From positions 1-64,000 of the forward strand of contig CADAZN010000008.1 in NCBI GenBank assembly GCA_902792435.1: a stretch of DNA of 64,000 nucleotides, given 5' to 3'. A program made the translations under genes and the position numbers. The notes beneath the pieces were generated by a model, which made no database searches, was not told the origin of the DNA, and saw only the letters and a program-made list of their open reading frames with translations. Below are positions 1 to 64,000 of the stretch, piece by piece (within the stretch, counting starts at the first letter, position 1; each line of letters starts with the position of its first letter). The stretch is from an uncultured Bacteroidales bacterium (GTDB taxonomy: Bacteria > Bacteroidota > Bacteroidia > Bacteroidales > Muribaculaceae).

Positions 1-1115
1 CTAGATGCGGTAAGAACGCCATCAACATCCTCAAATGCGATGCGGCCACCCTCTTCGGTCTGGTTCCAGTCGTTGAAAGTACCAACCAAGTAAGCCTCGT
101 TAATCTCTAATTCCTCCTCACCGATTGTCAGCTCATAGGTCTTGAAGTAGTTGCCAGGGAAATATTGATAGATGATAGCCTTGGTGTCGCTAACAACCTC
201 AGCGTTGAGCCAGTTGCACTGGAAGCCGTTGGTTACGAAACCAGCAATCTCGGGAACAACAGCGATAGCCTCCTCGGCATTCTTCTCGGCGATAGCCCAA
301 GCGTTGCCATAGTTAGGCAGAGTAGTGTAGATAACCAGGTCTTTGCCACCGAATGTCAGTGGGAAGCAGCCATTGGTAGCGCCCTTGTTAGGCAGAGAGA
401 AAGAAGTGCCAATAAAGCCGTCCTCAGTGTCGTTCATAACCAGGTCAACAGCAGCAGCGTTGCGAGTCCACAGCATGTAGTGCTTGGTGCCATCGACAGC
501 AATGTAGGGGTTAACTACAGTAGAGCTGGTAGGAGCAAGAGTTGCACCATCAACTGGGAACAGAGCGATGTGGTCGGCATCGATTTCACCACCCAGAAAA
601 GGAACCTTAAGGATGCCAGTAGACTTGGCTGTAACGAGCCAAAGGATACCGCCTTCGTCCTCATCCATCACGTTGCCCTCGATGAAGCTGAAGAAGTCGC
701 AACGGCCATTCTCGGCCTCAAAGTCAGCAAAAATGTTGGCTTCAACATCGATGGGGTCGCCACCGCCAGCGGGGAAGATCTTCATGATAACAGTGTCGGC
801 CATGAAGTTGCCTGGCCAGCTGTTGTCAACGCGTGCGATGATGTTGCCAGCCTCGTCGCGAGTAACTGCGGGCCAAGAAGCAGTAGCGCCAGTGTAGAGA
901 GTGTTCTCAACTGCGCCATCTTCGGGATTGTAGAAATTGATCTCGCCAAGAACCTTGTCCATAACGATGAACTTGCCAGCCATACCGAAGCCTTGACGGT
1001 TGTTCGCACGGTCGGTAGGAACATTGGTAGTGCTGGTTACCTCAGTGAGCGTAAACTCTTGCGCGCTCATTGTCAATGCAGCAAAGAAAGCTGCGAGAAG
1101 TAAAAATTTCTTCAT
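1..1115 (-). CDS. Secreted glycan-binding-like protein, C-terminus cut by window edge
   Basis: A reading frame opens at an ATG at 1115 and runs without a stop to position 1, giving 371 codons; the C-terminus is outside the window. The N-terminus (MKKFLLLAAFFAALTMSAQ) is a typical signal peptide, so the protein is exported. Most of it is unrecognised beta-rich sequence. The last visible part (YLVGTFNDWN) resembles the glycogen/starch-binding immunoglobulin-like domains found in SusE/SusF proteins and AMPK-type CBMs. It has its own promoter. Function is inferred only as surface polysaccharide binding; no catalytic motif is visible. Confidence 0.75.
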   Translation of the reverse strand, partial: MKKFLLLAAFFAALTMSAQEFTLTEVTSTTNVPTDRANNRQGFGMAGKFIVMDKVLGEINFYNPEDGAVENTLYTGATASWPAVTRDEAGNIIARVDNSWPGNFMADTVIMKIFPAGGGDPIDVEANIFADFEAENGRCDFFSFIEGNVMDEDEGGILWLVTAKSTGILKVPFLGGEIDADHIALFPVDGATLAPTSSTVVNPYIAVDGTKHYMLWTRNAAAVDLVMNDTEDGFIGTSFSLPNKGATNGCFPLTFGGKDLVIYTTLPNYGNAWAIAEKNAEEAIAVVPEIAGFVTNGFQCNWLNAEVVSDTKAIIYQYFPGNYFKTYELTIGEEELEINEAYLVGTFNDWNQTEEGGRIAFEDVDGVLTAS

Positions 1116-1219
1116 GATGATAATAATTTTTGGTTAATAAAAAATATTGGTGTTATTTAAGTTAGTATTGCAATAAGTCTTAGAATGTTGTGTTTCTACA
1201 CATGTATGTGTTTGGCTAA

Positions 1220-1250
1220 CAAAATTACACATTATTTTGTTAATTGCAAA
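1220..1250 (-). promoter_or_regulatory. Promoter of the partial secreted protein
   Basis: On the minus strand TTTG (1247-1250) lies 19 bases before TAATTTTG (1220-1227), matching the Bacteroidetes -33/-7 consensus. It leaves a leader of about 100 bases before the ATG at 1115. Confidence 0.6.
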
Positions 1251-1320
1251 TAAAATGAAAGAAAAACAAGTTTTTTTAAGTAAAAACTCCCCATTTCTGT
1301 ACTTGGCGATTATAAATAAA

Positions 1321-1360
1321 AATGCACCGACTTGTAGATGTCAAGTTGGTGCATTTTTTT
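1321..1360 (-). terminator. Bidirectional rho-independent terminator
   Basis: Arms 1321-1334 and 1342-1355 (AATGCACC.ACTTG type) pair with one mismatch around a 7-base loop. A T run follows on the plus strand and an A run precedes it, so it can end the S4-domain gene on the minus strand. Confidence 0.75.
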
Positions 1361-1379
1361 ACTATGTGAGATATCAGAA

Positions 1380-1835
1380 TTATTTTTTGTTGTTTAGCTT
1401 CTCCTCATCTTCCTCGGTCCAAAGTGGGCTCTCGTCGTCCCAGTCGTCGAAGCCGAAGAAAGCTTCGTCGGCAAACTCCTTCATCTCTCGTCCTTCTTTC
1501 TTGGTGGGGCGGCCCATACCTTTCTGTCGTCGCACGAAACCTCCAATGCGAGCCATCTCAAGCAACTTGTACTGGTCGTCGGAGGTGATGTTCTTCAGGT
1601 AGTTAGGCACCAGTTTTGCACCCACGCGGTTGTTGAGCAATCCCACTACTTCAAAGGTGAATGTGATGGGGGGCTTGCGCACCTCTATCACGTCGCCCAC
1701 CTTGATGTTGTGCGACGGCTTCACATTCATGCCCTTGATGGTCACGCGCCCAAGTTTGCACTGGTCGGTGGCGAGCGACCGCGTCTTGAAGACCCTTGTG
1801 GCCCACAGCCACTTGTCGATGCGCATTTCAGTCAT
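1380..1835 (-). CDS. S4-domain RNA-binding protein (Hsp15-like)
   Basis: 151 aa. The N-terminal part (MRIDKWLWATRVFKTRSLA, then a G-V-I-K-G segment) is a clear S4 RNA-binding domain, residues about 5-65, of the type in E. coli Hsp15/HslR, which binds free 50S subunits carrying a stalled nascent chain and helps recycle them. The length is close to Hsp15 (about 133 aa) with an acidic C-terminal tail (about 125-151). The start at 1835 is the first ATG before the domain. It is followed by a strong terminator and sits downstream of rplY-pth on the same strand, separated by a CT-rich simple repeat. Family is clear; the exact role is transferred from Hsp15. Confidence 0.85.
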   Translation of the reverse strand: MTEMRIDKWLWATRVFKTRSLATDQCKLGRVTIKGMNVKPSHNIKVGDVIEVRKPPITFTFEVVGLLNNRVGAKLVPNYLKNITSDDQYKLLEMARIGGFVRRQKGMGRPTKKEGREMKEFADEAFFGFDDWDDESPLWTEEDEEKLNNKK

Positions 1836-1890
1836 AATCGTTAATTGCTAGTCGTTTATCGTTTATAAAAGCCGATGATAAAGATATGGA

Positions 1891-1942
1891 CACTCCACTC
1901 TCACTCTTACTCTCACTCTCACTCTCCACTCTCACTCTCTAC
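1891..1942. repeat. CTCACT-type simple repeat
   Basis: About 50 bases made of imperfect CACTCT/CTCACT units between the S4 gene and pth, touching the pth stop codon. It looks like slippage-prone low-complexity sequence. No promoter or hairpin is evident in it. Confidence 0.7.
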
Positions 1943-2502
1943 TTATTATTGTAGTTGGTCATGGCAAAGCTTAGCCCGCTCAGGCAAAATGCCTTGATGG
2001 TGTCGACGGCTTTTTTCAGTCGCTCGGGGAGCTGTTGCTGTTCCTCGATAGTGAGAGGCCCCAGCACATAGTCGACTTGAGCACCCTCGGGGAAGTCGCT
2101 TCCAATGCCAAATCGCAGGCGCGCATAGTTTTGCGAACCTACCATAGCGTTAATGTTCTTCAGTCCGTTGTGACCACCGTCGGCGCCCTTGCCGCGCAAC
2201 CTAATAGTGCCAAACGGCAGAGCCAGGTCGTCAACAACCACAAGCAAGTGGTCGAGCGCTATTTTCTCTTTCTGCATCCAATATCTTACCGCCTCACCAC
2301 TACGATTCATGTAGGTAGAAGGTTTCAAGAGCACCAGTTGCTGGTTCTTGAGACGCATCTGTGCCACATCGCCATAGCGCTGAGTGGTAAAAAAAACATT
2401 GGATGCCTCGGCCAAGGCATCCAATATTGTAAAGCCAATGTTGTGACGGGTACCTTGATATTCGTTACCAATGTTTCCCAATCCAACAATCAAGAACTTC
2501 AT
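1939..2502 (-). CDS. pth: Peptidyl-tRNA hydrolase
   Basis: 187 aa. Hydrolyses the ester bond of peptidyl-tRNAs that drop off the ribosome, recycling tRNA in the cytoplasm. Catalytic residues are in their usual places: N10, H20 (TRHNIGF), the NRSG asparagine near residue 68, and Asp in [11 protein letters not shown] near 93, followed by [14 protein letters not shown]. An in-frame extension upstream into rplY sequence is possible but implausible; ATG 2502 ([12 protein letters not shown]) matches the family start and the usual ~190-aa length. It lies 64 bases after rplY, a standard Bacteroidetes pairing, and is probably co-transcribed with it. Confidence 0.95.
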
Positions 2503-2566
2503 TGTCGTTGTTTCTTGAGGTTGTTCAACATTTTTGGATTTAGAAGAGAATAGTTGCTTGAATAAA

Positions 2567-3253
2567 TTACTCAGCAGCTTCACCTTCTTCACCCTCCTCG
2601 CTTTCGGCAGCGGCAGTAGCAGCAGCACGAGTGGCACGAACACCAGTGATAACAAGATCCTTAGAGCTTGCGAGCTCGAAGTTGTCATACTTGAGATCAC
2701 CAACCTTAACTGATTGACCAATGCCCAGGCTATCAACGTTAACGATGATGCGCTCGGGAATCTCGGTGTAGATACCTTTAACTTTCACCTTCTTCATGCT
2801 CAGGTAAAGCTTACCACCAGCCTTAACACCTGCTGCGTGACCCTCTACGTTAACGGGGATAGATACAACAACTGGCTTGTCGTTGGTTACCTCAAGGAAG
2901 TCGAGGTGCAGGATGCTGTCGTTTACTGGGTGCCACTGGATGTCCTTAAGAACAGCCATTTTCTCAACGCCATTGATGTTGAGAGCTACTACAAACACCT
3001 CGGGAGTGTAGATGAGCTTGCGCACGTCGTTGAAGTTAACGGTGAAATCGGTAGTGAGAACTGCTTTGCCTTCGCGGCCAATCTCAACAACCTTCTCGCC
3101 CTCGGCGAGAGTGCCGTCATACTTACCATCTTTTAACTCGATTACCTTGCCACCATTCAGGACGCAAGGGATCTTCTGGCCGGCGCGAAGCGCCTTAGCT
3201 GCCTTCTTGCCAAGGTCAGTTCTTGGCTCTGCGTTTAATTGAAATGTCTTCAT
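2567..3253 (-). CDS. rplY: 50S ribosomal protein L25 / general stress protein Ctc
   Basis: 228 aa. L25/Ctc binds 5S rRNA in the large ribosomal subunit. The N-terminal L25 domain (from [23 protein letters not shown], about residues 1-95) is followed by the Ctc-type C-terminal beta domain (about 100-195) and a short tail rich in Ala, Glu and Gly, as in the long TL5/Ctc form. The ATG at 3253 is the conserved start. It heads a two-gene unit with pth, with a TACCTTTG promoter about 75 bases upstream. Nothing unusual is seen. Confidence 0.95.
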
Positions 3254-3326
3254 TTTTAATAAGTTGTGTTACTCAAAATTAAGTTATTTAGCTTAATTTC
3301 CCATCACACGGGAGCTTAAAGCGGTG

Positions 3327-3359
3327 CAAAGGTACAACATTTTTTCAGTTTACCTACAA
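3327..3359 (-). promoter_or_regulatory. rplY-pth promoter
   Basis: TACCTTTG (minus strand, 3327-3334) is a perfect -7 element. A TTG at 3357-3359 lies 22 bases upstream, slightly long for the -33 element. Confidence 0.6.
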
Positions 3360-3430
3360 GAAAACAAAAAAAATATTGTAATTATTTGTTTTTTCCTATA
3401 ATTACGTTGTGCCAAGATGTGTCTTTCCAT

Positions 3431-3466
3431 AAAAAAAATTATGCAGATGTTTCTCAACATCCGCAT
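3431..3466 (-). terminator. Terminator-like hairpin with no upstream gene
   Basis: Arms 3441-3451 and 3456-3466 (ATGCAGATGTT / AACATCCGCAT) pair around TCTC with one mismatch. An eight-T run follows on the minus strand (3431-3438). No minus-strand gene lies upstream, since the next gene to the right is rnz on the plus strand. The rest of 3254-3684 holds only the two promoters and AT-rich sequence. Confidence 0.55.
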
Positions 3467-3629
3467 AAAGTAAACCTTAAAAATCTAATCCTATGAAAAA
3501 ACTTGTTGCAAATGTAAATGGTTGTCATTAACTATGCAAGAGTTGTGAATAAAAAAAATAATTTTTTAACATTTTTTTATGTGTAATGTGCAAATTTATC
3601 GCATGGCAGATTTTTCCAATAGCTGCTTT

Positions 3630-3660
3630 TTGTGTAAGAGGATAAAAAATATTAACTTCG
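3630..3660 (+). promoter_or_regulatory. rnz promoter
   Basis: TTG (3630-3632), 20 bases, then TAACTTCG (3653-3660), one base off the -7 consensus. The start codon is 25 bases further on. Confidence 0.5.
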
Positions 3661-3684
3661 TGGCCACAAAAAGCAATTTTACTA

Positions 3685-4605
3685 ATGTCGACATTGAATT
3701 TGAATATATTGGGTTGTGGCTCTGCAACATCCACGCTGCGACATCAGCCCTCGTGCCAGGTGCTGGATGTTAGAGGCAAGCTTTTCATGATTGACTGTGG
3801 AGAAGGCGCCCAACTGTCAATGCGGAAAATGAGACTCAAGTTTTCCCGACTTAACAACATCTTCATCAGCCACCTTCACGGCGATCATTGCTTCGGGCTT
3901 TTGGGGCTGATTTCCACAATGGCCCTCCTGGAAAAGGGTGGAACGGTGACAGTGCACATTTTCAAAGATGGGGCTAAGATGTTTAGCGAGCTTCTCGACT
4001 ACTTCTGTCGTGAGCGGCCGTTTGATCTCAAATTCAATATTATTGACACTCATCCGGCAGTAATCTATGAGGATAACTCCATCACTGTGAGCACAATTCC
4101 GCTCAGCCATCGCTTGCCATGCGTTGGCTTTATATTTCGAGAGAAGCCCAAGCTTCGTCACATCAATCCCGAGGAGTGTGCCAAGCACAACATTCCGTTG
4201 CATGCAATGAACTTGTTGAAGAATGGGATGGATTATGTGTCGCCCGATGGACAGGTTATTCCTAACGACGTGCTCACCACCAATCCTGAAAAGGCTGTGT
4301 CCTATGCCTACTGCAGCGACACTAAGTATTCAAAGCGAGTGATTGACTCGGTGAGAGATGTAGACTGGCTCTACCATGAGGCCACTTATGGCGACGAGAA
4401 CATCAAGAACGCCGTGAGCCGATACCACAGCACGGCACGCCAAGCAGGCATGGTGGCTAGCGAGGCTCATGTGCAAAAACTGATATTGGGGCACTATAGC
4501 AGCCGATATGTTGAAGAAGATGTGCTTTTGTCGCAGGCTCAAGAGGAATTTCCTAACACGATGCTTGCCATGGAAGGCTTGAAAATCGACCTCAGCGACG
4601 TGTGA
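3685..4605 (+). CDS. rnz: Ribonuclease Z
   Basis: 306 aa. A zinc-dependent metallo-beta-lactamase-fold endonuclease that removes 3' trailers from tRNA precursors. The HLHGDH zinc motif is at residues 63-68, preceded by IDCGEGAQ, and later ligands are visible (PLSHRLPCVGFI, YCSDTKYS, YHEATY, GHYSSRY). Length fits the short bacterial form. The ATG at 3685 gives the conserved N-terminus (LNILGCGSATSTLRHQPSCQ). It is a single-gene unit with its own promoter; the SRP RNA follows 80 bases downstream on the same strand. Confidence 0.95.
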   Translation: MSTLNLNILGCGSATSTLRHQPSCQVLDVRGKLFMIDCGEGAQLSMRKMRLKFSRLNNIFISHLHGDHCFGLLGLISTMALLEKGGTVTVHIFKDGAKMFSELLDYFCRERPFDLKFNIIDTHPAVIYEDNSITVSTIPLSHRLPCVGFIFREKPKLRHINPEECAKHNIPLHAMNLLKNGMDYVSPDGQVIPNDVLTTNPEKAVSYAYCSDTKYSKRVIDSVRDVDWLYHEATYGDENIKNAVSRYHSTARQAGMVASEAHVQKLILGHYSSRYVEEDVLLSQAQEEFPNTMLAMEGLKIDLSDV

Positions 4606-4649
4606 GAAGCTCGATAATGGCTCGTTTCAGCACTATTTTTTCGAAAAAA

Positions 4650-4680
4650 TTTGTCAGGAACAAAAAAAGTATTACCTTTG
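4650..4680 (+). promoter_or_regulatory. SRP RNA promoter
   Basis: TTTG (4650-4653), 19 bases, then TACCTTTG (4673-4680), a perfect -33/-7 pair placed just before the SRP RNA. Confidence 0.75.
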
Positions 4681-4683
4681 CAG

Positions 4684-4784
4684 CCGGGTAAGTCCTACAC
4701 GGCCAGCTCCCTGCCAATCCCCCAGGTCTTGACCGAAGCAAGGGTAACAGGTTGTAGCGGCGCGATGTAGTCTTCTTACCCTAG
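4684..4784 (+). ncRNA. ffs: Signal recognition particle RNA (small, 4.5S type)
   Basis: About 100 nt. The ends pair as GGGTAAG (4686-4692) with CTTACCC (4775-4781). The apical Ffh-binding region is recognisable: CCCAGGTCTTGACCGAAGCA, then AGGG, then GGTTGTAGCGGCGCGATGTAG, which follows the conserved order of bacterial SRP RNAs. The tip is a GGU-CUUG-ACC hairpin instead of the GGAA tetraloop of E. coli, as I recall for Bacteroidetes. The RNA works with Ffh, which is encoded about 7 kb downstream. Ends are estimated from the pairing and promoter. Confidence 0.88.
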
Positions 4785-4934
4785 ATTTGGTAGCATCTTA
4801 ATGTATCTCACTTTTTAACAACTGAGGATAGGTATGTATTTGATAAACAATATAAAATAGTGAAATGATGATAGGGTAGAGGTGCTTTTTTTTAGTTAAA
4901 ATGGTTAATGTGGAAAAATGTTTTGAAATAGTTT

Positions 4935-4964
4935 TTTGTATTAGCAAAAATATCAATACCTTTG
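4935..4964 (+). promoter_or_regulatory. Promoter of an unassigned short transcript
   Basis: TTTG (4935-4938), 18 bases, then TACCTTTG (4957-4964). It has the same strong form as the SRP RNA and rpsA promoters but no obvious gene behind it. Confidence 0.65.
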
Positions 4965-4970
4965 CACAAA

Positions 4971-5153
4971 AATTAGGACTCTGATTCAACATAATGGATT
5001 TGCTACAGTTCTTTATATTTGACAGTTATGGTCCTGGCAATAAGATGTTTACTGCCGGGGATACAATATCGCACTCAAGGAACTACAAGGCAAAGAGTAT
5101 AAACTGCACACCGCTATAAGAGCAATGTATCTTATAACGGTGTGCCGCTTTTT
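4971..5153 (+). ncRNA. Candidate structured small RNA or leader transcript
   Basis: A unit of about 180 nt between a consensus promoter and a strong terminator, with no recognised gene. Internal pairing is visible: CCTGGCA with TGCCGGG, extended by TAT/ATA after a short bulge, and an outer CAGTT with AACTG. A 41-codon frame (4994-5119, MDLLQFFIFDSYGPG...) fits inside it, and its stop codon falls in the left arm of the terminator. It may be an independent small RNA (6S-sized, though I see no closing stem typical of 6S) or a leader that controls the TonB receptor gene starting at 5245. No family was recognised. Confidence 0.5.
5106..5153 (+). terminator. Strong terminator upstream of the TonB receptor
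   Basis: Arms GCACACCGCTATAAGA (5106-5121) and 5130-5145 pair at 15 of 16 positions around an 8-base loop, followed by CGCTTTTT. It ends the candidate small RNA about 90 bases before the next start codon, so it could also act as an attenuator. Confidence 0.8.
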
Positions 5154-5244
5154 AAAAAGAGTTGATGACGCATATTTATATATAGAGACGAGAAAATAAA
5201 ACTATTAAACGTTTTTTTTAAATACTTTATTAATCTAACATTTT

Positions 5245-8200
5245 ATGCTTAAAAGATTTTACTTATCAACGCTGATGATGTTGCTGGCAGCAGCAATGTC
5301 ACTTAATGCGCAGATTACTACCTCGTCGATGACAGGTGTAATCGTTGACGACACCAATGAGCCCCTCATTGGCGCAGTGGTAAAGGCCGTGCACGTGCCC
5401 TCGGGTACTGAGTACAACGCCGTGAGCAACATGGATGGACGATTCTACATCCAAGGTATGCGTACTGGTGGTCCTTACACCACTACAGTGTCCTACGTTG
5501 GCTACAAGACAATGGTGATGTCTGAAATCACATTGCCTCTGGGTGAGACCTACAACTTGCCCGTAACCATGCAGACCGATGCTAACCAACTCCAAGAAGT
5601 GGTTGTCGTGGGCTCAGGTTCGAAGTTCGCTGGTGAGAAGACTGGAGCTACTACCAACATCTCCAATGTTCAAATCACCAACCTTCCTACCGTTACCCGC
5701 AGCATCACCGACGTTACTCGCCTCTCGCCTTATGGAGGTAACGGAATGGCTTTTGCCGGTGCTGATGGTCGTACTGCCAACTTCACTGTTGACGGTGCCA
5801 ACTTCAACAACAACTTCGGTTTGAGCGACAAACTTCCTGGTGGTGGTAACCCAATCTCACTCGACGCTATCGAGGAGTTGCAGGTTGTTATCTCGCCTTA
5901 CGACGTTCGTCAAACCAACTTCATCGGTGGTGGTGTTAACGCCATTACTAAGAGTGGTAACAACACATTCCGTGGAAGTGCCTATCTTTACCATCGTAAC
6001 GAGCACCTGCGTGGTGACTGCGTAGAAGGTGAACAGCTTGCCGGAGCTCGTGCAAAAGACCGCAACACAACTTATGGCTTTACTCTGGGTGGCCCAATCA
6101 TCAAGAACAAATTGTTCTTCTTCGTGAACGGTGAAATGTCAAAGATTCCTACTGTTGCCAATCGCTGGCGCGCTTCGGAGAACGGTGTTGCCGATCCTGA
6201 CAACTACCTGTCACGCACCACTATTGCCGACATGGCAAGAGTTCAAAAGCACGTGATGGACAAGTATGGTTATGACACCGGTTCTTATACCGACTTCCCT
6301 GCCGACGAGAGCAACTACAAGCTGCTTGCCCGTATCGACTGGAACATCACCAACGATCATCACTTAGCACTTCGCTATAACTACACTAAGAACAACGTAT
6401 GGAACGCAGCCAACGCCACTTCGATGGACGGTGGCACTCGTTCAGCATTTGCCCGTGCATCGCAGTACTCGATGATTTTTGCAAACTCGATGTACTCAAT
6501 GCAGAACCTTGTGCACTCTCTTTCATTTGACTTGAACAGCCGCTTGACCGACAACCTGTCGAACCAGTTCCTCGCCACTTGGTCAAAACTTGACGACGTG
6601 CGTGGCACTAATTCAAGCGAGTTCCCATTCATCGACATCCTTGATGGTACTGGCTCTAACGGCAACTACATGGCTCTCGGTTATGAGCTCTTTACTTGGA
6701 ATAACGCCGTTCACAACACCATTTGGAACATGAAGGACGATATCACTTACTATGCTGGTAACCACAAGATTATGGGTGGCATCAGCTTCGAGCATCAGAT
6801 GGCCGACAACCAGTATATGCGTAATGGTACTGGTTACTACCGCTATGAGAGCGTTGACGACTTCATCAATGGCGCTGCTCCTCAGGTGGTTTGCTTGACC
6901 TACGGTTACGACGGTGAGACTGCTCCTGCAGCTCGAGTTCAGTTCAACAAGCTTGGCATCTATGGTCAGGACGAGTGGAACGTTAGTGACAAGTTCAAAT
7001 TGACTTACGGACTTCGCATCGATGGTCTCTTCTTCAACAATGGTGACCTGATGACTAACAAGAAAATCCTTGACATTGACTATTATGATGAGGACGGTAA
7101 AGTTCGCAACGTTGACACTGGCAAGTGGCCAAAGAGCTCAATCACCTTCTCGCCTCGCGTAGGTTTCGTTTGGGATGTAATGGGCGACAAGAGCCTCAAG
7201 GTTCGTGGCGGTACAGGTCTCTTCTCGGGCCGTCTGCCATTGGTATTCTTCACCAACATGCCAACCAACGGTGGTATGGTTCAATACCAAGCTCAGCTCA
7301 ACTCTAAAAACACCGATATGAGCCAGTTTGCTGGCGGTCTCGTTACCGACGCTAGCGGCCATGCTACTATCGCTGCTCTGCAGGAGAAACTCTTCAGCAT
7401 GGGTTACCCACAGACTGTTAAGCCAGAGGATGGTACTGTTCCATCGGCCGTTAATGGTGTAGATTCTAAGTTCAAGATGCCACAGGTGTGGAAATCTTCA
7501 ATCGCTATTGACTATGCATTCCCAGTATCATTCCCATTAACACTGACTGGTGAGTTTATCTTCAACAAGACTATCAATGGTGTTTCGATCAGCGACTGGT
7601 CAATTCCTAGCGTAGGTGGCTTCGCCCGCTTCAACGGTGCTGACAACCGTCCAATCTATCCTGAAGGATTCCGCACTGGTACCAAGGCATTCGTTCTTGA
7701 GAACACAAGCAAGGGTTACGGATGGAGCGCCAATATCATGGCAACTGCTAAACCTGCCGATTGGGTAAGCTTGATGGCTTCTTACACTCACACTGTTTCT
7801 AAGGAAGTTACCGGTATGCCAGGTTCGGCTGCTGAGAGTGCCTTCACTTATGTTCCTACTTGGGAAGGTCCTAACAACATTCGTCTGCACAACTCGCAGT
7901 ATGTTACTCCCGATCGCTTCGTGGCAAGTGCCACTCTGCACGACCGCAGCGGCAACCACTACAACCTCATCTATGAGGCTTGGCGTGGAGGTTACAACTA
8001 CTCTTACATGACTAGCAACGACATGAACGGCGACGGTTACAACTACGACGCTATCTACATCCCAACCGATCAGGAGGTTGCTGATGGAGAGTTCCGTTTC
8101 GTTAGCGAAAACGATCGCGACCGCTTCATGAGCTACGTTCACAACGACAGCTACCTGAAGAATCATCAGGGTGAGTATGCCGAGGGTTACAGCGTTTACA

Positions 8201-8523
8201 GCCCATGGGTACACCGCATTGACCTTGGTTACAAGCACGACTTCAACTTCCGTGCTGGCAACACCAAGCACACAATCCAGTTGAGCTTCGACATGAAGAA
8301 CGTTCTTAACTTCTTCAACTCTAGCTGGGGCGTAAGCAAGACTTTGAATCCTGAAATTGGCAGTGAAGCACGCATCCTTGACTACAAGGGCGTTGATGCC
8401 GATGGATATGCTAGATTTGCTACTAATAAGGCTATCGACGGCAACACCAAGACTTGGACTCCCTACCACAACATTGGTCAATGCTGGAACATTGCTATCG
8501 GTATTAAGTATATTTTCAATTAA
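5245..8523 (+). CDS. Oar-like TonB-dependent outer membrane receptor
   Basis: 1092 aa. Signal peptide (residues 1-22, ending SLNAQ), a carboxypeptidase-regulatory-like beta domain (about 28-110: GVIVDDTNEPLIGAVV...), a TonB-dependent plug (about 115-235: TVDGANFNN, ISPYDVRQTNFIGGGVNA) and a long 22-strand-type barrel ending in IAIGIKYIFN. The plug signature and the lack of the SusC TonB-box region place it with Oar/OmpA-related receptors rather than SusC. It imports an unknown ligand through the outer membrane using TonB energy. The next gene, 23 bases downstream, is a lipoprotein likely to work with it. The upstream terminator suggests controlled expression. Confidence 0.88.
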   Translation: MLKRFYLSTLMMLLAAAMSLNAQITTSSMTGVIVDDTNEPLIGAVVKAVHVPSGTEYNAVSNMDGRFYIQGMRTGGPYTTTVSYVGYKTMVMSEITLPLGETYNLPVTMQTDANQLQEVVVVGSGSKFAGEKTGATTNISNVQITNLPTVTRSITDVTRLSPYGGNGMAFAGADGRTANFTVDGANFNNNFGLSDKLPGGGNPISLDAIEELQVVISPYDVRQTNFIGGGVNAITKSGNNTFRGSAYLYHRNEHLRGDCVEGEQLAGARAKDRNTTYGFTLGGPIIKNKLFFFVNGEMSKIPTVANRWRASENGVADPDNYLSRTTIADMARVQKHVMDKYGYDTGSYTDFPADESNYKLLARIDWNITNDHHLALRYNYTKNNVWNAANATSMDGGTRSAFARASQYSMIFANSMYSMQNLVHSLSFDLNSRLTDNLSNQFLATWSKLDDVRGTNSSEFPFIDILDGTGSNGNYMALGYELFTWNNAVHNTIWNMKDDITYYAGNHKIMGGISFEHQMADNQYMRNGTGYYRYESVDDFINGAAPQVVCLTYGYDGETAPAARVQFNKLGIYGQDEWNVSDKFKLTYGLRIDGLFFNNGDLMTNKKILDIDYYDEDGKVRNVDTGKWPKSSITFSPRVGFVWDVMGDKSLKVRGGTGLFSGRLPLVFFTNMPTNGGMVQYQAQLNSKNTDMSQFAGGLVTDASGHATIAALQEKLFSMGYPQTVKPEDGTVPSAVNGVDSKFKMPQVWKSSIAIDYAFPVSFPLTLTGEFIFNKTINGVSISDWSIPSVGGFARFNGADNRPIYPEGFRTGTKAFVLENTSKGYGWSANIMATAKPADWVSLMASYTHTVSKEVTGMPGSAAESAFTYVPTWEGPNNIRLHNSQYVTPDRFVASATLHDRSGNHYNLIYEAWRGGYNYSYMTSNDMNGDGYNYDAIYIPTDQEVADGEFRFVSENDRDRFMSYVHNDSYLKNHQGEYAEGYSVYSPWVHRIDLGYKHDFNFRAGNTKHTIQLSFDMKNVLNFFNSSWGVSKTLNPEIGSEARILDYKGVDADGYARFATNKAIDGNTKTWTPYHNIGQCWNIAIGIKYIFN

Positions 8524-8546
8524 TTCATTAAAGCACATACACTACT

Positions 8547-10115
8547 ATGAAACTTAGATATTTTATTCCCGCATTTATTGCACTGGTAGGTGCTATGATG
8601 GTTAGCTGCTCCGACGAGGATACAGTAACTTTGCTCGATGAGATTCAAGTGTCTCGTTCCTACGTTCCCATCAACATTGAAGGAGGTGAGGCAACAATCG
8701 ATGTTAACGCCAAAGCCGATTGGAGCATGAGCATAATACTCAAAGAAAAAGAAACAGAAGAAAACTATAAATGGCTCACCGTGACACCTATGGAGGGCAA
8801 GGCCGGTGAGACTAAGGTTAAATTCAGTGCTCCTGCAACTGAAAATGGTCGTAATGCCGAACTGATAATCAACTGCGCAGGTCGCACTCAGCGCATCAAA
8901 GTCATCCAAGGTCTTCCTGTAGTTCAAGATGCTACTTGTGCCGAGGTTATCGCAGGTCCTGAAAGCAAGACTTATCGCGTGACTGGTGCTATCACACGTT
9001 GGGCTAACAACTATGAAAAGTATGGCAACATGTGGATCTCGGATGGAACCGGAGAAATCCAGATTTATGGTATGGCCGACAAGAATGGCAAGCTTGCCAA
9101 TAACCCCGTTGCAAGTTGGGGGCTTGAAATTGGTGATGTTATCACTGTTGAAGGTCCAAAGTCGGTTTATAACGGCATCACTGAGCTCGTTGACGTGAAA
9201 GTTGTTAAGATTGTGAAATCACTTCTGAAGATTGAAGGATACGATCCCGAGGATGCCACAATTCCTCAGGAGGGTGGCGACGTTACTGTGAACCTTAACT
9301 GCAAGGGCAATGGCTTGAGCGTTGAGATTCCTGAGAGCGCCAAGAACTGGCTTGCAATCTCTGAAATCACAGCTGGAAGCAATCCAACCGTTACATTCCA
9401 TGCAAATGCCAATGCTGGTGGCGACCGCAGCGCAGTGGTTACCTTCAAGACCAGCAATGGCTCACAGGAGAGTGCTGTAACTGCTACCATCAACCAGAAG
9501 GGTTCTATCGTAGCTTGCACAGTAGCCGAGTTCCTTGCTGCAGCTGAGGATGCTACACAATATCGCTTGACTGGTGTAATCCAGAAGGTGACTAAGGCCT
9601 CTTCGGGCGACTTCGTACTGCGCGACTGGAGTGGTGAGGTTGCTATCTACCACATGGGTGCTCAGGGCGAGTTTGAATCACTAGGACTCAAGGAAGGCGA
9701 CATTATTACTGTAGTAGGCAAGCGTGGTTCTTACAACGGCACACCACAAATGTCGAAGGGTGGTCAGTATGAGACTCACATCCCAGTTACCGACATTAGC
9801 ATTGAAGATTTCTTTGAAATGCCTGATGACAAAAACGTGTATTACCGTATAACAGGAGAGGTATCTTCTCTGTTAGACAAGAATGGTAAACCTAATGAAT
9901 GGGGTAACATGTATATAACTGATGGTGGTCAAGAACTCTATGTATACGGTCTCTATCCAGGCTATGGTGCTACTGACGACAACCGCAAGGGTTGGGTAGC
10001 CAAAGCAGGTATTGAAGTGGGCGATGTCCTTACCACTATTGGCTATAAAGATACCTTTAATGGTCTTGTAGAGATTTGTGGCGGTATCTACTTCTCGCAT
10101 TCAAAACCTGAATAA
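8547..10115 (+). CDS. BACON/OB-fold surface lipoprotein
   Basis: 522 aa. Lipoprotein signal with Cys21 (AMMVSCSDED), so probably anchored in the outer membrane. Domains in order: BACON-like (about 35-122), OB-fold-like repeat (130-225), second BACON-like (235-318), then two more OB-like repeats (322-410 and 418-520). The three OB repeats share the pattern 'R-T-G ... GD-I-T-V-G ... Y-G'. BACON domains usually bind glycans or mucin; the OB-like repeats resemble DUF5689/YhcR-type folds. It is cotranscribed with the Oar-like receptor and ends before a strong terminator, so I infer it is the receptor's surface partner. No enzyme motif is visible. Confidence 0.82.
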   Translation: MKLRYFIPAFIALVGAMMVSCSDEDTVTLLDEIQVSRSYVPINIEGGEATIDVNAKADWSMSIILKEKETEENYKWLTVTPMEGKAGETKVKFSAPATENGRNAELIINCAGRTQRIKVIQGLPVVQDATCAEVIAGPESKTYRVTGAITRWANNYEKYGNMWISDGTGEIQIYGMADKNGKLANNPVASWGLEIGDVITVEGPKSVYNGITELVDVKVVKIVKSLLKIEGYDPEDATIPQEGGDVTVNLNCKGNGLSVEIPESAKNWLAISEITAGSNPTVTFHANANAGGDRSAVVTFKTSNGSQESAVTATINQKGSIVACTVAEFLAAAEDATQYRLTGVIQKVTKASSGDFVLRDWSGEVAIYHMGAQGEFESLGLKEGDIITVVGKRGSYNGTPQMSKGGQYETHIPVTDISIEDFFEMPDDKNVYYRITGEVSSLLDKNGKPNEWGNMYITDGGQELYVYGLYPGYGATDDNRKGWVAKAGIEVGDVLTTIGYKDTFNGLVEICGGIYFSHSKPE

Positions 10116-10150
10116 TAAACCAGGATAGAATTAAATCCAAATAATTTTGT

Positions 10151-10187
10151 AAAGGCTGGCACGCTCTTGCGCGCCAGCCTTTCTTTT
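10151..10187 (+). terminator. Terminator of the Oar-receptor operon
   Basis: AAAGGCTGGC.CGC pairs with GCG.GCCAGCCTTT around TCTT, followed by CTTTT. Confidence 0.85.
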
Positions 10188-10298
10188 GTGATGGGAATAA
10201 TAGAGAAAATATATTTATTTTTATTGTCTAGCTTATTATTCAGAAATTATATCTAAAATTAGATAAATTAGGCTGCGCCCAGGAAAAACTCAAATAAA

Positions 10299-10330
10299 TT
10301 TGGTTTTTCACTCGGCTTGCACTAATTTTG
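10299..10330 (+). promoter_or_regulatory. panC promoter
   Basis: TTTG (10299-10302), 20 bases, then TAATTTTG (10323-10330). The -7 element overlaps a possible TTG start at 10328, which argues for ATG 10361 as the true panC start. Confidence 0.75.
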
Positions 10331-10360
10331 CAGTCGATTTTAAAGTCAATTGTAATTACA

Positions 10361-11218
10361 ATGAAAATAATAAGTAAAGTCGACGAGCTGAGAAAGCAAG
10401 TCGCAATGCTTCGTGCTGGGGGCAAGACTGTGGGGCTTGTTCCTACGATGGGTGCCCTTCATGAGGGACATCAGTCGCTTGTTAAACGCGCCAGGTCAGA
10501 AAATGACGTGGTGGTAGTGAGCGTGTTTCTTAACCCCACACAATTCAATAATAAGGAAGACCTGCGCACCTATCCTCGCACTGCCGAGGCCGATGCGGCA
10601 TTGCTCGAAAGCTGTGGCGTGGACATCGCTTTCATGCCCACAGTCGAGGAAATTTATCCCGAGCCCGACACGCGCGTGTTCAAGCTTGGTCCAGTTGCCG
10701 AGGTAATGGAGGGAGCCATGCGCCCTGGCCATTTCAATGGTGTGTGCCAAATTGTGAGCAAGCTCTTCATGATGGTTGAACCCACTCGCGCCTACTTTGG
10801 TGAGAAGGATTTTCAGCAGATTGCCGTGATTCGCGCAATGATTAAACAGCTGGGTCTCAATCTTGATATCGTTACCTGCCCATGCGTTCGTGAGCCCGAC
10901 GGCTTGGCCAAGAGCAGCCGAAACGTGCGCCTCACTCCACTTGTGCGCAAGATTGCTCCCAACATCTACCGAGTGCTGTGCGACAGCTTGGCTTTCGCCG
11001 AGGATCACACCGTGGAGCAAACCCACGATTGGGTAGTGGCCACTCTCAATGCTTATCCCGAGATGGATGTGGAGTATTACTCAATTTGCGATGGTATAAC
11101 ATTGCAACCTGTAAGTGATTGGGAACAAAGTGATTATATCGTTGGCTGCATTACCGTTTACTGCGGTGATGTACGCGAAATCGACAACATTACCTACAAA
11201 AAGCCCGAGAATTTGTGA
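10361..11218 (+). CDS. panC: Pantothenate synthetase
   Basis: 285 aa, matching the usual ~283. Joins pantoate and beta-alanine with ATP to make pantothenate, in the cytoplasm. The nucleotide-binding [10 protein letters not shown] motif is at residues 28-37; FLNPTQF, the GEKDFQQ segment and the KSSRNVRL loop (near 180) are present. An in-frame TTG 11 codons upstream lies in the promoter, so the ATG is chosen. panD, which makes the beta-alanine, follows after 65 bases, so the pair completes the last steps of vitamin B5 synthesis. Confidence 0.96.
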
Positions 11219-11283
11219 TGTGGCACGCTTTTTGCTGAATTCAAAAGTGTACTACATTATTAATTTTTAAAAATAGTTTGACC

Positions 11284-11634
11284 ATGTTTATTCAAGTTGT
11301 AAAATCGAAGATTCATCGTGTAACCGTTACTGGTGCTAATCTCGACTACATTGGCAGCATCACCATCGATCAAGATTTGATGGATGCCGCAGGAATCATG
11401 GAGGGGGAGAGAGTGTTCATTGTCGACAACAACAACGGCGAGCGTCTCGACACCTATGTTATCCCTGGTGAGCGTGGAAAGGGCGAGGTGTGTCTTAATG
11501 GGGCTGCTGCTCGCAAGGTGCAACCTGGCGACGTTGTGATAATAATGTCCTACGCACTCATGACCCCCGAGGAGGCTAAAGGTTTCAAGCCTCAGGTGGT
11601 GTTCCCCGACACCGCAACCAATAAACTGATTTAG
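11284..11634 (+). CDS. panD: Aspartate 1-decarboxylase precursor
   Basis: 116 aa. Makes beta-alanine from L-aspartate with a self-generated pyruvoyl group. The self-cleavage site Gly24-Ser25 (DYIGSITID) is intact, and K9, R54 and Y58, used in catalysis and proton transfer, are all at the standard positions. The ATG at 11284 gives the normal N-terminus ([20 protein letters not shown]). It lies directly after panC and is presumably cotranscribed. Confidence 0.96.
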
Positions 11635-11663
11635 TAATGTCCCAAAAAGTAGCAGCCGCATGT

Positions 11664-11742
11664 GAACTGTTACTTTGTAACTTGTTACTAAGGTGTTTAT
11701 CTCTTAAGAACTTGTTACTTTTACTTAATATTTATTACTTAA
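11664..11742. repeat. ACTTGTTACT-type simple repeats before ffh
   Basis: Several imperfect copies of AACTTGTTACTT and related TTATTACTTAA units fill the gap between panD and ffh. The same motif in inverted form recurs downstream of the capA-like gene (14191-14237). Confidence 0.55.
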
Positions 11743-11749
11743 CATATAT

Positions 11750-13066
11750 ATGTTTGAAAATCTAAGCGAAAGACTTGAACGCGCGTTCAAGGTGTTGAAG
11801 GGTGAAGGCAAAATCACCGAGATCAATATTGCCGAAACTCTAAAAGAGGTTCGTCGCACTCTTGTTGAGGCCGACGTTAACTATAAGGTGGCTAAGACGT
11901 TCACCGATACTGTTAAACAAAAAGCAATAGGTCAAAATGTTATCAATTCCTTGAAACCTAAGGAGTTGATGATTAAGATAGTGCACGATGAGCTCACCGA
12001 GCTCATGGGTGGTGAGCAGGCTCCGTTCAACATCGAGGGCCATCCCGCCATTATCTTGATGTCGGGTCTTCAAGGTTCGGGTAAGACCACCTTCTCGGGC
12101 AAGCTGGCCAACCGCTTCATCAAGCGCTCTCCGTTGCTTGTGGCTTGCGACGTTTATCGTCCTGCAGCCATCGAGCAGCTCAAGGTGCTTGGCGAGCAGA
12201 TTGGTGTGCCTGTTTATAGCGAACCGGGCAACCAGAATCCCGTTGAGATAGCTCAGCACGCTATTGCCGAGGCTAAGGCCAAGGGCCATGGCATGGTGAT
12301 TGTCGACACTGCAGGTCGTCTTGCCGTTGATGAGCAGATGATGCAGGAAATCAAGGCCATTAAAGACGCCATCCAGCCCAACGAAACATTGTTTGTTGTC
12401 GACTCTATGACCGGTCAGGACGCCGTTAACACCGCCAAGGCCTTTAACGATCGTCTCGACTTCGACGGCGTTGTGCTCACCAAGCTCGATGGTGACACCC
12501 GTGGTGGTGCAGCATTGTCAATCCGCACCGTTGTCAACAAGCCCATCAAGTGGGTGGGTACTGGCGAGAAGATGGAGGCCATCGACCCATTCCGTCCCGC
12601 TGGTATGGCCGACCGCATCCTCAACATGGGTGATATAGTGTCGCTCGTTGACCGCATGCAGCAGCAATATGACGAGGAGCAGGCACGCGAGTTGCAGAAG
12701 AAGATTGCCAAGAACAAGTTTGACTTCAACGACTTCCTCTCGCAAATTAGCAAAATCAAGAAGATGGGTAACCTCAAGGACCTCGCTTCGATGATTCCTG
12801 GCGTGGGCAAGGCCATTAAGGATATCGATATCAGCGACGACGCTTTCAAGGGCATCGAGGCAATAATTCACTCTATGACACCCTATGAGCGCGAGCATCC
12901 CGAGGTTATTAACGGTAGCCGTCGTCAGCGCATCGCTCGTGGTAGTGGCACTAATATCCAGGAAGTTAACAGGCTGCTCACCCAGTTTGACCAGACCCGC
13001 AAGGCAATGCACAAGGTGTCGAACATGAGCCCCAAGCAGCTCATGCGCGCCGGTCGCCGCCGTTAA
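11750..13066 (+). CDS. ffh: Signal recognition particle protein Ffh (SRP54)
   Basis: 438 aa. The SRP GTPase that binds signal sequences of nascent membrane proteins and delivers ribosomes to FtsY. N-domain about 1-90; G-domain with P-loop GLQGSGKTT (106-114), CDVYRPAA insertion motif, DTAGR (186-190) and TKLDGDTRGG (244-253); methionine-rich M-domain from about 300, including GSGTNIQEVNRLL. The RNA partner is encoded at 4684. The gene stands alone, flanked by simple repeats on both sides. Length and motifs are normal. Confidence 0.97.
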   Translation: MFENLSERLERAFKVLKGEGKITEINIAETLKEVRRTLVEADVNYKVAKTFTDTVKQKAIGQNVINSLKPKELMIKIVHDELTELMGGEQAPFNIEGHPAIILMSGLQGSGKTTFSGKLANRFIKRSPLLVACDVYRPAAIEQLKVLGEQIGVPVYSEPGNQNPVEIAQHAIAEAKAKGHGMVIVDTAGRLAVDEQMMQEIKAIKDAIQPNETLFVVDSMTGQDAVNTAKAFNDRLDFDGVVLTKLDGDTRGGAALSIRTVVNKPIKWVGTGEKMEAIDPFRPAGMADRILNMGDIVSLVDRMQQQYDEEQARELQKKIAKNKFDFNDFLSQISKIKKMGNLKDLASMIPGVGKAIKDIDISDDAFKGIEAIIHSMTPYEREHPEVINGSRRQRIARGSGTNIQEVNRLLTQFDQTRKAMHKVSNMSPKQLMRAGRRR

Positions 13067-13088
13067 TAAATAACAAAAGGCACTAAAA

Positions 13089-13132
13089 ACTCATAACTCA
13101 TAACTCATAACTCACTAACTCATAACTCATAA
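13089..13132. repeat. ACTCATA tandem heptamers
   Basis: About six near-perfect copies of ACTCATA immediately before the start codon at 13133. The array would place the ribosome-binding region inside the repeat, so a change in copy number could alter its spacing. Confidence 0.75.
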
Positions 13133-14194
13133 ATGAATCTACTATCAATTCTTGCACTCTCGTTGATGTCGCTGCTTGCCGGCAACGCCGAGGTGGATTT
13201 TGTCTTCTTTGGCGATGCTATGCAGCATTCCAAGCAGTATGAGGTGGCACGTCGTGCCGATGGCTCTTACGACTACAGCCCTTGCTTCAAGCATGTGCAG
13301 AGCGACATCGAGGAGGCCGACTATGCCATCGTCAATCTTGAGTGCTCGCTAGGTGGAGCGCCTTATTCGGGTTATCCCTGTTTCAGTGCCCCCGATGAGT
13401 ATGCCCAAGAGCTCCAAAAGGTGGGTTTCGACTTCTTCCTTACTGCCAACAACCACTGTCTCGACCGTCGCGACAAGGGTGCTGTGAGGACCATCAACAA
13501 GCTCGATGAGTGGGGCATACCTCACATTGGCACCTATATCAATAAGGCCGACCGCGCTAAACGACTGCCATGTATCAAGGACTTCGACGGCATCAAGGTT
13601 GCATTCCTCGACTACACCTATGGCACCAACGGCATTACAATCCAAAAGGATGTGGTGGTCGACTACATCGACAAGAAAGTGATAGCCGCCGACATCGACG
13701 CTGCACGTGCAGCCGGTGCCAACGTGCTGTGCGTCAACATGCACTGGGGAGTGGAGTACACCCTCACACCTGTGCAGGAGCAGAAGGAGCTTGCCAATTT
13801 CCTCATCGACAAGGGCGTAGACCTCATTATTGGTGGCCATCCACATGTGGTTGAGCCTTTTGAGGTGCGTCACAGCAACAAGTTCAACAAGGACGTTCTG
13901 CTGGTCTACAGCCTCGGTAATTTCATCTCCAACATGAGCGACATCGACTGCCGTGGTGGGGCAATGGTTAAAGTTAGGGTTAAAATGAAGGATGGTAAGC
14001 CCGTGATTGACAGCCCTCGTTACAAGCTTTTCTTCTGCCAGAAACCAGGTGCAGGCGACAACACCTATCAGGTGATTCCCGAGGACAAGCCTGAGCTGGT
14101 GCGTGCCGACTCGCGCGAGACCTTCAAGCGCTTCATGCAGCGCACCCACGACCTTGTCATGAGCAAGAACATCAATGTGCCTCAGGATAAGTAA
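13133..14194 (+). CDS. CapA-family (PGA_cap) metallophosphatase-like protein
   Basis: 353 aa with an N-terminal hydrophobic export signal (about 1-19). It has the metal-ligand blocks of the CapA/PgsA fold: VFFGDAM, NLECSLGG, LTANNHCLDR, NMHWGVEYT and GGHPHVVEPFEV. The family is named for poly-gamma-glutamate capsule synthesis, but most Bacteroidales members occur, as here, without other capsule genes, so a general periplasmic phosphoesterase role is as likely. The start ATG follows a heptamer repeat directly, with no clear ribosome-binding site. The family call is firm; substrate unknown. Confidence 0.85.
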   Translation: MNLLSILALSLMSLLAGNAEVDFVFFGDAMQHSKQYEVARRADGSYDYSPCFKHVQSDIEEADYAIVNLECSLGGAPYSGYPCFSAPDEYAQELQKVGFDFFLTANNHCLDRRDKGAVRTINKLDEWGIPHIGTYINKADRAKRLPCIKDFDGIKVAFLDYTYGTNGITIQKDVVVDYIDKKVIAADIDAARAAGANVLCVNMHWGVEYTLTPVQEQKELANFLIDKGVDLIIGGHPHVVEPFEVRHSNKFNKDVLLVYSLGNFISNMSDIDCRGGAMVKVRVKMKDGKPVIDSPRYKLFFCQKPGAGDNTYQVIPEDKPELVRADSRETFKRFMQRTHDLVMSKNINVPQDK

Positions 14195-14237
14195 TAAGTA
14201 GCAAGTAATAAGTAACAAGTAACAAGTAATAAGTAGC
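14191..14237. repeat. AAGTAAC/AAGTAAT heptamer repeats
   Basis: A run of imperfect heptamers (AAGTAATA, AAGTAACA, AAGTAGCA) starting at the stop codon of the CapA-like gene. It is the inverse of the motif found before ffh. Confidence 0.7.
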
Positions 14238-14293
14238 GAGTGACGAGTTTTTAAGTGGTTGAGGAAGAACACAAAAGATATAACACTATAATT

Positions 14294-14764
14294 ATGAAGA
14301 AATTTTTATCATTATTGATCATCGCCGTTTTGGGGTGCGGATATGCTTCAGCTCAAAAGGGTGAGATGGCTGTAGGAGGTAACCTCCTATATGGCACCGA
14401 AATCAATATGCTTGGTATTGGTGGCAAGTTCCAGTATTTTATCACTAACGATATCAGGGGCGAGGCATCGTTCAACTACTACTTCAGTAACAATGGCTTC
14501 CACATGTGGGACCTTAACGCCAACGCCCATTATCTGTTCAACATCGCCCCCAAGTTCAGGGCTTACCCTCTCGCTGGTCTCACCGTTGTGAGCAAATGCT
14601 ACAACAAAACCGACGAGTCGATTACCCATTTTGGACTGAACCTGGGTGGAGGCTGCGAGTATGACATCAGGCACAACTTCGTTGTTAATGCCGAGTTCAA
14701 GTACTCAATTGTGAGCACAATCGACCAGGCGGTATTCTCGCTGGGTGCCGTCTATAAATTCTAA
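14294..14764 (+). CDS. Small outer membrane beta-barrel protein
   Basis: 156 aa. Signal peptide (1-20, GCGYASAQ) followed by alternating hydrophobic strands typical of OmpA-like or porin-like 8-stranded barrels (for example FQYFITNDIRGEASFNYYF and LNLGGGCEYDI) and ending with aromatic F (LGAVYKF), the usual barrel C-terminus. The ATG at 14294 is chosen because it begins the signal peptide; an upstream frame extension lacks one. No specific function can be assigned. Confidence 0.8.
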   Translation: MKKFLSLLIIAVLGCGYASAQKGEMAVGGNLLYGTEINMLGIGGKFQYFITNDIRGEASFNYYFSNNGFHMWDLNANAHYLFNIAPKFRAYPLAGLTVVSKCYNKTDESITHFGLNLGGGCEYDIRHNFVVNAEFKYSIVSTIDQAVFSLGAVYKF

Positions 14765-14858
14765 AACATCTGCCGTTTTAGACTGCTGTTGAGCGATGGA
14801 ATCACGCTCTAACAAGTTGTGAAAAAATTATTTATGACATGTAAAAAATCTTAATTCC

Positions 14859-14890
14859 TTGTGTGGGTAAAGATTTTTTCATTAACTTTG
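14859..14890 (+). promoter_or_regulatory. Promoter of the thioredoxin-fold gene
   Basis: TTG (14859-14861), 21 bases, then TAACTTTG (14883-14890). Confidence 0.65.
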
Positions 14891-14891
14891 C

Positions 14892-15020
14892 ACCCCAAAT
14901 TTCAAGACTGTTGTCACATTTAAGTGCCAGTGTCACGTGAAACTGGCGGCCGTTTTGGGTCAAGTCAAAACGTTGATTGTTCGCTTGATGTGGCAATGTG
15001 ATTGAATAAAGACTTTAATT
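14892..15020 (+). promoter_or_regulatory. Long structured 5' leader of the thioredoxin-fold gene
   Basis: About 125 nt between promoter and ATG. GCCAGT (14926-14931) pairs with ACTGGC (14942-14947), enclosed by ACCCC.AAA (14892-) pairing with GTTTTGGGT (14952-14960) with one bulge. This gives a stacked two-part hairpin. No known riboswitch was recognised. Confidence 0.4.
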
Positions 15021-15503
15021 ATGAAAAAGCTCGTTTTTTTATTGTTAACTATTGGGGTGGTGATGTTTTTCACCTCTTCGCGCACCACGATTTCCAGCGA
15101 TAGCCGTGTGGGGAACAAGGCTCCCGATTTGAGCATCGCCAATGAGACTAGCGTGGTGGAACTCGACAATTACAAGGGCAAGTTTGTAGTGATGAACATG
15201 TGGACTTCGGCCGACGCTATCACACGCATCGAGAACATCGAGCTAAACAAGCTCGCACGTGACAACGACAAGCTGGTTCACTTGGCAGTGAATTTTGATC
15301 GTAGCAAGGCGCTCTTCATGGAAGTTCTGGCTCTCGACAGCCTCGAGGTTTCTTCGCAATACTTCTGTGAGCATCAAGATCGCCCTTCGTTCCAGAAACG
15401 TTGGGGTAGCATCGACCATCCTTGCACGTTCCTCATCAATGGCGACGGTGTGATTGTAGCCGTCAATCCCACAATCGACGAGATTAACAAGGCGGTCAAG
15501 TAA
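15021..15503 (+). CDS. Thioredoxin-fold exported protein lacking the redox cysteines
   Basis: 160 aa. N-terminal hydrophobic export segment (1-19), then a TlpA/AhpC-like thioredoxin fold: GNKAPDLSIAN, LDNYKGKFVVMNMWTSADA, and the cis-proline stretch HPCTFLINGDG. In redox-active relatives the segment reads 'W-x-x-W-C-x-x-C'; here D65 and T68 occupy the cysteine positions, so disulfide chemistry there is not possible. A single Cys remains next to the cis-proline. It is monocistronic with a long leader and a strong terminator. It may be a binding or scaffolding thioredoxin fold; the function is unknown. Confidence 0.78.
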   Translation: MKKLVFLLLTIGVVMFFTSSRTTISSDSRVGNKAPDLSIANETSVVELDNYKGKFVVMNMWTSADAITRIENIELNKLARDNDKLVHLAVNFDRSKALFMEVLALDSLEVSSQYFCEHQDRPSFQKRWGSIDHPCTFLINGDGVIVAVNPTIDEINKAVK

Positions 15504-15546
15504 TTGACCATTCTTGACGTTGATTCAGGGTTTAAGAATTAGAGAT

Positions 15547-15578
15547 TAGGGAGAGCTCAGGTTCTCCCTAGTTTTTTT
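15547..15578 (+). terminator. Terminator of the thioredoxin-fold gene
   Basis: TAGGGAGA (15547-15554) pairs with TCTCCCTA (15563-15570), followed by GTTTTTTT. Confidence 0.85.
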
Positions 15579-15931
15579 ACCCCGAATCAGTCATTAGGGT
15601 TTATGTTATATAACACATTACTAGACTCATTTAGTCTTAGATTCTATTTTTTTTAAACCAACCCCTCAATTTTAACAATAAAAATTAGATTAATTAAAAA
15701 AAAATTAGTTTCTTTGCACATTATTAAAATGCATTATTGCCCACGTTGAGAAAATAATGGCTCTCGGCGCGGCCAAATAGTGTCGAAAAAACCTATGGTA
15801 TGGGAGTTGAAACTAGTGATAAACACGAAGGCGAATTTTTGACCAGAATTAACTTTCTAACCTGCTGAATGAAAACTATTTTTGGGAATTTTTAAAAACC
15901 AAAATAAATAATAATTATTAATTTTTTTTCA
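15579..15931 (+). promoter_or_regulatory. Promoter and long leader region of the SusC locus
   Basis: A gene-free stretch. It is very AT-rich up to a -7-like TTTCTTTG (15709-15716, one base off consensus; no clear -33 element), then about 210 bases of leader with no ORF I trust. Long leaders before susC-like genes are common in Bacteroidetes and may carry post-transcriptional control; I see no recognised riboswitch. Confidence 0.4.
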
Positions 15932-16681
15932 ATGCTTATGAGTCTTAAAAAACTTTTATTGCTAACGGCTGCAATACTGGTATCTCTCGCGGCGACCGCA
16001 CAGGTCAAAGTGACTGGTGTCGTAATATCGGCCGAGGACAATGAACCCGTTATTGGTGCTCATGTATCGGAAAAAGCAAAACCCACTAATGGTGTAGCTA
16101 CCGACTTTGACGGTCGCTTCACCATTACCGTGCCTTCACTCAAGAGTCACATCATTGTGAAGTACATGGGTCTTGCCGACGCCGATGTGCAGGTCACCCA
16201 GGGTGAGATGAAAATCGTTTTGCAAAACGATGAGAAGACCACTCTTGAGACAGTGGTTGTGACTGGTTATCAAAACATCGACAAGCGCCTCTTTACCGGT
16301 GCTACCACGAGCATTAAGGCCGACAAGGCTAAGCTCGATGGTGTGGCCGATGTGTCACGTGCCCTCGAGGGACGTGCTGCCGGTGTGAGTGTGCAGAACG
16401 TGTCGGGTACCTTTGGTACCGCTCCTAAAATCCGCGTGCGTGGTGCTACCTCTATCTACGGTAGCAGCAAGCCATTGTGGGTTGTCGACGGTGTGATTCT
16501 TGAGGATAACGTTGAGCTCGATGCCGACGCCCTCTCGAGTGGTGACGCCACCACCCTTATCGCCAGCGCCATCGCTGGTATCAACGCCGACGATATCGAG
16601 AGCTTCCAGATCCTTAAGGACGGTTCGGCAACATCAATCTATGGTGCTCGCGCCATGGCTGGTGTGATCGTCGTACCGTGA
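15932..16681 (+). CDS. SusC/RagA-type TonB receptor, N-terminal fragment of a broken gene
   Basis: 249 aa. Signal peptide (1-23, SLAATAQ), carboxypeptidase-regulatory-like domain (about 25-105), TonB-box-like LETVVVTGYQ (about 104-113) and the plug (to 249) with IRVRGATSIYGSSKPLWVVDGV and SIYGARAMAGVIVV. In intact SusC proteins the sequence continues with a TTKKG-type stretch; here the frame shifts after GVIVV and stops (CCG TGA) at 16681. The rest of the receptor is in another frame from about 16674. Missing sequence is estimated at 20-30 codons. Alternative start ATG 15938. Either a real deletion allele or an assembly error. Confidence 0.85.
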   Translation: MLMSLKKLLLLTAAILVSLAATAQVKVTGVVISAEDNEPVIGAHVSEKAKPTNGVATDFDGRFTITVPSLKSHIIVKYMGLADADVQVTQGEMKIVLQNDEKTTLETVVVTGYQNIDKRLFTGATTSIKADKAKLDGVADVSRALEGRAAGVSVQNVSGTFGTAPKIRVRGATSIYGSSKPLWVVDGVILEDNVELDADALSSGDATTLIASAIAGINADDIESFQILKDGSATSIYGARAMAGVIVVP

Positions 16682-16709
16682 GTTCAACATCAGTAACTCA
16701 CAGGAGCAG

Positions 16710-19220
16710 ATGGGTATCTACAAGGAACTCGAGGCTAAGGGATGGTTGAGCTTTGCTGGTCTTGCCAACTCTTCAAGCTCGGGTGTATATGGTACCATGT
16801 ACAAGCTCATGGACCAGTATGATCCAGTTACCGGTTTCGGTCTTCCTAACACTCTCGCTGCCAAGAACGCTTATCTGCGTGAAGCAGAGTTCCGTAACAC
16901 CGACTGGTTCGACCTGTTGTTCAACAACAATGTTTCTCAAAACCACGCTATCTCTATTTCAGGTGGTACCGATAAGGCTAGGTTCTACACCTCGGCTTCT
17001 ATCATGTATGACCCAGGATGGACCAAGCAGAGCGAGGTTCAGCGTTACACATTCAACGCCAACGCTAGCTACGACCTGTCAAAGACTTTGACCATTAAGT
17101 TGTTGACCAGCGATAGCTACCGCAAGCAGCGCGCTCCTGGTACTTTGAGCCAGGACGTTGACGTGGTTAACGGTGTTTATAGCCGTAGCTTCGATATCAA
17201 CCCCTATAGCTACGCGTTGAACACCTCTCGCGTTGCCGACCCAAATGCTATTTACACTCGTAACTATGCAGCGTTCAACATCTTCCATGAGCTCGAGCAG
17301 AACTACATCGACCTCGGTGTGACCGACTTGAAGTTCCAGGGCGAACTTACTTGGAAACCAATCCAAGGTCTCGAACTCAAGGGAATCGCTTCTTATCGTT
17401 ACAACACAAGTACTACCAACCACTATGTAAAGGACGACTCTAACCAGGCCAACGCTTATCGTGCCGGTATCGACCCAGAGAATGCTACTATCCGTGCAGC
17501 TAACTCTTACCTCTATACCGACCCCGACATCGAGAGTGCTCTTCCTGTAACAGTTCTTCCTAAGGGTGGTATCCTGTTCCACGATGTGAACTCAATGTCG
17601 CAGTTAGACTTGCGTGCTCAGGCACAATATAACAAGTCGTTCAACGACGTGCACTTGATCAACTTGCTCGCTGGTTATGAGCTCAGTAAGATTGACCGTC
17701 ACGCCGAGAGCTTCGAGGGCTGGGGTATCGTTTATGAGAACGGTAACATTCCTTTCATCGACAAGAACCTCTTCAAGCAGCAAGTTGAGGAGAACCACAA
17801 CTACTACAGCGAGGCTTGGCGTTATGGACGCAACATGGCTTACTATGCAATGGGTAGCTACTCTTACATGGGTAAGTACATCCTCACTGGTACCTTCCGT
17901 TATGAGGGTTCTAACAAGCTCGGTAAGGCCAAGAAGAGCCGCTGGCTCCCCACTTGGAACGTTTCGGGCGCTTGGAACGTGAGCGACGAGAACTTCTTCC
18001 GTGATTCACGCTTCAACCAGAATGGTATCTGGACCTATGCTAAGCTCCGTCTGTCTTACTCACTGACTGCCGATGCTGGTCCTTCTAGTGTTTCTAACGC
18101 ACTTCCACAGTTCTATCCCAGCAAGCCTTGGCGTTTGCTCCCCGATGATGCCGAGATGGACCTCTATCTCTACAACATCGCCAACGAGGAGTTGACCTAT
18201 GAGAAGAAGCACGAGTTTGACGTTGGTGTTGACCTCGGTTTCTACTACAACCGCATCAACTTGGTATTCGACTGGTACAAGCGTAACAACTTCGACCTTA
18301 TTGGTCGCGTCTACACCGAAGGTGTGGGTGGTGTTACTAGCAAGATGGCCAACGTTGCTACCATGAAGTCACATGGTGTTGAGTTCACAATTTCTACTCA
18401 AAACATTCAGGCCGCTAAGCCTGGCGACTTCGAGTGGAGCACCGACTTCACATTCTCTTATGCTAAGAACAAGATTACCGACCTCGTGTCACGTAGCCGC
18501 ATCATCGACCTCGTGCCAGGTACCGGTTTCGCTCTCCAGGGCTATCCCGTGCGCGCCATCTTCTCTATTCCATTCGCTGGCTTGAATGATGAGGGTCTTC
18601 CCACATTCTATGATGAGAATGGTGACGTAACTGTTGGTGGCATCTACTTCCAGCAGTTCGACAACCTCGACTTCCTTAAGTATGAGGGTCCAGTTGATCC
18701 TCTCTACACCGGTGGTCTTGGTAACAACTTCAGCTGGAAGGGCTTCCACCTGAACCTCTTCTTGACCTACTCGTTTGGTAACAAGCTCCGTTTGCCAGCC
18801 GACTTCTCTTATGCTTATGGCGATATGACTGCCAACAGCCGTGACATGAAGAACCGTTGGGTTGTTCCTGGCGATGAGGCTTACACCGACATCCCAGCTA
18901 TCGCTTCTACACGTCAGTACATGAACTGGGGAGGTAACATAATAAGTGTTGCCTATAGCTCTTATAACTATAGTACAGTTCGTATCGCTAAGGGTGACTT
19001 CATTCGCCTGAAAGAGGTTTCTCTTACCTATGACCTGCCAGCCAAGGCTCTCAAGGCTCTGCGTCTGAACACCGCCTCGGTTAAGTTGAGCACCACCAAC
19101 CTGTGCTTGCTCTATGCCGACAAGAAGCTCAATGGTCAAGACCCAGAGTTCTTTAACTCAGGTGGTGTGGCTGCACCAACTCCCAAGCAGTTCACTCTCA
19201 CATTGCGCTTAGGCCTCTAA
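16710..19220 (+). CDS. SusC/RagA-type TonB receptor, C-terminal fragment of a broken gene
   Basis: 836 aa from the first ATG in this frame; homology-like sequence starts slightly earlier, at about 16674 (YREFNISNSQEQMGIYKE). It carries the whole SusC beta-barrel (NTDWFDLLFNNNVSQNHAISISGG, later GSYSYMGKYILTGTFRYEGS) and ends in TLRLGL as SusC proteins do. It lacks a signal peptide, so it cannot be exported by itself. The partner lipoproteins downstream (SusD, metallohydrolase, DUF4302) are all intact, which suggests that the break is recent, reversible or artefactual. Confidence 0.85.
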   Translation: MGIYKELEAKGWLSFAGLANSSSSGVYGTMYKLMDQYDPVTGFGLPNTLAAKNAYLREAEFRNTDWFDLLFNNNVSQNHAISISGGTDKARFYTSASIMYDPGWTKQSEVQRYTFNANASYDLSKTLTIKLLTSDSYRKQRAPGTLSQDVDVVNGVYSRSFDINPYSYALNTSRVADPNAIYTRNYAAFNIFHELEQNYIDLGVTDLKFQGELTWKPIQGLELKGIASYRYNTSTTNHYVKDDSNQANAYRAGIDPENATIRAANSYLYTDPDIESALPVTVLPKGGILFHDVNSMSQLDLRAQAQYNKSFNDVHLINLLAGYELSKIDRHAESFEGWGIVYENGNIPFIDKNLFKQQVEENHNYYSEAWRYGRNMAYYAMGSYSYMGKYILTGTFRYEGSNKLGKAKKSRWLPTWNVSGAWNVSDENFFRDSRFNQNGIWTYAKLRLSYSLTADAGPSSVSNALPQFYPSKPWRLLPDDAEMDLYLYNIANEELTYEKKHEFDVGVDLGFYYNRINLVFDWYKRNNFDLIGRVYTEGVGGVTSKMANVATMKSHGVEFTISTQNIQAAKPGDFEWSTDFTFSYAKNKITDLVSRSRIIDLVPGTGFALQGYPVRAIFSIPFAGLNDEGLPTFYDENGDVTVGGIYFQQFDNLDFLKYEGPVDPLYTGGLGNNFSWKGFHLNLFLTYSFGNKLRLPADFSYAYGDMTANSRDMKNRWVVPGDEAYTDIPAIASTRQYMNWGGNIISVAYSSYNYSTVRIAKGDFIRLKEVSLTYDLPAKALKALRLNTASVKLSTTNLCLLYADKKLNGQDPEFFNSGGVAAPTPKQFTLTLRLGL

Positions 19221-19263
19221 TTATATTATAGGTGAAATTTAAACTTAAACTAAAATATAGATT

Positions 19264-21045
19264 ATGAAATTAAGATATTTAATAATGGCTGGTGTGGCAC
19301 TTTTGGCTTTGTCGTCTTGTAGCGACTTCCTCGACAAGCCTAGCGACACGCGCGTTACTCTCACCAACACCGAGCAGTTGCGCATGTTGATGACTAGTGC
19401 CTATCCTAGCTACAACTATGCATTGATTTGTGAGTTGTCGACCGATAACTTTATCGACAACAATTCGCCTAGCATCGATGGTGTGCGCTACAATTTGCAG
19501 CCCGACAACCGTAACGACGATGAGGCCTTTGCTTGGGAAGACATTCGCAGCGTCTCCGACAGCGACTCTCCATCCGATCTGTGGGAAGGCTACTACAACT
19601 CTATTGCTACTTGTAACGCTGTGCTCGAGAAGGTCGAAGAGTTTGAGGCCAATGGAGAGAACAGCGCTAAGCTGCAAGCTGTCAAAGGCGAGGCTCTCGT
19701 AACTCGTGCTTACAGCCACTTCATGCTTGCCAACCTCTTCTGTATGCCTTATCGTGGCCCAGAATTGAGCAAGCAATATCCAGGCATACCTTATATTACT
19801 AAGCCTGAGACTACTGTAAAGCCTCACTATGAGCGTGGTACTCTTGCCGAAACTTATGACAACATCCAGCGTGACCTTGAGGAAGGTCTGCCACTGATTG
19901 ATGATGGTATCTATGAGGTGCCTAAGTATCACTTCAACAAGCAGGCTGCTAACACCTTTGCTTCACGTTTCTATCTCTACAAGCGTGACTATGAGAAGGT
20001 GCTCGAGTGCACTAACACCGTGTTTGGTGGTGCCGATGCCGACCCATCACCTTATATGACCGACATCTGGGCGCAGACCAACCTCAACTATGCTGATGAG
20101 TATAACCGTTACTATGTTAACTCTGCCCATGCGCGCAACTTCCTGTTAATCCCAACCTATTCGAGATACCAGCGTCACATACGTCCAAACAAGCGTTATG
20201 GTATCAACCGTAATGGTTTGCGTGGTTCGGTTCGCGGTCCTGGTCCAACTTGGGAGCGTTGCCGCTATCAGAACTCTCAGCTTGGATGGACTTGGGCTAT
20301 GCACCCCTGCTTCATGGCTATGTGGGTTAACGGTAGTCAGGAATATGGTGTTTGGTGGGCAGGTACTGCTGGTGAGCAGTTTGAGTACACCGACAAGATT
20401 GCCGGTATTGGCTATGCACACCAAGTACTTGCCGAGTTCACTGGTGAGGAGGCTCTGTTGAACCGTGCCGAGGCTAAATTGTTCCTCGGTGACATCGACG
20501 GCTGTATTGCCGACCTCGGTGTTTGGGACGATGCACACCGCCACAATCCTAATGTAGATGCCGATGGACGTATGGATCCTTGGAGCAAGGAAATCGTTTG
20601 GAACTTCTACACCAAGGCCGAGGAGAAATATCTGCGCAACACCCGTCCTGAGCGTCGCGAAATCCTGGGTGCTAAGTACAACGACTCTATCTACTTTGAG
20701 ATTGCTAAGCCTCTTCACATCGATGAGGTTTGCCCAAGTGCTAGATTCCACAACAGCCCCGAGATTAATCCTTACCTGCAGTGCATCCAGCACTTCCGCC
20801 GCTTTGAGTTCTTCCAGCGTGGATTGCGTTGGTTCGACATCAAGCGTTTTGGTATCAGCTACAGCCACGTGATTGGCAAGGATGCTCGTGTTGAGACTCT
20901 GAAGGTGCTTGACCCACGTCTGGCGTTCCAGATTCCAAACGAGATTATAGCTGCCGGTATCGATCCTAATGATCGTTTGAATCTCCAGACTATAATGCCT
21001 GCTCCTAAGATAAGGAAGGATTTAGCTGTTCCCTATAACGAATAA
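19264..21045 (+). CDS. SusD/RagB-type nutrient-binding lipoprotein
   Basis: 593 aa. Lipoprotein signal with Cys19 (ALLALSSCSDFLD), the hallmark SusD start, followed by the TPR-rich SusD fold (DLWEGYYNSIATCNAVLEKVEE, AVKGEALVTRAYSHFMLANLF, and the C-terminal FQIPNEII segment). SusD proteins sit on the cell surface as the lid of the SusC channel and capture the substrate. Spacing to the receptor fragment is 43 bases, so it is the second gene of the locus. The substrate is not evident, since there are no glycoside hydrolases beside it. Confidence 0.93.
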   Translation: MKLRYLIMAGVALLALSSCSDFLDKPSDTRVTLTNTEQLRMLMTSAYPSYNYALICELSTDNFIDNNSPSIDGVRYNLQPDNRNDDEAFAWEDIRSVSDSDSPSDLWEGYYNSIATCNAVLEKVEEFEANGENSAKLQAVKGEALVTRAYSHFMLANLFCMPYRGPELSKQYPGIPYITKPETTVKPHYERGTLAETYDNIQRDLEEGLPLIDDGIYEVPKYHFNKQAANTFASRFYLYKRDYEKVLECTNTVFGGADADPSPYMTDIWAQTNLNYADEYNRYYVNSAHARNFLLIPTYSRYQRHIRPNKRYGINRNGLRGSVRGPGPTWERCRYQNSQLGWTWAMHPCFMAMWVNGSQEYGVWWAGTAGEQFEYTDKIAGIGYAHQVLAEFTGEEALLNRAEAKLFLGDIDGCIADLGVWDDAHRHNPNVDADGRMDPWSKEIVWNFYTKAEEKYLRNTRPERREILGAKYNDSIYFEIAKPLHIDEVCPSARFHNSPEINPYLQCIQHFRRFEFFQRGLRWFDIKRFGISYSHVIGKDARVETLKVLDPRLAFQIPNEIIAAGIDPNDRLNLQTIMPAPKIRKDLAVPYNE

Positions 21046-21059
21046 ACAACTTTACCGCT

Positions 21060-22304
21060 ATGAAGAAATATTTTAAATATATCAGTGCTTTGGCACTTGT
21101 AGCTATAGCAGCAATGTCGCTATCTTCTTGTAGCGAGAAGGGGTTGGGAGATACTATCTTCCCCGACGTTAGCGATGAGCTTGATCCTAATAGTTACACT
21201 TATAAATTTGACAAGTGGCTGAAGGAGAATTATCTTGATGTTTATAACTTGGAATTCCAGTATAGGCTTCAAGACAATGAGACCAATATGAACTACAACC
21301 TTGAGCCTGCTACACTCGATAATGCTGTCGACCTCGCTGTGCTTGCTAAGTACATGTGGTTTGATGTCTATGAGGAAGTTTCGGGCAGCAAGGAGTTCGT
21401 TAAGATGTATGGTCCACGCATCATCATGCTTGTGGGCTCACCAGCCATCAACCCCCAGACCGGTACTATTATCGTCGGTCTTGCCGAGGGTGGTATTAAG
21501 GTCACTCTGTTGCACGTCAACAGCATGAACCCAATGAACATCTATGCTCTCAATGGTGACTACTTCCACACTATGCACCATGAGTTTACCCACATCTTGC
21601 ACCAAACCAAGACCATTCCTCGTGAGTTCCAGCTCATCTCGCTTGGTCGTTACGATGCTCTCAACTGGCAGGACCGTAACACTGGCGTGGTTCACTCGCT
21701 TGGTTTCGTCACTCCTTATGGCTCTAGCGAGATTCGTGAGGACTTCGCCGAGATTAGCGCTAACTATATCACCAAGACCGACGCCGAGTGGGCACGCATC
21801 TGGCTCGAGGCAGGTCGTGGCTATGCTACCGACGGTGATGAGGACAGCGAGGAAATGAGCAACCTCACTTACTACTGCTTCTACTACTTCGAGAACAACG
21901 ACGCTACCAACGAGGAGAACAAGAAGTATATTGAGGAGAACAGAGTTCAGGAGAACGAGGATGGCACCTACATCTATAAGAATCAGTATCAGCGTGGTGT
22001 AACGCCTATCACCACTGGTGAGGATGGCAACCGCTATGATGCTAACGGCAATCTGTGCGACAATGCAGGTTTTGTTCTTGACAAGAACGGCAACCGCATT
22101 CCTATCCAAGTGTTCCCTGTTGAGGATAAAGACGGTGTTGACGGTGTAGCAATTCTTGAGCAAAAAATCAATATCGTTCGCCTCTGGTTCAAGGAGCAAT
22201 GGGGGCTTGACCTCGATGCGATTCGCAGTGCAGTTCAAAATCGAGTTACAACCTTTGATGCAGCCAAGCTTGATGAACTTCGTCAGCAAGTTTATGGCCA
22301 GTAA
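21060..22304 (+). CDS. SusC/D-associated zinc metallohydrolase lipoprotein
   Basis: 414 aa. Lipoprotein signal with Cys24 (SLSSCSEKG). The HEFTH zinc motif is at residues 174-178 (MHHEFTHILHQ), followed by EDFAEISANYI, a plausible third-ligand region. This matches the 'substrate import-associated zinc metallohydrolase lipoprotein' type that occurs beside SusC/SusD pairs. A likely role is to cut a protein or peptide substrate, or to release a ligand, at the cell surface. It follows susD by 14 bases, so is cotranscribed. The exact substrate is unknown. Confidence 0.88.
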   Translation: MKKYFKYISALALVAIAAMSLSSCSEKGLGDTIFPDVSDELDPNSYTYKFDKWLKENYLDVYNLEFQYRLQDNETNMNYNLEPATLDNAVDLAVLAKYMWFDVYEEVSGSKEFVKMYGPRIIMLVGSPAINPQTGTIIVGLAEGGIKVTLLHVNSMNPMNIYALNGDYFHTMHHEFTHILHQTKTIPREFQLISLGRYDALNWQDRNTGVVHSLGFVTPYGSSEIREDFAEISANYITKTDAEWARIWLEAGRGYATDGDEDSEEMSNLTYYCFYYFENNDATNEENKKYIEENRVQENEDGTYIYKNQYQRGVTPITTGEDGNRYDANGNLCDNAGFVLDKNGNRIPIQVFPVEDKDGVDGVAILEQKINIVRLWFKEQWGLDLDAIRSAVQNRVTTFDAAKLDELRQQVYGQ

Positions 22305-22334
22305 TGTTTAATATATTAATACACATTAGATATT

Positions 22335-23651
22335 ATGAAGAAAATATTTAATCTTTCGGCTTTAATCTTGATGTTGTCTCTTGTAGCTTGTGCTCCAAGT
22401 GAGGTTGACGACCTCTTTGATGAAAGCCCTGCAGAGCGTCTTGATAATGCTGTCAAGAACTATACAGAGCTCTTGAAGGCAGATGGCGGACGTTGGCTCA
22501 TGCAATACTTTGCCAACCCCGACATGGAGGGTATCAACTTCATTATGACTTTCCATAATGATGGCTCAGTAGATATCTCCACTCAAAATGCTTATGTCAA
22601 TGATGGAGCTTTCTACAGCGACCGTTCGTTGTGGCAGGTAGTTTCCGACTACGGCCCAGTGCTCTCGTTCAATACCTATAATAGAGCATTCCATGTGTTC
22701 TCGAGCCCACAAAGCGACGGTTCAGGATATGAGGGTGACTATGAGTTTATTATCCTCAGTGCCACCGACAACCAAATCAATTTGCGTGCTAAGAAGTCTC
22801 GCGACAAAGGCACTGTAATTGACGTTGTTATGACTCGCTTGAACTCTACCGAGTATCCCACCGATGAGGAATACTTTACTAGTCTCAATGCAGTGAGCAA
22901 GGCTGCTTTCAGCGACCGCATCAACAACTATGTGCTCACTACTGGCAGTGGCAAGCGCTACATCTGCAACGATGTTACTACCATGATTTGGAGTTTCTAT
23001 CCCGAAGATGGTACTTTGCTTGACAATGGCGACTACATGAACGCCATTATCACCACTAAGGGCATCCGCTTCATGCAGCCTCTTGAGTTCTTGCCTGAGT
23101 ATGATGCTAACGACGTGGCTGCTCAGAACTTCGAGTTCCAGGCCGATGGTTCACTCCTGTGCACCGACGATGGCGTGACTAAGATTACTGGTCCAGCTCT
23201 TGCCGACCTCTTCCATCAGCCACAACTCGGTTGGATGCTCAGCAGCAAGGAAGGTGAGTCTGGTGGCGACTTCGTTACTATCTACAATCAGATTGTTACC
23301 GAGGCTAAGGCTAAGTACAAAACCACTTTCAACTGGCTGCAGTTAGGTTATGACGCTGCTAAGGCTAAATATCGTCTGTATTTCAAGAATGGTAAGTACA
23401 ATGGCAGCATCTACGTTGACCACGAGATTCTGGATGCTAACACCATCAAGTTCTCGTTCAATCCTGATGCCGAGGGTGCTTTCGACAACAATGGTAAGAA
23501 CCACTACAACAACCTCGAGAGCATGAGGGCTATGGTTGCCTTGATTTGCAATGGTGAATACACTCTCACCTCCGAGAATATGATGGTTTCTAACCCAATG
23601 ACAATGACCAGCAAGAGCAATCCAAGCAACTTCGTTGTGTTGAGCTTCTAA
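22335..23651 (+). CDS. DUF4302-type lipoprotein
   Basis: 438 aa. Lipoprotein signal with Cys19 (SLVACAPSEVDDLF). The following part (SPAERLDNAVKNYTELLKADGGRW, IMTFHNDGSVD) is the pattern of DUF4302 proteins, which I know from SusC/SusD loci that also carry the zinc metallohydrolase. No catalytic residues are apparent. As the last gene of the locus before a terminator it probably forms part of the surface uptake complex. Function not established. Confidence 0.8.
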   Translation: MKKIFNLSALILMLSLVACAPSEVDDLFDESPAERLDNAVKNYTELLKADGGRWLMQYFANPDMEGINFIMTFHNDGSVDISTQNAYVNDGAFYSDRSLWQVVSDYGPVLSFNTYNRAFHVFSSPQSDGSGYEGDYEFIILSATDNQINLRAKKSRDKGTVIDVVMTRLNSTEYPTDEEYFTSLNAVSKAAFSDRINNYVLTTGSGKRYICNDVTTMIWSFYPEDGTLLDNGDYMNAIITTKGIRFMQPLEFLPEYDANDVAAQNFEFQADGSLLCTDDGVTKITGPALADLFHQPQLGWMLSSKEGESGGDFVTIYNQIVTEAKAKYKTTFNWLQLGYDAAKAKYRLYFKNGKYNGSIYVDHEILDANTIKFSFNPDAEGAFDNNGKNHYNNLESMRAMVALICNGEYTLTSENMMVSNPMTMTSKSNPSNFVVLSF

Positions 23652-23693
23652 CGTGAGACTACATCCCCCAGCGGGGATAACAACTCATAACCC

Positions 23694-23733
23694 AGTGGCG
23701 GCCGCTTGACAACCAGCGACCGCCACTCGTTTT
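23694..23733 (+). terminator. Terminator of the SusC/SusD locus
   Basis: AGTGGCGGCCGCT pairs with AGCG.CCGCCACT around TGACAACC, followed by CGTTTT. Confidence 0.8.
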
Positions 23734-23874
23734 ATAACACCCCGTTTTATCCATCCCCCAAACCCCATTTAAGCCTATTATTATAACATTGTTTTTACAC
23801 AACCTCATTCACTACCTTTGTCACGCACATTACTTCAATCGCTCATTGACATACTGCCACACCCTAGTCCTTCC

Positions 23875-24000
23875 TGTCCCACTTGTCCCATCTGTCCCAA
23901 CCGTCCCATTTGTCCCAACCGCCCCACTTGTTCACTATGTCCACAGCATCCACCATAGTTCCTCCTATCAATTCCTATCCACTCCTATCCACTCCTATCC
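23875..24000. repeat. C-rich short tandem repeats
   Basis: About seven imperfect TGTCCCA-centred units (23875-23930) and three copies of ACTCCTATCC-like decamers (23971-24000). They occupy most of an otherwise empty 570-base gap between 23651 and 24220. An ORF across them reads as Pro/Val repeats and looks non-genic. Confidence 0.75.
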
Positions 24001-24097
24001 CTGAACTAGGGTATAAAGGTTGTGTTAGTTGTTAATTTGTTGTTAATGTTGTTTGATTTATTTATAGTGTATTTTTTAAAGAAAATGGAGTGAAAAG

Positions 24098-24128
24098 TTG
24101 TTTGTTTTGAGTTTTTTTCTTAAATTTG
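24098..24128 (+). promoter_or_regulatory. Promoter of the dockerin-type gene
   Basis: TTG (24098-24100), 20 bases, then TAAATTTG (24121-24128); leader about 85 bases. Confidence 0.65.
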
Positions 24129-24219
24129 CGCATTCATGGAGTAATATCAAGCTAATACTATTATTTTAGAGACTATAATTAAATTTTTATTTATTAACTA
24201 ACAAAACTCAATTAAGATC

Positions 24220-25932
24220 ATGAAGAAATTATTTACTCTTCTTTTCGCAGTTGTGACTGTAGCAGCTTTTGCAGTTCCTACAGCACAAAAAGCTAAAAAG
24301 CTTCAGCCACAAAAATCGGAGGCTAAGATTGAGATGCAAGCCAAGATGGGTGATCTCTACACTGGCAAGGCCGGCATGATGAAGGACTTCACTTCGGGCG
24401 TTGACACTATGTACATGACCCCAACAGGAACTTTCTACTCAGCTTTCTTCCCCTACAATGGTAGCTTTCTCTACAGCTACAACATGGCCTTGATTCCAAC
24501 TAACGTTGAAACAACTTGGACCAACATCTCTATAGGTATCGCAAGCGACACCTACGACTGGGTTTACTACAATCCAGCTATCGACGAGGAGCACCTCACT
24601 CAGGTAGAAGGTCAGAAAGACTTAGTAGCAACATTCCCCAACTATCCTGGAGGTTGGATTGCACCAAGACTCTATGCTAATGCCTATGATGAAAATGCTA
24701 GTTACTATGCTTTCGGAGGTGCTGTGCAGTATGGTGGTAAGTTTGAGCAAGACGTTCTTGGCGACGGTACTACTCTGACCAACATGTATCAGTTCTCACC
24801 ACGCACCGACTATTTTGAGTATTTCCGCACTTCTTTCGGTGCTGGTTATGGCGAGGATGCTAACTCATTCTATCCTAACCTGCCCAGTGCTTATGTAGTA
24901 GAAGGTTCAACTAGTGGTAAGATTGTAAACTTTCTCCAGATTTTCAACTATCCTGGACGTCCTTACACCTTCTCTCGCATCCAGTTCTATGCTAACTGCA
25001 CTGCCGATGCTGGTAAAGTTCTTACCGCCAAGGTTTGCAAGATTAATGATGGCATAATCGACTTGGACAATCCAATCGCAACAGCTTCTTATGAGTTCCC
25101 CGCACAAGTTATGGACGAGACTACTGCAATCGACTTCTACTTCGAGAAAGAGGATCCTGAGCTCGGCCTTACCGAGGAGGACTGGCTCCTTATCGATACC
25201 CCTATTGCTGTCGTAATTGAGGGTGTTAATGATGTAGAGAACATTAAGCCACTCATGCAGGCTATTACAAAAGTTGCCGACCTTGCTCACGATGAGTTCT
25301 ATGACAACGGACAAGGTGGTTATGGTATGTGGGAGTACTACGATGCTTCTGGCAATATTGTTGACTCAAAAATCCTCCCCTGCCACTTAGGTTACTATTG
25401 GGGCTCAGATGATGACTCTAGTCTTCCTAACAACCTCCTTCTCTCTATCAACGCTCAGATGGCATTCATCGAGACTGTAGCCGACAACGCTACTGAGTAC
25501 ACTATCCCCGCAACTGGTGGTGAGTACACTCTCGAGCTCAAGGCTAGCGAGCCTTACGATGCTTGGAACGTTGAGGAAGTTCCCGAGTGGATGACTGTTG
25601 AGGCTACCGATTCACTTGATACTCAGGATAACAGCTACGCTGGCTACACCACTCTTGCTATCACTGTTCAGCCTAACAACAACGGCGAGGTTGTTTACAC
25701 CCTCCCAGGCACTTCGTTCACTATCAAGGTTGGCGAAGGTGGCTCTACTGTAGTTCCTGGCGACGTTAACGGCGATGGTCAGGTTACTGCTGCCGACGTA
25801 ACTATGCTCTACAACATCCTCCTTAACGATGACTATACTGGCGTAGTAAATGGCGACCAGAATGGCGACGGCTCAGTTACCGCTGGTGACGTTACTGCTG
25901 TTTACAACATCCTGCTTGGTAGCAGCAAATAA
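24220..25932 (+). CDS. Secreted protein with C-terminal dockerin-like repeats
   Basis: 570 aa. Signal peptide (1-18), a large unrecognised beta-rich region (about 20-420), a BACON-like Ig domain (about 425-505: TIPATGGEYTLELKASE) and two EF-hand-like dockerin repeats (511-570: GDVNGDGQVTAADVTMLYNILL and NGDQNGDGSVTAGDVTAVYNILL). Each repeat has the calcium-loop D-x-N-x-D-G pattern. In clostridia dockerins plug into cohesins; no cohesin is encoded here, and in gut Bacteroidales such tails are common on secreted proteins without known partners. No catalytic domain is seen. Single-gene unit with promoter and terminator. Confidence 0.8.
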   Translation: MKKLFTLLFAVVTVAAFAVPTAQKAKKLQPQKSEAKIEMQAKMGDLYTGKAGMMKDFTSGVDTMYMTPTGTFYSAFFPYNGSFLYSYNMALIPTNVETTWTNISIGIASDTYDWVYYNPAIDEEHLTQVEGQKDLVATFPNYPGGWIAPRLYANAYDENASYYAFGGAVQYGGKFEQDVLGDGTTLTNMYQFSPRTDYFEYFRTSFGAGYGEDANSFYPNLPSAYVVEGSTSGKIVNFLQIFNYPGRPYTFSRIQFYANCTADAGKVLTAKVCKINDGIIDLDNPIATASYEFPAQVMDETTAIDFYFEKEDPELGLTEEDWLLIDTPIAVVIEGVNDVENIKPLMQAITKVADLAHDEFYDNGQGGYGMWEYYDASGNIVDSKILPCHLGYYWGSDDDSSLPNNLLLSINAQMAFIETVADNATEYTIPATGGEYTLELKASEPYDAWNVEEVPEWMTVEATDSLDTQDNSYAGYTTLAITVQPNNNGEVVYTLPGTSFTIKVGEGGSTVVPGDVNGDGQVTAADVTMLYNILLNDDYTGVVNGDQNGDGSVTAGDVTAVYNILLGSSK

Positions 25933-26034
25933 TTTGAACTAAACGACATTTATTAGAGCGACTACTCATTTAAATTCACGTTTATTATTTATTAGTCACA
26001 CACACGAGTAGCCACTCACAATAAATACCCCAAA

Positions 26035-26070
26035 AAAGGCGGTCCCCCCCGGGAGACCGCCTTTCCTTTT
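26035..26070 (+). terminator. Terminator after the dockerin-type gene
   Basis: AAAGGCGGTC (26035-26044) pairs with GACCGCCTTT (26055-26064), followed by CCTTTT. Confidence 0.75.
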
Positions 26071-26071
26071 C

Positions 26072-26407
26072 CAGCCGGAGGCTGACCTTTGAGTATCCCC
26101 CAGTACTGATTGCCACAGTGAGCGAAGCGAACGAAGGCAATCGGCACTGGGGGTAGTTGCGGCACCACCTATCCTCCCAGCCGAAGGCTGACCTCTGAGT
26201 AGCCCCCAGTACCGATAGCCACAGTGAGCGCAGCGAACGAAGGTAATCGGCACTGGGGGAAGTCGAGACACCGCCAAACCTCTCAGCCGAAGGCTGACCT
26301 CTGAGTAGCCCCCAGTACCGCTTGCCGCAGTGAGCTCAGCGAACGAAGGTAATCGGCACTGGGGGTAATGATGCCCTCCCTGTCTTGTCGCTGAAGGCGA
26401 CCCCCTT
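26072..26407. repeat. 106-bp tandem palindromic repeats, left of the transposase
   Basis: Three copies start at 26072, 26178 and 26284, exactly 106 bases apart; a fourth diverged, truncated one starts near 26390. Each begins with a small hairpin (CAGCCGAAGGCTG) and contains a long palindrome opened by CCCCCAGT and closed by ACTGGGGG (26097-26153, 26203-26259, 26309-26365) whose centre reads GAGCG.AGCGAACGAAGG. The fourth carries GCTGAAGGCGACCCCCTTGAG, whose inverse lies right of the transposase. Confidence 0.9.
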
Positions 26408-26414
26408 GAGAGCA

Positions 26415-26446
26415 TTTGCATTGTTTCTACTTTTTATTTATCTTTG
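26415..26446 (+). promoter_or_regulatory. Promoter of the Y1 transposase
   Basis: TTTG (26415-26418), 20 bases, then TATCTTTG (26439-26446), only four bases before the ATG. The mRNA is probably leaderless or nearly so. Confidence 0.65.
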
Positions 26447-26450
26447 CACT

Positions 26451-26900
26451 ATGAGTTATACACATTTAGTCTATCACATCGTTTGGCGCACATATCGCAG
26501 TTTGCCAGCTATCAATGAGGAGCATGAGCGTGACCTGTATGGTTACATATTGGGTTATGTCAACAATCACAAGAGTAAACTCTTTCGCATTGGAGGTATG
26601 CCCGACCATATCCACATGCTCATATCTATTCCTCCAGATGTGGCGGTGTCGGAGTTTGTAAGAGGGGTGAAATTTGCCACTAGCACTTGGTTGAAACAAA
26701 ACCCAGACTTCCCTCTTTTCTCAGGTTGGGGCGAAGGTTATGCAGCTTTTACCTACTCTAAAGACCAAATCCCTGTAGTTAAGCACTATATTATGAATCA
26801 GAAAGACCATCACAAGGTAACGACCTTTGCCGAAGAGTATAGGAAATTTATCCTTGACAATGGAGGCTCGATAGACGAGAGATTCTTCCTTAAAGACTGA
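26451..26900 (+). CDS. IS200/IS605-type Y1 transposase
   Basis: 149 aa, the normal length of TnpA-type Y1 HUH transposases. The HUH motif is in GMPDHIHMLISIP (about residues 48-60) and the catalytic tyrosine is probably in VVKHYIMNQKDHH (about 112-124). These enzymes cut single-stranded DNA at hairpins and join it without target duplication. ATG 26451 gives the family N-terminus (MSYTHLVYHIVWRTYRSLP); an upstream extension runs into the repeats. No accessory TnpB is present. The gene appears intact. Its flanking palindromes are its likely substrates. Confidence 0.92.
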   Translation: MSYTHLVYHIVWRTYRSLPAINEEHERDLYGYILGYVNNHKSKLFRIGGMPDHIHMLISIPPDVAVSEFVRGVKFATSTWLKQNPDFPLFSGWGEGYAAFTYSKDQIPVVKHYIMNQKDHHKVTTFAEEYRKFILDNGGSIDERFFLKD

Positions 26901-26906
26901 GATCAT

Positions 26907-27034
26907 GAGAGGGGGTCGCCGCAGGCGACGAGAATGGGGAGACGATTCTACCCCCAGTGCCTATATCTTCACTCGCTGTCGCTCGTCACGATATAGGTAC
27001 TGGGGGTTATCCAGCGGTCAGCCTCTGGCTGATC
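26907..27034. repeat. Inverted REP-like palindromes, right of the transposase
   Basis: GAGAGGGGGTCGCCGCAGGC (26907-) is the inverse of the hairpin at 26387-26412. A 56-base palindrome (26951-27006) has the same CCCCCAGT/ACTGGGGG ends as the left copies but a different centre (TATATC.../GATATA). A CAGCC-type hairpin in opposite orientation follows at 27012-27032. Confidence 0.8.
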
Positions 27035-27094
27035 CCAATTCTGCATTCTGCATTAAATAAGGCGCAGCCCAATTCTGTATTATGAATTATGCAT

Positions 27095-27667
27095 TCAAAT
27101 AACGGTGTCTTCGTCGATGAGGTTGTTGAGGAGGGCGTAGACGGTGAGGCCGGCGACGCTCTTGATGCCGGTCTTGCGCACGATGTTCTTGCGGTGGGTT
27201 GTCACCGTGAAGATGCTCACATTCAGGCGTGCGGCAATCTCCTTGTTGGATAACCCCTTTGCAACCTCTACAAGCACTGCCGTCTCGCGCTTTGTTAGCT
27301 CGTGGTTGCTTATAGTTGCATCGCTGGCCGATGTCTTGGCGCTGATGTCAAGCACAGTCTGCAGAATAGACTGTCGCGTGTCGCGAATGTCAATCACCCC
27401 GTCAAATCGTCTCAACCTCGACTGCTTTACATATTGGTAAAGCAATGCCACCACAGCCATGTTGCGACCGTTGCGCAGCTCATTGACATTATCGTTGAGA
27501 GTTGGGTTGATGATGAGGATATCGGGTTTTAGCACGTCAATACGGTTCGCTAGGTCGTCAGCACTGTATTCGGGCTTCAATATCTTGAGCTCGGCATTGT
27601 TAAGAGTTGCCACAAGTCCCTCAACAATCACCTCCGAAGGCTCTACTATTAAAACTCTCCTTTTCAT
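27095..27667 (-). CDS. LuxR-type regulator with a degenerate receiver domain
   Basis: 190 aa. N-terminal receiver-like domain (about 1-110) and C-terminal LuxR helix-turn-helix (about 122-185: LTKRETAVLVEVAKGLSNKEIAARLNVS, TVTTHRKNI). The phospho-acceptor aspartate is replaced by Asn54 (PDILIINPTL), and the N-terminal acidic pair is reduced to VEPSE, so ordinary phosphorylation is unlikely. It overlaps the end of the hemerythrin gene by four bases (ATGA), a sign of translational coupling, and probably regulates that gene or a nitrosative/oxidative stress response. I infer the role from position only. Confidence 0.85.
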   Translation of the reverse strand: MKRRVLIVEPSEVIVEGLVATLNNAELKILKPEYSADDLANRIDVLKPDILIINPTLNDNVNELRNGRNMAVVALLYQYVKQSRLRRFDGVIDIRDTRQSILQTVLDISAKTSASDATISNHELTKRETAVLVEVAKGLSNKEIAARLNVSIFTVTTHRKNIVRKTGIKSVAGLTVYALLNNLIDEDTVI

Positions 27668-28431
27668 CGGCGTGTGGTTTTTTCGAGTTGTTTAACGTAT
27701 GGACCCAGTATTTTGTCCTCGATGATTGCATGCTTGCGCAAGTCGCGTGATAGCTGGAGGATGTCGAAAATCATGTCGATGGCATCATCATCGGCATGTG
27801 ATGACGAATTTAGCTCCCCCTCTAAGATAGAGGGGGATACAGGGGGAGTATGAGTGCCCCCACTGTTTGATGAGCCAGGCAGATATTTGAAAATAATCTG
27901 CACCAGGTCGCTAAGCTTGTCCTCAAGATTGTCGTGAGAATCGAGGAAGTCTTTAATCTTGAAATTGTCGTCACTCTCACCAGCAAGCAGATGGCTGATG
28001 TGAGGATACACTATCTTCTCCTCGTGGGCGAAATGCTCACGCACCTCCTCGATATAGGCACTGAAAAACTGCTTTATCGCCTTGCCGGCGCGAGAGGGAA
28101 GCATCTCGGCTATCTTCTCCAGGTGAAGACCTATGTGCGGCAGACGTCGGTTGAGATAGTAGTCGTGTGAGCGCAGCAAGTAAGGCACCAAGCCCTCCAT
28201 GGGTGTGGCACGCAGTGTGGCTGCCGACGGGAAATAGTTGTCGTTGCTGTAGACCTCGCAAATGAGCAGGAAGAATTGCGGATCAACGTCATGCTCGGTG
28301 CACACCTGAGCTATCGTCTTGTCGCCAAAGCCCATGGGGATGCCAAAGTGTGACAAGGTGAGCAGCAATTGTGGCTGTGCAGTAATAAGCGCCGATAGGT
28401 TGTTGGTTTCGTTGTAAAGATATTCAGTCAT
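27664..28431 (-). CDS. Hemerythrin-domain (ScdA/YtfE-like) repair protein with an in-frame palindrome insert
   Basis: 255 aa. N-terminal ScdA_N-like segment (about 15-60: SHFGIPMGFGDKTIAQVCTEHDVD) in which the usual Cys pair is absent, then a hemerythrin four-helix domain with di-iron ligands in RSHDYYLNRRLPHI, HFAHEEKIVYPHI, DSHDNL and HAIIEDKIL. Related RIC proteins repair iron-sulfur clusters damaged by NO or oxidants. Residues about 193-207 (THTPPVSPSILEGEL) are encoded by a palindromic repeat (27812-27854) also present between genes at 40.8 kb; it falls in the loop before the last helix. First gene of a two-gene operon with the LuxR-type regulator. Confidence 0.87.
   Translation of the reverse strand: MTEYLYNETNNLSALITAQPQLLLTLSHFGIPMGFGDKTIAQVCTEHDVDPQFFLLICEVYSNDNYFPSAATLRATPMEGLVPYLLRSHDYYLNRRLPHIGLHLEKIAEMLPSRAGKAIKQFFSAYIEEVREHFAHEEKIVYPHISHLLAGESDDNFKIKDFLDSHDNLEDKLSDLVQIIFKYLPGSSNSGGTHTPPVSPSILEGELNSSSHADDDAIDMIFDILQLSRDLRKHAIIEDKILGPYVKQLEKTTRR
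27812..27854. repeat. Palindromic element inside the hemerythrin gene
   Basis: AGCTCCCCCTCTAAGATAGA followed by GGGGG and, a few bases on, GGGGGAGTATGAGTG. The core is a CCCTCT-AAGATA-GAGGG palindrome and matches the right-hand copy at 40.9 kb over about 40 bases. It is read in frame as extra residues. Confidence 0.8.
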
Positions 28432-28453
28432 GATTTTGGTTGTTTTTATGCTA

Positions 28454-28497
28454 CAAAGTTAGGGAGAATTTTGCAGAAAGCAAAATCCTCCCTAACT
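28454..28497 (-). promoter_or_regulatory. Hemerythrin operon promoter within an 18-bp dyad
   Basis: TAACTTTG (minus, 28454-28461) and TTG (28481-28483) are 19 bases apart. An inverted repeat, 28457-28474 with 28480-28497 (one mismatch, 5-base centre AGAAA), spans the whole promoter. It could be an operator for a dimeric regulator or a terminator hairpin for pepD upstream; a T run is lacking. Confidence 0.6.
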
Positions 28498-28539
28498 AGT
28501 CTTTCTAGAATGTCTAGAACTTCTAGAATTTCTAGATAT
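28496..28539. repeat. CTAGAA-type short repeats
   Basis: Four TCTAGA palindromes at about 11-base spacing between pepD and the hemerythrin promoter. Related TCTAGA/CTAGAT units occur at 35050-35080. Confidence 0.65.
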
Positions 28540-28559
28540 AGCTTATAATAAATAATTCT

Positions 28560-30017
28560 TTATTTCACGGGCACTTCCTCGAGAGCCTTAACCAGCAGTT
28601 TCCAGAATGGCTCGGCTGCGGGGATATAGGCGCGCTCGATTGTTGTGTGGGGGCTCTTCAGTGTTGGACCGAAGCTCACTACGTCCATGTGTGGATACTT
28701 GCCCAGAATGATTGAGCACTCCAGGCCGGCGTGGTCAACTTGCACAATGCCATCTTCCTTGAAGAGCTTCTTATAGATGTCGAGAAGCATGTGCAGAGCC
28801 TCGCTGTCGGGGTTTGGATCCCAGCCAATGTAGTCGCCACCAGTCTCAACCTTGAAGTCGGCGAGGTGGAAGCAAGTCATGAGCATCTTCACGATGTAGT
28901 CCTTCATGTCCTCACGTGCCGAACGTGCAAGAATCTTCACTGCTGCCTTGCCGTCCTCGATGTCGATGATAGCGAGGTTGCTAGAGGTCTCAACCACGTT
29001 GGGATAAGCAGGAATGAAGCGCACAACGCCGTCATGGCAAGCGTAGAGTGCACGCAGGATAGTAGTTTGGTCGTCGAGCGCCATCTTCATCTTGGGACGG
29101 TCAACCTTCTTGAGAGTGAGGTCAACATTGTCCTCGATGAGCTTGAACTGGCTCTCAAATTCGGCCTTCAAGGTCTTGATGAGCTTCTTCATTCCCTTGA
29201 GGTTGTCCTCGGGAAGGGTCATCACGGTCTCGGCCTTGAATGGGATGGCATTGCGCATGTTGCCGCCGTGCCAGCTCACTAAGCGAGCCTTGTGGTCCTT
29301 AATAGCGAGTTGAGCCAAGCGAACCATCAGCTTGTTGGCGTTGGCGCGGCCCTCATGAATCTCGAGTCCGCTGTGTCCGCCCTTCAAGCCCTTGAGGGTG
29401 ATGCGCACTGCAATCTCGCCGGCAGTGGTCTTCACCTCGTTGTATTTGCGTGTGCAGGTAACGTCGATACCACCTGCGCTACCAATCACAAACTTGCCCC
29501 AGGTCTCACTGTCGAGGTTGAAGAGGATGTCGCCCTTCATCTGGCCCTTTGGCAGGTCGTTGGCGCCATACATGCCAGTCTCCTCGTCCTTGGTTATAAG
29601 GCCCTCGATAGGACCGTGCTTGAGAGTGTTGTCCTCCATCACTGCCATGATAGCTGCGATGCCAAGACCGTCGTCGGCTCCCAAGGTGGTGCCGCGAGCC
29701 TTGATCCAGTCGCCGTCGATATATGGCTCAATGGGGTCGGTCTCAAAGTTGTGCTTGCTCTCGGGAGTCTTTTGTGGAACCATGTCCATGTGGGCTTGCA
29801 TAGTAATGCACTTGCGGTTCTCCATGCCTGGAGTGGCGGGCTTGCGCATCACGATGTTGCCAGCAGGATCTTGGAATGCCTCAACGCCAACTTTCTTGGC
29901 GAAATCGAGCAGATATTGTTGTATTTTTTCTACATGTCCCGATGGACGTGGAACTTGTGTGAGCGCATAGAAGTTGCGCCAGATGCACGTTGGTTGAAGT
30001 TTTTCAATCTCGTTCAT
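28560..30017 (-). CDS. pepD: Aminoacyl-histidine dipeptidase (peptidase D)
   Basis: 485 aa, family length. Zinc-dependent M20 dipeptidase that cleaves Xaa-His and other dipeptides in the cytoplasm. Ligand motifs: QAHMDMVP (H76, D78), TTLGADDGLGIA (D115), KDEETGMYGA (E145/E146), NLDSETWG, and the C-terminal SPHTTIERAYIPA. The ATG at 30017 gives the standard start (MNEIEKLQPTCIWRNF). It is transcribed divergently from the Nudix gene from adjacent promoters. Confidence 0.95.
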   Translation of the reverse strand: MNEIEKLQPTCIWRNFYALTQVPRPSGHVEKIQQYLLDFAKKVGVEAFQDPAGNIVMRKPATPGMENRKCITMQAHMDMVPQKTPESKHNFETDPIEPYIDGDWIKARGTTLGADDGLGIAAIMAVMEDNTLKHGPIEGLITKDEETGMYGANDLPKGQMKGDILFNLDSETWGKFVIGSAGGIDVTCTRKYNEVKTTAGEIAVRITLKGLKGGHSGLEIHEGRANANKLMVRLAQLAIKDHKARLVSWHGGNMRNAIPFKAETVMTLPEDNLKGMKKLIKTLKAEFESQFKLIEDNVDLTLKKVDRPKMKMALDDQTTILRALYACHDGVVRFIPAYPNVVETSSNLAIIDIEDGKAAVKILARSAREDMKDYIVKMLMTCFHLADFKVETGGDYIGWDPNPDSEALHMLLDIYKKLFKEDGIVQVDHAGLECSIILGKYPHMDVVSFGPTLKSPHTTIERAYIPAAEPFWKLLVKALEEVPVK

Positions 30018-30063
30018 AATAGTGTTTTAGTTAATGTGTATAGTTTTCATTGTTTCAATGCCA

Positions 30064-30096
30064 CAAAGATAACGATTTTGCGCCACATCTCACAAA
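30064..30096 (-). promoter_or_regulatory. pepD promoter
   Basis: TTTG (minus, 30093-30096), 21 bases, then TATCTTTG (30064-30071). Confidence 0.7.
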
Positions 30097-30111
30097 TTTA
30101 TAGGATAAAAA

Positions 30112-30143
30112 TTTGGTGAATTGGAAAAAGAGTGCTATCTTTG
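30112..30143 (+). promoter_or_regulatory. Nudix-sirtuin operon promoter
   Basis: TTTG (30112-30115), 20 bases, then TATCTTTG (30136-30143). It lies back to back with the pepD promoter. Confidence 0.75.
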
Positions 30144-30176
30144 CGTAAAAATTACATACTATTAGACGTTTCAAAA

Positions 30177-30863
30177 ATGGAAGAACTGAAGTATAGTTAC
30201 AAGTATCCGCATCCTGCTGTTACTACCGACTGCGTGATATTTGGTTTTGATGGAACTAAACTCAAAGTGCTGCTCATTGAGCGTGGCATTGAGCCCTTCA
30301 AGGGCAAGTGGGCTTTGCCTGGTGGATTCCTTCGCATGGATGAGGATGCAATGAAAGGTGCATTGCGCGAGCTCAAGGAGGAGACGGGGCTTGATGGTGC
30401 TTACATCAAGCAGTTTCACACATTCACATCTCCTAACCGTGATCCACGTGAGAGAGTGATAACAATTGCTTATTATGCTCTGGTGCGCTTGAGGGAAGTG
30501 AAAGGCGGCGATGATGCCGCACGGGCCGAGTGGTTCTCGCTCGACGAGGTGCCTGCATTGGCATTTGACCACGACCAAATTCTTCGCATAGCAAGCTATG
30601 AGCTCAAGAAGCAAATTCATTTTGAGCCAGTAGGCTTTGAACTGCTTTCCGAGCAGTTTACTATCAAAGAGTTGCAATCGCTCTATGAGTCAATTCTTGA
30701 CGTGAAATTCGACCGTCGCAACTTCTATAAGAAGATGCAGCACTTGGAGTTGCTCAAGCAAGTTGACACTGGAGAGTCGCAACCTCGTCAGCCATTCCTC
30801 TTTGAGTTCAATTCTGAGAAATATTCCGAGCTCAAACACAAGGGATTCCGCCTCGAATTCTAA
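30177..30863 (+). CDS. Nudix hydrolase with C-terminal winged-helix (NrtR-like)
   Basis: 228 aa. A complete Nudix box at residues 50-72 (G-x5-E-x7-REL-x-EE-x-GL), so the catalytic residues are intact. After the Nudix fold (about 10-145) comes a C-terminal region (about 150-228: FELLSEQFTIKELQSLYESIL, RRNFYKKM) that resembles the winged helix of NrtR-type regulators; in Bacteroides a related protein (AraR) controls arabinose genes. NrtR proteins sense ADP-ribose-type ligands. The ATG at 30177 follows the promoter by 33 bases. The sirtuin gene follows after 33 bases. It may be a hydrolase, a regulator, or both. Confidence 0.85.
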   Translation: MEELKYSYKYPHPAVTTDCVIFGFDGTKLKVLLIERGIEPFKGKWALPGGFLRMDEDAMKGALRELKEETGLDGAYIKQFHTFTSPNRDPRERVITIAYYALVRLREVKGGDDAARAEWFSLDEVPALAFDHDQILRIASYELKKQIHFEPVGFELLSEQFTIKELQSLYESILDVKFDRRNFYKKMQHLELLKQVDTGESQPRQPFLFEFNSEKYSELKHKGFRLEF

Positions 30864-30896
30864 TAAATAACCCCCAATGTATAACTATCAACGATT

Positions 30897-31595
30897 ATGA
30901 AAAAATTAGTAGTTTCAACAGGCGCTGGCATTAGTGCCGAGAGTGGTATCAAAACTTTCCGTGATGCCGACGGACTATGGGAGAACTATCCCGTGATGGA
31001 CGTGGCAAGCCATACTGGATTCCTGCGCAACCCGCCTCTCATACACCAGTTTTACAATGGACTCAGGGCAAAACTGGTTAAAGCCCAACCCAATGCGGCT
31101 CACACAGGGCTCGTGGAGCTTGAAAAGTACTTTGATGTGGATGTTATCACTCAAAACGTTGACGACCTGCACGAGCGCGCAGGCTCAAGCAATGTGCTCC
31201 ACCTGCATGGCGAACTCATGAAAGTGCGCTCGTTGAAAGATGAGTCTCGTGTCTATAAGTTGCCATGCGATCAGCTTACCGATAAAGGCTTGGAGACCAG
31301 CGTTGACACTCGCGACAGCTATGGTGATCCAGTGCGTCCGCACATCGTGTTCTTTGAAGAAGCGGTGCCAAATTTTGACCGTGCATGCATGCTTGCGCAG
31401 AAGGCCGATATTTTCGTAGTAATTGGTACATCTCTAGTGGTTTACCCCGCTGCATCGCTGTTGCACTATGCGCCACGCAACGCCGAAGTCTACTACATTG
31501 ACCCACGTCCCAGTGCAGTGCCTGATTATGTGCACGTCATCCCCAAGACTGCTACCGAAGGCGTGAAAGAACTCATCTCAATCCTTACAAAATAA
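30897..31595 (+). CDS. cobB: NAD-dependent protein deacylase (sirtuin) with reduced zinc site
   Basis: 232 aa. Removes acyl groups from lysines using NAD+, producing O-acyl-ADP-ribose and nicotinamide. Motifs: GAGIS (9-13), TQNVDDLHERAG (85-96) and catalytic His104 in LHLHGEL. The zinc ribbon, which normally has four Cys after this motif, holds only Cys124, so the module appears to be non-zinc-binding. The Tyr of the desuccinylase Y-x-x-R motif is present (Y53) but the Arg is one residue late (R57). It is the second gene after the Nudix protein and ends before a terminator. Confidence 0.92.
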   Translation: MKKLVVSTGAGISAESGIKTFRDADGLWENYPVMDVASHTGFLRNPPLIHQFYNGLRAKLVKAQPNAAHTGLVELEKYFDVDVITQNVDDLHERAGSSNVLHLHGELMKVRSLKDESRVYKLPCDQLTDKGLETSVDTRDSYGDPVRPHIVFFEEAVPNFDRACMLAQKADIFVVIGTSLVVYPAASLLHYAPRNAEVYYIDPRPSAVPDYVHVIPKTATEGVKELISILTK

Positions 31596-31623
31596 GAGGA
31601 GATAGAAAACCCAAAGGCAAACT

Positions 31624-31672
31624 AAGTGAACAAGAGGGGAGAGCTCCCTTTTTGTTCACTTTTGCTTTTTTT
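31624..31672 (+). terminator. Terminator of the Nudix-sirtuin operon
   Basis: AAGTGAACAA.AGGG pairs with CTCCCT...TTGTTCACTT, followed by TTGCTTTTTTT. Confidence 0.85.
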
Positions 31673-31705
31673 ACGCATGCGCGTGAAAAAAGATGCTGAA
31701 AATGA

Positions 31706-31735
31706 TTGTGGATTAGAAAATTATGCGTACCTTTG
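31706..31735 (+). promoter_or_regulatory. rpsA promoter
   Basis: TTG (31706-31708), 19 bases, then TACCTTTG (31728-31735). About 60 bases of leader precede the ATG. Confidence 0.75.
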
Positions 31736-31801
31736 CAGTCGCGTTTTCCGGGAACGAATCTGGAAGACCTGTGATTATTAACTTTTTTATTAACTATTTA
31801 A

Positions 31802-33595
31802 ATGAGCGAAGAATTAAAAAATTCTCCAATTTCACCTATTGAGGACTTCGATTGGGAAGCCTTTGAGAGAGGTGATGTAAACAAAAATGAGTCTCACGAG
31901 GCTCTGGAAGCCGCCTACGACAAGTCGCTTGGCGCTATCAAGGACAAAGAAGTAACCGAAGGTACTGTTATCTCAATCAACAAGCGCGAGGTAGTAGTTA
32001 ACATTGGCTACAAGTCAGACGGTATTATTCCATTTAACGAGTTCCGTTACAACCCCGACCTGAAGGTAGGCGACACCGTTGAGGTTTTCGTTGAGAATCA
32101 GGAGGACAGCAAAGGCCAGCTGGTGCTCTCGCACAAGAAAGCTCGCACTGCTAAGAGTTGGGAGCGCGTTAACCAGGCGCTTGAGAATGATGAAATCATC
32201 AAGGGTTACATCAAGTGTCGCACTAAGGGTGGTATGATCGTTGACGTATTTGGTATCGAGGCATTCTTGCCAGGTAGCCAGATTGACGTTAAGCCCATCC
32301 GCGACTACGACATGTTTGTCGACAAGACTATGGAGTTCAAGGTTGTGAAAATCAACCAGGAGTACAAGAACGTTGTTGTTTCTCACAAGGCTCTTATCGA
32401 GGCCGAGCTTGAGCAACAGCGCAAGGAAATCATCGCTAAGCTCGAGAAGGGTCAAGTGCTTGAGGGTACCGTTAAGAACATCACTACCTACGGTGTATTT
32501 ATCGACCTTGGTGGTGTTGACGGACTTATCCACATTACCGACCTCTCTTGGGGCCGCGTAAACAATCCAGCCGACATCGTAGAGCCCGATCAGAAGCTCA
32601 ACGTTGTTATCCTCGACTTCGACGAGGAGAAGAAGCGCATCGCTTTGGGTCTCAAGCAGCTCCAGCCACATCCATGGGATAAGCTCGACGAGAACCTGAA
32701 GGTTGGCGACAAGGTTACCGGTAAGGTTGTTGTTATGACCGACTACGGAGCATTCGTTGAAATCGCTCCTGGCGTTGAGGGTCTTATCCACGTGAGCGAG
32801 ATGAGCTGGTCACAGCACCTGCGCAGCGCTCAGGACTTCTTGAAGGTTGGCGACGAGGTAGAGGCAGTTATCCTCACTCTCGACCGCGACGATCGCAAGA
32901 TGTCGCTTGGTATCAAGCAACTCAGAGAGAATCCTTGGGACAAGATCGAGGAGCGTTACCCAGTTGGCTCGAAGCACAATGCAAAGGTTCGCAACTTCAC
33001 CAACTTTGGTGTATTTGTAGAGCTTGAGGAAGGCGTTGATGGTCTTATCCACATCAGCGACCTCAGCTGGACCAAGAAGATTAAGCACCCAAGTGAGTTC
33101 ACTCAGATTGGTGCCGACATCGAGGTTGTAGTTCTTGAGATTGACAAGGACAACCGTCGTTTGAGCCTTGGCCACAAGCAGCTCGAGGACAATCCTTGGG
33201 ACAACTTCGAGACTATCTACACCGTTGGTAGCATCCACGAGGGTACTATTACCGAGCTTCTCGACAAGGGCGCTGTAATCAGCCTGCCTTACGGTGTTGA
33301 GGGCTTCGCAACTCCTAAGCACCTCGTGAAAGAGGATGGCACTCCTGCTAAGCAGGATGAGAAACTTCAATTCAAGGTTATCGAGTTCAACAAGGATGCT
33401 AAGCGCATCATCTTGAGCCACAGCCGCATCTTCGAGGATGAGCAAAAGGCAGAGGCTCGCAAGGCACGCAAGGCCGCTAGCAAGCAGCAGGCCGAGGAGC
33501 AGCCAGTAGCACAGTCGAGCAACATCGAGAAGACCACTCTGGGCGACATCGATGCTCTCGCCGAGCTCAAGCAAAAACTCGAGAAGGGTGAGTAA
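31802..33595 (+). CDS. rpsA: 30S ribosomal protein S1
   Basis: 597 aa. Binds mRNA leaders and helps load and unfold mRNA on the 30S subunit. Six S1 (OB-fold) domains follow one another at about residues 48-115, 132-200, 217-287, 304-374, 391-461 and 478-545; the third to fifth have the typical 'YGVFIDLGG.DGLIHITDLSW' core. The C-terminal tail is charged (KARKAASKQQAEEQ). S1 is essential where Shine-Dalgarno sites are weak, as in Bacteroidetes. Monocistronic with its own promoter and terminator. Confidence 0.97.
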   Translation: MSEELKNSPISPIEDFDWEAFERGDVNKNESHEALEAAYDKSLGAIKDKEVTEGTVISINKREVVVNIGYKSDGIIPFNEFRYNPDLKVGDTVEVFVENQEDSKGQLVLSHKKARTAKSWERVNQALENDEIIKGYIKCRTKGGMIVDVFGIEAFLPGSQIDVKPIRDYDMFVDKTMEFKVVKINQEYKNVVVSHKALIEAELEQQRKEIIAKLEKGQVLEGTVKNITTYGVFIDLGGVDGLIHITDLSWGRVNNPADIVEPDQKLNVVILDFDEEKKRIALGLKQLQPHPWDKLDENLKVGDKVTGKVVVMTDYGAFVEIAPGVEGLIHVSEMSWSQHLRSAQDFLKVGDEVEAVILTLDRDDRKMSLGIKQLRENPWDKIEERYPVGSKHNAKVRNFTNFGVFVELEEGVDGLIHISDLSWTKKIKHPSEFTQIGADIEVVVLEIDKDNRRLSLGHKQLEDNPWDNFETIYTVGSIHEGTITELLDKGAVISLPYGVEGFATPKHLVKEDGTPAKQDEKLQFKVIEFNKDAKRIILSHSRIFEDEQKAEARKARKAASKQQAEEQPVAQSSNIEKTTLGDIDALAELKQKLEKGE

Positions 33596-33627
33596 TCTCA
33601 CTCATTGAGATTTAACTCTTGAAAATT

Positions 33628-33665
33628 AAAAGCACCAGGTTCTGTGTGAACTTGGTGCTTTTTTA
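33628..33665 (+). terminator. rpsA terminator
   Basis: AAAAGCACCA..TTC pairs with GAA.TTGGTGCTTTT around TGTGT, followed by more T. The A-rich left side could also end the convergent gene at 33689. Confidence 0.85.
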
Positions 33666-33688
33666 TTTTTTATTATAGACTAGTCGTG

Positions 33689-34351
33689 TTATCCAATTAA
33701 TCGGGAAAGTTGTGCTTCGGTAGCGTGAGGTAGGATGCTGTGCAGGTGGGCGGCGATGAGCTCTCGAGATTGCTCGGGAGAGTGTTCACATTGGCATGCA
33801 TCACGGCCTAGGAGACGCTCGGGAGTGGTGAGCAACGACCAGCCCCAGCCGTATTCTTGTCCATGCTTGTCGCGAGGGTAGATAAAGTCCTCGGTAACGA
33901 TGCGGCACTGCATCTGCAGGCGGGTGATATAGGAGTCGAAGCGACTGCGCATTTTGGCCCCGGTGAAGCCACACATGGCACGCAGCTCACGCGTGATGAG
34001 GCTGCCGTGTTCCTGCAAGGTGAGCAGGATGGTTTCTTCAATCGAACCAGGTGCTGGTTCTGAGCTTTTACTGCGTCGCCAGTTGCACAAGTCGGGCCAC
34101 CACTGCATGCTTACAAATCCAGCTTTGTTGTTGAAAAACTTGCCATACACACAGTCACCTTCGGTGATGATAGGCCCTTTCCACTTCCACAGTGGCCAAT
34201 CCCACCCATCGGCAGTTGCCACATAGCGGCATTCGTCATCCACCATTTCCTCGGCGCTGAATCCCGCTATGCCACCATCGAGCAGAGGCACAAATCCCAG
34301 TTCCTCGATTGCTGCCATCATTTCATGGCAAGTGCTGATGTTTCTTTTCAT
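33689..34351 (-). CDS. Uncharacterised protein, AlkZ-related type
   Basis: 220 aa, soluble, no signal peptide. The N-terminal half has a Trp-rich block (DGWDWPLWKWKGPI, YGKFFNNKAGFVSMQWWPDL) and the C-terminal half a probable winged-helix region (SLITRELRAMCGF, YITRLQMQCRIV). This pattern recalls short proteins labelled AlkZ-related (HTH_42/YcaQ group); AlkZ unhooks DNA crosslinks, but no activity can be claimed here. It lies between convergent rpsA and maf. The family assignment is from memory and uncertain. Confidence 0.6.
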   Translation of the reverse strand: MKRNISTCHEMMAAIEELGFVPLLDGGIAGFSAEEMVDDECRYVATADGWDWPLWKWKGPIITEGDCVYGKFFNNKAGFVSMQWWPDLCNWRRSKSSEPAPGSIEETILLTLQEHGSLITRELRAMCGFTGAKMRSRFDSYITRLQMQCRIVTEDFIYPRDKHGQEYGWGWSLLTTPERLLGRDACQCEHSPEQSRELIAAHLHSILPHATEAQLSRLIG

Positions 34352-34392
34352 TATAGCTAGTAGTCAAACAATAATATGTGCATTAAAAAAGA

Positions 34393-34447
34393 AAGCGCAG
34401 CCTTGAATTGTGCATTATGCATGATGAATTATGCATTAATCATTAAG
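34393..34447. repeat. GCGCAGCC/TGCATTATGCAT dispersed repeat
   Basis: Contains GCGCAGCC, then AATTGTGCATTATGCAT and AATTATGCATTAAT. Similar units lie at 27042-27097 (GGCGCAGCCCAATTCTG, AATTATGCATT) and 35093-35137 (CAATTGTGCATTATGCATT, AAGGCGTCA). It reaches into the last codons of maf. Confidence 0.6.
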
Positions 34448-35029
34448 CATTGTGTTGAGTTCTGTGTATAGGCGGTGTAGTGGTAGGCCCATCACGTTGT
34501 AGAAGCTGCCGTTGATGTTGCGCACTCCCATGCAGCCTATCCACTCCTGGATGCCGTAGGCACCGGCCTTGTCGAGAGGGCGGTAGTTGTCAACGTAATA
34601 GTTGATGTCCTCATCACCCAGTTCGGCAAATTCCACATCCGAAACTGCGCTGAACGAACGTGTGGCGTCGGTTGTGACAATAGTCACTCCCGTCACCACC
34701 TTGTGAGTCTTGCCCGAAAGCTCGCGCAACATGCGACGGGCGTCATCGGCATCTTTTGGCTTGCCGAGCACCTCATTACCCAGAATCACCACAGTGTCGG
34801 CGGTGATAATGAGTTCATCAGGGTGCATCTCGGCCCTGTAGGCATGCGCCTTTTTGCGCGAGATATACTCAGCAATCTCCAGCACAGGAAGGTCATCAGG
34901 GTAACTCTCGTCAATACCCTTTATAGTTCTCACTTGGAACTCGATTCCCAGGTCACCAAGCAGTTCCTTGCGTCTCGGCGAGTTACTCGCGAGCACCACG
35001 TTGTATCTTTTTAATAAATCAAGAAGCAT
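34436..35029 (-). CDS. maf: Maf-type nucleotide pyrophosphatase
   Basis: 197 aa. Maf proteins hydrolyse non-canonical or excess nucleoside triphosphates (dTTP/UTP in the YhdE group) to monophosphates. Motifs: LASNSPRRKELL (about 13-24), ITADTVVILGNEVLGKP (about 73-89), and GAYGIQEWIGC near 155. The start at 35029 is the family start. It follows kdsC after about 108 bases that hold a short dispersed repeat, and is probably in the same unit. Confidence 0.93.
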   Translation of the reverse strand: MLLDLLKRYNVVLASNSPRRKELLGDLGIEFQVRTIKGIDESYPDDLPVLEIAEYISRKKAHAYRAEMHPDELIITADTVVILGNEVLGKPKDADDARRMLRELSGKTHKVVTGVTIVTTDATRSFSAVSDVEFAELGDEDINYYVDNYRPLDKAGAYGIQEWIGCMGVRNINGSFYNVMGLPLHRLYTELNTMLND

Positions 35030-35046
35030 AACGATAATTTAGTTTT

Positions 35047-35137
35047 TGTATTCTAGAAGTCCTAGATTATCTAGATTATGAATTGTGCATCTAAGCAGGC
35101 GTCAGTCCAATTGTGCATTATGCATTTAATTAAGGCG
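35047..35137. repeat. TCTAGA and TGCATTATGCAT repeats between kdsC and maf
   Basis: TTCTAGAAGTCCTAGATTA with further TCTAGA units, followed by AATTGTGCAT twice and a TGCATTATGCATT palindrome. Both motif families recur elsewhere in the window. Confidence 0.6.
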
Positions 35138-35647
35138 TCACCAGCCAAAGGCGTGCTCGTCGTCCATCCACATGCCTTGTGCAATGAGCACTTTCTCTAT
35201 TACGTCGCGAGCCACTCCGTGACCGCCATCATAGTGCGAGATATAGTCGGCAGCTTCTTTTATCTGCCACGCAGCATCGGCAGGCGCTATGCTCACTCCT
35301 GCCGCTTCCATGACATGAAGGTCGGGGATGTCATCGCCCACAAAGACTACCTCGCTGGCGTCAAGTCCATTCTCCTCAAGCCACCGCTCAAACATTGGCA
35401 ACTTGAATTGAGCTCCCATATACACATCCTGCACTCCAAGGTTGCGGTAGCGCAGTGCCACCGCCTTAGAGCGTCCACCGCTGATAATTGCCAGCTTCAG
35501 GCCTTTCTTCACTGCAAGCTGGATTGCATATCCATCCTTAACGTTGAGAAGTCGGCAAGGTTCCCCGTCTTCATTCATAGGGATAGTGCAAGGCGACAAC
35601 ACACCGTCCACATCAAACGCTATACCTCTAATACCTGTTAAATCCAT
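35138..35647 (-). CDS. kdsC: 3-deoxy-D-manno-octulosonate 8-phosphate phosphatase (HAD family)
   Basis: 169 aa, normal for KdsC. Removes phosphate from Kdo-8-P to give Kdo for lipid A core synthesis. HAD motif I FDVDGVLS (D12, D14), motif II IISGGRS, motif III/IV FVGDDIPDLHVM. It lacks a cap domain, as KdsC does. ATG 35647 is preferred over an in-frame TTG at 35686, because a -7 element (TAATTTTG) covers that position. maf follows on the same strand, a usual pairing in Bacteroidales. Confidence 0.92.
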   Translation of the reverse strand: MDLTGIRGIAFDVDGVLSPCTIPMNEDGEPCRLLNVKDGYAIQLAVKKGLKLAIISGGRSKAVALRYRNLGVQDVYMGAQFKLPMFERWLEENGLDASEVVFVGDDIPDLHVMEAAGVSIAPADAAWQIKEAADYISHYDGGHGVARDVIEKVLIAQGMWMDDEHAFGW

Positions 35648-35683
35648 AAAATTATTGAATAATTGAGTTTTAGATATTCTAGG

Positions 35684-35715
35684 CAAAATTACACAAATTT
35701 TCCATAACCTACAAA
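35684..35715 (-). promoter_or_regulatory. kdsC-maf promoter
   Basis: TTTG (minus, 35712-35715), 20 bases, then TAATTTTG (35684-35691). Its -33 element overlaps the T run of the upstream gene's terminator. Confidence 0.65.
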
Positions 35716-35752
35716 AAAAGCAGCACCCACCGCAAAAGGTAGATGCTGCTTC
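35712..35752 (-). terminator. Terminator of the 1180-aa surface protein gene
   Basis: On the minus strand AAGCAGCA...ACC pairs with GGT...TGCTGCTT, followed by TTTTT (35713-35719). Confidence 0.8.
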
Positions 35753-35785
35753 AAATATTTTAAGTAGTAACTCGCTATGTGGCTT

Positions 35786-38700
35786 TTACTTCACCATTTT
35801 GGTTGTGGTGGTAGTGCCGTTGCTATAGCGGGTCACGATGATGTTAACACCTTGCCAGGGTTTGCTGCTGCGCATGCCGGCAATGTTGACGTATTCAACG
35901 CTTACTGGCTGAGCGTTGCTAATCACGCCGTTGATAGCTGTTGGCAGCGGGCTGCTTGCTTGCAAGTCAAGAGGCTGTGTGCGAATTACGTCCGAGGCCG
36001 TCTGGTTGGGCTTTAGCGATGGCGCTGCCTTAGATGAATTTATTGGAGTGCCATAACTCTTGCCAGTGCGCTGCACAATGATGTGGAACTCATACTGGTT
36101 GTCGCCAGTCTCAGGTGCATCATAAGCAGCATCAAGAGCTGTCAACTGATTGTCAAACTCATTCAAATCCCAACGACCGATGCATGCAGCACCACTGAAT
36201 GGAGTGTTGTTGGGGATTACCATAATCTGGTTTGGCTTGTCCCACATAGCATAGGTGATGATGGCATACTCCTGAATCTTAGGATTCAAGAAATAGTAAT
36301 AGGTAGTGGTGCCGTCTTTGGTAACAGCAGGACCTGTATCGCCAGCTTTGAGCGTAAGGTTGCCTTCGAGGAAGTTGACAGTGCAGTAGGTGTTTGGCAC
36401 ATAGCTTGCATCGCCATCGGCCTCTGGCGCAGTGGTGAGGGTGATGGTATAGTTCACGTCATCGCTATAAACACCGGTGATAGTCTTCTCTTTGATGTAT
36501 TTGTTCACTAAAGCAGAAGCCATACTGTTGCCATTAGCACCGAAGCCCGAGAAGTCGAGTTCTACCCAGTTGCTCTGGTCCCAACCACCTTCACGCTTGC
36601 AGTGATTGTCGTTCATCAAGTAGTCAACCTGATCAGTATTTGGAGTGGTCTTCACGATAGAGATGTCGCCAAGGTCTTTGCACCACAGGCTTGAGCCTTG
36701 AGCATAGACGCCTTGCAGACGGTCGCTCACGGTATAGGTCTTGTCCTTCTCGCCATTCTCCTCAATCCAGTGGAGTGGTGTGCTGATTACCTTGTAGTAG
36801 CCAGTGTTGTTAGCAACAATCCAGCCCAGGTAGTTCCAGCCCTCGAGCTGAGTCACAGTCTCGCCCTCGTTCACCACATCGAGAGTGGCAATCTGAGTAG
36901 TGCTTGCACCTGCGCTCTCGGTGGTAGTGGTGCTGCCATCAACAGTAGCCTTGTACATAAAGTTTGCGTCAGCCTCGTTAGGATTGATAGCCTTAATCTT
37001 GTTATAGAGGTCGCCCTGAAGCGATACTAACTGATGCTGTGGAACCTCAACAGCACTTGCAGCATCGGCACCACCAGCGGGAACGAAGGTGAGGGTAATG
37101 GGAGTCTTAACTACAGCTAGGTGATTAAGCTGCAGGAAGCCTTTGTCTTGACTTGCCTGAGTACCCACCTTGATGCGATAAATACCAGCCTTAATCTTGA
37201 AGTGGTTGTTTTGCTTGTCATTATCGTAGGTCAAACCATAGTCATACTGCTCGGTCATTTCATAATCGTTGTCATAAGGAACGCCACGCCATCCATGATT
37301 GTTGATGTTGTCCCAGTTGTCATTAAGGTCAATTCTCCAAGTAACGCTGAACTCACCATAGGCATATCCATCAGAGTCACCATAGTTTCCGTCACCTTTG
37401 TAATAAACATCAATGTAGTACTCGTCGGTCACGTCATCGTAGTTGAAACGAGGACCATAAGAGTGCCATGCACTACCGTTGTCTGTACCTAACAGATAAA
37501 GCGGTGTCTTGCTGTCATCATAGAAGTAGGCAGTGATTGTCACATCATCATCGGGCATTGTGAAATTGTAGTTACCAAGCTGATCTGCAGGGATTGTGAT
37601 TTCTTCGCCGTCACCAATCTTATAAGTTACATATGACAACTCATAATAGCCGCTGTTCTCATTTGTGATATCTTTGAGGTTTGCCATGACATTGAAAACG
37701 ATATTTTGTCCCTCAAATGACTTCACTTGGTTCTCTTGTACTACATAGCCCTCAGTCAGGAAGATATTGCCATAGAATGACTTAGGCTTAACATAGGTGT
37801 AAATATTGTGATACTCAACTTGGGCAAACTCGGCAATGATGTGTACATCACTTGCTGGCATTACGTAGGTGTAAAGAGTTCCGTTGGTTGTTATGGTAAC
37901 ATTCTCAGGCTCAATTGTAGAAGAACCTGCTTGAATAGTTACATTTGAAATCTTGTAACCGTTGGCAGGGTTAACAAGGAACGAAACGGTTTCATATTGC
38001 TGTGAGGTGCCTGAAGTTGCAGTTTCATCACTAACAATCACACCGTCACGCAGTGAAATGGTACCATATGGGTCTTGACCTTGTGGAACCTCAGGCAGCA
38101 CCTGTGTTGTCACATTATATTTTAGAGCTGGAGTGTAGAGACGGATGTTTTGATTAGCATAGTCATTATAGTCTTGATAATCTAAATCTCTAAAATAATT
38201 ACTTGACTGGTTATATGCAATGCGATAACCTGAACTAGTAGGACGAGGGAAAGATGTTGACGACAATGCCCTATATCTAATGCGCGCATTATATCCATAG
38301 CTTTGACCTCCAATTTCTACTTTGGCATATGACCACTCATCGTTAATGGTTGAAACGCCATACAAGTCTGGACCAATATTGTCACTGGGACTTGAATTAG
38401 CGCTACTGGTGATACGCAAATAATTGCCACCTGCATTGAGCAACCAAGGGCGGTCATTGTTGATTGGACCGCTGGAGTTGGAAATTGGCAAAGAGTGTTC
38501 CTCAAATTTGATGATTTGTGCTTCACCGTCGGTTTTCACCTTTGCATATTGGTTATAAGTACCAGAATCATCAACACGGCCTGAGATAAACTCTACTGGG
38601 GAGCCTGTTCGCACTTGCTCAGCCACTTTGCCTTCTTTGGTGTTGACACTTAATGCCTTAGCGTTTTGCCAGTTAACAATCAGATAATTATGATTGTTTT

Positions 38701-39328
38701 TAACTTGATCAATACTAGTTACAAGGTCATAGATATCACCATCTTCTTTTTCAATTACAATATCAATTGAAGAGAAACGGACAGGTTTGCCTCTACTACC
38801 AAAAATGAGAGAGTTTCCAGCGGGCCATCCATTAGGGAATTTTGTATGTGTTCTTGTTTCATCGGTTGAACCATCAGTAGTACGGAAAACCGAAGTCCAA
38901 GTTCCTGTGAAATCTGAAGTCCATGTTCCGTCATAACCACTTGCAGTGAACTTACCAGGAGTTACCGCAGTAGTGGTATTTGAACCAGCAGGTTTGTAAT
39001 TCACTGTCATGACATTCATGGTTGTTGGCCCCCAATAGAACACATCAAGGTTGCTTGATGTAAAGTCATCAAGACAATGGAAAATGATTTTCTTGATGGC
39101 AAAGTTTGCCGACTTGAAAGTCACTGTGTTCATGTGGCGGAGCACCAAGAAATTGGAATTGTTCATGCCACCCGACATGGTCATAGTCACACCACCCTTT
39201 GAAGCATAATAGACACCTTCGGCGCTATTAAACTGCCCATCTTTACGGGAGATGGTGATCGTCTGTTCTCCTGCCCAGGCTGACACAGTTAGGGCGAGGA
39301 GCATTAAAAAGGTTAGTAATTTTTTCAT
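35786..39328 (-). CDS. Large secreted protein with C-terminal sorting-like domain
   Basis: 1180 aa. Signal peptide (1-19, TVSAWAG), then beta-rich regions without recognised catalytic motifs. Around residues 420-620 are repeats of the 'Y-x-F-x-MP-x-x-D-V-x-I-x-A-x-F' type (for example YTYVMPASDVHIIAEF and YNFTMPDDDVTITAYF), as in bacterial Ig/InlB-B-like surface repeats. The C-terminus (about 1125-1180: VEYVNIAGMRSSKPWQGVNI, ending TTTKMVK) has the pattern of type IX secretion C-terminal sorting domains. It has its own promoter and terminator and separates DUF2520 from kdsC. Probably a cell-surface adhesin or binding protein; function unknown. Confidence 0.8.
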   Translation of the reverse strand: MKKLLTFLMLLALTVSAWAGEQTITISRKDGQFNSAEGVYYASKGGVTMTMSGGMNNSNFLVLRHMNTVTFKSANFAIKKIIFHCLDDFTSSNLDVFYWGPTTMNVMTVNYKPAGSNTTTAVTPGKFTASGYDGTWTSDFTGTWTSVFRTTDGSTDETRTHTKFPNGWPAGNSLIFGSRGKPVRFSSIDIVIEKEDGDIYDLVTSIDQVKNNHNYLIVNWQNAKALSVNTKEGKVAEQVRTGSPVEFISGRVDDSGTYNQYAKVKTDGEAQIIKFEEHSLPISNSSGPINNDRPWLLNAGGNYLRITSSANSSPSDNIGPDLYGVSTINDEWSYAKVEIGGQSYGYNARIRYRALSSTSFPRPTSSGYRIAYNQSSNYFRDLDYQDYNDYANQNIRLYTPALKYNVTTQVLPEVPQGQDPYGTISLRDGVIVSDETATSGTSQQYETVSFLVNPANGYKISNVTIQAGSSTIEPENVTITTNGTLYTYVMPASDVHIIAEFAQVEYHNIYTYVKPKSFYGNIFLTEGYVVQENQVKSFEGQNIVFNVMANLKDITNENSGYYELSYVTYKIGDGEEITIPADQLGNYNFTMPDDDVTITAYFYDDSKTPLYLLGTDNGSAWHSYGPRFNYDDVTDEYYIDVYYKGDGNYGDSDGYAYGEFSVTWRIDLNDNWDNINNHGWRGVPYDNDYEMTEQYDYGLTYDNDKQNNHFKIKAGIYRIKVGTQASQDKGFLQLNHLAVVKTPITLTFVPAGGADAASAVEVPQHQLVSLQGDLYNKIKAINPNEADANFMYKATVDGSTTTTESAGASTTQIATLDVVNEGETVTQLEGWNYLGWIVANNTGYYKVISTPLHWIEENGEKDKTYTVSDRLQGVYAQGSSLWCKDLGDISIVKTTPNTDQVDYLMNDNHCKREGGWDQSNWVELDFSGFGANGNSMASALVNKYIKEKTITGVYSDDVNYTITLTTAPEADGDASYVPNTYCTVNFLEGNLTLKAGDTGPAVTKDGTTTYYYFLNPKIQEYAIITYAMWDKPNQIMVIPNNTPFSGAACIGRWDLNEFDNQLTALDAAYDAPETGDNQYEFHIIVQRTGKSYGTPINSSKAAPSLKPNQTASDVIRTQPLDLQASSPLPTAINGVISNAQPVSVEYVNIAGMRSSKPWQGVNIIVTRYSNGTTTTTKMVK

Positions 39329-39380
39329 TTTTGCTTAGTTAAATTGTTATACTGAATGTGATATTTACCGTAATTGGTTG

Positions 39381-39411
39381 CAAAGATAGTAAAAATCACA
39401 CATTTATACAA
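39381..39411 (-). promoter_or_regulatory. Promoter of the 1180-aa surface protein
   Basis: TTG (minus, 39409-39411), 20 bases, then TATCTTTG (39381-39388). Confidence 0.7.
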
Positions 39412-39435
39412 CAATTTCGCAAAAATATGCCCGCT

Positions 39436-40197
39436 CTACTTTTTTCTATCCATTATGCTTTGAGAGAGTAGTTTATAGATTATTCGCTTGTCGCCATGTA
39501 GCGATTTAAGGTGTTTTTCAATAATTTTTACATCGCCTCGAGCAGCAGGGCCCGTCTGCGATTCTTGTGGTGTCATGCTGTCGAGTTTGGCAATGGTAGT
39601 TTTGATTAGTGGCAGCATGGCATCGAATGGGATACCCGCCTCGTCGAGCACTTCGCTAGAGAGTGTGAACATATGGTTGGCAAAGTTACATGCGAAGGCT
39701 GCTGCGATGTGAAGTCGCTCACGCTCCTTACTCGATGCTTCATGCACATTTTTAGTCATGAGAGATGCTAGCTCTTTTACTTCTTTGCTTGCAAAGCTGT
39801 CGCTTCCCTCGATGAAGATGTGCACCTCGCTCATGCGTGCAGGATGGCTCTTTGAGAACGACTGCATAGGGTAGAGCACGCCATAGCGAGCGCGTTTCTC
39901 TCTAAACACATCGATTGGTGTCGACCCCGAGGTGTGTAGCCACAAGGCACCATTGTCGGGCACAACATCCACCACGCTTGCTATAGCATCGTCCTTGACC
40001 GAAATGATATAGACGTCGGCATCGGGTGCAACATTTCTCAGGTCGCTGATAGCCTGGCAGCCCACCTTCCGGGCAAGAGTCTGAGCATTGGCAATGGTGC
40101 GGCTGTAGATTTGCACCAACTCACATCTATCTTTGAGGGACAATGCGATGCTTGTTGCCACATTGCCCGAGCCAATAATAACTACACGTTTTTTCAT
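39436..40197 (-). CDS. Rossmann-fold DUF2520 protein
   Basis: 253 aa. N-terminal NAD(P)-binding Rossmann domain (VVIIGSGNVATSIALSL, about 5-21) of the F420/NADP-oxidoreductase-like type and a C-terminal helical DUF2520 domain (from about 130, including AAAFACNFANHMFTLS). The family looks like ketopantoate-reductase or prephenate-dehydrogenase relatives; the substrate is unknown. ATG 40197 is chosen because GGAGG lies nine bases upstream and the start overlaps the nitroreductase stop (ATGA), so the two are translationally coupled. Confidence 0.88.
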   Translation of the reverse strand: MKKRVVIIGSGNVATSIALSLKDRCELVQIYSRTIANAQTLARKVGCQAISDLRNVAPDADVYIISVKDDAIASVVDVVPDNGALWLHTSGSTPIDVFREKRARYGVLYPMQSFSKSHPARMSEVHIFIEGSDSFASKEVKELASLMTKNVHEASSKERERLHIAAAFACNFANHMFTLSSEVLDEAGIPFDAMLPLIKTTIAKLDSMTPQESQTGPAARGDVKIIEKHLKSLHGDKRIIYKLLSQSIMDRKK

Positions 40198-40739
40198 GAC
40201 TGTTGTTCCTCCTTCCAATTACCGATGTGGACTTTTTCCCATTGCAGTTGGTCAAGACTCACTTGAGGACGGGGTGCATCCTTGTGACCAATGGCGATGA
40301 TGCTCACCACATGCTCAGCGCCGTCCATATCGAGCAGGTTTTTCACCCACTCGCTTGAGGTGTTCTCGTTGTCGTGCATGCGGTTGCGCACCTGCACCCA
40401 GCAAGTACCCAACCCTAACGACTCGGCTTGCAGCTGAATATAGCTCGAAGCGATGGACGCATCCTCGACCCACACATCACTAATGCTAGGGTTAGCGCTT
40501 ATCACCACGGCAAGGGCGCATCCTGCTATCAGGTCGGCACCATGTGGCTTGCATTGCGAGAGTTTTTCGAGCAGCTCTTTGTCATCAACAAGAGTGAACT
40601 GGCAGGGGCGGCGGTTCATGCTCGTGGGTGCAAGCAGTCCCGCCTCAACAATGGCTTTTACTTGATTAGGGTCGATCTGTTCGTCGGTGAACTTACGGCA
40701 ACTGCGCCGTTTGAGAAATATGCTTTGCTGGTAGTTCAT
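40194..40739 (-). CDS. Nitroreductase-family flavoprotein
   Basis: 181 aa. FMN-dependent NAD(P)H oxidoreductase fold. The N-terminal FMN-phosphate motif RRSCRKFTDEQI (about 11-22), LLAPTSMNRRPCQF and the LGLGTCWVQVRNR region fit the small Bacteroidales nitroreductases. Substrates could be nitro compounds, quinones or flavins; which one is not visible. It overlaps the DUF2520 gene by four bases. Confidence 0.9.
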   Translation of the reverse strand: MNYQQSIFLKRRSCRKFTDEQIDPNQVKAIVEAGLLAPTSMNRRPCQFTLVDDKELLEKLSQCKPHGADLIAGCALAVVISANPSISDVWVEDASIASSYIQLQAESLGLGTCWVQVRNRMHDNENTSSEWVKNLLDMDGAEHVVSIIAIGHKDAPRPQVSLDQLQWEKVHIGNWKEEQQS

Positions 40740-40804
40740 AATGTCGGGTTATGTCAAAAAGAATTATTTAAAGTGAGTTCAAAGAAAAGAAATTACTGTG
40801 TTTC

Positions 40805-40928
40805 AGCTGCTCCCCTAAGATAGGGGAGCTGTCACGAAGTGACTGAGGGGTATGATAATAGCGAAATTGTAATACCTTGAGACTATCATACTTTCCCCAA
40901 CCCCCTCTATCTTAGAGGGGGAGCTGCT
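40805..40928. repeat. Pair of inverted palindromic elements
   Basis: Left copy: AGCTGCTCCCCTAAGATAGG... (40805 on); right copy, inverted: CCCCCTCTATCTTAGAGGGG ending GAGCTGCT (40900-40927). Both have GGGG, a few bases, then a TATGATA stretch, so the whole block is a large imperfect inverted repeat. The right copy is the same family as the element inside the hemerythrin gene at 27812-27854. Position: between nitroreductase and the sialidase-like gene. Confidence 0.8.
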
Positions 40929-40968
40929 AACGCAATGATTATCAAATAGTAAATTCATAGAACTCACG

Positions 40969-42126
40969 TTATTTAATCTCCAGAATTGTGCCCTCAATGC
41001 TGCGGATGCCACGAGCGCCATCATAGTTGAAGTAATAGACAACCATCACGTGATGGTCGTCGATGAGCACAGGCCATGAGTAGCCCAAGTCGGTGCTGCC
41101 GCCGTCATTGCGCAGAACTATCTCATCGCTCCAGTTGTGGCAGTCGGGGTCCATGATGCGTGCCCTGATGCCGTAAGGCTCATGGCGGTAGCCGTAGGTG
41201 AGCAGCCAGCGGCCGTCGGGCAGCTCAAGTGCGTTGAGCGGATGCCCTTGGAATCCCATGTCGCTCCATTGGAACGACTTGCCGCCGTCGGTGGAGCGGG
41301 CAATACAGGCGTGGTCGTCGAGGTCGAAGCTGCGCATGAATGCCACTAGGTCGCCACGGCGAGTCTGGATTATTGATGTTTCATTAAAGCTGATTTTTGG
41401 GTCGTCGGCAATGGTTGAGCGATATTGCCAAGTGTTGCCATTATCTTTTGACTCAACGAGATAAACCGAGAATCCGCCTTGAGGGTTGTCGCATGCCACA
41501 GCCCAGTAGATGGTTCCGTCTTGAGCTTGGAACAATGCTCCGCGGTTGTAGAGCGGCATTTTGCCGAGCATGGTGGTGCGCTTCTCTACTGGCAATGGCG
41601 AGCCTGGGTCAAGCGGGCCTTCCCAAGTTTTTCCATCATCGGTGGAACGTATTAAGTAGCCGCCAGCGAAGGTGTAATTGCCGTCGCCCACAACTCTGCC
41701 CTTATATTCCTCAAGCAAGTTTTTGCCTAACTGTACCCACAAGTAGCTGGTGCACAATAGGTCGCCATTGTTGAGCTTGAGCATGCAAGGGTCTTGTGAA
41801 CCGCCAAAGGGATGGGCAAACATTAACTTGGGAATCTTGCTCCAAGTGTTACCGCCATCGCTCGAGGTGACGCTCACAAGCTGGCTATTCAGGTCGATGT
41901 GACTGTAACGGTCAAAGCCCATCATTTGGTGATTAGGAGCACGGCGAAATGCTACCATAAGATTACCGTTATCAAGCTTTACTACCGAGGGGAATGCCGA
42001 GTAGTACATCGAGTCGCTGTAGACCACCACGTCGCGCAACTTAGTGATGTCGCTCGTTGAAGGTTTTGCCACAGCCACCAATGCTGTGACGAGTAATCCA
42101 GCAACTAAAATCGTTAATCGTCTCAT
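40969..42126 (-). CDS. Exported sialidase-fold (BNR/Asp-box) protein
   Basis: 385 aa. Signal peptide (1-20). Four Asp-box motifs at about residues 88-95 (SSDGGNTW), 161-168 (STDDGKTW), 226-233 (SKDNGNTW) and 278-285 (STDGGKSF) mark a six-bladed propeller of the sialidase type. The GH33 arginine 'FRIP' motif reads VAFRRAP, so the protein may act on a different sugar or be non-sialidase; Glu249 in FNETS could be a catalytic candidate. It starts 7 bases after the engB stop, so is cotranscribed with it, an unusual pairing for an essential GTPase. Confidence 0.82.
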   Translation of the reverse strand: MRRLTILVAGLLVTALVAVAKPSTSDITKLRDVVVYSDSMYYSAFPSVVKLDNGNLMVAFRRAPNHQMMGFDRYSHIDLNSQLVSVTSSDGGNTWSKIPKLMFAHPFGGSQDPCMLKLNNGDLLCTSYLWVQLGKNLLEEYKGRVVGDGNYTFAGGYLIRSTDDGKTWEGPLDPGSPLPVEKRTTMLGKMPLYNRGALFQAQDGTIYWAVACDNPQGGFSVYLVESKDNGNTWQYRSTIADDPKISFNETSIIQTRRGDLVAFMRSFDLDDHACIARSTDGGKSFQWSDMGFQGHPLNALELPDGRWLLTYGYRHEPYGIRARIMDPDCHNWSDEIVLRNDGGSTDLGYSWPVLIDDHHVMVVYYFNYDGARGIRSIEGTILEIK

Positions 42127-42133
42127 CTTAGCC

Positions 42134-42739
42134 CTAATCAGCGCGAAGTTCCTGATTTATCTGCTCAATGTAGTCAAGAATCTCATCACGACCGCGCCCA
42201 TCTTCGCTCGATGTGATGAACACTGGTGGCAGCTCTTCCCAGGAGTGCAACAAGTGGCGCTTGTAGGCAGCTACAGCTTGAGCTCCAGCCACTTTCCCCA
42301 GTTTGTCGAGTTTGGTGAAAACAATACTGAACGGCACGCCATTCTCGCCCAGCCATTCCATGAATTCCACGTCGATTTGTTGCGGCTTCAAGCGACTGTC
42401 GATGAGTACAAAAAGGTTGGTCATCTGCTCTCGTTCAAGCACATAGTCCTCAATAATCTTTTTGAGTTTCTCGCGTGCATCCTTGCTGCGTCTTGCATAG
42501 CCGTAGCCGGGGAGGTCCACGATATACCACTCATCATTAATCAGGAAGTGGTTGATGAGCAGCGTTTTTCCCGGTGTAGACGAGGTCTTTGCCAAACCCT
42601 TGTGGCCGGTTAGCATGTTGATGAGCGAAGACTTGCCCACATTCGACCTGCCTATAAACGCATATTCGGGCTTGTTTCCCGCTGGGCACTTGGTGTAGTC
42701 GGTGTTGCTTATCTCAAATTTTGCTGTCTTTATCTTCAT
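42134..42739 (-). CDS. engB: Ribosome-biogenesis GTPase EngB (YihA/YsxC)
   Basis: 201 aa. A TrmE-Era-like GTPase needed for 50S subunit assembly. G1 [10 protein letters not shown] (about 30-39), G2-region SSTPGKT, G3 DLPGYGYA, G4 TKLDK, G5-like [12 protein letters not shown] 42739 is chosen; an in-frame GTG lies two codons upstream and cannot be excluded. A TACCTTTG -7 element lies at 42756-42763 (minus), divergent from the aldolase gene; a clear -33 is not seen. The sialidase-like gene follows in the same transcript. Confidence 0.94.
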
Positions 42740-42858
42740 GGTCACAATTTTTTTACAAAGGTAGTGAAAAAAACACCAAAACTAAAAATAGCTAACAAAA
42801 ATGTTTGTATCTTTGTCGCCTAACCACAACATGTAACTTTATACATAATACTTAAAAT

Positions 42859-43884
42859 ATGATTTCTTTTACTTGCGACTATATCGAGGGTGCGCACCTT
42901 GCAATTTTAAACCGATTGATTGAGACAAACATGACCCAGGTTGAGGGCTATGGCGAAGACCCATTCTGCGAGAATGCTCGCAAAAGGATTCGACAGGCCA
43001 CTTGTTGCCCCGATGCCGACGTGTTCTTCCTGGTGGGTGGCACGCAGACCAATAGCACGGTTATCGATGCTGTGCTGCGTCGCTACGAGGGCGTGATTGC
43101 TGTTGAGACTGGTCACATCGCTGTGCATGAGAGTGGTGCGGTGGAGTTTAGCGGTCACAAAGTTATCACGCTGCCCAACCATCTTGGTAAGATGGATTCT
43201 GACGAGTTGCGTCAGTATTTGGAGCATTTCCATGGCGATCCCACTTGGCCTCACATGGTCTATCCCGGCATGGTCTACATCTCGTTCCCAACAGAATATG
43301 GAACAATCTACAGCCTCGATGAGCTGAAAGCTATCAAGGCGATATGTGAGGAATATGAGATTCCACTTTTTATCGACGGAGCACGTCTGGGCTACGGACT
43401 CGCCAGCCCCGCTGCCGATGTCGACCTCAAGACTCTTGCTAGCTTGTGTGATGTGTTCTATATTGGCGGCACCAAGGTGGGCGCCCTGTGTGGCGAAGCT
43501 GTGGTGTTCCCCAAGGGAAACGCTCCACGTCAGTTCTTCACCATCATCAAGCAGCATGGAGCCTTGCTTGCCAAGGGCCGGCTCTTGGGCATCCAGTTCG
43601 ACACGCTCTTCACCAACAATCTTTACCTTAACATAGCTCAGCATGCCATCGACATGGCGATGGAAATGAAGCGCATGTTTGAGAGTAAAGGTATTGAGTT
43701 CTACATCGATTCGCCCACCAACCAGCAGTTCCCAATCCTCACTCAAGAAAAAATGGATGCCCTTGAAGGGCAGATAGCTTTTGAGGTTTGGGACAAGCTG
43801 CCCGACGGACGATTCATAACTCGTTTCGCCACTAGCTGGGCAACACCCATTGAGCACATCGACATCCTCGCCCGCTTCTTCTAA
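42859..43884 (+). CDS. Low-specificity threonine aldolase-type PLP enzyme
   Basis: 341 aa. Fold-type I PLP enzyme of the beta-eliminating-lyase/threonine-aldolase family, which cleaves L-threonine or L-allo-threonine to glycine and acetaldehyde. PLP-binding aspartate in FIDGARLGYGL (D173) and Schiff-base lysine in YIGGTKVGALCGE (K206). N-terminal FTCDYIEGAHLAIL is typical of the Bacteroidetes members, which are slightly short. A -7 element TATCTTTG lies at 42808-42815. Single gene, with a hairpin after it. Confidence 0.9.
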   Translation: MISFTCDYIEGAHLAILNRLIETNMTQVEGYGEDPFCENARKRIRQATCCPDADVFFLVGGTQTNSTVIDAVLRRYEGVIAVETGHIAVHESGAVEFSGHKVITLPNHLGKMDSDELRQYLEHFHGDPTWPHMVYPGMVYISFPTEYGTIYSLDELKAIKAICEEYEIPLFIDGARLGYGLASPAADVDLKTLASLCDVFYIGGTKVGALCGEAVVFPKGNAPRQFFTIIKQHGALLAKGRLLGIQFDTLFTNNLYLNIAQHAIDMAMEMKRMFESKGIEFYIDSPTNQQFPILTQEKMDALEGQIAFEVWDKLPDGRFITRFATSWATPIEHIDILARFF

Positions 43885-43910
43885 ACGGGTTAAAAGTTAT
43901 ATTTAGAAAA

Positions 43911-43955
43911 AAGTCGCATGAGTTTGTGATTAAATAATCATTGCTCATGCGACTT
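43911..43955 (-). terminator. Hairpin between the aldolase and metallophosphoesterase genes
   Basis: AAGTCGCATGAG (43911-) pairs with CTCATGCGACTT (43944-43955), with an inner TGATTA/TAATCA stem. The longer T run (TTTTTT) is on the minus strand, so it ends the metallophosphoesterase operon; it may also serve the aldolase. Confidence 0.8.
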
Positions 43956-43958
43956 AGT

Positions 43959-44723
43959 TTATATCTCCACCCATTCTTCTAGTGAGAAACCATCTTCGCC
44001 ACCATGCGTGAGATAGCCCATTTGGTTGGTAAGTAGGGTAGTGTTACCAATCTTTGTGCCTCGTTTGGCATTCCAATGGGTGTGCCCGAAAATCCAATAG
44101 TTGATGTCGCTCTCCTTGATGAAATCCTCAAGGTTAACGGTAAAGGCACTCGACAGACCGTTGTCATCATAGCGAGGGTCTTCGGCAAGAATTGGGCAGT
44201 GGTGGGTGACAACCACCTTGTGGGCAGCTGTCGATTGACTTAATGCTCTCTTGAGCCATGACAGGCATTTATCGTGAGCTCGCTCATAGTCGGTGGCAAG
44301 CATGATGTGGTCACCATAGGCGATGCGCCGGCAGTCGGTCATATACATTTGAACACTGGCAAGGTCCCCATCGCTCACCCTTGTCCACAACGTGGTAAAA
44401 AACAACTCGATGTCGCCCAGCGTTATGCTGCGGTTGTTCAAGTAGGTAACGTTTCGCCGCAGTGGATAGGTGAAACTTTCGAGGGTTGGTATTACATCCA
44501 CTCTGTTATAATATTCATGGTTACCCAGCACAATAAATGTGTGAGTATAGTGATCGCTGCACCAGTCCCAGAACGGATGCTCACTCATCAGCTTCTCACC
44601 AAAGAGCAGGATGTCGCCCGCCAGCACCAGAATATCGCCTTTCACCTCAAGCGGGTGCTCCTTCAAGAACTTGGTGTTCTCGTCAAACTCCAAGTGTAAA
44701 TCGCTGGCATATTGGATTTTCAT
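43959..44723 (-). CDS. Calcineurin-type metallophosphoesterase
   Basis: 254 aa, cytoplasmic (no signal). Metal-ligand blocks in order: ASDLHLEF (D8, H10), LAGDILLF, VLGNHEYY, VTHHCPIL, FGHTHW. Substrate is unknown; relatives hydrolyse nucleotides or phosphoproteins. It starts 6 bases after the stop of the 714-aa exported protein, so is the last gene of that operon and shares its promoter. Confidence 0.9.
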   Translation of the reverse strand: MKIQYASDLHLEFDENTKFLKEHPLEVKGDILVLAGDILLFGEKLMSEHPFWDWCSDHYTHTFIVLGNHEYYNRVDVIPTLESFTYPLRRNVTYLNNRSITLGDIELFFTTLWTRVSDGDLASVQMYMTDCRRIAYGDHIMLATDYERAHDKCLSWLKRALSQSTAAHKVVVTHHCPILAEDPRYDDNGLSSAFTVNLEDFIKESDINYWIFGHTHWNAKRGTKIGNTTLLTNQMGYLTHGGEDGFSLEEWVEI

Positions 44724-44729
44724 ATTTAC

Positions 44730-46874
44730 TTATAATGCTTTTCTAAACTCTTTAATAACATCGCATTTGCTGATGAAACTAACGCTGTATAGGTTATTTT
44801 GATTGATGAAATTATTTAGTTGTCTCAAAGCTTGATAGTGCTTGCCACCAGTATTGATAAAAGAATACCGCTCTCCTTTGTCGTTCCAATCTTCTTGATA
44901 ATAATAACCGTCGGTACGGCCATAAAAATAGGATTGAGCATAGAGCGATTTGAGATGGAGACGGTTGTCGGTGGTTGACTTCTCCACTTCTTTGAGAAGA
45001 GTAATGGCTTTGTCGGCAAGTATGCTGGCCGATTGGGGCACTTTGCAGTCAGATGTGTAATATTGTGAAATATACCAGCAATCGCCGTAGTAGCTGCCTT
45101 GGAAGAGCATGGATGCTTTCTCGTACATCAGCTGCAGGCGCTGTTCGCCTCGAGCGTTAGCAATTTGTCGGTCAATACCGATGATATCGCGGCAAAAACT
45201 GATTTTATCGTTGTTGCTGACTGTTGCCCGCCAATTGTTGTTTGGTTCTGCTTGCTTGGTTTGCTGTTTCATCCACCTCTCTTTTTTGTAATCGCGCTGG
45301 TTCATGAAAAGGCTGATTTCTTGAGACGAGTAGTAGTCTAGCGGCACCTTCTCAAGATAAGGGATAGCTTCTTGAAATTTGCCCTCTCTGATGAGTTTGG
45401 TGCCCATGTAGTCGTTAAGGAAGTCATCGCCAGAAACATGGCTATTAATCCATTGTTCTAGATTAGAGACATTGTCACTCTTCACATAGGAACAGAACTT
45501 GCTGAACTGGTCGCTGGGGATGCTGTCGAGTTCGTCCTTTGCCGAGTTCACAGAAAAGGACATGTCGTAATAGCTGCAAAGGCTGTCGACCATGAAATGG
45601 GTGGCTAGGGCTGCCTCGGGCATGTTCCACTCCTTAAAACGCGCCATGAGTCCTTGCGAGGCAATGCGGTTAATTACATCCTGATAGTGCGGATCGGTGA
45701 AGGTGAAATAATTTGACTCATAATCACTTTCGCCGTATTTTTTCTTTCCACTCATCTTCTCCAACCATTTAAGTTCGCCCAGCATGTAATCATAGAACTC
45801 TTGAGTGGGCTGTGCGCTCTTGACCCGCACCAGTGCCAGGCAAGCTCGCGCATTGTCGCGCATGCGCTGTGTGCCGGCAAGGTTCTGTGCGCCCTCTAGT
45901 TGCTTGAGGGCATCAGTTTGATTACCATAGAGGTAATTGATCATCCCTCGAGCCGTCTGCCATAAGCATGGCGATTTGGTTTTCCCCTCTTTAAGCACTC
46001 GCTCTGCAAACTTGACAAATGCCATTGACTCTCGCTTGAGGATGGTTTTGGCTTCAGCAAATTCTATAAGTTCATCGTCGTAATTGCAATCAATTGACTC
46101 CTGTGTGTTGTTGACAAAGTCTTGAACTAAGAAAATGAGAGTGGGTCTGTTAGGATTTTGGGCATATTGTTCCTTTATGCCTTTTAGGTTTCGGTCTTTC
46201 CGCACGCAATACTTGATGCTTGTCATGTCGCCCATCTCAACGAAGATGTCACAAGCCTTGTCTTTCTGCCCTGTGTTGTACAAAGCTCCAGCATAGATGT
46301 TCTTCATTTCGTGCTTGAAGTTTTTGCTCTTGAGGCGGCTTGCTATAGTCTGCCAGTATAGCACGTTGTCTTGATGTGCTTCCAACACCATGTTGCAGCG
46401 CATCACTAGGTAGGCATATTGGTTCCTGTATCGCGTTCCCTTGTAAACCTTGGCGTTTTTCTTGATGCGGTTGAGAATAGCTTTTCTATGAGCCAATTCT
46501 TTCTTGGTGGGGTAGTCCCAATCATTGAGAACGTTGCAGTTTTGGCTGAACTCAATTATGAGTTTCAGGTAGTTGATGGTTTCGGTGTCATTCCGCTTGA
46601 TTGCAGTCCTGATGATTTTGTTCTTGCTCTGATTGAACTTGCTTAGGTCAACATGCTCAAGGTCGTATTCACTATACACATCTTTTTCGCCCACATACTT
46701 ATCCCAATCGGTACTACTGTTATGATGATCGGTATCAAAGCATTCACGATTGATGACACTGAACATGTAATAATTGTCCCAATGACAAAAATTTTCGGTG
46801 AAAGGATTGCCTCCGCAAGCCCATGCGCTAACCACTGTGATGACTGAAATTAGAGAGATGTAAAAACGTTTCAT
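44730..46874 (-). CDS. Exported repeat protein of unknown function, paralogue 2
   Basis: 714 aa. Signal sequence ending VVSAWACGG; the AWAC site may allow lipidation, though it is not a classic lipobox. The rest is helical, TPR-like sequence without known motif. It shares blocks with the neighbouring 698-aa protein: YYMFSV.NRE, WDYPTKKELAHRKA, QYAYLVMRCNM, HQDNV.YW, YAGALYNTGQKDKACDIF, GDMTSIKYC, FLVQDFVNNTQES and AGTQRMRDNARACL. The pair arose by tandem duplication. Third gene in an operon with the TIM-barrel lipoprotein and a metallophosphoesterase. I do not recognise a characterised family. Confidence 0.8.
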   Translation of the reverse strand: MKRFYISLISVITVVSAWACGGNPFTENFCHWDNYYMFSVINRECFDTDHHNSSTDWDKYVGEKDVYSEYDLEHVDLSKFNQSKNKIIRTAIKRNDTETINYLKLIIEFSQNCNVLNDWDYPTKKELAHRKAILNRIKKNAKVYKGTRYRNQYAYLVMRCNMVLEAHQDNVLYWQTIASRLKSKNFKHEMKNIYAGALYNTGQKDKACDIFVEMGDMTSIKYCVRKDRNLKGIKEQYAQNPNRPTLIFLVQDFVNNTQESIDCNYDDELIEFAEAKTILKRESMAFVKFAERVLKEGKTKSPCLWQTARGMINYLYGNQTDALKQLEGAQNLAGTQRMRDNARACLALVRVKSAQPTQEFYDYMLGELKWLEKMSGKKKYGESDYESNYFTFTDPHYQDVINRIASQGLMARFKEWNMPEAALATHFMVDSLCSYYDMSFSVNSAKDELDSIPSDQFSKFCSYVKSDNVSNLEQWINSHVSGDDFLNDYMGTKLIREGKFQEAIPYLEKVPLDYYSSQEISLFMNQRDYKKERWMKQQTKQAEPNNNWRATVSNNDKISFCRDIIGIDRQIANARGEQRLQLMYEKASMLFQGSYYGDCWYISQYYTSDCKVPQSASILADKAITLLKEVEKSTTDNRLHLKSLYAQSYFYGRTDGYYYQEDWNDKGERYSFINTGGKHYQALRQLNNFINQNNLYSVSFISKCDVIKEFRKAL

Positions 46875-46924
46875 GTAAACAATGGATTAATTGTTTTTGG
46901 TTATTGAGGTATAATACATATAAT

Positions 46925-46971
46925 AGGAGAGTGTGTGAATGCCTTGTAACGTTGTCATTCACACACTTTCC
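46925..46971 (-). other. Hairpin between the two paralogues
   Basis: GGAGAGTGTGTGAATG (46925-46940) pairs almost fully with CATTCACACACTTTCC (46956-46971). No T run follows on the minus strand, so processing or differential stability of the operon mRNA is more likely than termination. Confidence 0.6.
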
Positions 46972-46986
46972 GGTTTGGTCAGCAAA

Positions 46987-49083
46987 TTACTTGTTTAATA
47001 CGATGAATTTCTTGTAGATGTCACACTTCGACATATAGTCGGCCTGGAGGTTGTTATCCTTGTAGAACTTGTCGAGGCGTGTCATTGCGCGATAGTGTGG
47101 CGTGTCGAAGAAGAGCACGTTCTCATAGGTGCTATTTTGGTAATCGAATCTCTTTTGCACGCAGTACTGAGAGTTCTCGCCAACGATAAACGTCTGTGCA
47201 AAGATACTCTTGAGCTGTGTGTTGATGTCGGTAGTGTTTTTCTCGACTTCACGCAATAGCATCCTTGCCGACCCGATGAAGTCATACTCGTTCTTCTGCT
47301 GCTCGTCGTTGGCACTTTGTCCGTAGTGCGTGAGATACCAGCAGTCGCCCTTGAAGCTGGCTTGGTAGAGCAGGTTGGCCTTCTTTAATAGCAGCTGATT
47401 GCGGGCCTCACCAGTGGCATTGGCAATTTCCTTGTTCAGGGCAAGCATGTCACGGCAATAGGTCAGTTTGGCATTCTCAGTGAGTTTTGCCTCTGTTTCA
47501 TGCTCTTTCCAAGGGCTGAGGAACTGACGCTTGAGCCAGATTTCCTTGTTATAATCCTTGCGAGCCATGTAGTCGGCGATGCCTTGCTCCTGAACGTAGC
47601 TCAATGGAACTTTCTCAAGATAGGGGATAGCAGCCGAGAATTCACCCTCGCGCAGCAATTTAGTGCCCATCTCGTCGTTGAACGCCACTTCAGGTATGTT
47701 AATCTTGCTCACTGCCATCTTCTCAAGCGATGACTTTTCGCCGCTGTTAAGGTAGTTGAAGAACTCCTCAAACTCGTGTGACGAGAAGTGCTCAATGACG
47801 TTAGCATATTCCGAATTATTGCTGTGCAGGTCGGCCATCCCTAGCAATGCAGTAGCAGCATTAGGCATTCCCCATCTGAAAAGTTGTGGCACGAGGTTGT
47901 CATAGGTGACGCGCTCATATACGTCGCAGTAATGTGGGTCGTTGCCATATTTGTCATCCTCGGTTACACCTGCCACCTGATCGAGCCACTTGTACTCACC
48001 AGTGATATAGTCAAAGTAGCTGTCATCGGGCTTAGCGCTCTTGATGCTAGCGAGCATGAGACATGCACGGGCATTGTCGCGCATGCGCTGTGTGCCAGCC
48101 AAGTTTTGTGCGTTGGTGAGTTGCTTGATGGCATCGTCTTGATTGTTGTTCATGTAGTTGACAAATCCGCGTGCTGCCTCCCACATAGCAGGCGATTTGG
48201 TTTTTCCTTCCTTAAGAACTTGTCCAGCAAAATCGATAAACCCGTCAATTTCGTTTTGGTAGATGCCAGTAGCTTCAACATATTGCATCAGGTTTGGGTC
48301 ACTGTTGTTGTCGAGGGTCTCCTGAGTGTTGTTCACAAAGTCTTGAACCAGGAAGACAAGGGTGGGGGAGTTGGGGTTAGCTGCATACTCATCCTTGATG
48401 CCTTGCAGGTTGCGTTTCTTGCGCATGCAATACTTGATGCTTGTCATGTCACCCAGCTCGGCAAATATTTGGCAAGCCTCGTCTTTTTTACCTGTGTTGT
48501 AAAGCGCACCAGCATAGATGTCTTTCATCCAGTTCTTGTAGGGGCTATCCTTGAGTTTGCTTGCAGTGCTGTTCCAGTAGTTGACGTTATCCTGATGAGC
48601 CTTTTGTGTCATGTTGCAACGCATCACAAGCAGAGCATACTGGCTCTTCAACTTAGAGCCACGATAGGCCATTGCTTGGTCTTTCACCTGGCTGATGGTT
48701 GCTTTGCGACTTTCTAGTTGCTCCTTGGTGGGATAGTTCCACTGGTTGTCGCCAGCTCCATTGTTGTTGAGATACTTGTTGAGCAGTCGCATGTAGGTGA
48801 GCATCTCATTGTCGCGTTTCTTTTTGGCGGTTTTGATAAGGGCGTTTTCGCTCTTGTCAAACTCTGCCGGGTCGACATTACCAAAGTCTTCTACCATGTA
48901 TTCGTAGAATCCGTCACCCACATAGGAAGCCCAAAACTTGTTGGCTTCTTGCTGATAGGTGTTCTCCATCTGGTTGCGGTTGAACACGCTGAACATGTAA
49001 TAGTTAGGTCTTACCCATCCACCACATGCCCATGCTTGCAAAGTGGCGATTGCAAGCAGGCTAAGGGCGATAAATTTTTTCAT
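46987..49083 (-). CDS. Exported repeat protein of unknown function, paralogue 1
   Basis: 698 aa. Signal sequence ending LQAWACGG, then helical repeat sequence. Conserved blocks with the 714-aa neighbour include YYMFSVFNR, WNYPTKEQLESRKA, LVMRCNM, QDNVNYWNS, IYAGALYNTGKKDEACQIF, GDMTSIKYCM, VLKEGKTKSP and NLAGTQRMRDNARACL. Its start overlaps the end of the lipoprotein gene by 23 bases, indicating translational coupling. The repeated Cys and the GDMTSIKYC block are strictly kept, so a shared binding role is likely. No known function. Confidence 0.8.
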   Translation of the reverse strand: MKKFIALSLLAIATLQAWACGGWVRPNYYMFSVFNRNQMENTYQQEANKFWASYVGDGFYEYMVEDFGNVDPAEFDKSENALIKTAKKKRDNEMLTYMRLLNKYLNNNGAGDNQWNYPTKEQLESRKATISQVKDQAMAYRGSKLKSQYALLVMRCNMTQKAHQDNVNYWNSTASKLKDSPYKNWMKDIYAGALYNTGKKDEACQIFAELGDMTSIKYCMRKKRNLQGIKDEYAANPNSPTLVFLVQDFVNNTQETLDNNSDPNLMQYVEATGIYQNEIDGFIDFAGQVLKEGKTKSPAMWEAARGFVNYMNNNQDDAIKQLTNAQNLAGTQRMRDNARACLMLASIKSAKPDDSYFDYITGEYKWLDQVAGVTEDDKYGNDPHYCDVYERVTYDNLVPQLFRWGMPNAATALLGMADLHSNNSEYANVIEHFSSHEFEEFFNYLNSGEKSSLEKMAVSKINIPEVAFNDEMGTKLLREGEFSAAIPYLEKVPLSYVQEQGIADYMARKDYNKEIWLKRQFLSPWKEHETEAKLTENAKLTYCRDMLALNKEIANATGEARNQLLLKKANLLYQASFKGDCWYLTHYGQSANDEQQKNEYDFIGSARMLLREVEKNTTDINTQLKSIFAQTFIVGENSQYCVQKRFDYQNSTYENVLFFDTPHYRAMTRLDKFYKDNNLQADYMSKCDIYKKFIVLNK

Positions 49084-50089
49084 AATCGCTAGTAGTGTAA
49101 TTGATGATACTATTATTGTTTAAACTGTATATTATGACTTGATCATTGATGCCGGGTCGCTCGCTAGAGAGGGCATCATGTACTTTGACTATAGAATTAG
49201 CCTCAGGTTTAACAACTAAAACAGTGTCTCCAGCATTTAAATAGGTGAAGCTGCTGTTGCTGCTCAGGTAGTTTGGCAAGTCGATGCTGCTAATCACAAG
49301 ATACTTGTTCTCGGCTACCTTGCGATATAGTGATGTGTCGTTGAGTTCCTCACTATAGAGGATGTCGCGGAACTTGTCGCCTGTGTAGAGCAACTGCCAA
49401 CTGAAGTTGGGGTAGGCAGCGCAAAGTGGTAGGCTATAGTTTTCTACATATTTCAAGAAGGGCTCCACATCTCTCATGTCGAGGATGGGATTGCGCTGCT
49501 TGCTATTCTTGAGATCGCCAGTGTTGTACATCATGAGCACGCCATAATCAACTGGCGGAGCTTCCATTGCTAGCTGGTGCAACCTGATGGTGGCGCTCAG
49601 CTTCATGTTGTGCTCTTGGAGCAGTTGCTTTACTTGCTCTAGGAATTTGAAATATGCGTTTTGGGTTTTAATTGTCCAATCGCAGTCGATTTGCAGCTCA
49701 CTCACTCCGGCAATATCGTGAGTCTCATTCATTTGCAGCACTCGCTTCACGAGTAGCGAGGCAATGCTATCGATGCCGTGTTCCAGGCAGTTGTTAACGA
49801 TGAACACGGTGGGTATAATCTCAATGCCGCTAGGAATGCTATCTTGGAAGGTGATGGTAGCATTAGGCTGAAGCTGCTTGTTCTCGTCAAGGGTGACATC
49901 GAAATATCGCACATACATCTTCCCCACGTTATGATCTTGCAAGAACTGCCGCTCCACACTGTCGAGTGTCAATGTAGTGCGCCAGTAGTAAACCGCCGGC
50001 TTGGGAGCTTCAACTGCTTTGTCGGCATGCTTGCAGCTGGTGGTGATTGCCAGCAACAGGGCTAAGATGTAGATGATATTTTTAGTCAT
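49061..50089 (-). CDS. TIM-barrel-like lipoprotein of unknown function
   Basis: 342 aa. Lipoprotein signal with Cys19 (AITTSCKHADK). The middle has a glycosidase-like barrel pattern: VSELQIDCDWTIKTQNAYFK (about 130-150), KLSATIRLHQL and VDYGVLMMYNTGDL, in which the Asp residues after strands could be catalytic. It recalls DUF3142-type barrels, but I cannot confirm this. It is the first gene of the operon with two large exported paralogues. The 23-base overlap with the next gene ties their expression together. Probably surface or periplasmic. Confidence 0.78.
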   Translation of the reverse strand: MTKNIIYILALLLAITTSCKHADKAVEAPKPAVYYWRTTLTLDSVERQFLQDHNVGKMYVRYFDVTLDENKQLQPNATITFQDSIPSGIEIIPTVFIVNNCLEHGIDSIASLLVKRVLQMNETHDIAGVSELQIDCDWTIKTQNAYFKFLEQVKQLLQEHNMKLSATIRLHQLAMEAPPVDYGVLMMYNTGDLKNSKQRNPILDMRDVEPFLKYVENYSLPLCAAYPNFSWQLLYTGDKFRDILYSEELNDTSLYRKVAENKYLVISSIDLPNYLSSNSSFTYLNAGDTVLVVKPEANSIVKVHDALSSERPGINDQVIIYSLNNNSIINYTTSDYEKIYRP

Positions 50090-50103
50090 TGCATTTTGTT
50101 AAT

Positions 50104-50141
50104 ATGGGTCCTGATCATATGTGGTAATAGTCAGGACCCAT
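50104..50141 (-). terminator. Hairpin after the aminotransferase gene
   Basis: ATGGGTCCTGA (50104-50114) pairs with TCAGGACCCAT (50131-50141). Only a weak T stretch follows on the minus strand, so it may end the aminotransferase transcript just before the lipoprotein gene or merely process the mRNA. Confidence 0.55.
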
Positions 50142-50159
50142 TATTATAAGATGGATTTT

Positions 50160-51353
50160 TTATTTCAGCTCAGCGAGGGCGGCCTTGATGCGTGCCACAG
50201 CCTCGATGAGGTTCTCATCGCTGGTGGCATAGCTCATGCGCAGGTAGCCTGGGCAGCAGAAGGCATCGCCAGCAACGCTAGCCACATGGGCCTTCTCGAG
50301 CAGATAGATTGCAAGGTCGTTGGCATCGTTGATAACGGTGTCGCCGCAACGCTTGCCAAAGAATGCCTCAACCTTGGGGAACACATAGAAAGCTCCGTGA
50401 GGAACCTTGAGCTCGATGCCAGGAATCTCCTGCAGCAAACCGGTGATTAGGTCGCGACGGCGTTGGAATGCCACGCGCATGTCCTCAACGCACTGCTGTG
50501 AGCCACGGTAGGCGGCCTCGGCAGCTTTCTGTGCGATTGAAGAAGCGCCGCTAGTATATTGTCCTTGCAGCTTGTTAACAGCCTTGGCAAGCCACAATGG
50601 AGCTGCAACATAACCGATGCGCCATCCAGTCATGGCATAAGCTTTAGACACACCATTGATGATAGCCACGCGATCCTTAATTTCGGGGAACTGAGCCAGC
50701 GACTCGTGCTTGCCCACGTAGTTGATGTGCTCATAAATCTCGTCGGCGATAATCATCACTTGTGGATGACGTGCCAGTACTGCTGCTAGACCAGCAAGTT
50801 CTTCCTTGCTGTAGATGCTGCCGCTAGGATTGGATGGCGAGCACAGGATTATGAGTTTAGTGCGCTCGGTAATGGCGTTCTCAAGTTGCTCGGGGGTAAT
50901 CTTGAAATCTTGGTCGATAGCTGCTGGAACCAGCACGCTCTTGCCACCGCACAAGTTCACCATCTGCACGTAGCTAACCCAAGCTGGAGTTGGGATAATC
51001 ACCTCGTCACCATGGTTGACAAGACACAGCACAGTGTTGCAGAGCGACTGCTTGGCACCGTTGCCCACTACAATCTGCTCGGGTGCATAATCCACGCCAT
51101 TCTCATTTTTGAGCTTGTCGCTGATAGCTTGACGGAGCGACAGATATCCTGGTACTGGAGAATAGAACGAGAAGTTGTCGTCAACAGCTTTCTTGGCGGC
51201 CTCCTTGATGTGATCGGGAGTGAAGAAGTCGGGCTCACCCACACTCAGGTTGATAACGTCAACTCCCTGAGCTTTAAGTTCACTACTCTTTTGTGACATC
51301 GCCAATGTTGCCGATGGCGACAAAGCTTGCAATCTTTGAGAAATAAAATCCAT
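50160..51353 (-). CDS. Class I PLP aminotransferase (aspartate aminotransferase type)
   Basis: 397 aa. Fold-type I aminotransferase with N175 in SPSNPSG, D204 and Y207 in IIADEIYEHI, and Schiff-base lysine K237 in NGVSKAYAMTGWRIGY, plus the C-terminal Arg region (PGYLRMSYATS). This is the aspC/Ib group, moving the amino group between aspartate and 2-oxoglutarate, but other amino acids are possible. It follows mtgA by 58 bases on the same strand. Confidence 0.93.
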   Translation of the reverse strand: MDFISQRLQALSPSATLAMSQKSSELKAQGVDVINLSVGEPDFFTPDHIKEAAKKAVDDNFSFYSPVPGYLSLRQAISDKLKNENGVDYAPEQIVVGNGAKQSLCNTVLCLVNHGDEVIIPTPAWVSYVQMVNLCGGKSVLVPAAIDQDFKITPEQLENAITERTKLIILCSPSNPSGSIYSKEELAGLAAVLARHPQVMIIADEIYEHINYVGKHESLAQFPEIKDRVAIINGVSKAYAMTGWRIGYVAAPLWLAKAVNKLQGQYTSGASSIAQKAAEAAYRGSQQCVEDMRVAFQRRRDLITGLLQEIPGIELKVPHGAFYVFPKVEAFFGKRCGDTVINDANDLAIYLLEKAHVASVAGDAFCCPGYLRMSYATSDENLIEAVARIKAALAELK

Positions 51354-51411
51354 AGTTGTTTTAAGAATTGTTTTATAGGTTTAAATTACATAAAAGTCAT
51401 TTTAACAAGGG

Positions 51412-52119
51412 TTATTTGGCTCCCCAGCCGGGATCTTTAACAGCGTTCATCTCCCGCTGGATGCGCTTGCTCCGCTTAGTCACCAGTTTGCTGGGATGAG
51501 CCGAGTCGCGCTCGAGCGGGTTGGGTAGTGTGGCTGCGATGAGAGAACACTCGTTGCGAGTGAGGTTGCGCGCATCCTTATGGAATTTCTCCTGAGCGCA
51601 TGCCTGCACTCCGTAGATGCCGTCTCCCATCTCGATGGAGTTTAGATACACTTCCATTATGCGTTCCTTCCCCCAAATGTTCTCGATAAGCACCGTGAAA
51701 TAGGCCTCGAGCCCTTTTCTCAACCAACTGTGCCCTGGCCACAGGAACACGTTCTTGGCCGTCTGTTGCGAAATGGTGCTGGCACCTCGCTCACGGCCAC
51801 CTTGCAGTGCCTCGAGGCGTGCTCTGAGGATTTCTTTTTCCTCAAAACCGCTGTGTTCAGTGAAATGCGTGTCCTCGCCTCCCATAACTGCCAGAGGCAT
51901 GTTGTGTGAGATTTGGTCTAAATCAACCCATTGGTGCTTGATAACCGCTTCTTTTCCAATATACCACTGTTGGTAGCATCTGATATACATGAGTGGAGTG
52001 CGGTAAACAGGCACCCACTTGAATGCTATCACAGCAAGTATCGACGACACAAAGAAGAAGATGAGAATGTTTCTCACCCAAATCCAAAAACGGTGCCAGA
52101 TAAACTTTATGTCGCTCAT
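51412..52119 (-). CDS. mtgA: Monofunctional peptidoglycan transglycosylase
   Basis: 235 aa. One N-terminal membrane helix (about 15-35) and a GT51 domain that polymerises lipid II into glycan strands. Motif 1 is MGGEDTHFTEHSGF with catalytic Glu82; motif 2 RGASTISQQTAKNVFLW; then KERIMEVYLNSIEMGDGIYG. No transpeptidase domain follows, as expected for MtgA. A TACCTTTG promoter lies about 45 bases upstream. Confidence 0.95.
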   Translation of the reverse strand: MSDIKFIWHRFWIWVRNILIFFFVSSILAVIAFKWVPVYRTPLMYIRCYQQWYIGKEAVIKHQWVDLDQISHNMPLAVMGGEDTHFTEHSGFEEKEILRARLEALQGGRERGASTISQQTAKNVFLWPGHSWLRKGLEAYFTVLIENIWGKERIMEVYLNSIEMGDGIYGVQACAQEKFHKDARNLTRNECSLIAATLPNPLERDSAHPSKLVTKRSKRIQREMNAVKDPGWGAK

Positions 52120-52160
52120 AATAGATGAATCAAGAATGTGGTGGAAACGATTCCACTCTA

Positions 52161-52193
52161 CAAAGGTATTGCTTTTTTCGTTACAAAAAGCAA
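52161..52193 (-). promoter_or_regulatory. mtgA promoter
   Basis: TACCTTTG (minus, 52161-52168) with TTG 22 bases upstream (52191-52193). A small GTGGAA/TTCCAC hairpin (52141-52156) lies at the predicted 5' end. Confidence 0.6.
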
Positions 52194-52210
52194 AAATAAT
52201 ACTGAAAATT

Positions 52211-52240
52211 TTGAAAAATAACCTTTAGTATATATTTTTG
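52211..52240 (+). promoter_or_regulatory. Promoter of the GYF-domain protein
   Basis: TTG (52211-52213), 19 bases, then TATTTTTG (52233-52240). Confidence 0.65.
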
Positions 52241-52274
52241 TAAAGGATAAACATTAATTAATAATTTATTGAAT

Positions 52275-53090
52275 ATGAAACAGTATTATTTAGTTAAAGA
52301 CAATCAGCAATTGGGCCCTTTTCCCATTGAGCAACTCTTGGGCAATGGCTTGACTCCTCAGTCGCTTGTGTGGTGTGAAGGAATGGCAAATTGGACTCAG
52401 GCAAGTCAAGTGCCTGAACTCGCTCCTTTGTTTGCTCCACAGCAGCCTCAAGTTCCCACTCCAGCCCCTGTTCCCACTCCAGCCCCTGCTCCAGTTCAGC
52501 CCCCGCAGCCAGTTGCCCCTCAAGCACCTGTTCAGCCCCAATATCAAGGTCAGCCCCAAAATCAGCAGCCAATTGCCAATCAACAGTCTACACAGAACAT
52601 CTTCAAGATTATCCTATACGTTCTGTTAGGTCTGTCGGCACTGGGTGGCTTGATTACTTTCTTTGGCGCATTCTCCTACTTTGGTGGATATTTCAAAAGC
52701 CCGATCTTGGGCCTGTGTCAGTTGCTGAGTTCGGCAGCCATAATGGGCATCAGTGCGATTTCCATCATGCGCATGGTAAAGAACGAGAAGTATGCTTTCC
52801 TCACTATTGCCTACTTTGCCCTCGCGTTTATCTTGAACTTGATAGGAATGATAATATCGAGTCGCTTGGGCGGTGCATTCTCGTTTGTTATTGGCTTGGC
52901 AGGCCTTGCCATTGCTGTGCTGGCGTCGATTCCTATGGACAAAATCACCGATGTTGATAGTTATAAGAATCTGCTCAACGAAGCAAAGACCGAGGACTAT
53001 GTGCTTCTTGGAGTATATGTCGTGTGTTCGCTCATCTCGTTTGTTTGCTTAATTTCATTGTTGAGCAAGATTAACAGCTTTTTGTCATAG
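52275..53090 (+). CDS. GYF_2-domain membrane protein
   Basis: 271 aa. N-terminal GYF_2 domain (about 2-55: YYLVKDNQQLGPFPIEQLLG...LVWCEGMANW) that binds proline-rich peptides in eukaryotic relatives, a Pro/Gln-rich linker (about 58-115: PTPAPVPTPAP) and then four hydrophobic segments (about 118-140, 150-165, 175-205 and 245-268). An in-frame TTG two codons upstream is less likely than the ATG. The linker resembles a possible ligand of its own GYF domain. Exact role unknown. Confidence 0.82.
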   Translation: MKQYYLVKDNQQLGPFPIEQLLGNGLTPQSLVWCEGMANWTQASQVPELAPLFAPQQPQVPTPAPVPTPAPAPVQPPQPVAPQAPVQPQYQGQPQNQQPIANQQSTQNIFKIILYVLLGLSALGGLITFFGAFSYFGGYFKSPILGLCQLLSSAAIMGISAISIMRMVKNEKYAFLTIAYFALAFILNLIGMIISSRLGGAFSFVIGLAGLAIAVLASIPMDKITDVDSYKNLLNEAKTEDYVLLGVYVVCSLISFVCLISLLSKINSFLS

Positions 53091-53134
53091 GGGGGTATGG
53101 GATGCTAATCGCTCTCTCCAATTAGTGCTAAATG

Positions 53135-53170
53135 TCACCCACTCTGCTGAGTATAGAGTGGGTGATTTTT
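53135..53170 (+). terminator. Terminator of the GYF-domain gene
   Basis: TCACCCACTCT pairs with AGAGTGGGTGA, followed by TTTTTG. Confidence 0.85.
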
Positions 53171-53283
53171 GTAGTATTGGCTGATATTTTCCTCTGTCTT
53201 ACTGAAAAATATCGCTGAAAAGTGGGCATGATGATAATTTTTTCTTAATTTTGCGGTTCAATCTATAAAACACTAGCACTACA

Positions 53284-54039
53284 TTGGACGCGATTATTAA
53301 CACTTTTGACCCCATCACCCTCGACGAGATGAAATCGGTGAGGTTGATGAATCGCGTCGATACAAAATTTGTCACTACCATGCCTCGCTTGCTTGAGCTG
53401 CTGGCAATGGCTCGCGACGAGTATTTCATGCAGGAGATTGACGGAGTGCGCAACAGTGCCTATACCACATTGTATTACGACACTCCCAAGCTTGATATGT
53501 ACATCATGCATCACAACGGATGCCTGGGCAGGCAAAAGGTGAGGGTGCGCGAGTATATGGGTTCGGGGCTTATGTTCTTGGAAGTGAAGAACAAGAACAA
53601 CCACCGCCGAACACGCAAGAAACGCATATCGATTGATGAGTTCAACATCGAGGGTCAGCACAAGCATGACTTCCTCGCGGGGTTGTGCTGGTGGGACGTC
53701 GACTCGCTTGAGCCGGCCCTGCGCAACTGGTTCAACCGCATCACACTTGTCAACAAGGGCAAGACCGAGCGTGTGACAATCGACACTGGGCTGCGTTTCC
53801 ACAACTTCAGGTCGGGCCGTGACACTAGTCTTGACCAGGCTGTGGTGATTGAGCTCAAGCGAGACGGCAATCGGCCGTCACCATTGCTGGCCATGCTTCG
53901 CGACTTGCACATCCATGCACATGGCTTCAGCAAGTACTGCATGGGCACTGCGTTGAGCAACCCTGATGTGAAGCAAAATCGCTTCAAGCCCAAGTTGCAC
54001 TACGTTGACCGCATGATAGCTAGAGATTGTAACCAGTGA
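53284..54039 (+). CDS. VTC-domain (polyphosphate polymerase-like) protein
   Basis: 251 aa. A triphosphate-tunnel (VTC) domain with basic and acidic residues on alternate strands: LMNRVDTKFV, GRQKVRVREYM, FLEVKNKNNHRRTRKKR, VTIDTGLRF and VVIELKRDG. In yeast Vtc4 this fold makes polyphosphate from ATP; activity of bacterial relatives is less certain. The first codon is TTG (53284), chosen because the conserved N-terminus (FDPITLDEMKSVRLMNR) starts before the next ATG at 53326. A TAATTTTG -7 element lies at 53246-53253. First of three genes with a DUF4956 membrane protein and a DUF2490 barrel. Confidence 0.85.
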   Translation: MDAIINTFDPITLDEMKSVRLMNRVDTKFVTTMPRLLELLAMARDEYFMQEIDGVRNSAYTTLYYDTPKLDMYIMHHNGCLGRQKVRVREYMGSGLMFLEVKNKNNHRRTRKKRISIDEFNIEGQHKHDFLAGLCWWDVDSLEPALRNWFNRITLVNKGKTERVTIDTGLRFHNFRSGRDTSLDQAVVIELKRDGNRPSPLLAMLRDLHIHAHGFSKYCMGTALSNPDVKQNRFKPKLHYVDRMIARDCNQ

Positions 54040-54082
54040 AAGAATAAACCTCAAATATCTAAAACTTAAAACAGAATAAGAT

Positions 54083-54748
54083 ATGATAGAAAATTTGTTT
54101 CAGGGAATAACCATGCCATTCTACTCAATGCTGATAAGGTTTCTCATCTGCGTTGTAGTGAGCTGGATTATTATCGACCGGTTGTATTATCGCAAGAGCA
54201 AGCGTCGTGATTTTTATTTCACATTTATGCTCATCAGCATCTCGTTGTTCTTCTTGGTGTTCTTCATGATTTTTGTGCTTGAGGACATGAAAGGCAAGGC
54301 GGGTATTGGACTTGGAATAGGATTGTTTGGTATTTTCAGCATCATGCGTTACCGCACCGACACCATGCCGGTGCGAGAGATGACCTATCTGTTCATCATC
54401 ATTGCCTTGGCAGTGGTCAATGCCCTAGCGTCGACAATGCCTCTTATTGAGCTTGTTATCACCAATATAATTGTGATTGTTGCCATCATCGTGTGTGAGT
54501 GGCGACTCAAGACCGAGAATGTGAAGCTCGTTCAGTATGACAAGATTGAGCTCATCTCTCCCGACAAGCGCGAAGAGTTGATCGCCGACCTTAAGAAGCG
54601 CACCGGCCTCGACATCATCAAGGTGGAGGTGGGTGCCATCGATTTCCTGCGCGACATGACAATGCTCAGGGTTCACTACCGCAGCAGCGACAGTGGTAGC
54701 AACAGTGTTGATAAAACTACAAAACTAACAAGACAAGATTTGCAATGA
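54083..54748 (+). CDS. DUF4956 membrane protein
   Basis: 221 aa. About four membrane helices (residues 10-30, 46-65, 73-92 and 105-140) in the N-terminal two-thirds, with a conserved GLGIGLFGIFSIMRYRTDTMPVREM loop-helix segment, and a cytoplasmic alpha-beta tail (about 150-221). DUF4956 proteins are commonly next to VTC-domain proteins; here the gene follows by 43 bases and overlaps the next by four (ATGA). It may be the channel or membrane partner of the VTC protein, which is inference. Confidence 0.85.
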   Translation: MIENLFQGITMPFYSMLIRFLICVVVSWIIIDRLYYRKSKRRDFYFTFMLISISLFFLVFFMIFVLEDMKGKAGIGLGIGLFGIFSIMRYRTDTMPVREMTYLFIIIALAVVNALASTMPLIELVITNIIVIVAIIVCEWRLKTENVKLVQYDKIELISPDKREELIADLKKRTGLDIIKVEVGAIDFLRDMTMLRVHYRSSDSGSNSVDKTTKLTRQDLQ

Positions 54749-55509
54749 AACGAGTAATGAAGCTCGCTGCAGCAGTGGCATTATGCGCTGCTGTTGCACT
54801 GCCAGCAAGTGCACAATTCCCAGGTAAGAGTGGAAAGGACTTCGGCCTGTGGATGACTGTTGGCGTTGACAAGAAAATCAACAAGAAATGGAGCGTTGGC
54901 GCCGAGTTTGAATATCGCCTCCGCGACAATATTGAGGAAGGCAAGGGATGGGGCGCTCCCAGCCGTTGGAACATTGCCGTGGGAGCCGAGTACAAGGTGC
55001 TTCCCACCTTGAAGTTTGACGCTGGCTACAAGTTTATGCGCGACTACTCGCTCCACGAGTGGGACGAGGCCAAGCAGGAGGAAACCGAGGCCTACTGGGG
55101 CACCAAGCACCGCCTTTATGCGTCGGTTATCGCCACGTTTAAGGCTGGCAATGTAAAGATTTCGCTGCGTGAGCGCTGGCAGTACACCTATCGCCCTGAG
55201 GTGCCCGATGTGACCTACGATTGGAAAAAGGATCGCCTCGAGCCTGTGAAAGGCAAGGGGAAGAACGTTGTGCGCTCAAGGCTGCAGCTAAGCTACGACA
55301 AGAAGAAGGCTTGGTGGGAGCCATATGTATCGGCCGAGGCCTACATCTCTAATGACTTTAAGGCTCGTTACACGGCTGGCTGTGAGTTCAAAATCAACAA
55401 GCACAACACTCTTGACGTGTTCTACCGCTATCAAGACATCTATGAGGACGATGACTATAACAACCGCGACTCTCACATCCTGGGCGTGGGCTACAAGTTC
55501 AAGTTCTAA
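54745..55509 (+). CDS. DUF2490 outer membrane barrel protein
   Basis: 254 aa. Signal peptide (1-23, ALPASAQ), then amphipathic beta strands (AEFEYRLRDN, SLRERWQYTYRPE, RYTAGCEFKINKHNTLDVFYRYQ) with a C-terminal aromatic (GVGYKFKF), the outer-membrane barrel pattern of DUF2490. It overlaps DUF4956 by four bases, so all three genes form one translationally coupled operon ending at a terminator. Its association with VTC and DUF4956 suggests that the system spans from cytoplasm to outer membrane. Confidence 0.85.
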   Translation: MKRVMKLAAAVALCAAVALPASAQFPGKSGKDFGLWMTVGVDKKINKKWSVGAEFEYRLRDNIEEGKGWGAPSRWNIAVGAEYKVLPTLKFDAGYKFMRDYSLHEWDEAKQEETEAYWGTKHRLYASVIATFKAGNVKISLRERWQYTYRPEVPDVTYDWKKDRLEPVKGKGKNVVRSRLQLSYDKKKAWWEPYVSAEAYISNDFKARYTAGCEFKINKHNTLDVFYRYQDIYEDDDYNNRDSHILGVGYKFKF

Positions 55510-55534
55510 ATAGATTGCACAATAAAAGACAATT

Positions 55535-55565
55535 AACGCCACAAGAAACATCTTGTGGCGTTTTT
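55535..55565 (+). terminator. Terminator of the VTC operon
   Basis: AACGCCACAAG pairs with CTTGTGGCGTT around AAACAT, followed by TTT. It also lies at the end of the convergent gene at 55585. Confidence 0.9.
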
Positions 55566-55584
55566 ATATTGAAGTCATAAAGAA

Positions 55585-56187
55585 TCAGCATTCGTAGACT
55601 TTTTCGTTTTGGCGTCGTTTCTCTTTCTTGAGTTCTTGTTCTTGTTTCTCGGCGTCCTCTTTCTTTTGGATTTTTTGCTTGGGTTTCTCGCGCTCGTTGG
55701 GCTTTTGGTTGTTGTTCTCCGAGAAACTCTTGATGATGTCCTCTGCCACTTCTTGGTTTCCTAGCAGGTAGTTGATGACGACTTCAAGCACTGTTGGCGT
55801 TTTGTCGCTCACGAGATAGTTAATGAGGCATCGCGTGCCGTCGGGCATCGTTCCCTCGAGAGAGTAGCACTTGAATCCCTTGACTTTTATTTCAAATAGC
55901 CTGGTATCATACATGTTGAAGCCGAGGGCCCGGCTCTTGAGTCGCTCGTTGAGGTTTTTCTTGTTGGTGTTATTGTTCTTGGTGTAACGTTGCAGTGTCA
56001 TTACCATCTCGTCCCAGTCGACTTGCGCCGAGTTAGGATCCTGGAAGAATGTGAAGGGCACGTGTCCACCCTCAGGTGCCTCGAAGGCAATGTTGAATTT
56101 GTCCCAGGTGTAGACCTTGGCTTGCACTGTGGCAGCGAGCGAGAGCACTAAAGCTGCTGCTATGGAGAGATGTTTCTTATAGTTCAT
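55585..56187 (-). CDS. Small exported protein of unknown function
   Basis: 200 aa. Signal peptide (1-23, AATVQAK), a compact alpha-beta domain (about 25-155: YTWDKFNIAFEAPEGG, LFEIKVKGFKCYSLEGTMPDG) and a highly charged Lys/Glu/Gln tail (about 158-200). The gene overlaps the end of the GH25 lysozyme gene by 11 bases and is the last of its operon. No family recognised. The tail is probably unstructured. Confidence 0.75.
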   Translation of the reverse strand: MNYKKHLSIAAALVLSLAATVQAKVYTWDKFNIAFEAPEGGHVPFTFFQDPNSAQVDWDEMVMTLQRYTKNNNTNKKNLNERLKSRALGFNMYDTRLFEIKVKGFKCYSLEGTMPDGTRCLINYLVSDKTPTVLEVVINYLLGNQEVAEDIIKSFSENNNQKPNEREKPKQKIQKKEDAEKQEQELKKEKRRQNEKVYEC

Positions 56188-57088
56188 CGTCGATAATATA
56201 AAATTCTTGGTCTTCGTTGATTAGAGTGGTGTCGATGTAGGAATCTTCAATCTGATAGGGAGTAAGGTCCTGGAGCCATTTGTCCCATTGCTCTCGTGAG
56301 CCGTTGAACACGTTGAGGTCGACATCGCCCCAAATTCCCTTCACTCTTCCCCAGTGGCTGTATTGCTGCATTTGGTGAGGTATGTGCCTCAACTTATCGG
56401 GGCTGCGGAAAGCGCATAGCCACAGGTTGATGTTGACCTGTCCGTCCTTAATATATTTTTTGTAACCGTCGCCATTAGTGTAGACCATCACTTTGAGCCC
56501 TCGAGAGCGCAAGTTGTCGATCATTGCATCAAGGTGCTTTTGGGTGCGGTCGTCCTTGACGTTCTTGTCGTTGCTCCAGTCCTCGACATCGATCACTAGC
56601 GGAAGGTCAAGTTTGCGCCAGCCAATGGTCTCGAGGAAGTTCTTGGCTTGGTTCAGTCCGTCGGTGTTCTTGCGGAAAAAGTGATAGGCACCAACTTTTA
56701 GTCCCGCATTGCGAGCGTTGTCATAGTTGTTGTCAAACTTGGAGTCGTGGTGACTGACGCCCTCTGAAGCTTTGATTATAACGAAAGAATATCCATCCTC
56801 TTTCACCTTTTGGAAGTCGATGTCACCATTGTGAGCGCTAACGTCGATACCAACTATTGGATACTTGTCGCGGTTGATGACTATTTCTCCTCTCATCCAG
56901 TGGAAGATGGATGTGCGGTTTTTATATCCCCAGAACAACACCGCACCGAGTAACACAAGCAGCACACTCAGGCCTATGGCGAAGGTTTTTAGCAACCTTC
57001 GCCTGCGGTCGGCCTTGTCTTTTTGGGCCTTCTTGGTCATTTTGACCTTTTTGGCCTGTTGTGCCAGCTGATGTGTTTTCTCGTTCAT
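56177..57088 (-). CDS. Membrane-anchored GH25 lysozyme
   Basis: 303 aa. Basic N-terminal cytoplasmic stretch (1-32), one membrane helix (about 33-55), then a GH25 muramidase domain: VGIDVSAHNGDIDF (79-92), IIKASEGVSHHD, GAYHFFRKNTDG and the catalytic pair D167/E169 in LPLVIDVEDW. It cleaves N-acetylmuramic acid-GlcNAc bonds and, by topology, faces the periplasm, so is likely used for wall remodelling. Its 5' neighbour is the TM2 protein (22 bases away). Confidence 0.92.
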   Translation of the reverse strand: MNEKTHQLAQQAKKVKMTKKAQKDKADRRRRLLKTFAIGLSVLLVLLGAVLFWGYKNRTSIFHWMRGEIVINRDKYPIVGIDVSAHNGDIDFQKVKEDGYSFVIIKASEGVSHHDSKFDNNYDNARNAGLKVGAYHFFRKNTDGLNQAKNFLETIGWRKLDLPLVIDVEDWSNDKNVKDDRTQKHLDAMIDNLRSRGLKVMVYTNGDGYKKYIKDGQVNINLWLCAFRSPDKLRHIPHQMQQYSHWGRVKGIWGDVDLNVFNGSREQWDKWLQDLTPYQIEDSYIDTTLINEDQEFYIIDDEL

Positions 57089-57110
57089 GGTGAGTTGTGC
57101 GGTAGATGGC

Positions 57111-57614
57111 TTAGAACAATGGGAATGAGACGGCTGGGTTCACATACTTGTTCTCAAATTCTTGCTGGCTCATTGTGAACATCATGATGCCCTGAATAAG
57201 GCCGATGATGCTGGTCACGGCAGCCAGAATGCCACAGCTAATCAGACTTGCCACTAGGAACACGATTCCTGGAGTGGTCTTGCCCAGATAGAAGTAGTGA
57301 ATGCCAATTGCTCCAAGGAAAATCGCTAGCAAGGCAGCGATGCCGCGGCTCTTTCCCGAAGGTCCCTCGGCAAAGACGTCGTTGCTGGGAGGCTGCTGGT
57401 AGCCATATTGTTGCCCTCCATAGGGCTGTTGCTGGTAGCCATATTGTTGTTGCTGCTGCTGACCATATTGCTGCTGATTTCCACCGAATTGTGGTGGCTG
57501 CTGGTTGATGGCAGTGTTGAAGCTTGTGTTGCAGTAGGGACAAGTGATGGTCTCTACAGGTTGTTCTAAAATTACTGTGTTGCCGCAATTAGGGCATTTG
57601 TAAGTTGTTGCCAT
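57111..57614 (-). CDS. TM2-domain protein with N-terminal zinc ribbon
   Basis: 167 aa. N-terminal zinc ribbon (YKCPNCGNTVIL, ITCPYCNTSF, four Cys, residues about 4-32), a Gln/Tyr/Gly-rich linker (about 35-80) and two membrane helices of a TM2 domain (about 90-150: IAALLAIFLGAIGIHYFYLGK). ATG 57614 is chosen as the first before the ribbon; an in-frame ATG 11 codons upstream is less likely. TM2 proteins are common small membrane proteins of unknown role. It lies between yidC and the GH25 gene. Confidence 0.88.
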   Translation of the reverse strand: MATTYKCPNCGNTVILEQPVETITCPYCNTSFNTAINQQPPQFGGNQQQYGQQQQQQYGYQQQPYGGQQYGYQQPPSNDVFAEGPSGKSRGIAALLAIFLGAIGIHYFYLGKTTPGIVFLVASLISCGILAAVTSIIGLIQGIMMFTMSQQEFENKYVNPAVSFPLF

Positions 57615-57664
57615 AGTTTTAAAGTTGTGTTTTTTATTATTTGACATTAAGGAATACTAAAAGT

Positions 57665-59782
57665 TTATCGGCGACGCTTAGAATTGCTTCCACCCTTGGC
57701 GGCGCGCTTTTGCTGCTCGAGCTGCTGGCGCTGAGCTTCCTCGAGTCGTGCCATGAAACCGCTCTTCTTCTTGGGCTTCTTGGCGTTCTCGGCCATGACG
57801 GCTCTCACTTTGTCTTCCTTGACCATCATGCGGGTGAGATAGGTCTGGATGATAGTGATAAGGAGCGATACAAAGTAGTAGTAGCTAAGTCCAGCTGCAT
57901 AGGTGTTGAAGAACACGAGGAACATGAGTGGCATCAAGTACATCATCCACTTCATGCCGGGCATCTGGCTCGAAGACTGCGACTGCATATTAATATAGGT
58001 GTAACCAATGTTGGTCGCGGTCATCAGCAAGCAGAAGATGCTCAAGTGATCACCCAGGAATGGGATGCTGAATGGCAGCGAGATGATGGCGTCGGGGGCG
58101 CTCAAGTCGGGAGCCCACAGGAATGACTGACCTCGCAGGTCGATGCTTGATGGGAAGAACCAGAACATTGCAATGAGGAAAGGCATCTGCAGAAGCATGG
58201 GCAAGCAGCCACCCATAGGGTTGGCTCCAGCCTGCTTGTAAAGCTCCATGGTCTTTTGTTGCTTCTTCATGGCATCGTTGGGGTCGGGATACTTCTCGTT
58301 GATGACCTGAATGTCGGGTTGCAGGATTTTCATCTTAGCCTGCGACATGTAGCTCTTGTAGGTGAGTGGCCACAACGCGAGCTTGAGGAGGATGGTGAGA
58401 ACGAGAATCACGATTCCCAGGCTCCATCCAAACTTGCACAGCCAGTTGAACACTGGCATCACGATTCCCGAGTTGATCCAGCGGAACAATGTCCATCCGA
58501 GCGATACTAGTCGGGTGAGATGCAGGTCTTCTTGTGGTGAGAACTTGTCGTAGCTCGAGAGCAGTGCGTAGCGGTTAGGGCCAAAGTAGAAGTAGAATGA
58601 GGCTGGGGTAGGATTCAGTGAGCTATAGTCTAAAGTTGCATCTACGCTAATGTCTTTGAGATACTGGTCATAGTCTTTGGGATTCTTCTCTTTCTCAAAG
58701 GCAGTGCTTTTGAACTGAGCTCCGTTGAACGATTGGTTGGCGATGAGCACGGTTGAGAAGAACTGGCTCTTGCCTGATATCCACTTGATGCGCTCTTGCA
58801 CTTTTTCTTCTTTGCTGCCGTTCTCGCTCAGGTTGTTGACATCGTCGTTGTCGCCTTGTATTTTCCAGTAGAGTGCGCTGTTTCGCTCCTCAAATTGCTT
58901 TCCTGCCTCTTGTCGCTTGATTTTTTGGTTCCAAGAGAAGTCCATAGTGCTCATGTTGGAGGGAATCACCTTGTCGATGCCTTGTTGCAGCACTTCCATT
59001 CGCACCATGTAGGTGTCGCGGTCGTTGGCATTTTTCTTGTCTTTACTGCCGTTGACAAGGGTGTAGCGCAAGCTCCACTTGGCACCTCCTTCTAGATTGA
59101 GTGTCATGGTCACCGACGAGTCGTTTTGCTGCTCGGGGGTGAAGAAGAAGTCGCGAGTGTCGTAACGTTGCGTGGTGGAGTTGAGGATGAAGCTATATTG
59201 GTTGTTTTCGGGAGTTATTATCTCGACGGGCACGCTCTTGTTGTTTTTGTAGTCTTCTTGCGTGCGATAGGCTTTATAGCCCTTGAGGGTGGCACGTGTG
59301 AGCATGCCGCCTTTGGTGCTTATTTCAACCTTGAGCGAGTCGTTCTCAAGCGTTACCGTCTTGGCCTCGCCAGTGAGGTTGGAGCTGAAAGCCGAGGCTT
59401 GGGCATATTTGCTGATTACGTTCCTCACGGCCTGCACTGCCAGGTTCTGGCTTCGTGGGTCGTCGGTCTTGGCCTGGGTGAGCGTCGACAGGTCGATGGT
59501 TTTGTTCTCAACTTGCACAGTGCCGGTGGCTTTGCCCTCTTGACTGATGAGTTTTACTCCTTCAAATGTAATATTTCCGTTCTTTGCAGTTAGAGTGTCG
59601 AGCAATGTCATCTCGTTGCTGGTGAGCGTGTCGATGCTGGCATTGGCCGACTGGTCTTTTGTCTTCTCGGTGGTGGCAGATGCCTGCTTGTTTTGCGGGG
59701 TTTCTTCTTTTGGCTGAAAATACATGAAGCCAAAGATTACCGCACACATGAGCAGCATTCCTATTACCGTGTTTTTGTCCAT
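57665..59782 (-). CDS. yidC: Membrane protein insertase YidC
   Basis: 705 aa. Inserts and folds inner-membrane proteins, alone or with Sec. First helix at about 4-22, large periplasmic beta-sandwich domain (about 60-435), then the core insertase helices from about 445 (WSLGIVILVLTILLKLALWPL, QAKMKILQPDIQVI, GGCLPMLLQMPFLIAMFWFF, FVSLLITIIQTYL) and a basic C-terminal tail (KKPKKKSG...NSKRRR) typical for proteins that dock on ribosomes. The periplasmic part is somewhat long, as in Bacteroidetes. It follows pyrG. Confidence 0.95.
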   Translation of the reverse strand: MDKNTVIGMLLMCAVIFGFMYFQPKEETPQNKQASATTEKTKDQSANASIDTLTSNEMTLLDTLTAKNGNITFEGVKLISQEGKATGTVQVENKTIDLSTLTQAKTDDPRSQNLAVQAVRNVISKYAQASAFSSNLTGEAKTVTLENDSLKVEISTKGGMLTRATLKGYKAYRTQEDYKNNKSVPVEIITPENNQYSFILNSTTQRYDTRDFFFTPEQQNDSSVTMTLNLEGGAKWSLRYTLVNGSKDKKNANDRDTYMVRMEVLQQGIDKVIPSNMSTMDFSWNQKIKRQEAGKQFEERNSALYWKIQGDNDDVNNLSENGSKEEKVQERIKWISGKSQFFSTVLIANQSFNGAQFKSTAFEKEKNPKDYDQYLKDISVDATLDYSSLNPTPASFYFYFGPNRYALLSSYDKFSPQEDLHLTRLVSLGWTLFRWINSGIVMPVFNWLCKFGWSLGIVILVLTILLKLALWPLTYKSYMSQAKMKILQPDIQVINEKYPDPNDAMKKQQKTMELYKQAGANPMGGCLPMLLQMPFLIAMFWFFPSSIDLRGQSFLWAPDLSAPDAIISLPFSIPFLGDHLSIFCLLMTATNIGYTYINMQSQSSSQMPGMKWMMYLMPLMFLVFFNTYAAGLSYYYFVSLLITIIQTYLTRMMVKEDKVRAVMAENAKKPKKKSGFMARLEEAQRQQLEQQKRAAKGGSNSKRRR

Positions 59783-59896
59783 AATTTATTGATATCTCTT
59801 GTTACTTTTTTATTTCAAATTTTAATGTTATTTAGTTCTGTGTCTCAGCAATTTGATATTTTCTATCATCCTCGATGTAGCGATGAAAAAAGGAAG

Positions 59897-61543
<1,647 letters not shown>

Positions 61544-61695
61544 TTACTTTACAAACTGCAAAGATAATACTTTTCCCTAAATCAAGTGAACTATATCATC
61601 ACAATTTTTTCCTACGAGCCCTCTTTGCACACCTTTACACACCCAAACTGAGCATAAAAAGGCTTTTTTTATTCAATTCTGGTCTTTTTTAAAAA

Positions 61696-61726
61696 TGAAG
61701 AAAAAGGAACCGTCCCCTTTTCTTCA
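61696..61726. repeat. REP-like hairpin at the transposase stop codon
   Basis: TGAAGAAAA...CC..TTTTCTTCA hairpin with centre GGAACCGTCCCC. Its last three bases are the stop codon of the minus-strand transposase gene (61724-61726). The same unit occurs twice at 62606-62681. Confidence 0.85.
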
Positions 61727-62539
61727 TTTTGCTAGTCGGTTGTTTTTCAGTTTTCCCCTGTAGATGGAGGATTTATTTAGGCCTAAAATGCTAATTATTT
61801 GAGAATAAGTTATGCCATAATCTTGTGCTTTATTTGAAATGGCTAATTTCTCAACTTTTGGTAAGGTCTTTAAATCCTGGTCTTTAAATTGTTCTGGAAC
61901 AAGATTTTTAATAAAGGTTTCGGCCTCTTGATTGTCAAGTCGTTGTTTATCAACAGTTGAAACGAAATTCTTGGGATCTTCGGCTGACAAAACAATTTCT
62001 TTTACTTGTGATCTTGTGTAGTTTTTGAAGGGTATGTTTTGTTGGCAGAATCCTCTGTCAACCATATTTTCGGGGAGTTCATACTCATGCCAACTGCTCC
62101 ATTTATACCATCCAGGTTTGCTTGTCATGCCGGCTTTTACTGGGTTGTAATGTATATAATGAAGCAATGTAATGAAATAGTCACATTCGTCGACAGGCTC
62201 ACTTCTAAATCTGCCCTCAAAGAGGGGGCCAGTTCTTTGTCGGCGCTTGTTGTAATAGCTAGCATAGGCAATGCCTAAACGTTTAATCACTAAACTAATA
62301 GGCTCGGAGAGTTCTGCTATTAGTAAATGGATGTGATTAGTCATGATGCAATAAGCAAAGATTTTGCAAAGAGGTGGAGTGGGGACTCCCTTTTTATCAA
62401 CAGGCTTAGCAAGAGAACGTAATATTTTTTCCATTTTAAGGAAATCAAGTTCATCATGGAAGATGTTTTCTCTATTGATTCCACGCATCATTACGTGATA
62501 AACTCCTGTTGGACTTGGAATTCGTTGAGTACGGGGCAT
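61724..62539 (-). CDS. REP-associated tyrosine transposase (RAYT)
   Basis: 271 aa. Y1 HUH nuclease domain (about 1-165) starting MPRTQRIPSPTGVYHVMMRG, HUH motif in YCIMTNHIHLLIAE (about 63-76), catalytic tyrosine probably in LLHYIHYNPVKAG (about 128-140), plus a C-terminal helix-turn-helix-like tail (ITYSQIISILGLNKSSIYRG). RAYTs act on REP hairpins, and such hairpins flank this gene on both sides. ATG 62539 gives the family N-terminus; a longer in-frame extension reads into the repeats. The gene appears intact. Confidence 0.92.
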   Translation of the reverse strand: MPRTQRIPSPTGVYHVMMRGINRENIFHDELDFLKMEKILRSLAKPVDKKGVPTPPLCKIFAYCIMTNHIHLLIAELSEPISLVIKRLGIAYASYYNKRRQRTGPLFEGRFRSEPVDECDYFITLLHYIHYNPVKAGMTSKPGWYKWSSWHEYELPENMVDRGFCQQNIPFKNYTRSQVKEIVLSAEDPKNFVSTVDKQRLDNQEAETFIKNLVPEQFKDQDLKTLPKVEKLAISNKAQDYGITYSQIISILGLNKSSIYRGKLKNNRLAK

Positions 62540-62605
62540 AATGATTATTTTCAGTTTATGTGGATGTTCGTGTATGTGACTGCAAAGATAAATAAATAAT
62601 GTGAA

Positions 62606-62681
62606 TTGAGGAAAAAAGAACCGTCCCTTTTTCTTCAAAATCAATGAAATTGAAGAAAAAAGAACCGTCCCCTTTTCTTCA
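62606..62681. repeat. Two REP-like hairpins upstream of the RAYT gene
   Basis: Units 62606-62638 and 62651-62681 each have the TGAAGAAAAAAGAACCGTCC core and CTTTTTCTTCA closing arm, matching the copy at 61696-61726. They are separated by only 12 bases. Confidence 0.88.
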
Positions 62682-62700
62682 TGAGGTCTTTATAGATGTT

Positions 62701-62743
62701 AAAAAAAGAGCCCGCTGCGATTCACATCGTGCGGGTCTTTTAT
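62701..62743. terminator. Terminator-like hairpin with no assignable gene
   Basis: GAGCCCGC.TGCGAT / ATCGT.GCGGGTC, with a seven-base A run on the left and CTTTTATT on the right. No gene ends into it from either side: the transposase starts to the left and the TraB-like gene to the right. Confidence 0.6.
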
Positions 62744-62901
62744 TGTTTACTTAACTATTTTTCTATTTTTCTTTGAAGTATGTTTAACAGTTCAACTAAT
62801 AACTAATTCACTTTAAAATTTTCACGATGCAAAGTTATGGGTGATTTGTCGGGCGGGCAATCACTATGATTAGGTAATTTTTTTGAAAGGAGTCATTATT
62901 A

Positions 62902-62933
62902 TTTGTGGTTTTGTGCAAAAAAGCCTATTTTTG
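62902..62933 (+). promoter_or_regulatory. TraB-like gene promoter
   Basis: TTTG (62902-62905), 20 bases, then TATTTTTG (62926-62933). Confidence 0.65.
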
Positions 62934-62969
62934 TGGTCAAAAATAACAAACATAAGTGATAGTAGCGTG

Positions 62970-63860
62970 ATGAAAAAGTTGTTAATTTCATTGTTGGTTA
63001 TATTGTGTGCCACCACGGCACAAGCTCAACTGTTGTGGCGCATCACAGGCGGTAATTGCTACAAGCCGTCTTATCTGTTTGGCACTATTCACCTTGAGAC
63101 AGCAAGTTACATTGATAGCGTGCCTGGTCTGAACGAGGTAATAGGCTGCGTCGACGCCATCTATGGCGAGGTGGTGCAGGATGAGATAATGAGCAAGAAT
63201 GTGATAAGCAAGGTGCTCAAGGAGTCACTGGCTCCTGCCGATAGCACTATCGACCGCCTGTTGACCCCCGAGGAATACAAGATGGTTGACGGAGTGGTCA
63301 AGAGTTACATGATGGGAATAATAGGCCTTGACCGACTTAGCAAGTTAAAACCCATGGCTATTGTTATGCAGCTTGAAGCAATGCAGATGGCTAAGTACTT
63401 CCCTGATTTCAAGTCGCTTGCGGGTGGCGGCATTGATATGGCAGTGCAGAGTCGCGGCAGCGAGCTTGGCAAGTATGTGGGCGGTTTTGAGACTGTGGAG
63501 CAGCAACTGTCGATAGCTTATGGCAGCACCTTGCAAGAGCAGGCTCGAGCGCTGGTGGAAATGTGCTCAAAGGACAAGGAATTTGCCGAGAACAATCGCA
63601 GATTGTGTGACTTGTATCACAGTCAGGATCTTAAAGCTCTGGAACAACATCTTTTTGACCCTGAAAAGGGTATGAGTAGTGAGAGTATAGAACGCATTTC
63701 CTATTCACGCAACCGCAAGTGGATGGATAAGATAGTTGCCACTTTGCCTGTCCAGAGCATGCTAATTGTGGTTGGTGCCGCCCATCTGGTTGGCGATCAA
63801 GGTTTGATTGAGTTGTTGCGCTCTCGTGGCTATGTGGTTGAGGCGGTAGATGCTCCCTAA
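62970..63860 (+). CDS. TraB/GumN-family exported protein
   Basis: 296 aa. Signal peptide (1-20, TTAQAQ), then the TraB/GumN fold, with the GTIH motif (LFGTIHLETASY, about 38-49), a YGEVVQDE block and the C-terminal VVGAAHLVGDQGLIELLRSRGY. The two His-containing motifs resemble the metal-binding Tiki/TraB protease core, so a metal-dependent periplasmic peptidase is possible. ATG 62970 starts the signal peptide; an upstream in-frame extension lacks one and overlaps the promoter. Monocistronic. Confidence 0.88.
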   Translation: MKKLLISLLVILCATTAQAQLLWRITGGNCYKPSYLFGTIHLETASYIDSVPGLNEVIGCVDAIYGEVVQDEIMSKNVISKVLKESLAPADSTIDRLLTPEEYKMVDGVVKSYMMGIIGLDRLSKLKPMAIVMQLEAMQMAKYFPDFKSLAGGGIDMAVQSRGSELGKYVGGFETVEQQLSIAYGSTLQEQARALVEMCSKDKEFAENNRRLCDLYHSQDLKALEQHLFDPEKGMSSESIERISYSRNRKWMDKIVATLPVQSMLIVVGAAHLVGDQGLIELLRSRGYVVEAVDAP

Positions 63861-63931
63861 TTTAGGTTGTCCCGTTTTGCTTTATTAATGTCCTGAATCT
63901 CTCTTTTGTGGCCATCTGATTGATTAATAAG

Positions 63932-63962
63932 TTGCATTTTATGTAGGTAATTAATAATTTTG
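63932..63962 (+). promoter_or_regulatory. Promoter of a gene beyond the right edge
   Basis: TTG (63932-63934), 20 bases, then TAATTTTG (63955-63962). The gene it serves starts outside the window. Confidence 0.6.
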
Positions 63963-64000
63963 CAGACTTAATGTAATAATAAATATTTATATTTTACTAT

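Follow-up and report, generated by a model that had tools for sequence, protein, structure and literature searches.

A probable translation-coupled transcription attenuator before an Oar-like receptor gene in an uncultured Bacteroidales bacterium

The 64,000-nucleotide stretch of uncultured Bacteroidales DNA analysed in this study (the window) contains a short unit with its own promoter, a 41-codon open reading frame (ORF) and a terminator hairpin, followed by the gene of a TonB-dependent outer-membrane receptor (Table 1). What such a unit does before such a gene is the question raised by this locus. A previous reading of the letters alone (the sequence-only reading) had left two explanations side by side, an independent small RNA of the 6S or regulatory kind and a peptide-coupled attenuator. 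We propose that the unit is probably a pyrBI-type translation-coupled transcription attenuator for the receptor, a reading drawn from comparison of the sequences of related genomes. The receptor matches the Pfam families OMP_b-brl_4, CarboxypepD_reg and TonB_dep_Rec_b-barrel above cut-off, and its NCBIfam SusC/RagA score is far under the cut-off of that model; we presume the name Oar, taken over from the earlier reading, to be appropriate. Immediately 3' of the receptor, at 8547-10115, lies the gene of a 522-residue protein that by eye is probably secreted or a lipoprotein and that has nothing above cut-off in NCBIfam; this gene is perhaps cotranscribed with the receptor.

Table 1 Features of the leader unit and of the receptor gene, in window coordinates
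Feature	Position	Strand	Remarks
AT-rich block TTTTAGTTAAAATGGTTAATGTGGAAAAA	4890-4918	+	Candidate activator or UP-type site, 5' of the promoter
Bacteroidota-type promoter	4935-4964	+	TTTG 4935-4938 and TACCTTTG 4957-4964, 18 nt apart
Leader 5' untranslated part	4970-4993	+	Transcription start inferred from the promoter
Leader ORF	4994-5119	+	ATG to TAA (5117-5119), 41 codons, MDLLQFFIFDSYGPGNKMFTAGDTISHSRNYKAKSINCTPL
Rod-shaped fold (predicted)	4999-5094	+	Outer stem 4999-5004/5089-5094 and 5007-5014/5077-5084; inner hairpin 5032-5039/5053-5060
Intrinsic terminator	5106-5153	+	Hairpin 5106-5145, CGC, U5 5149-5153; overlaps the end of the leader ORF
Oar-like TonB-dependent outer-membrane receptor	5245-8523	+	Presumed regulated gene

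The leader element is present in a single copy in its own genome. A blastn search with the element gave a good match in two of 36 same-genus relatives (72% and 71% identical), and in both of them the peptide, its frame, the promoter and the hairpin are those of the window, with the same receptor following. A profile built from these three peptides and run on 101 genomes of the genus matched 23 genomes at E <= 0.1, 17 of which were accepted by their position before the receptor and make up the set that we call leader 1; the remaining six, with E from 0.03 to 0.1, were put down to chance, G099 alone of these being inspected. All 12 peptide matches with E < 1e-7, counted genome-wide, stand before the receptor. 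The receptor follows the leader in 16 of the 17 loci inspected, the seventeenth being the chance match in G099, and also in G118. The same-genus relatives are uncultured, mostly ruminant-derived by label, and are named as Bacteroidales, Muribaculaceae, Prevotellaceae or Porphyromonadaceae.

Simple promoter and terminator scans showed no excess over shuffled sequence; the terminator scan found 3 terminator-like sites against 1.6 in shuffles and listed the terminator of the unit on the other strand only. We nevertheless regard the unit as real because the identical arrangement of promoter, ORF and hairpin is conserved in the 17 leader-1 genomes, though the scans alone are not beyond chance. The promoter, frame and terminator described in the sequence-only reading are thus borne out, in their letters as well as in their conservation. 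The promoter was called with a consensus that we assume to be that of Bacteroidota, and TACCTTTG or TACCTTTGC starts 35-38 nt before the leader ATG in all 17 genomes. The AT-rich block of about 29 bp is recognisable by eye, with some differences and at a near-constant distance from the promoter, in 12 of the 17. Its core, GTTAAAATNGTTAATGT, has 10 matches at up to two mismatches in the own genome (one exact, one with a single mismatch) against 4 for the reversed control; the one-mismatch copy lies at G000:C23:43350-43366. At the other end of the unit, the CGC that separates the hairpin from the U5 tract may weaken the terminator.

Searches of the family databases gave little. With Rfam at gathering score the SRP RNA at 4679-4785 was the sole match in the whole window, and the extra matches of a permissive search of 4400-5400 were all far below their gathering scores; the Rfam search proposed by the sequence-only reading therefore returned the SRP RNA and nothing for the leader unit. 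The window's leader peptide has no match in Pfam or NCBIfam, and a hand-made version of leader 1 gave one sub-threshold Pfam match (E 0.37), while that of leader 2, the second peptide described below, gave none. Therefore such leaders can escape notice.

Comparison of the leader-1 genomes indicates that the ORF is a conserved translated ORF and not a 6S or other non-coding RNA. The first 38 codons are stop-free in 17 of 17 genomes, whereas each of the other five frames on the two strands is interrupted by stops in 15 to 17 of them. Residues 1-27 align without gaps and are conserved, and the tail is not. We compared the summed pairwise amino-acid similarity over codons 2-27 with that obtained when the same base changes were placed at random (300 draws). 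The ORF's own frame (frame 0) scored 7876 against 4896 (sd 144, draw maximum 5285), i.e. 2980 above the null, whereas frame 1 scored 3986 against 4541 (sd 143), 555 below it, and frame 2 scored 4440 against 3933 (sd 162), 507 above and just over the draw maximum of 4435; these scores are not probabilities, because pairs of related sequences are not independent. Variability is only somewhat higher at third codon positions (0.44) than at the others (0.36 and 0.27).

The conserved frame is kept open into the terminator. As the sequence-only reading had noticed, the stop codon of the window's leader lies within the left arm of the hairpin. The hairpin is present in 17 of 17 leader-1 genomes and all 17 frames stop inside it, eight in the left arm and nine in the loop or right arm. 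Of the three possible frames of entry into the hairpin, two occur, in 10 and 7 genomes. Between codon 28 and the hairpin no stop interrupts the leader frame in any of the 17, compared with open stretches in 7 and 9 of 17 for the other frames.

The leader is tied to the receptor. The receptor N-terminus was found in 92 of the 101 genomes and the upstream region was inspected for 87, excluding G061 (match from residue 24), G016 (two-piece match) and G082, G085 and G124 (short open frames, unchecked). A region was scored as having the layout when TAnnTTTG stood 90-165 nt 5' of a stretch of 44 nt with a folding energy of <= -14 kcal/mol, this stretch lying no more than 170 nt from the ATG. This layout of promoter, spacer and strong hairpin is found in 69 of the 87 regions. 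Of the 18 regions outside the rule, 11 carry a promoter at 125 nt or less from the ATG with no strong hairpin in the interval, three show other spacings and four lack an exact TAnnTTTG over 330 nt. G089, counted among the 11, has a further hairpin and promoter farther up and may carry a leader with longer spacing. Three same-genus genomes, G008, G068 and G080 (loci L169, L171 and L172), have the receptor with no hairpin and a promoter at 81-124 nt, apparently through loss of the leader. The promoter is close to the gene, by eye, in the Prevotella and Segatella receptors inspected. Between terminator and receptor, no TAnnTTTG occurs in any of the 17 leader-1 genomes. Among 11 named leader-1 loci the upstream neighbours vary, namely a ribonuclease Z facing away (three), a folD-like frame (two), a secreted-protein-like frame (three) and others; these were named by eye except for ribonuclease Z, which was called by match to the window protein at 3685-4605, which we take to be that enzyme. 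The upstream neighbours change and the receptor does not, which ties the leader to the receptor and not to the SRP RNA.

Thirty-six genomes have a sister type of the receptor (MLRTVKLLALVAMFF and similar), and 33 of them encode a second conserved peptide, MSVYSLGIPFRITCSGEAASQFYNPLQE (leader 2). It occupies the same place before the receptor, and by eye the two peptides are dissimilar. In the coding test, 30 ungapped members scored 38706 in frame 0 against 27185 (sd 212), with the other frames under the null; the members had been picked by a four-residue motif situated inside the stretch that was tested. The leader-2 frame is open up to the hairpin in 33 of 33 genomes, compared with 22 and 20 for the other frames, and through the whole hairpin in 31 of 33, compared with 2 and 4. 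Its stops lie in the left arm (two) or past the hairpin (23), and eight frames have no stop before the receptor ATG. Five leader-2 frames, in G018, G070, G095, G098 and G109 (loci L191, L179, L184, L201 and L206), are open and in phase with the receptor ATG, so a fused reading of leader and receptor would be possible on paper in these genomes. Further candidate leader frames, with the hairpins GCGCTGCATTAG, CACGCTGCACC and CGCCGCAATAG at similar spacing, stand before other receptor types at L220, L224 and L225 and in the upstream regions of G013, G084, G066 and G075.

Both searches were extended beyond the genus. Across 393 genomes of the order the leader-1 profile matched the own genome only and the leader-2 profile matched none, in a set that held no positive control for leader 2. 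In other genera of the family there were 10 receptor matches in eight genomes, and 8 of the 10 upstream regions were inspected by eye: one has 25 bases upstream only and six have TAnnTTTG close to the gene. At L232, in G505 of another genus, a related receptor has TAnnTTTG about 310 nt 5' and a hairpin-like stretch between, which leaves room for a possible leader beyond the genus. Neither leader 1 nor leader 2 was found in the 392 other genomes of the order, or by eye at six of the seven usable other-genus loci, the seventh being L232 with its possible leader.

Codon use in the leaders is peculiar. For isoleucine, leader 1 uses the rare codon AUA 31 times out of 42, and leader 2 uses it 77 times out of 87. 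This is a strong excess, as the share is 73 of 787 in the 24 window ORFs of at least 300 codons, and 11 of 119 and 2 of 147 over the first 100 codons of the receptors in the leader-bearing genomes. All 17 leader-1 genomes have AUA as codon 8, and aligned codons 8 and 12 are AUA in 28 of 30 and 30 of 30 leader-2 genomes tested, numbered by alignment because the start codons of some leader-2 ORFs are uncertain. The poorly used codons AGG, UUA and CCG are likewise enriched in leader 1 or leader 2. The two leaders also have a low overall codon adaptation, 0.53 and 0.51, the receptor starts reaching 0.64. No run of control codons for one amino acid was found in the peptides of either leader, and the over-used AUA codons do not form a run. 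Constraint on the RNA could be a partial cause of this bias. The leader might also be a codon-tuned translation sensor, in which AUA-tRNA supply or decoding speed would set passage through the terminator and hence receptor output, the sequence of the peptide being irrelevant; we regard this as doubtful, and if true it would amount to a growth gauge controlling the amount of an outer-membrane receptor.

The leader-1 RNA likely folds as a rod. Folding of the full unit is stronger than that of shuffles (z -3.6), and most of this excess is due to the terminator, as z falls to -1.4 when the terminator is left out. In the predicted fold, the beginning of the ORF is base-paired to its last part, which is not conserved. 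Within the main leader-1 subgroup, 10-23 outer pairs are predicted for 11 of 12 genomes and none for G094, and the inner hairpin is predicted for all 12. When the unconserved part alone is shuffled, the average fold is weaker than the native one in all 17 genomes (mean z -1.6, single-sequence p 0.005 to 0.44). The alignment of relatives suggested by the sequence-only reading gave moderate covariation for leader 1 alongside the conservation of the unit in 17 genomes: both sides had changed in 10 cells, where shuffles gave 4.2 (as many in 1 of 500), a count by pairs gave 7 against 3.9 (25 of 500), and 80.2% of cells are paired, compared with 77.3% in shuffles and 36-51% when the alignment is slid. 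Of the stems named earlier, CCTGGCA (5033-5039) and TGCCGGG (5053-5059) are paired in the predicted fold. The letters of CAGTT and AACTG are present as described, while their pairing as a stem gives way to the outer stems of Table 1, which both the fold and the relatives favour. For leader 2, RNAalifold returned part of the inner stem only, with covariation no better than in shuffles. Pairing of the terminator left arm with upstream sequence showed no excess on average: leader 1 had 0.18 where shuffled arms had 0.32, and leader 2 had 0.39 where they had 0.37. The control was 15 single-base shuffles of each arm, and the leader-2 fold began at about the start codon and not at the transcription start. 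These predicted folds give no sign of an antiterminator in competition with the terminator.

We propose the following mechanism. Transcription from the single promoter would give a leader RNA of about 180 nt, comprising an ORF of about 40 codons, the predicted rod and the terminator overlapped by the ORF, with the receptor beyond. A ribosome close behind RNA polymerase would cover the left arm of the terminator, the hairpin would not form and transcription would run into the receptor. With a ribosome that is slow, has stalled or has not started on the leader, the terminator would form and the short RNA alone would be made. Since the folds gave no structure in competition with the terminator, the role of switch would fall to the ribosome itself and not to an antiterminator in the RNA. 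The rod most likely sets the relative timing of ribosome and polymerase, by making the polymerase pause or by slowing the ribosome. According to an excerpt of work on E. coli, terminators close to the start evade the ribosome if no pause couples it to the polymerase (PMC4824070). By this comparison, the early position of the leader terminator, about 150 nt from the promoter, would count against coupling. The rod may provide the pausing that coupling needs. Of the two explanations left by the sequence-only reading, the peptide-coupled attenuator is the one towards which the conserved coding, the stop in the hairpin of leader 1 and the receptor always standing next point.

Other mechanisms would also use parts of this evidence. 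TnaC, SpeFL and SecM are arrest peptides, at which the ribosome stalls at a fixed codon, and in an attenuator like those of TnaC or SpeFL codons 3-27, the N-terminal two thirds, would bind a ligand or the tunnel, stall the ribosome before the terminator and set read-through. The conserved, gap-free residues 1-27 followed by an unconserved tail fit an arrest near codon 27. We consider such an arrest unlikely, as two dissimilar peptides occupy the same place and the tail is apparently constrained by RNA pairing; the same constraint on the tail would also explain why the first part alone is conserved as a peptide. Slight weight is also given to an independent short mRNA with a constitutive terminator, whose product would be a small peptide or a dual-function RNA, the receptor living on leaky read-through. 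The strong hairpin and the conserved peptide would suit it, but the 12 matches with E < 1e-7 all precede a receptor whose upstream neighbours vary, no TAnnTTTG lies nearer the receptor in the 17 leader-1 genomes, and 11 of the 87 regions, which do not have the leader layout, place the promoter near the gene.

The pairing of the outer arms, seemingly kept beyond coding needs, could instead indicate an antiterminator protein or ligand that acts on the rod, the ORF being translated without being the switch. Such a mechanism leaves unexplained why the frame of all 50 leaders stays open into the hairpin or past it, and we hold it to be very improbable. A second 6S-like RNA is scarcely credible: the predicted rod-and-bubble fold would agree with a promoter-mimicking bubble, which would hold most of TATATTTG (5014-5021), but the letters of TATATTTG vary in relatives, including a synonymous change of TTT to TTC. 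We rejected this candidate on that coding-type change, on the lack of an Rfam match and on the presence of the Bacteroidales-1 RNA elsewhere in the genome, and the independent small RNA or 6S explanation of the sequence-only reading is likewise not supported. The Bacteroidales-1 RNA (RF01693, 110.6 bits), a family that we take to be the Bacteroidales 6S RNA, was found at locus L039 (G000:C1:254685-254870), by eye 3' of infC-rpmI-rplT-like genes.

If the proposed pyrBI-type attenuator is correct, this would be a case of translation-coupled attenuation of a surface receptor in Bacteroidota, which is little documented in the literature searched. The two dissimilar peptides and the leaderless relatives would then form a natural series for weighing the contributions of peptide, codons, fold and spacing. 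Our literature search on leader peptides, attenuation and AUA-codon leaders in Bacteroidetes and Bacteroides brought up, in the extracts of the papers it covered, no receptor leader of this kind. Small ORFs in 5' untranslated regions that are reminiscent of leader peptides are described for Bacteroides thetaiotaomicron in an extract of one report (PMC7366714), and leader peptides are suggested for amino-acid operons of Flavobacterium psychrophilum in an extract of another (PMC9723704). These candidates and the leader here have in common short 5' ORFs that are thought to attenuate; the extracts differ from the present case in naming no receptor target, no conserved peptide family and no layout with the frame running into a hairpin.

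The unit resembles the trp, his and leu attenuators in its order of leader peptide, internal hairpin, terminator and structural gene. In these amino-acid attenuators an antiterminator competes with the terminator, and the leu leader uses rare codons, as do the leaders here. Their terminator lies more than 20 bp past the leader gene, according to an excerpt of one account (PMC4824070). Here, in contrast, the ORF overlaps the terminator, no competing structure was found and there is no run for a single amino acid. Regulation of the pyrBI type acts by UTP through polymerase pausing. The leader described here would differ in regulating an outer-membrane receptor, whereas pyrBI concerns pyrimidine synthesis; it would differ too in its long rod fold before the terminator, its conserved peptide and its Bacteroidota host. 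The likeness lies in the arrangement: excerpts on E. coli pyrBI describe a terminator inside the 135-bp leader gene (pyrL) and a ribosome that suppresses the hairpin by close coupling (PMC4824070, PMC5021804), and the leader gene here, of 126 bp, likewise has its terminator inside or at its end.
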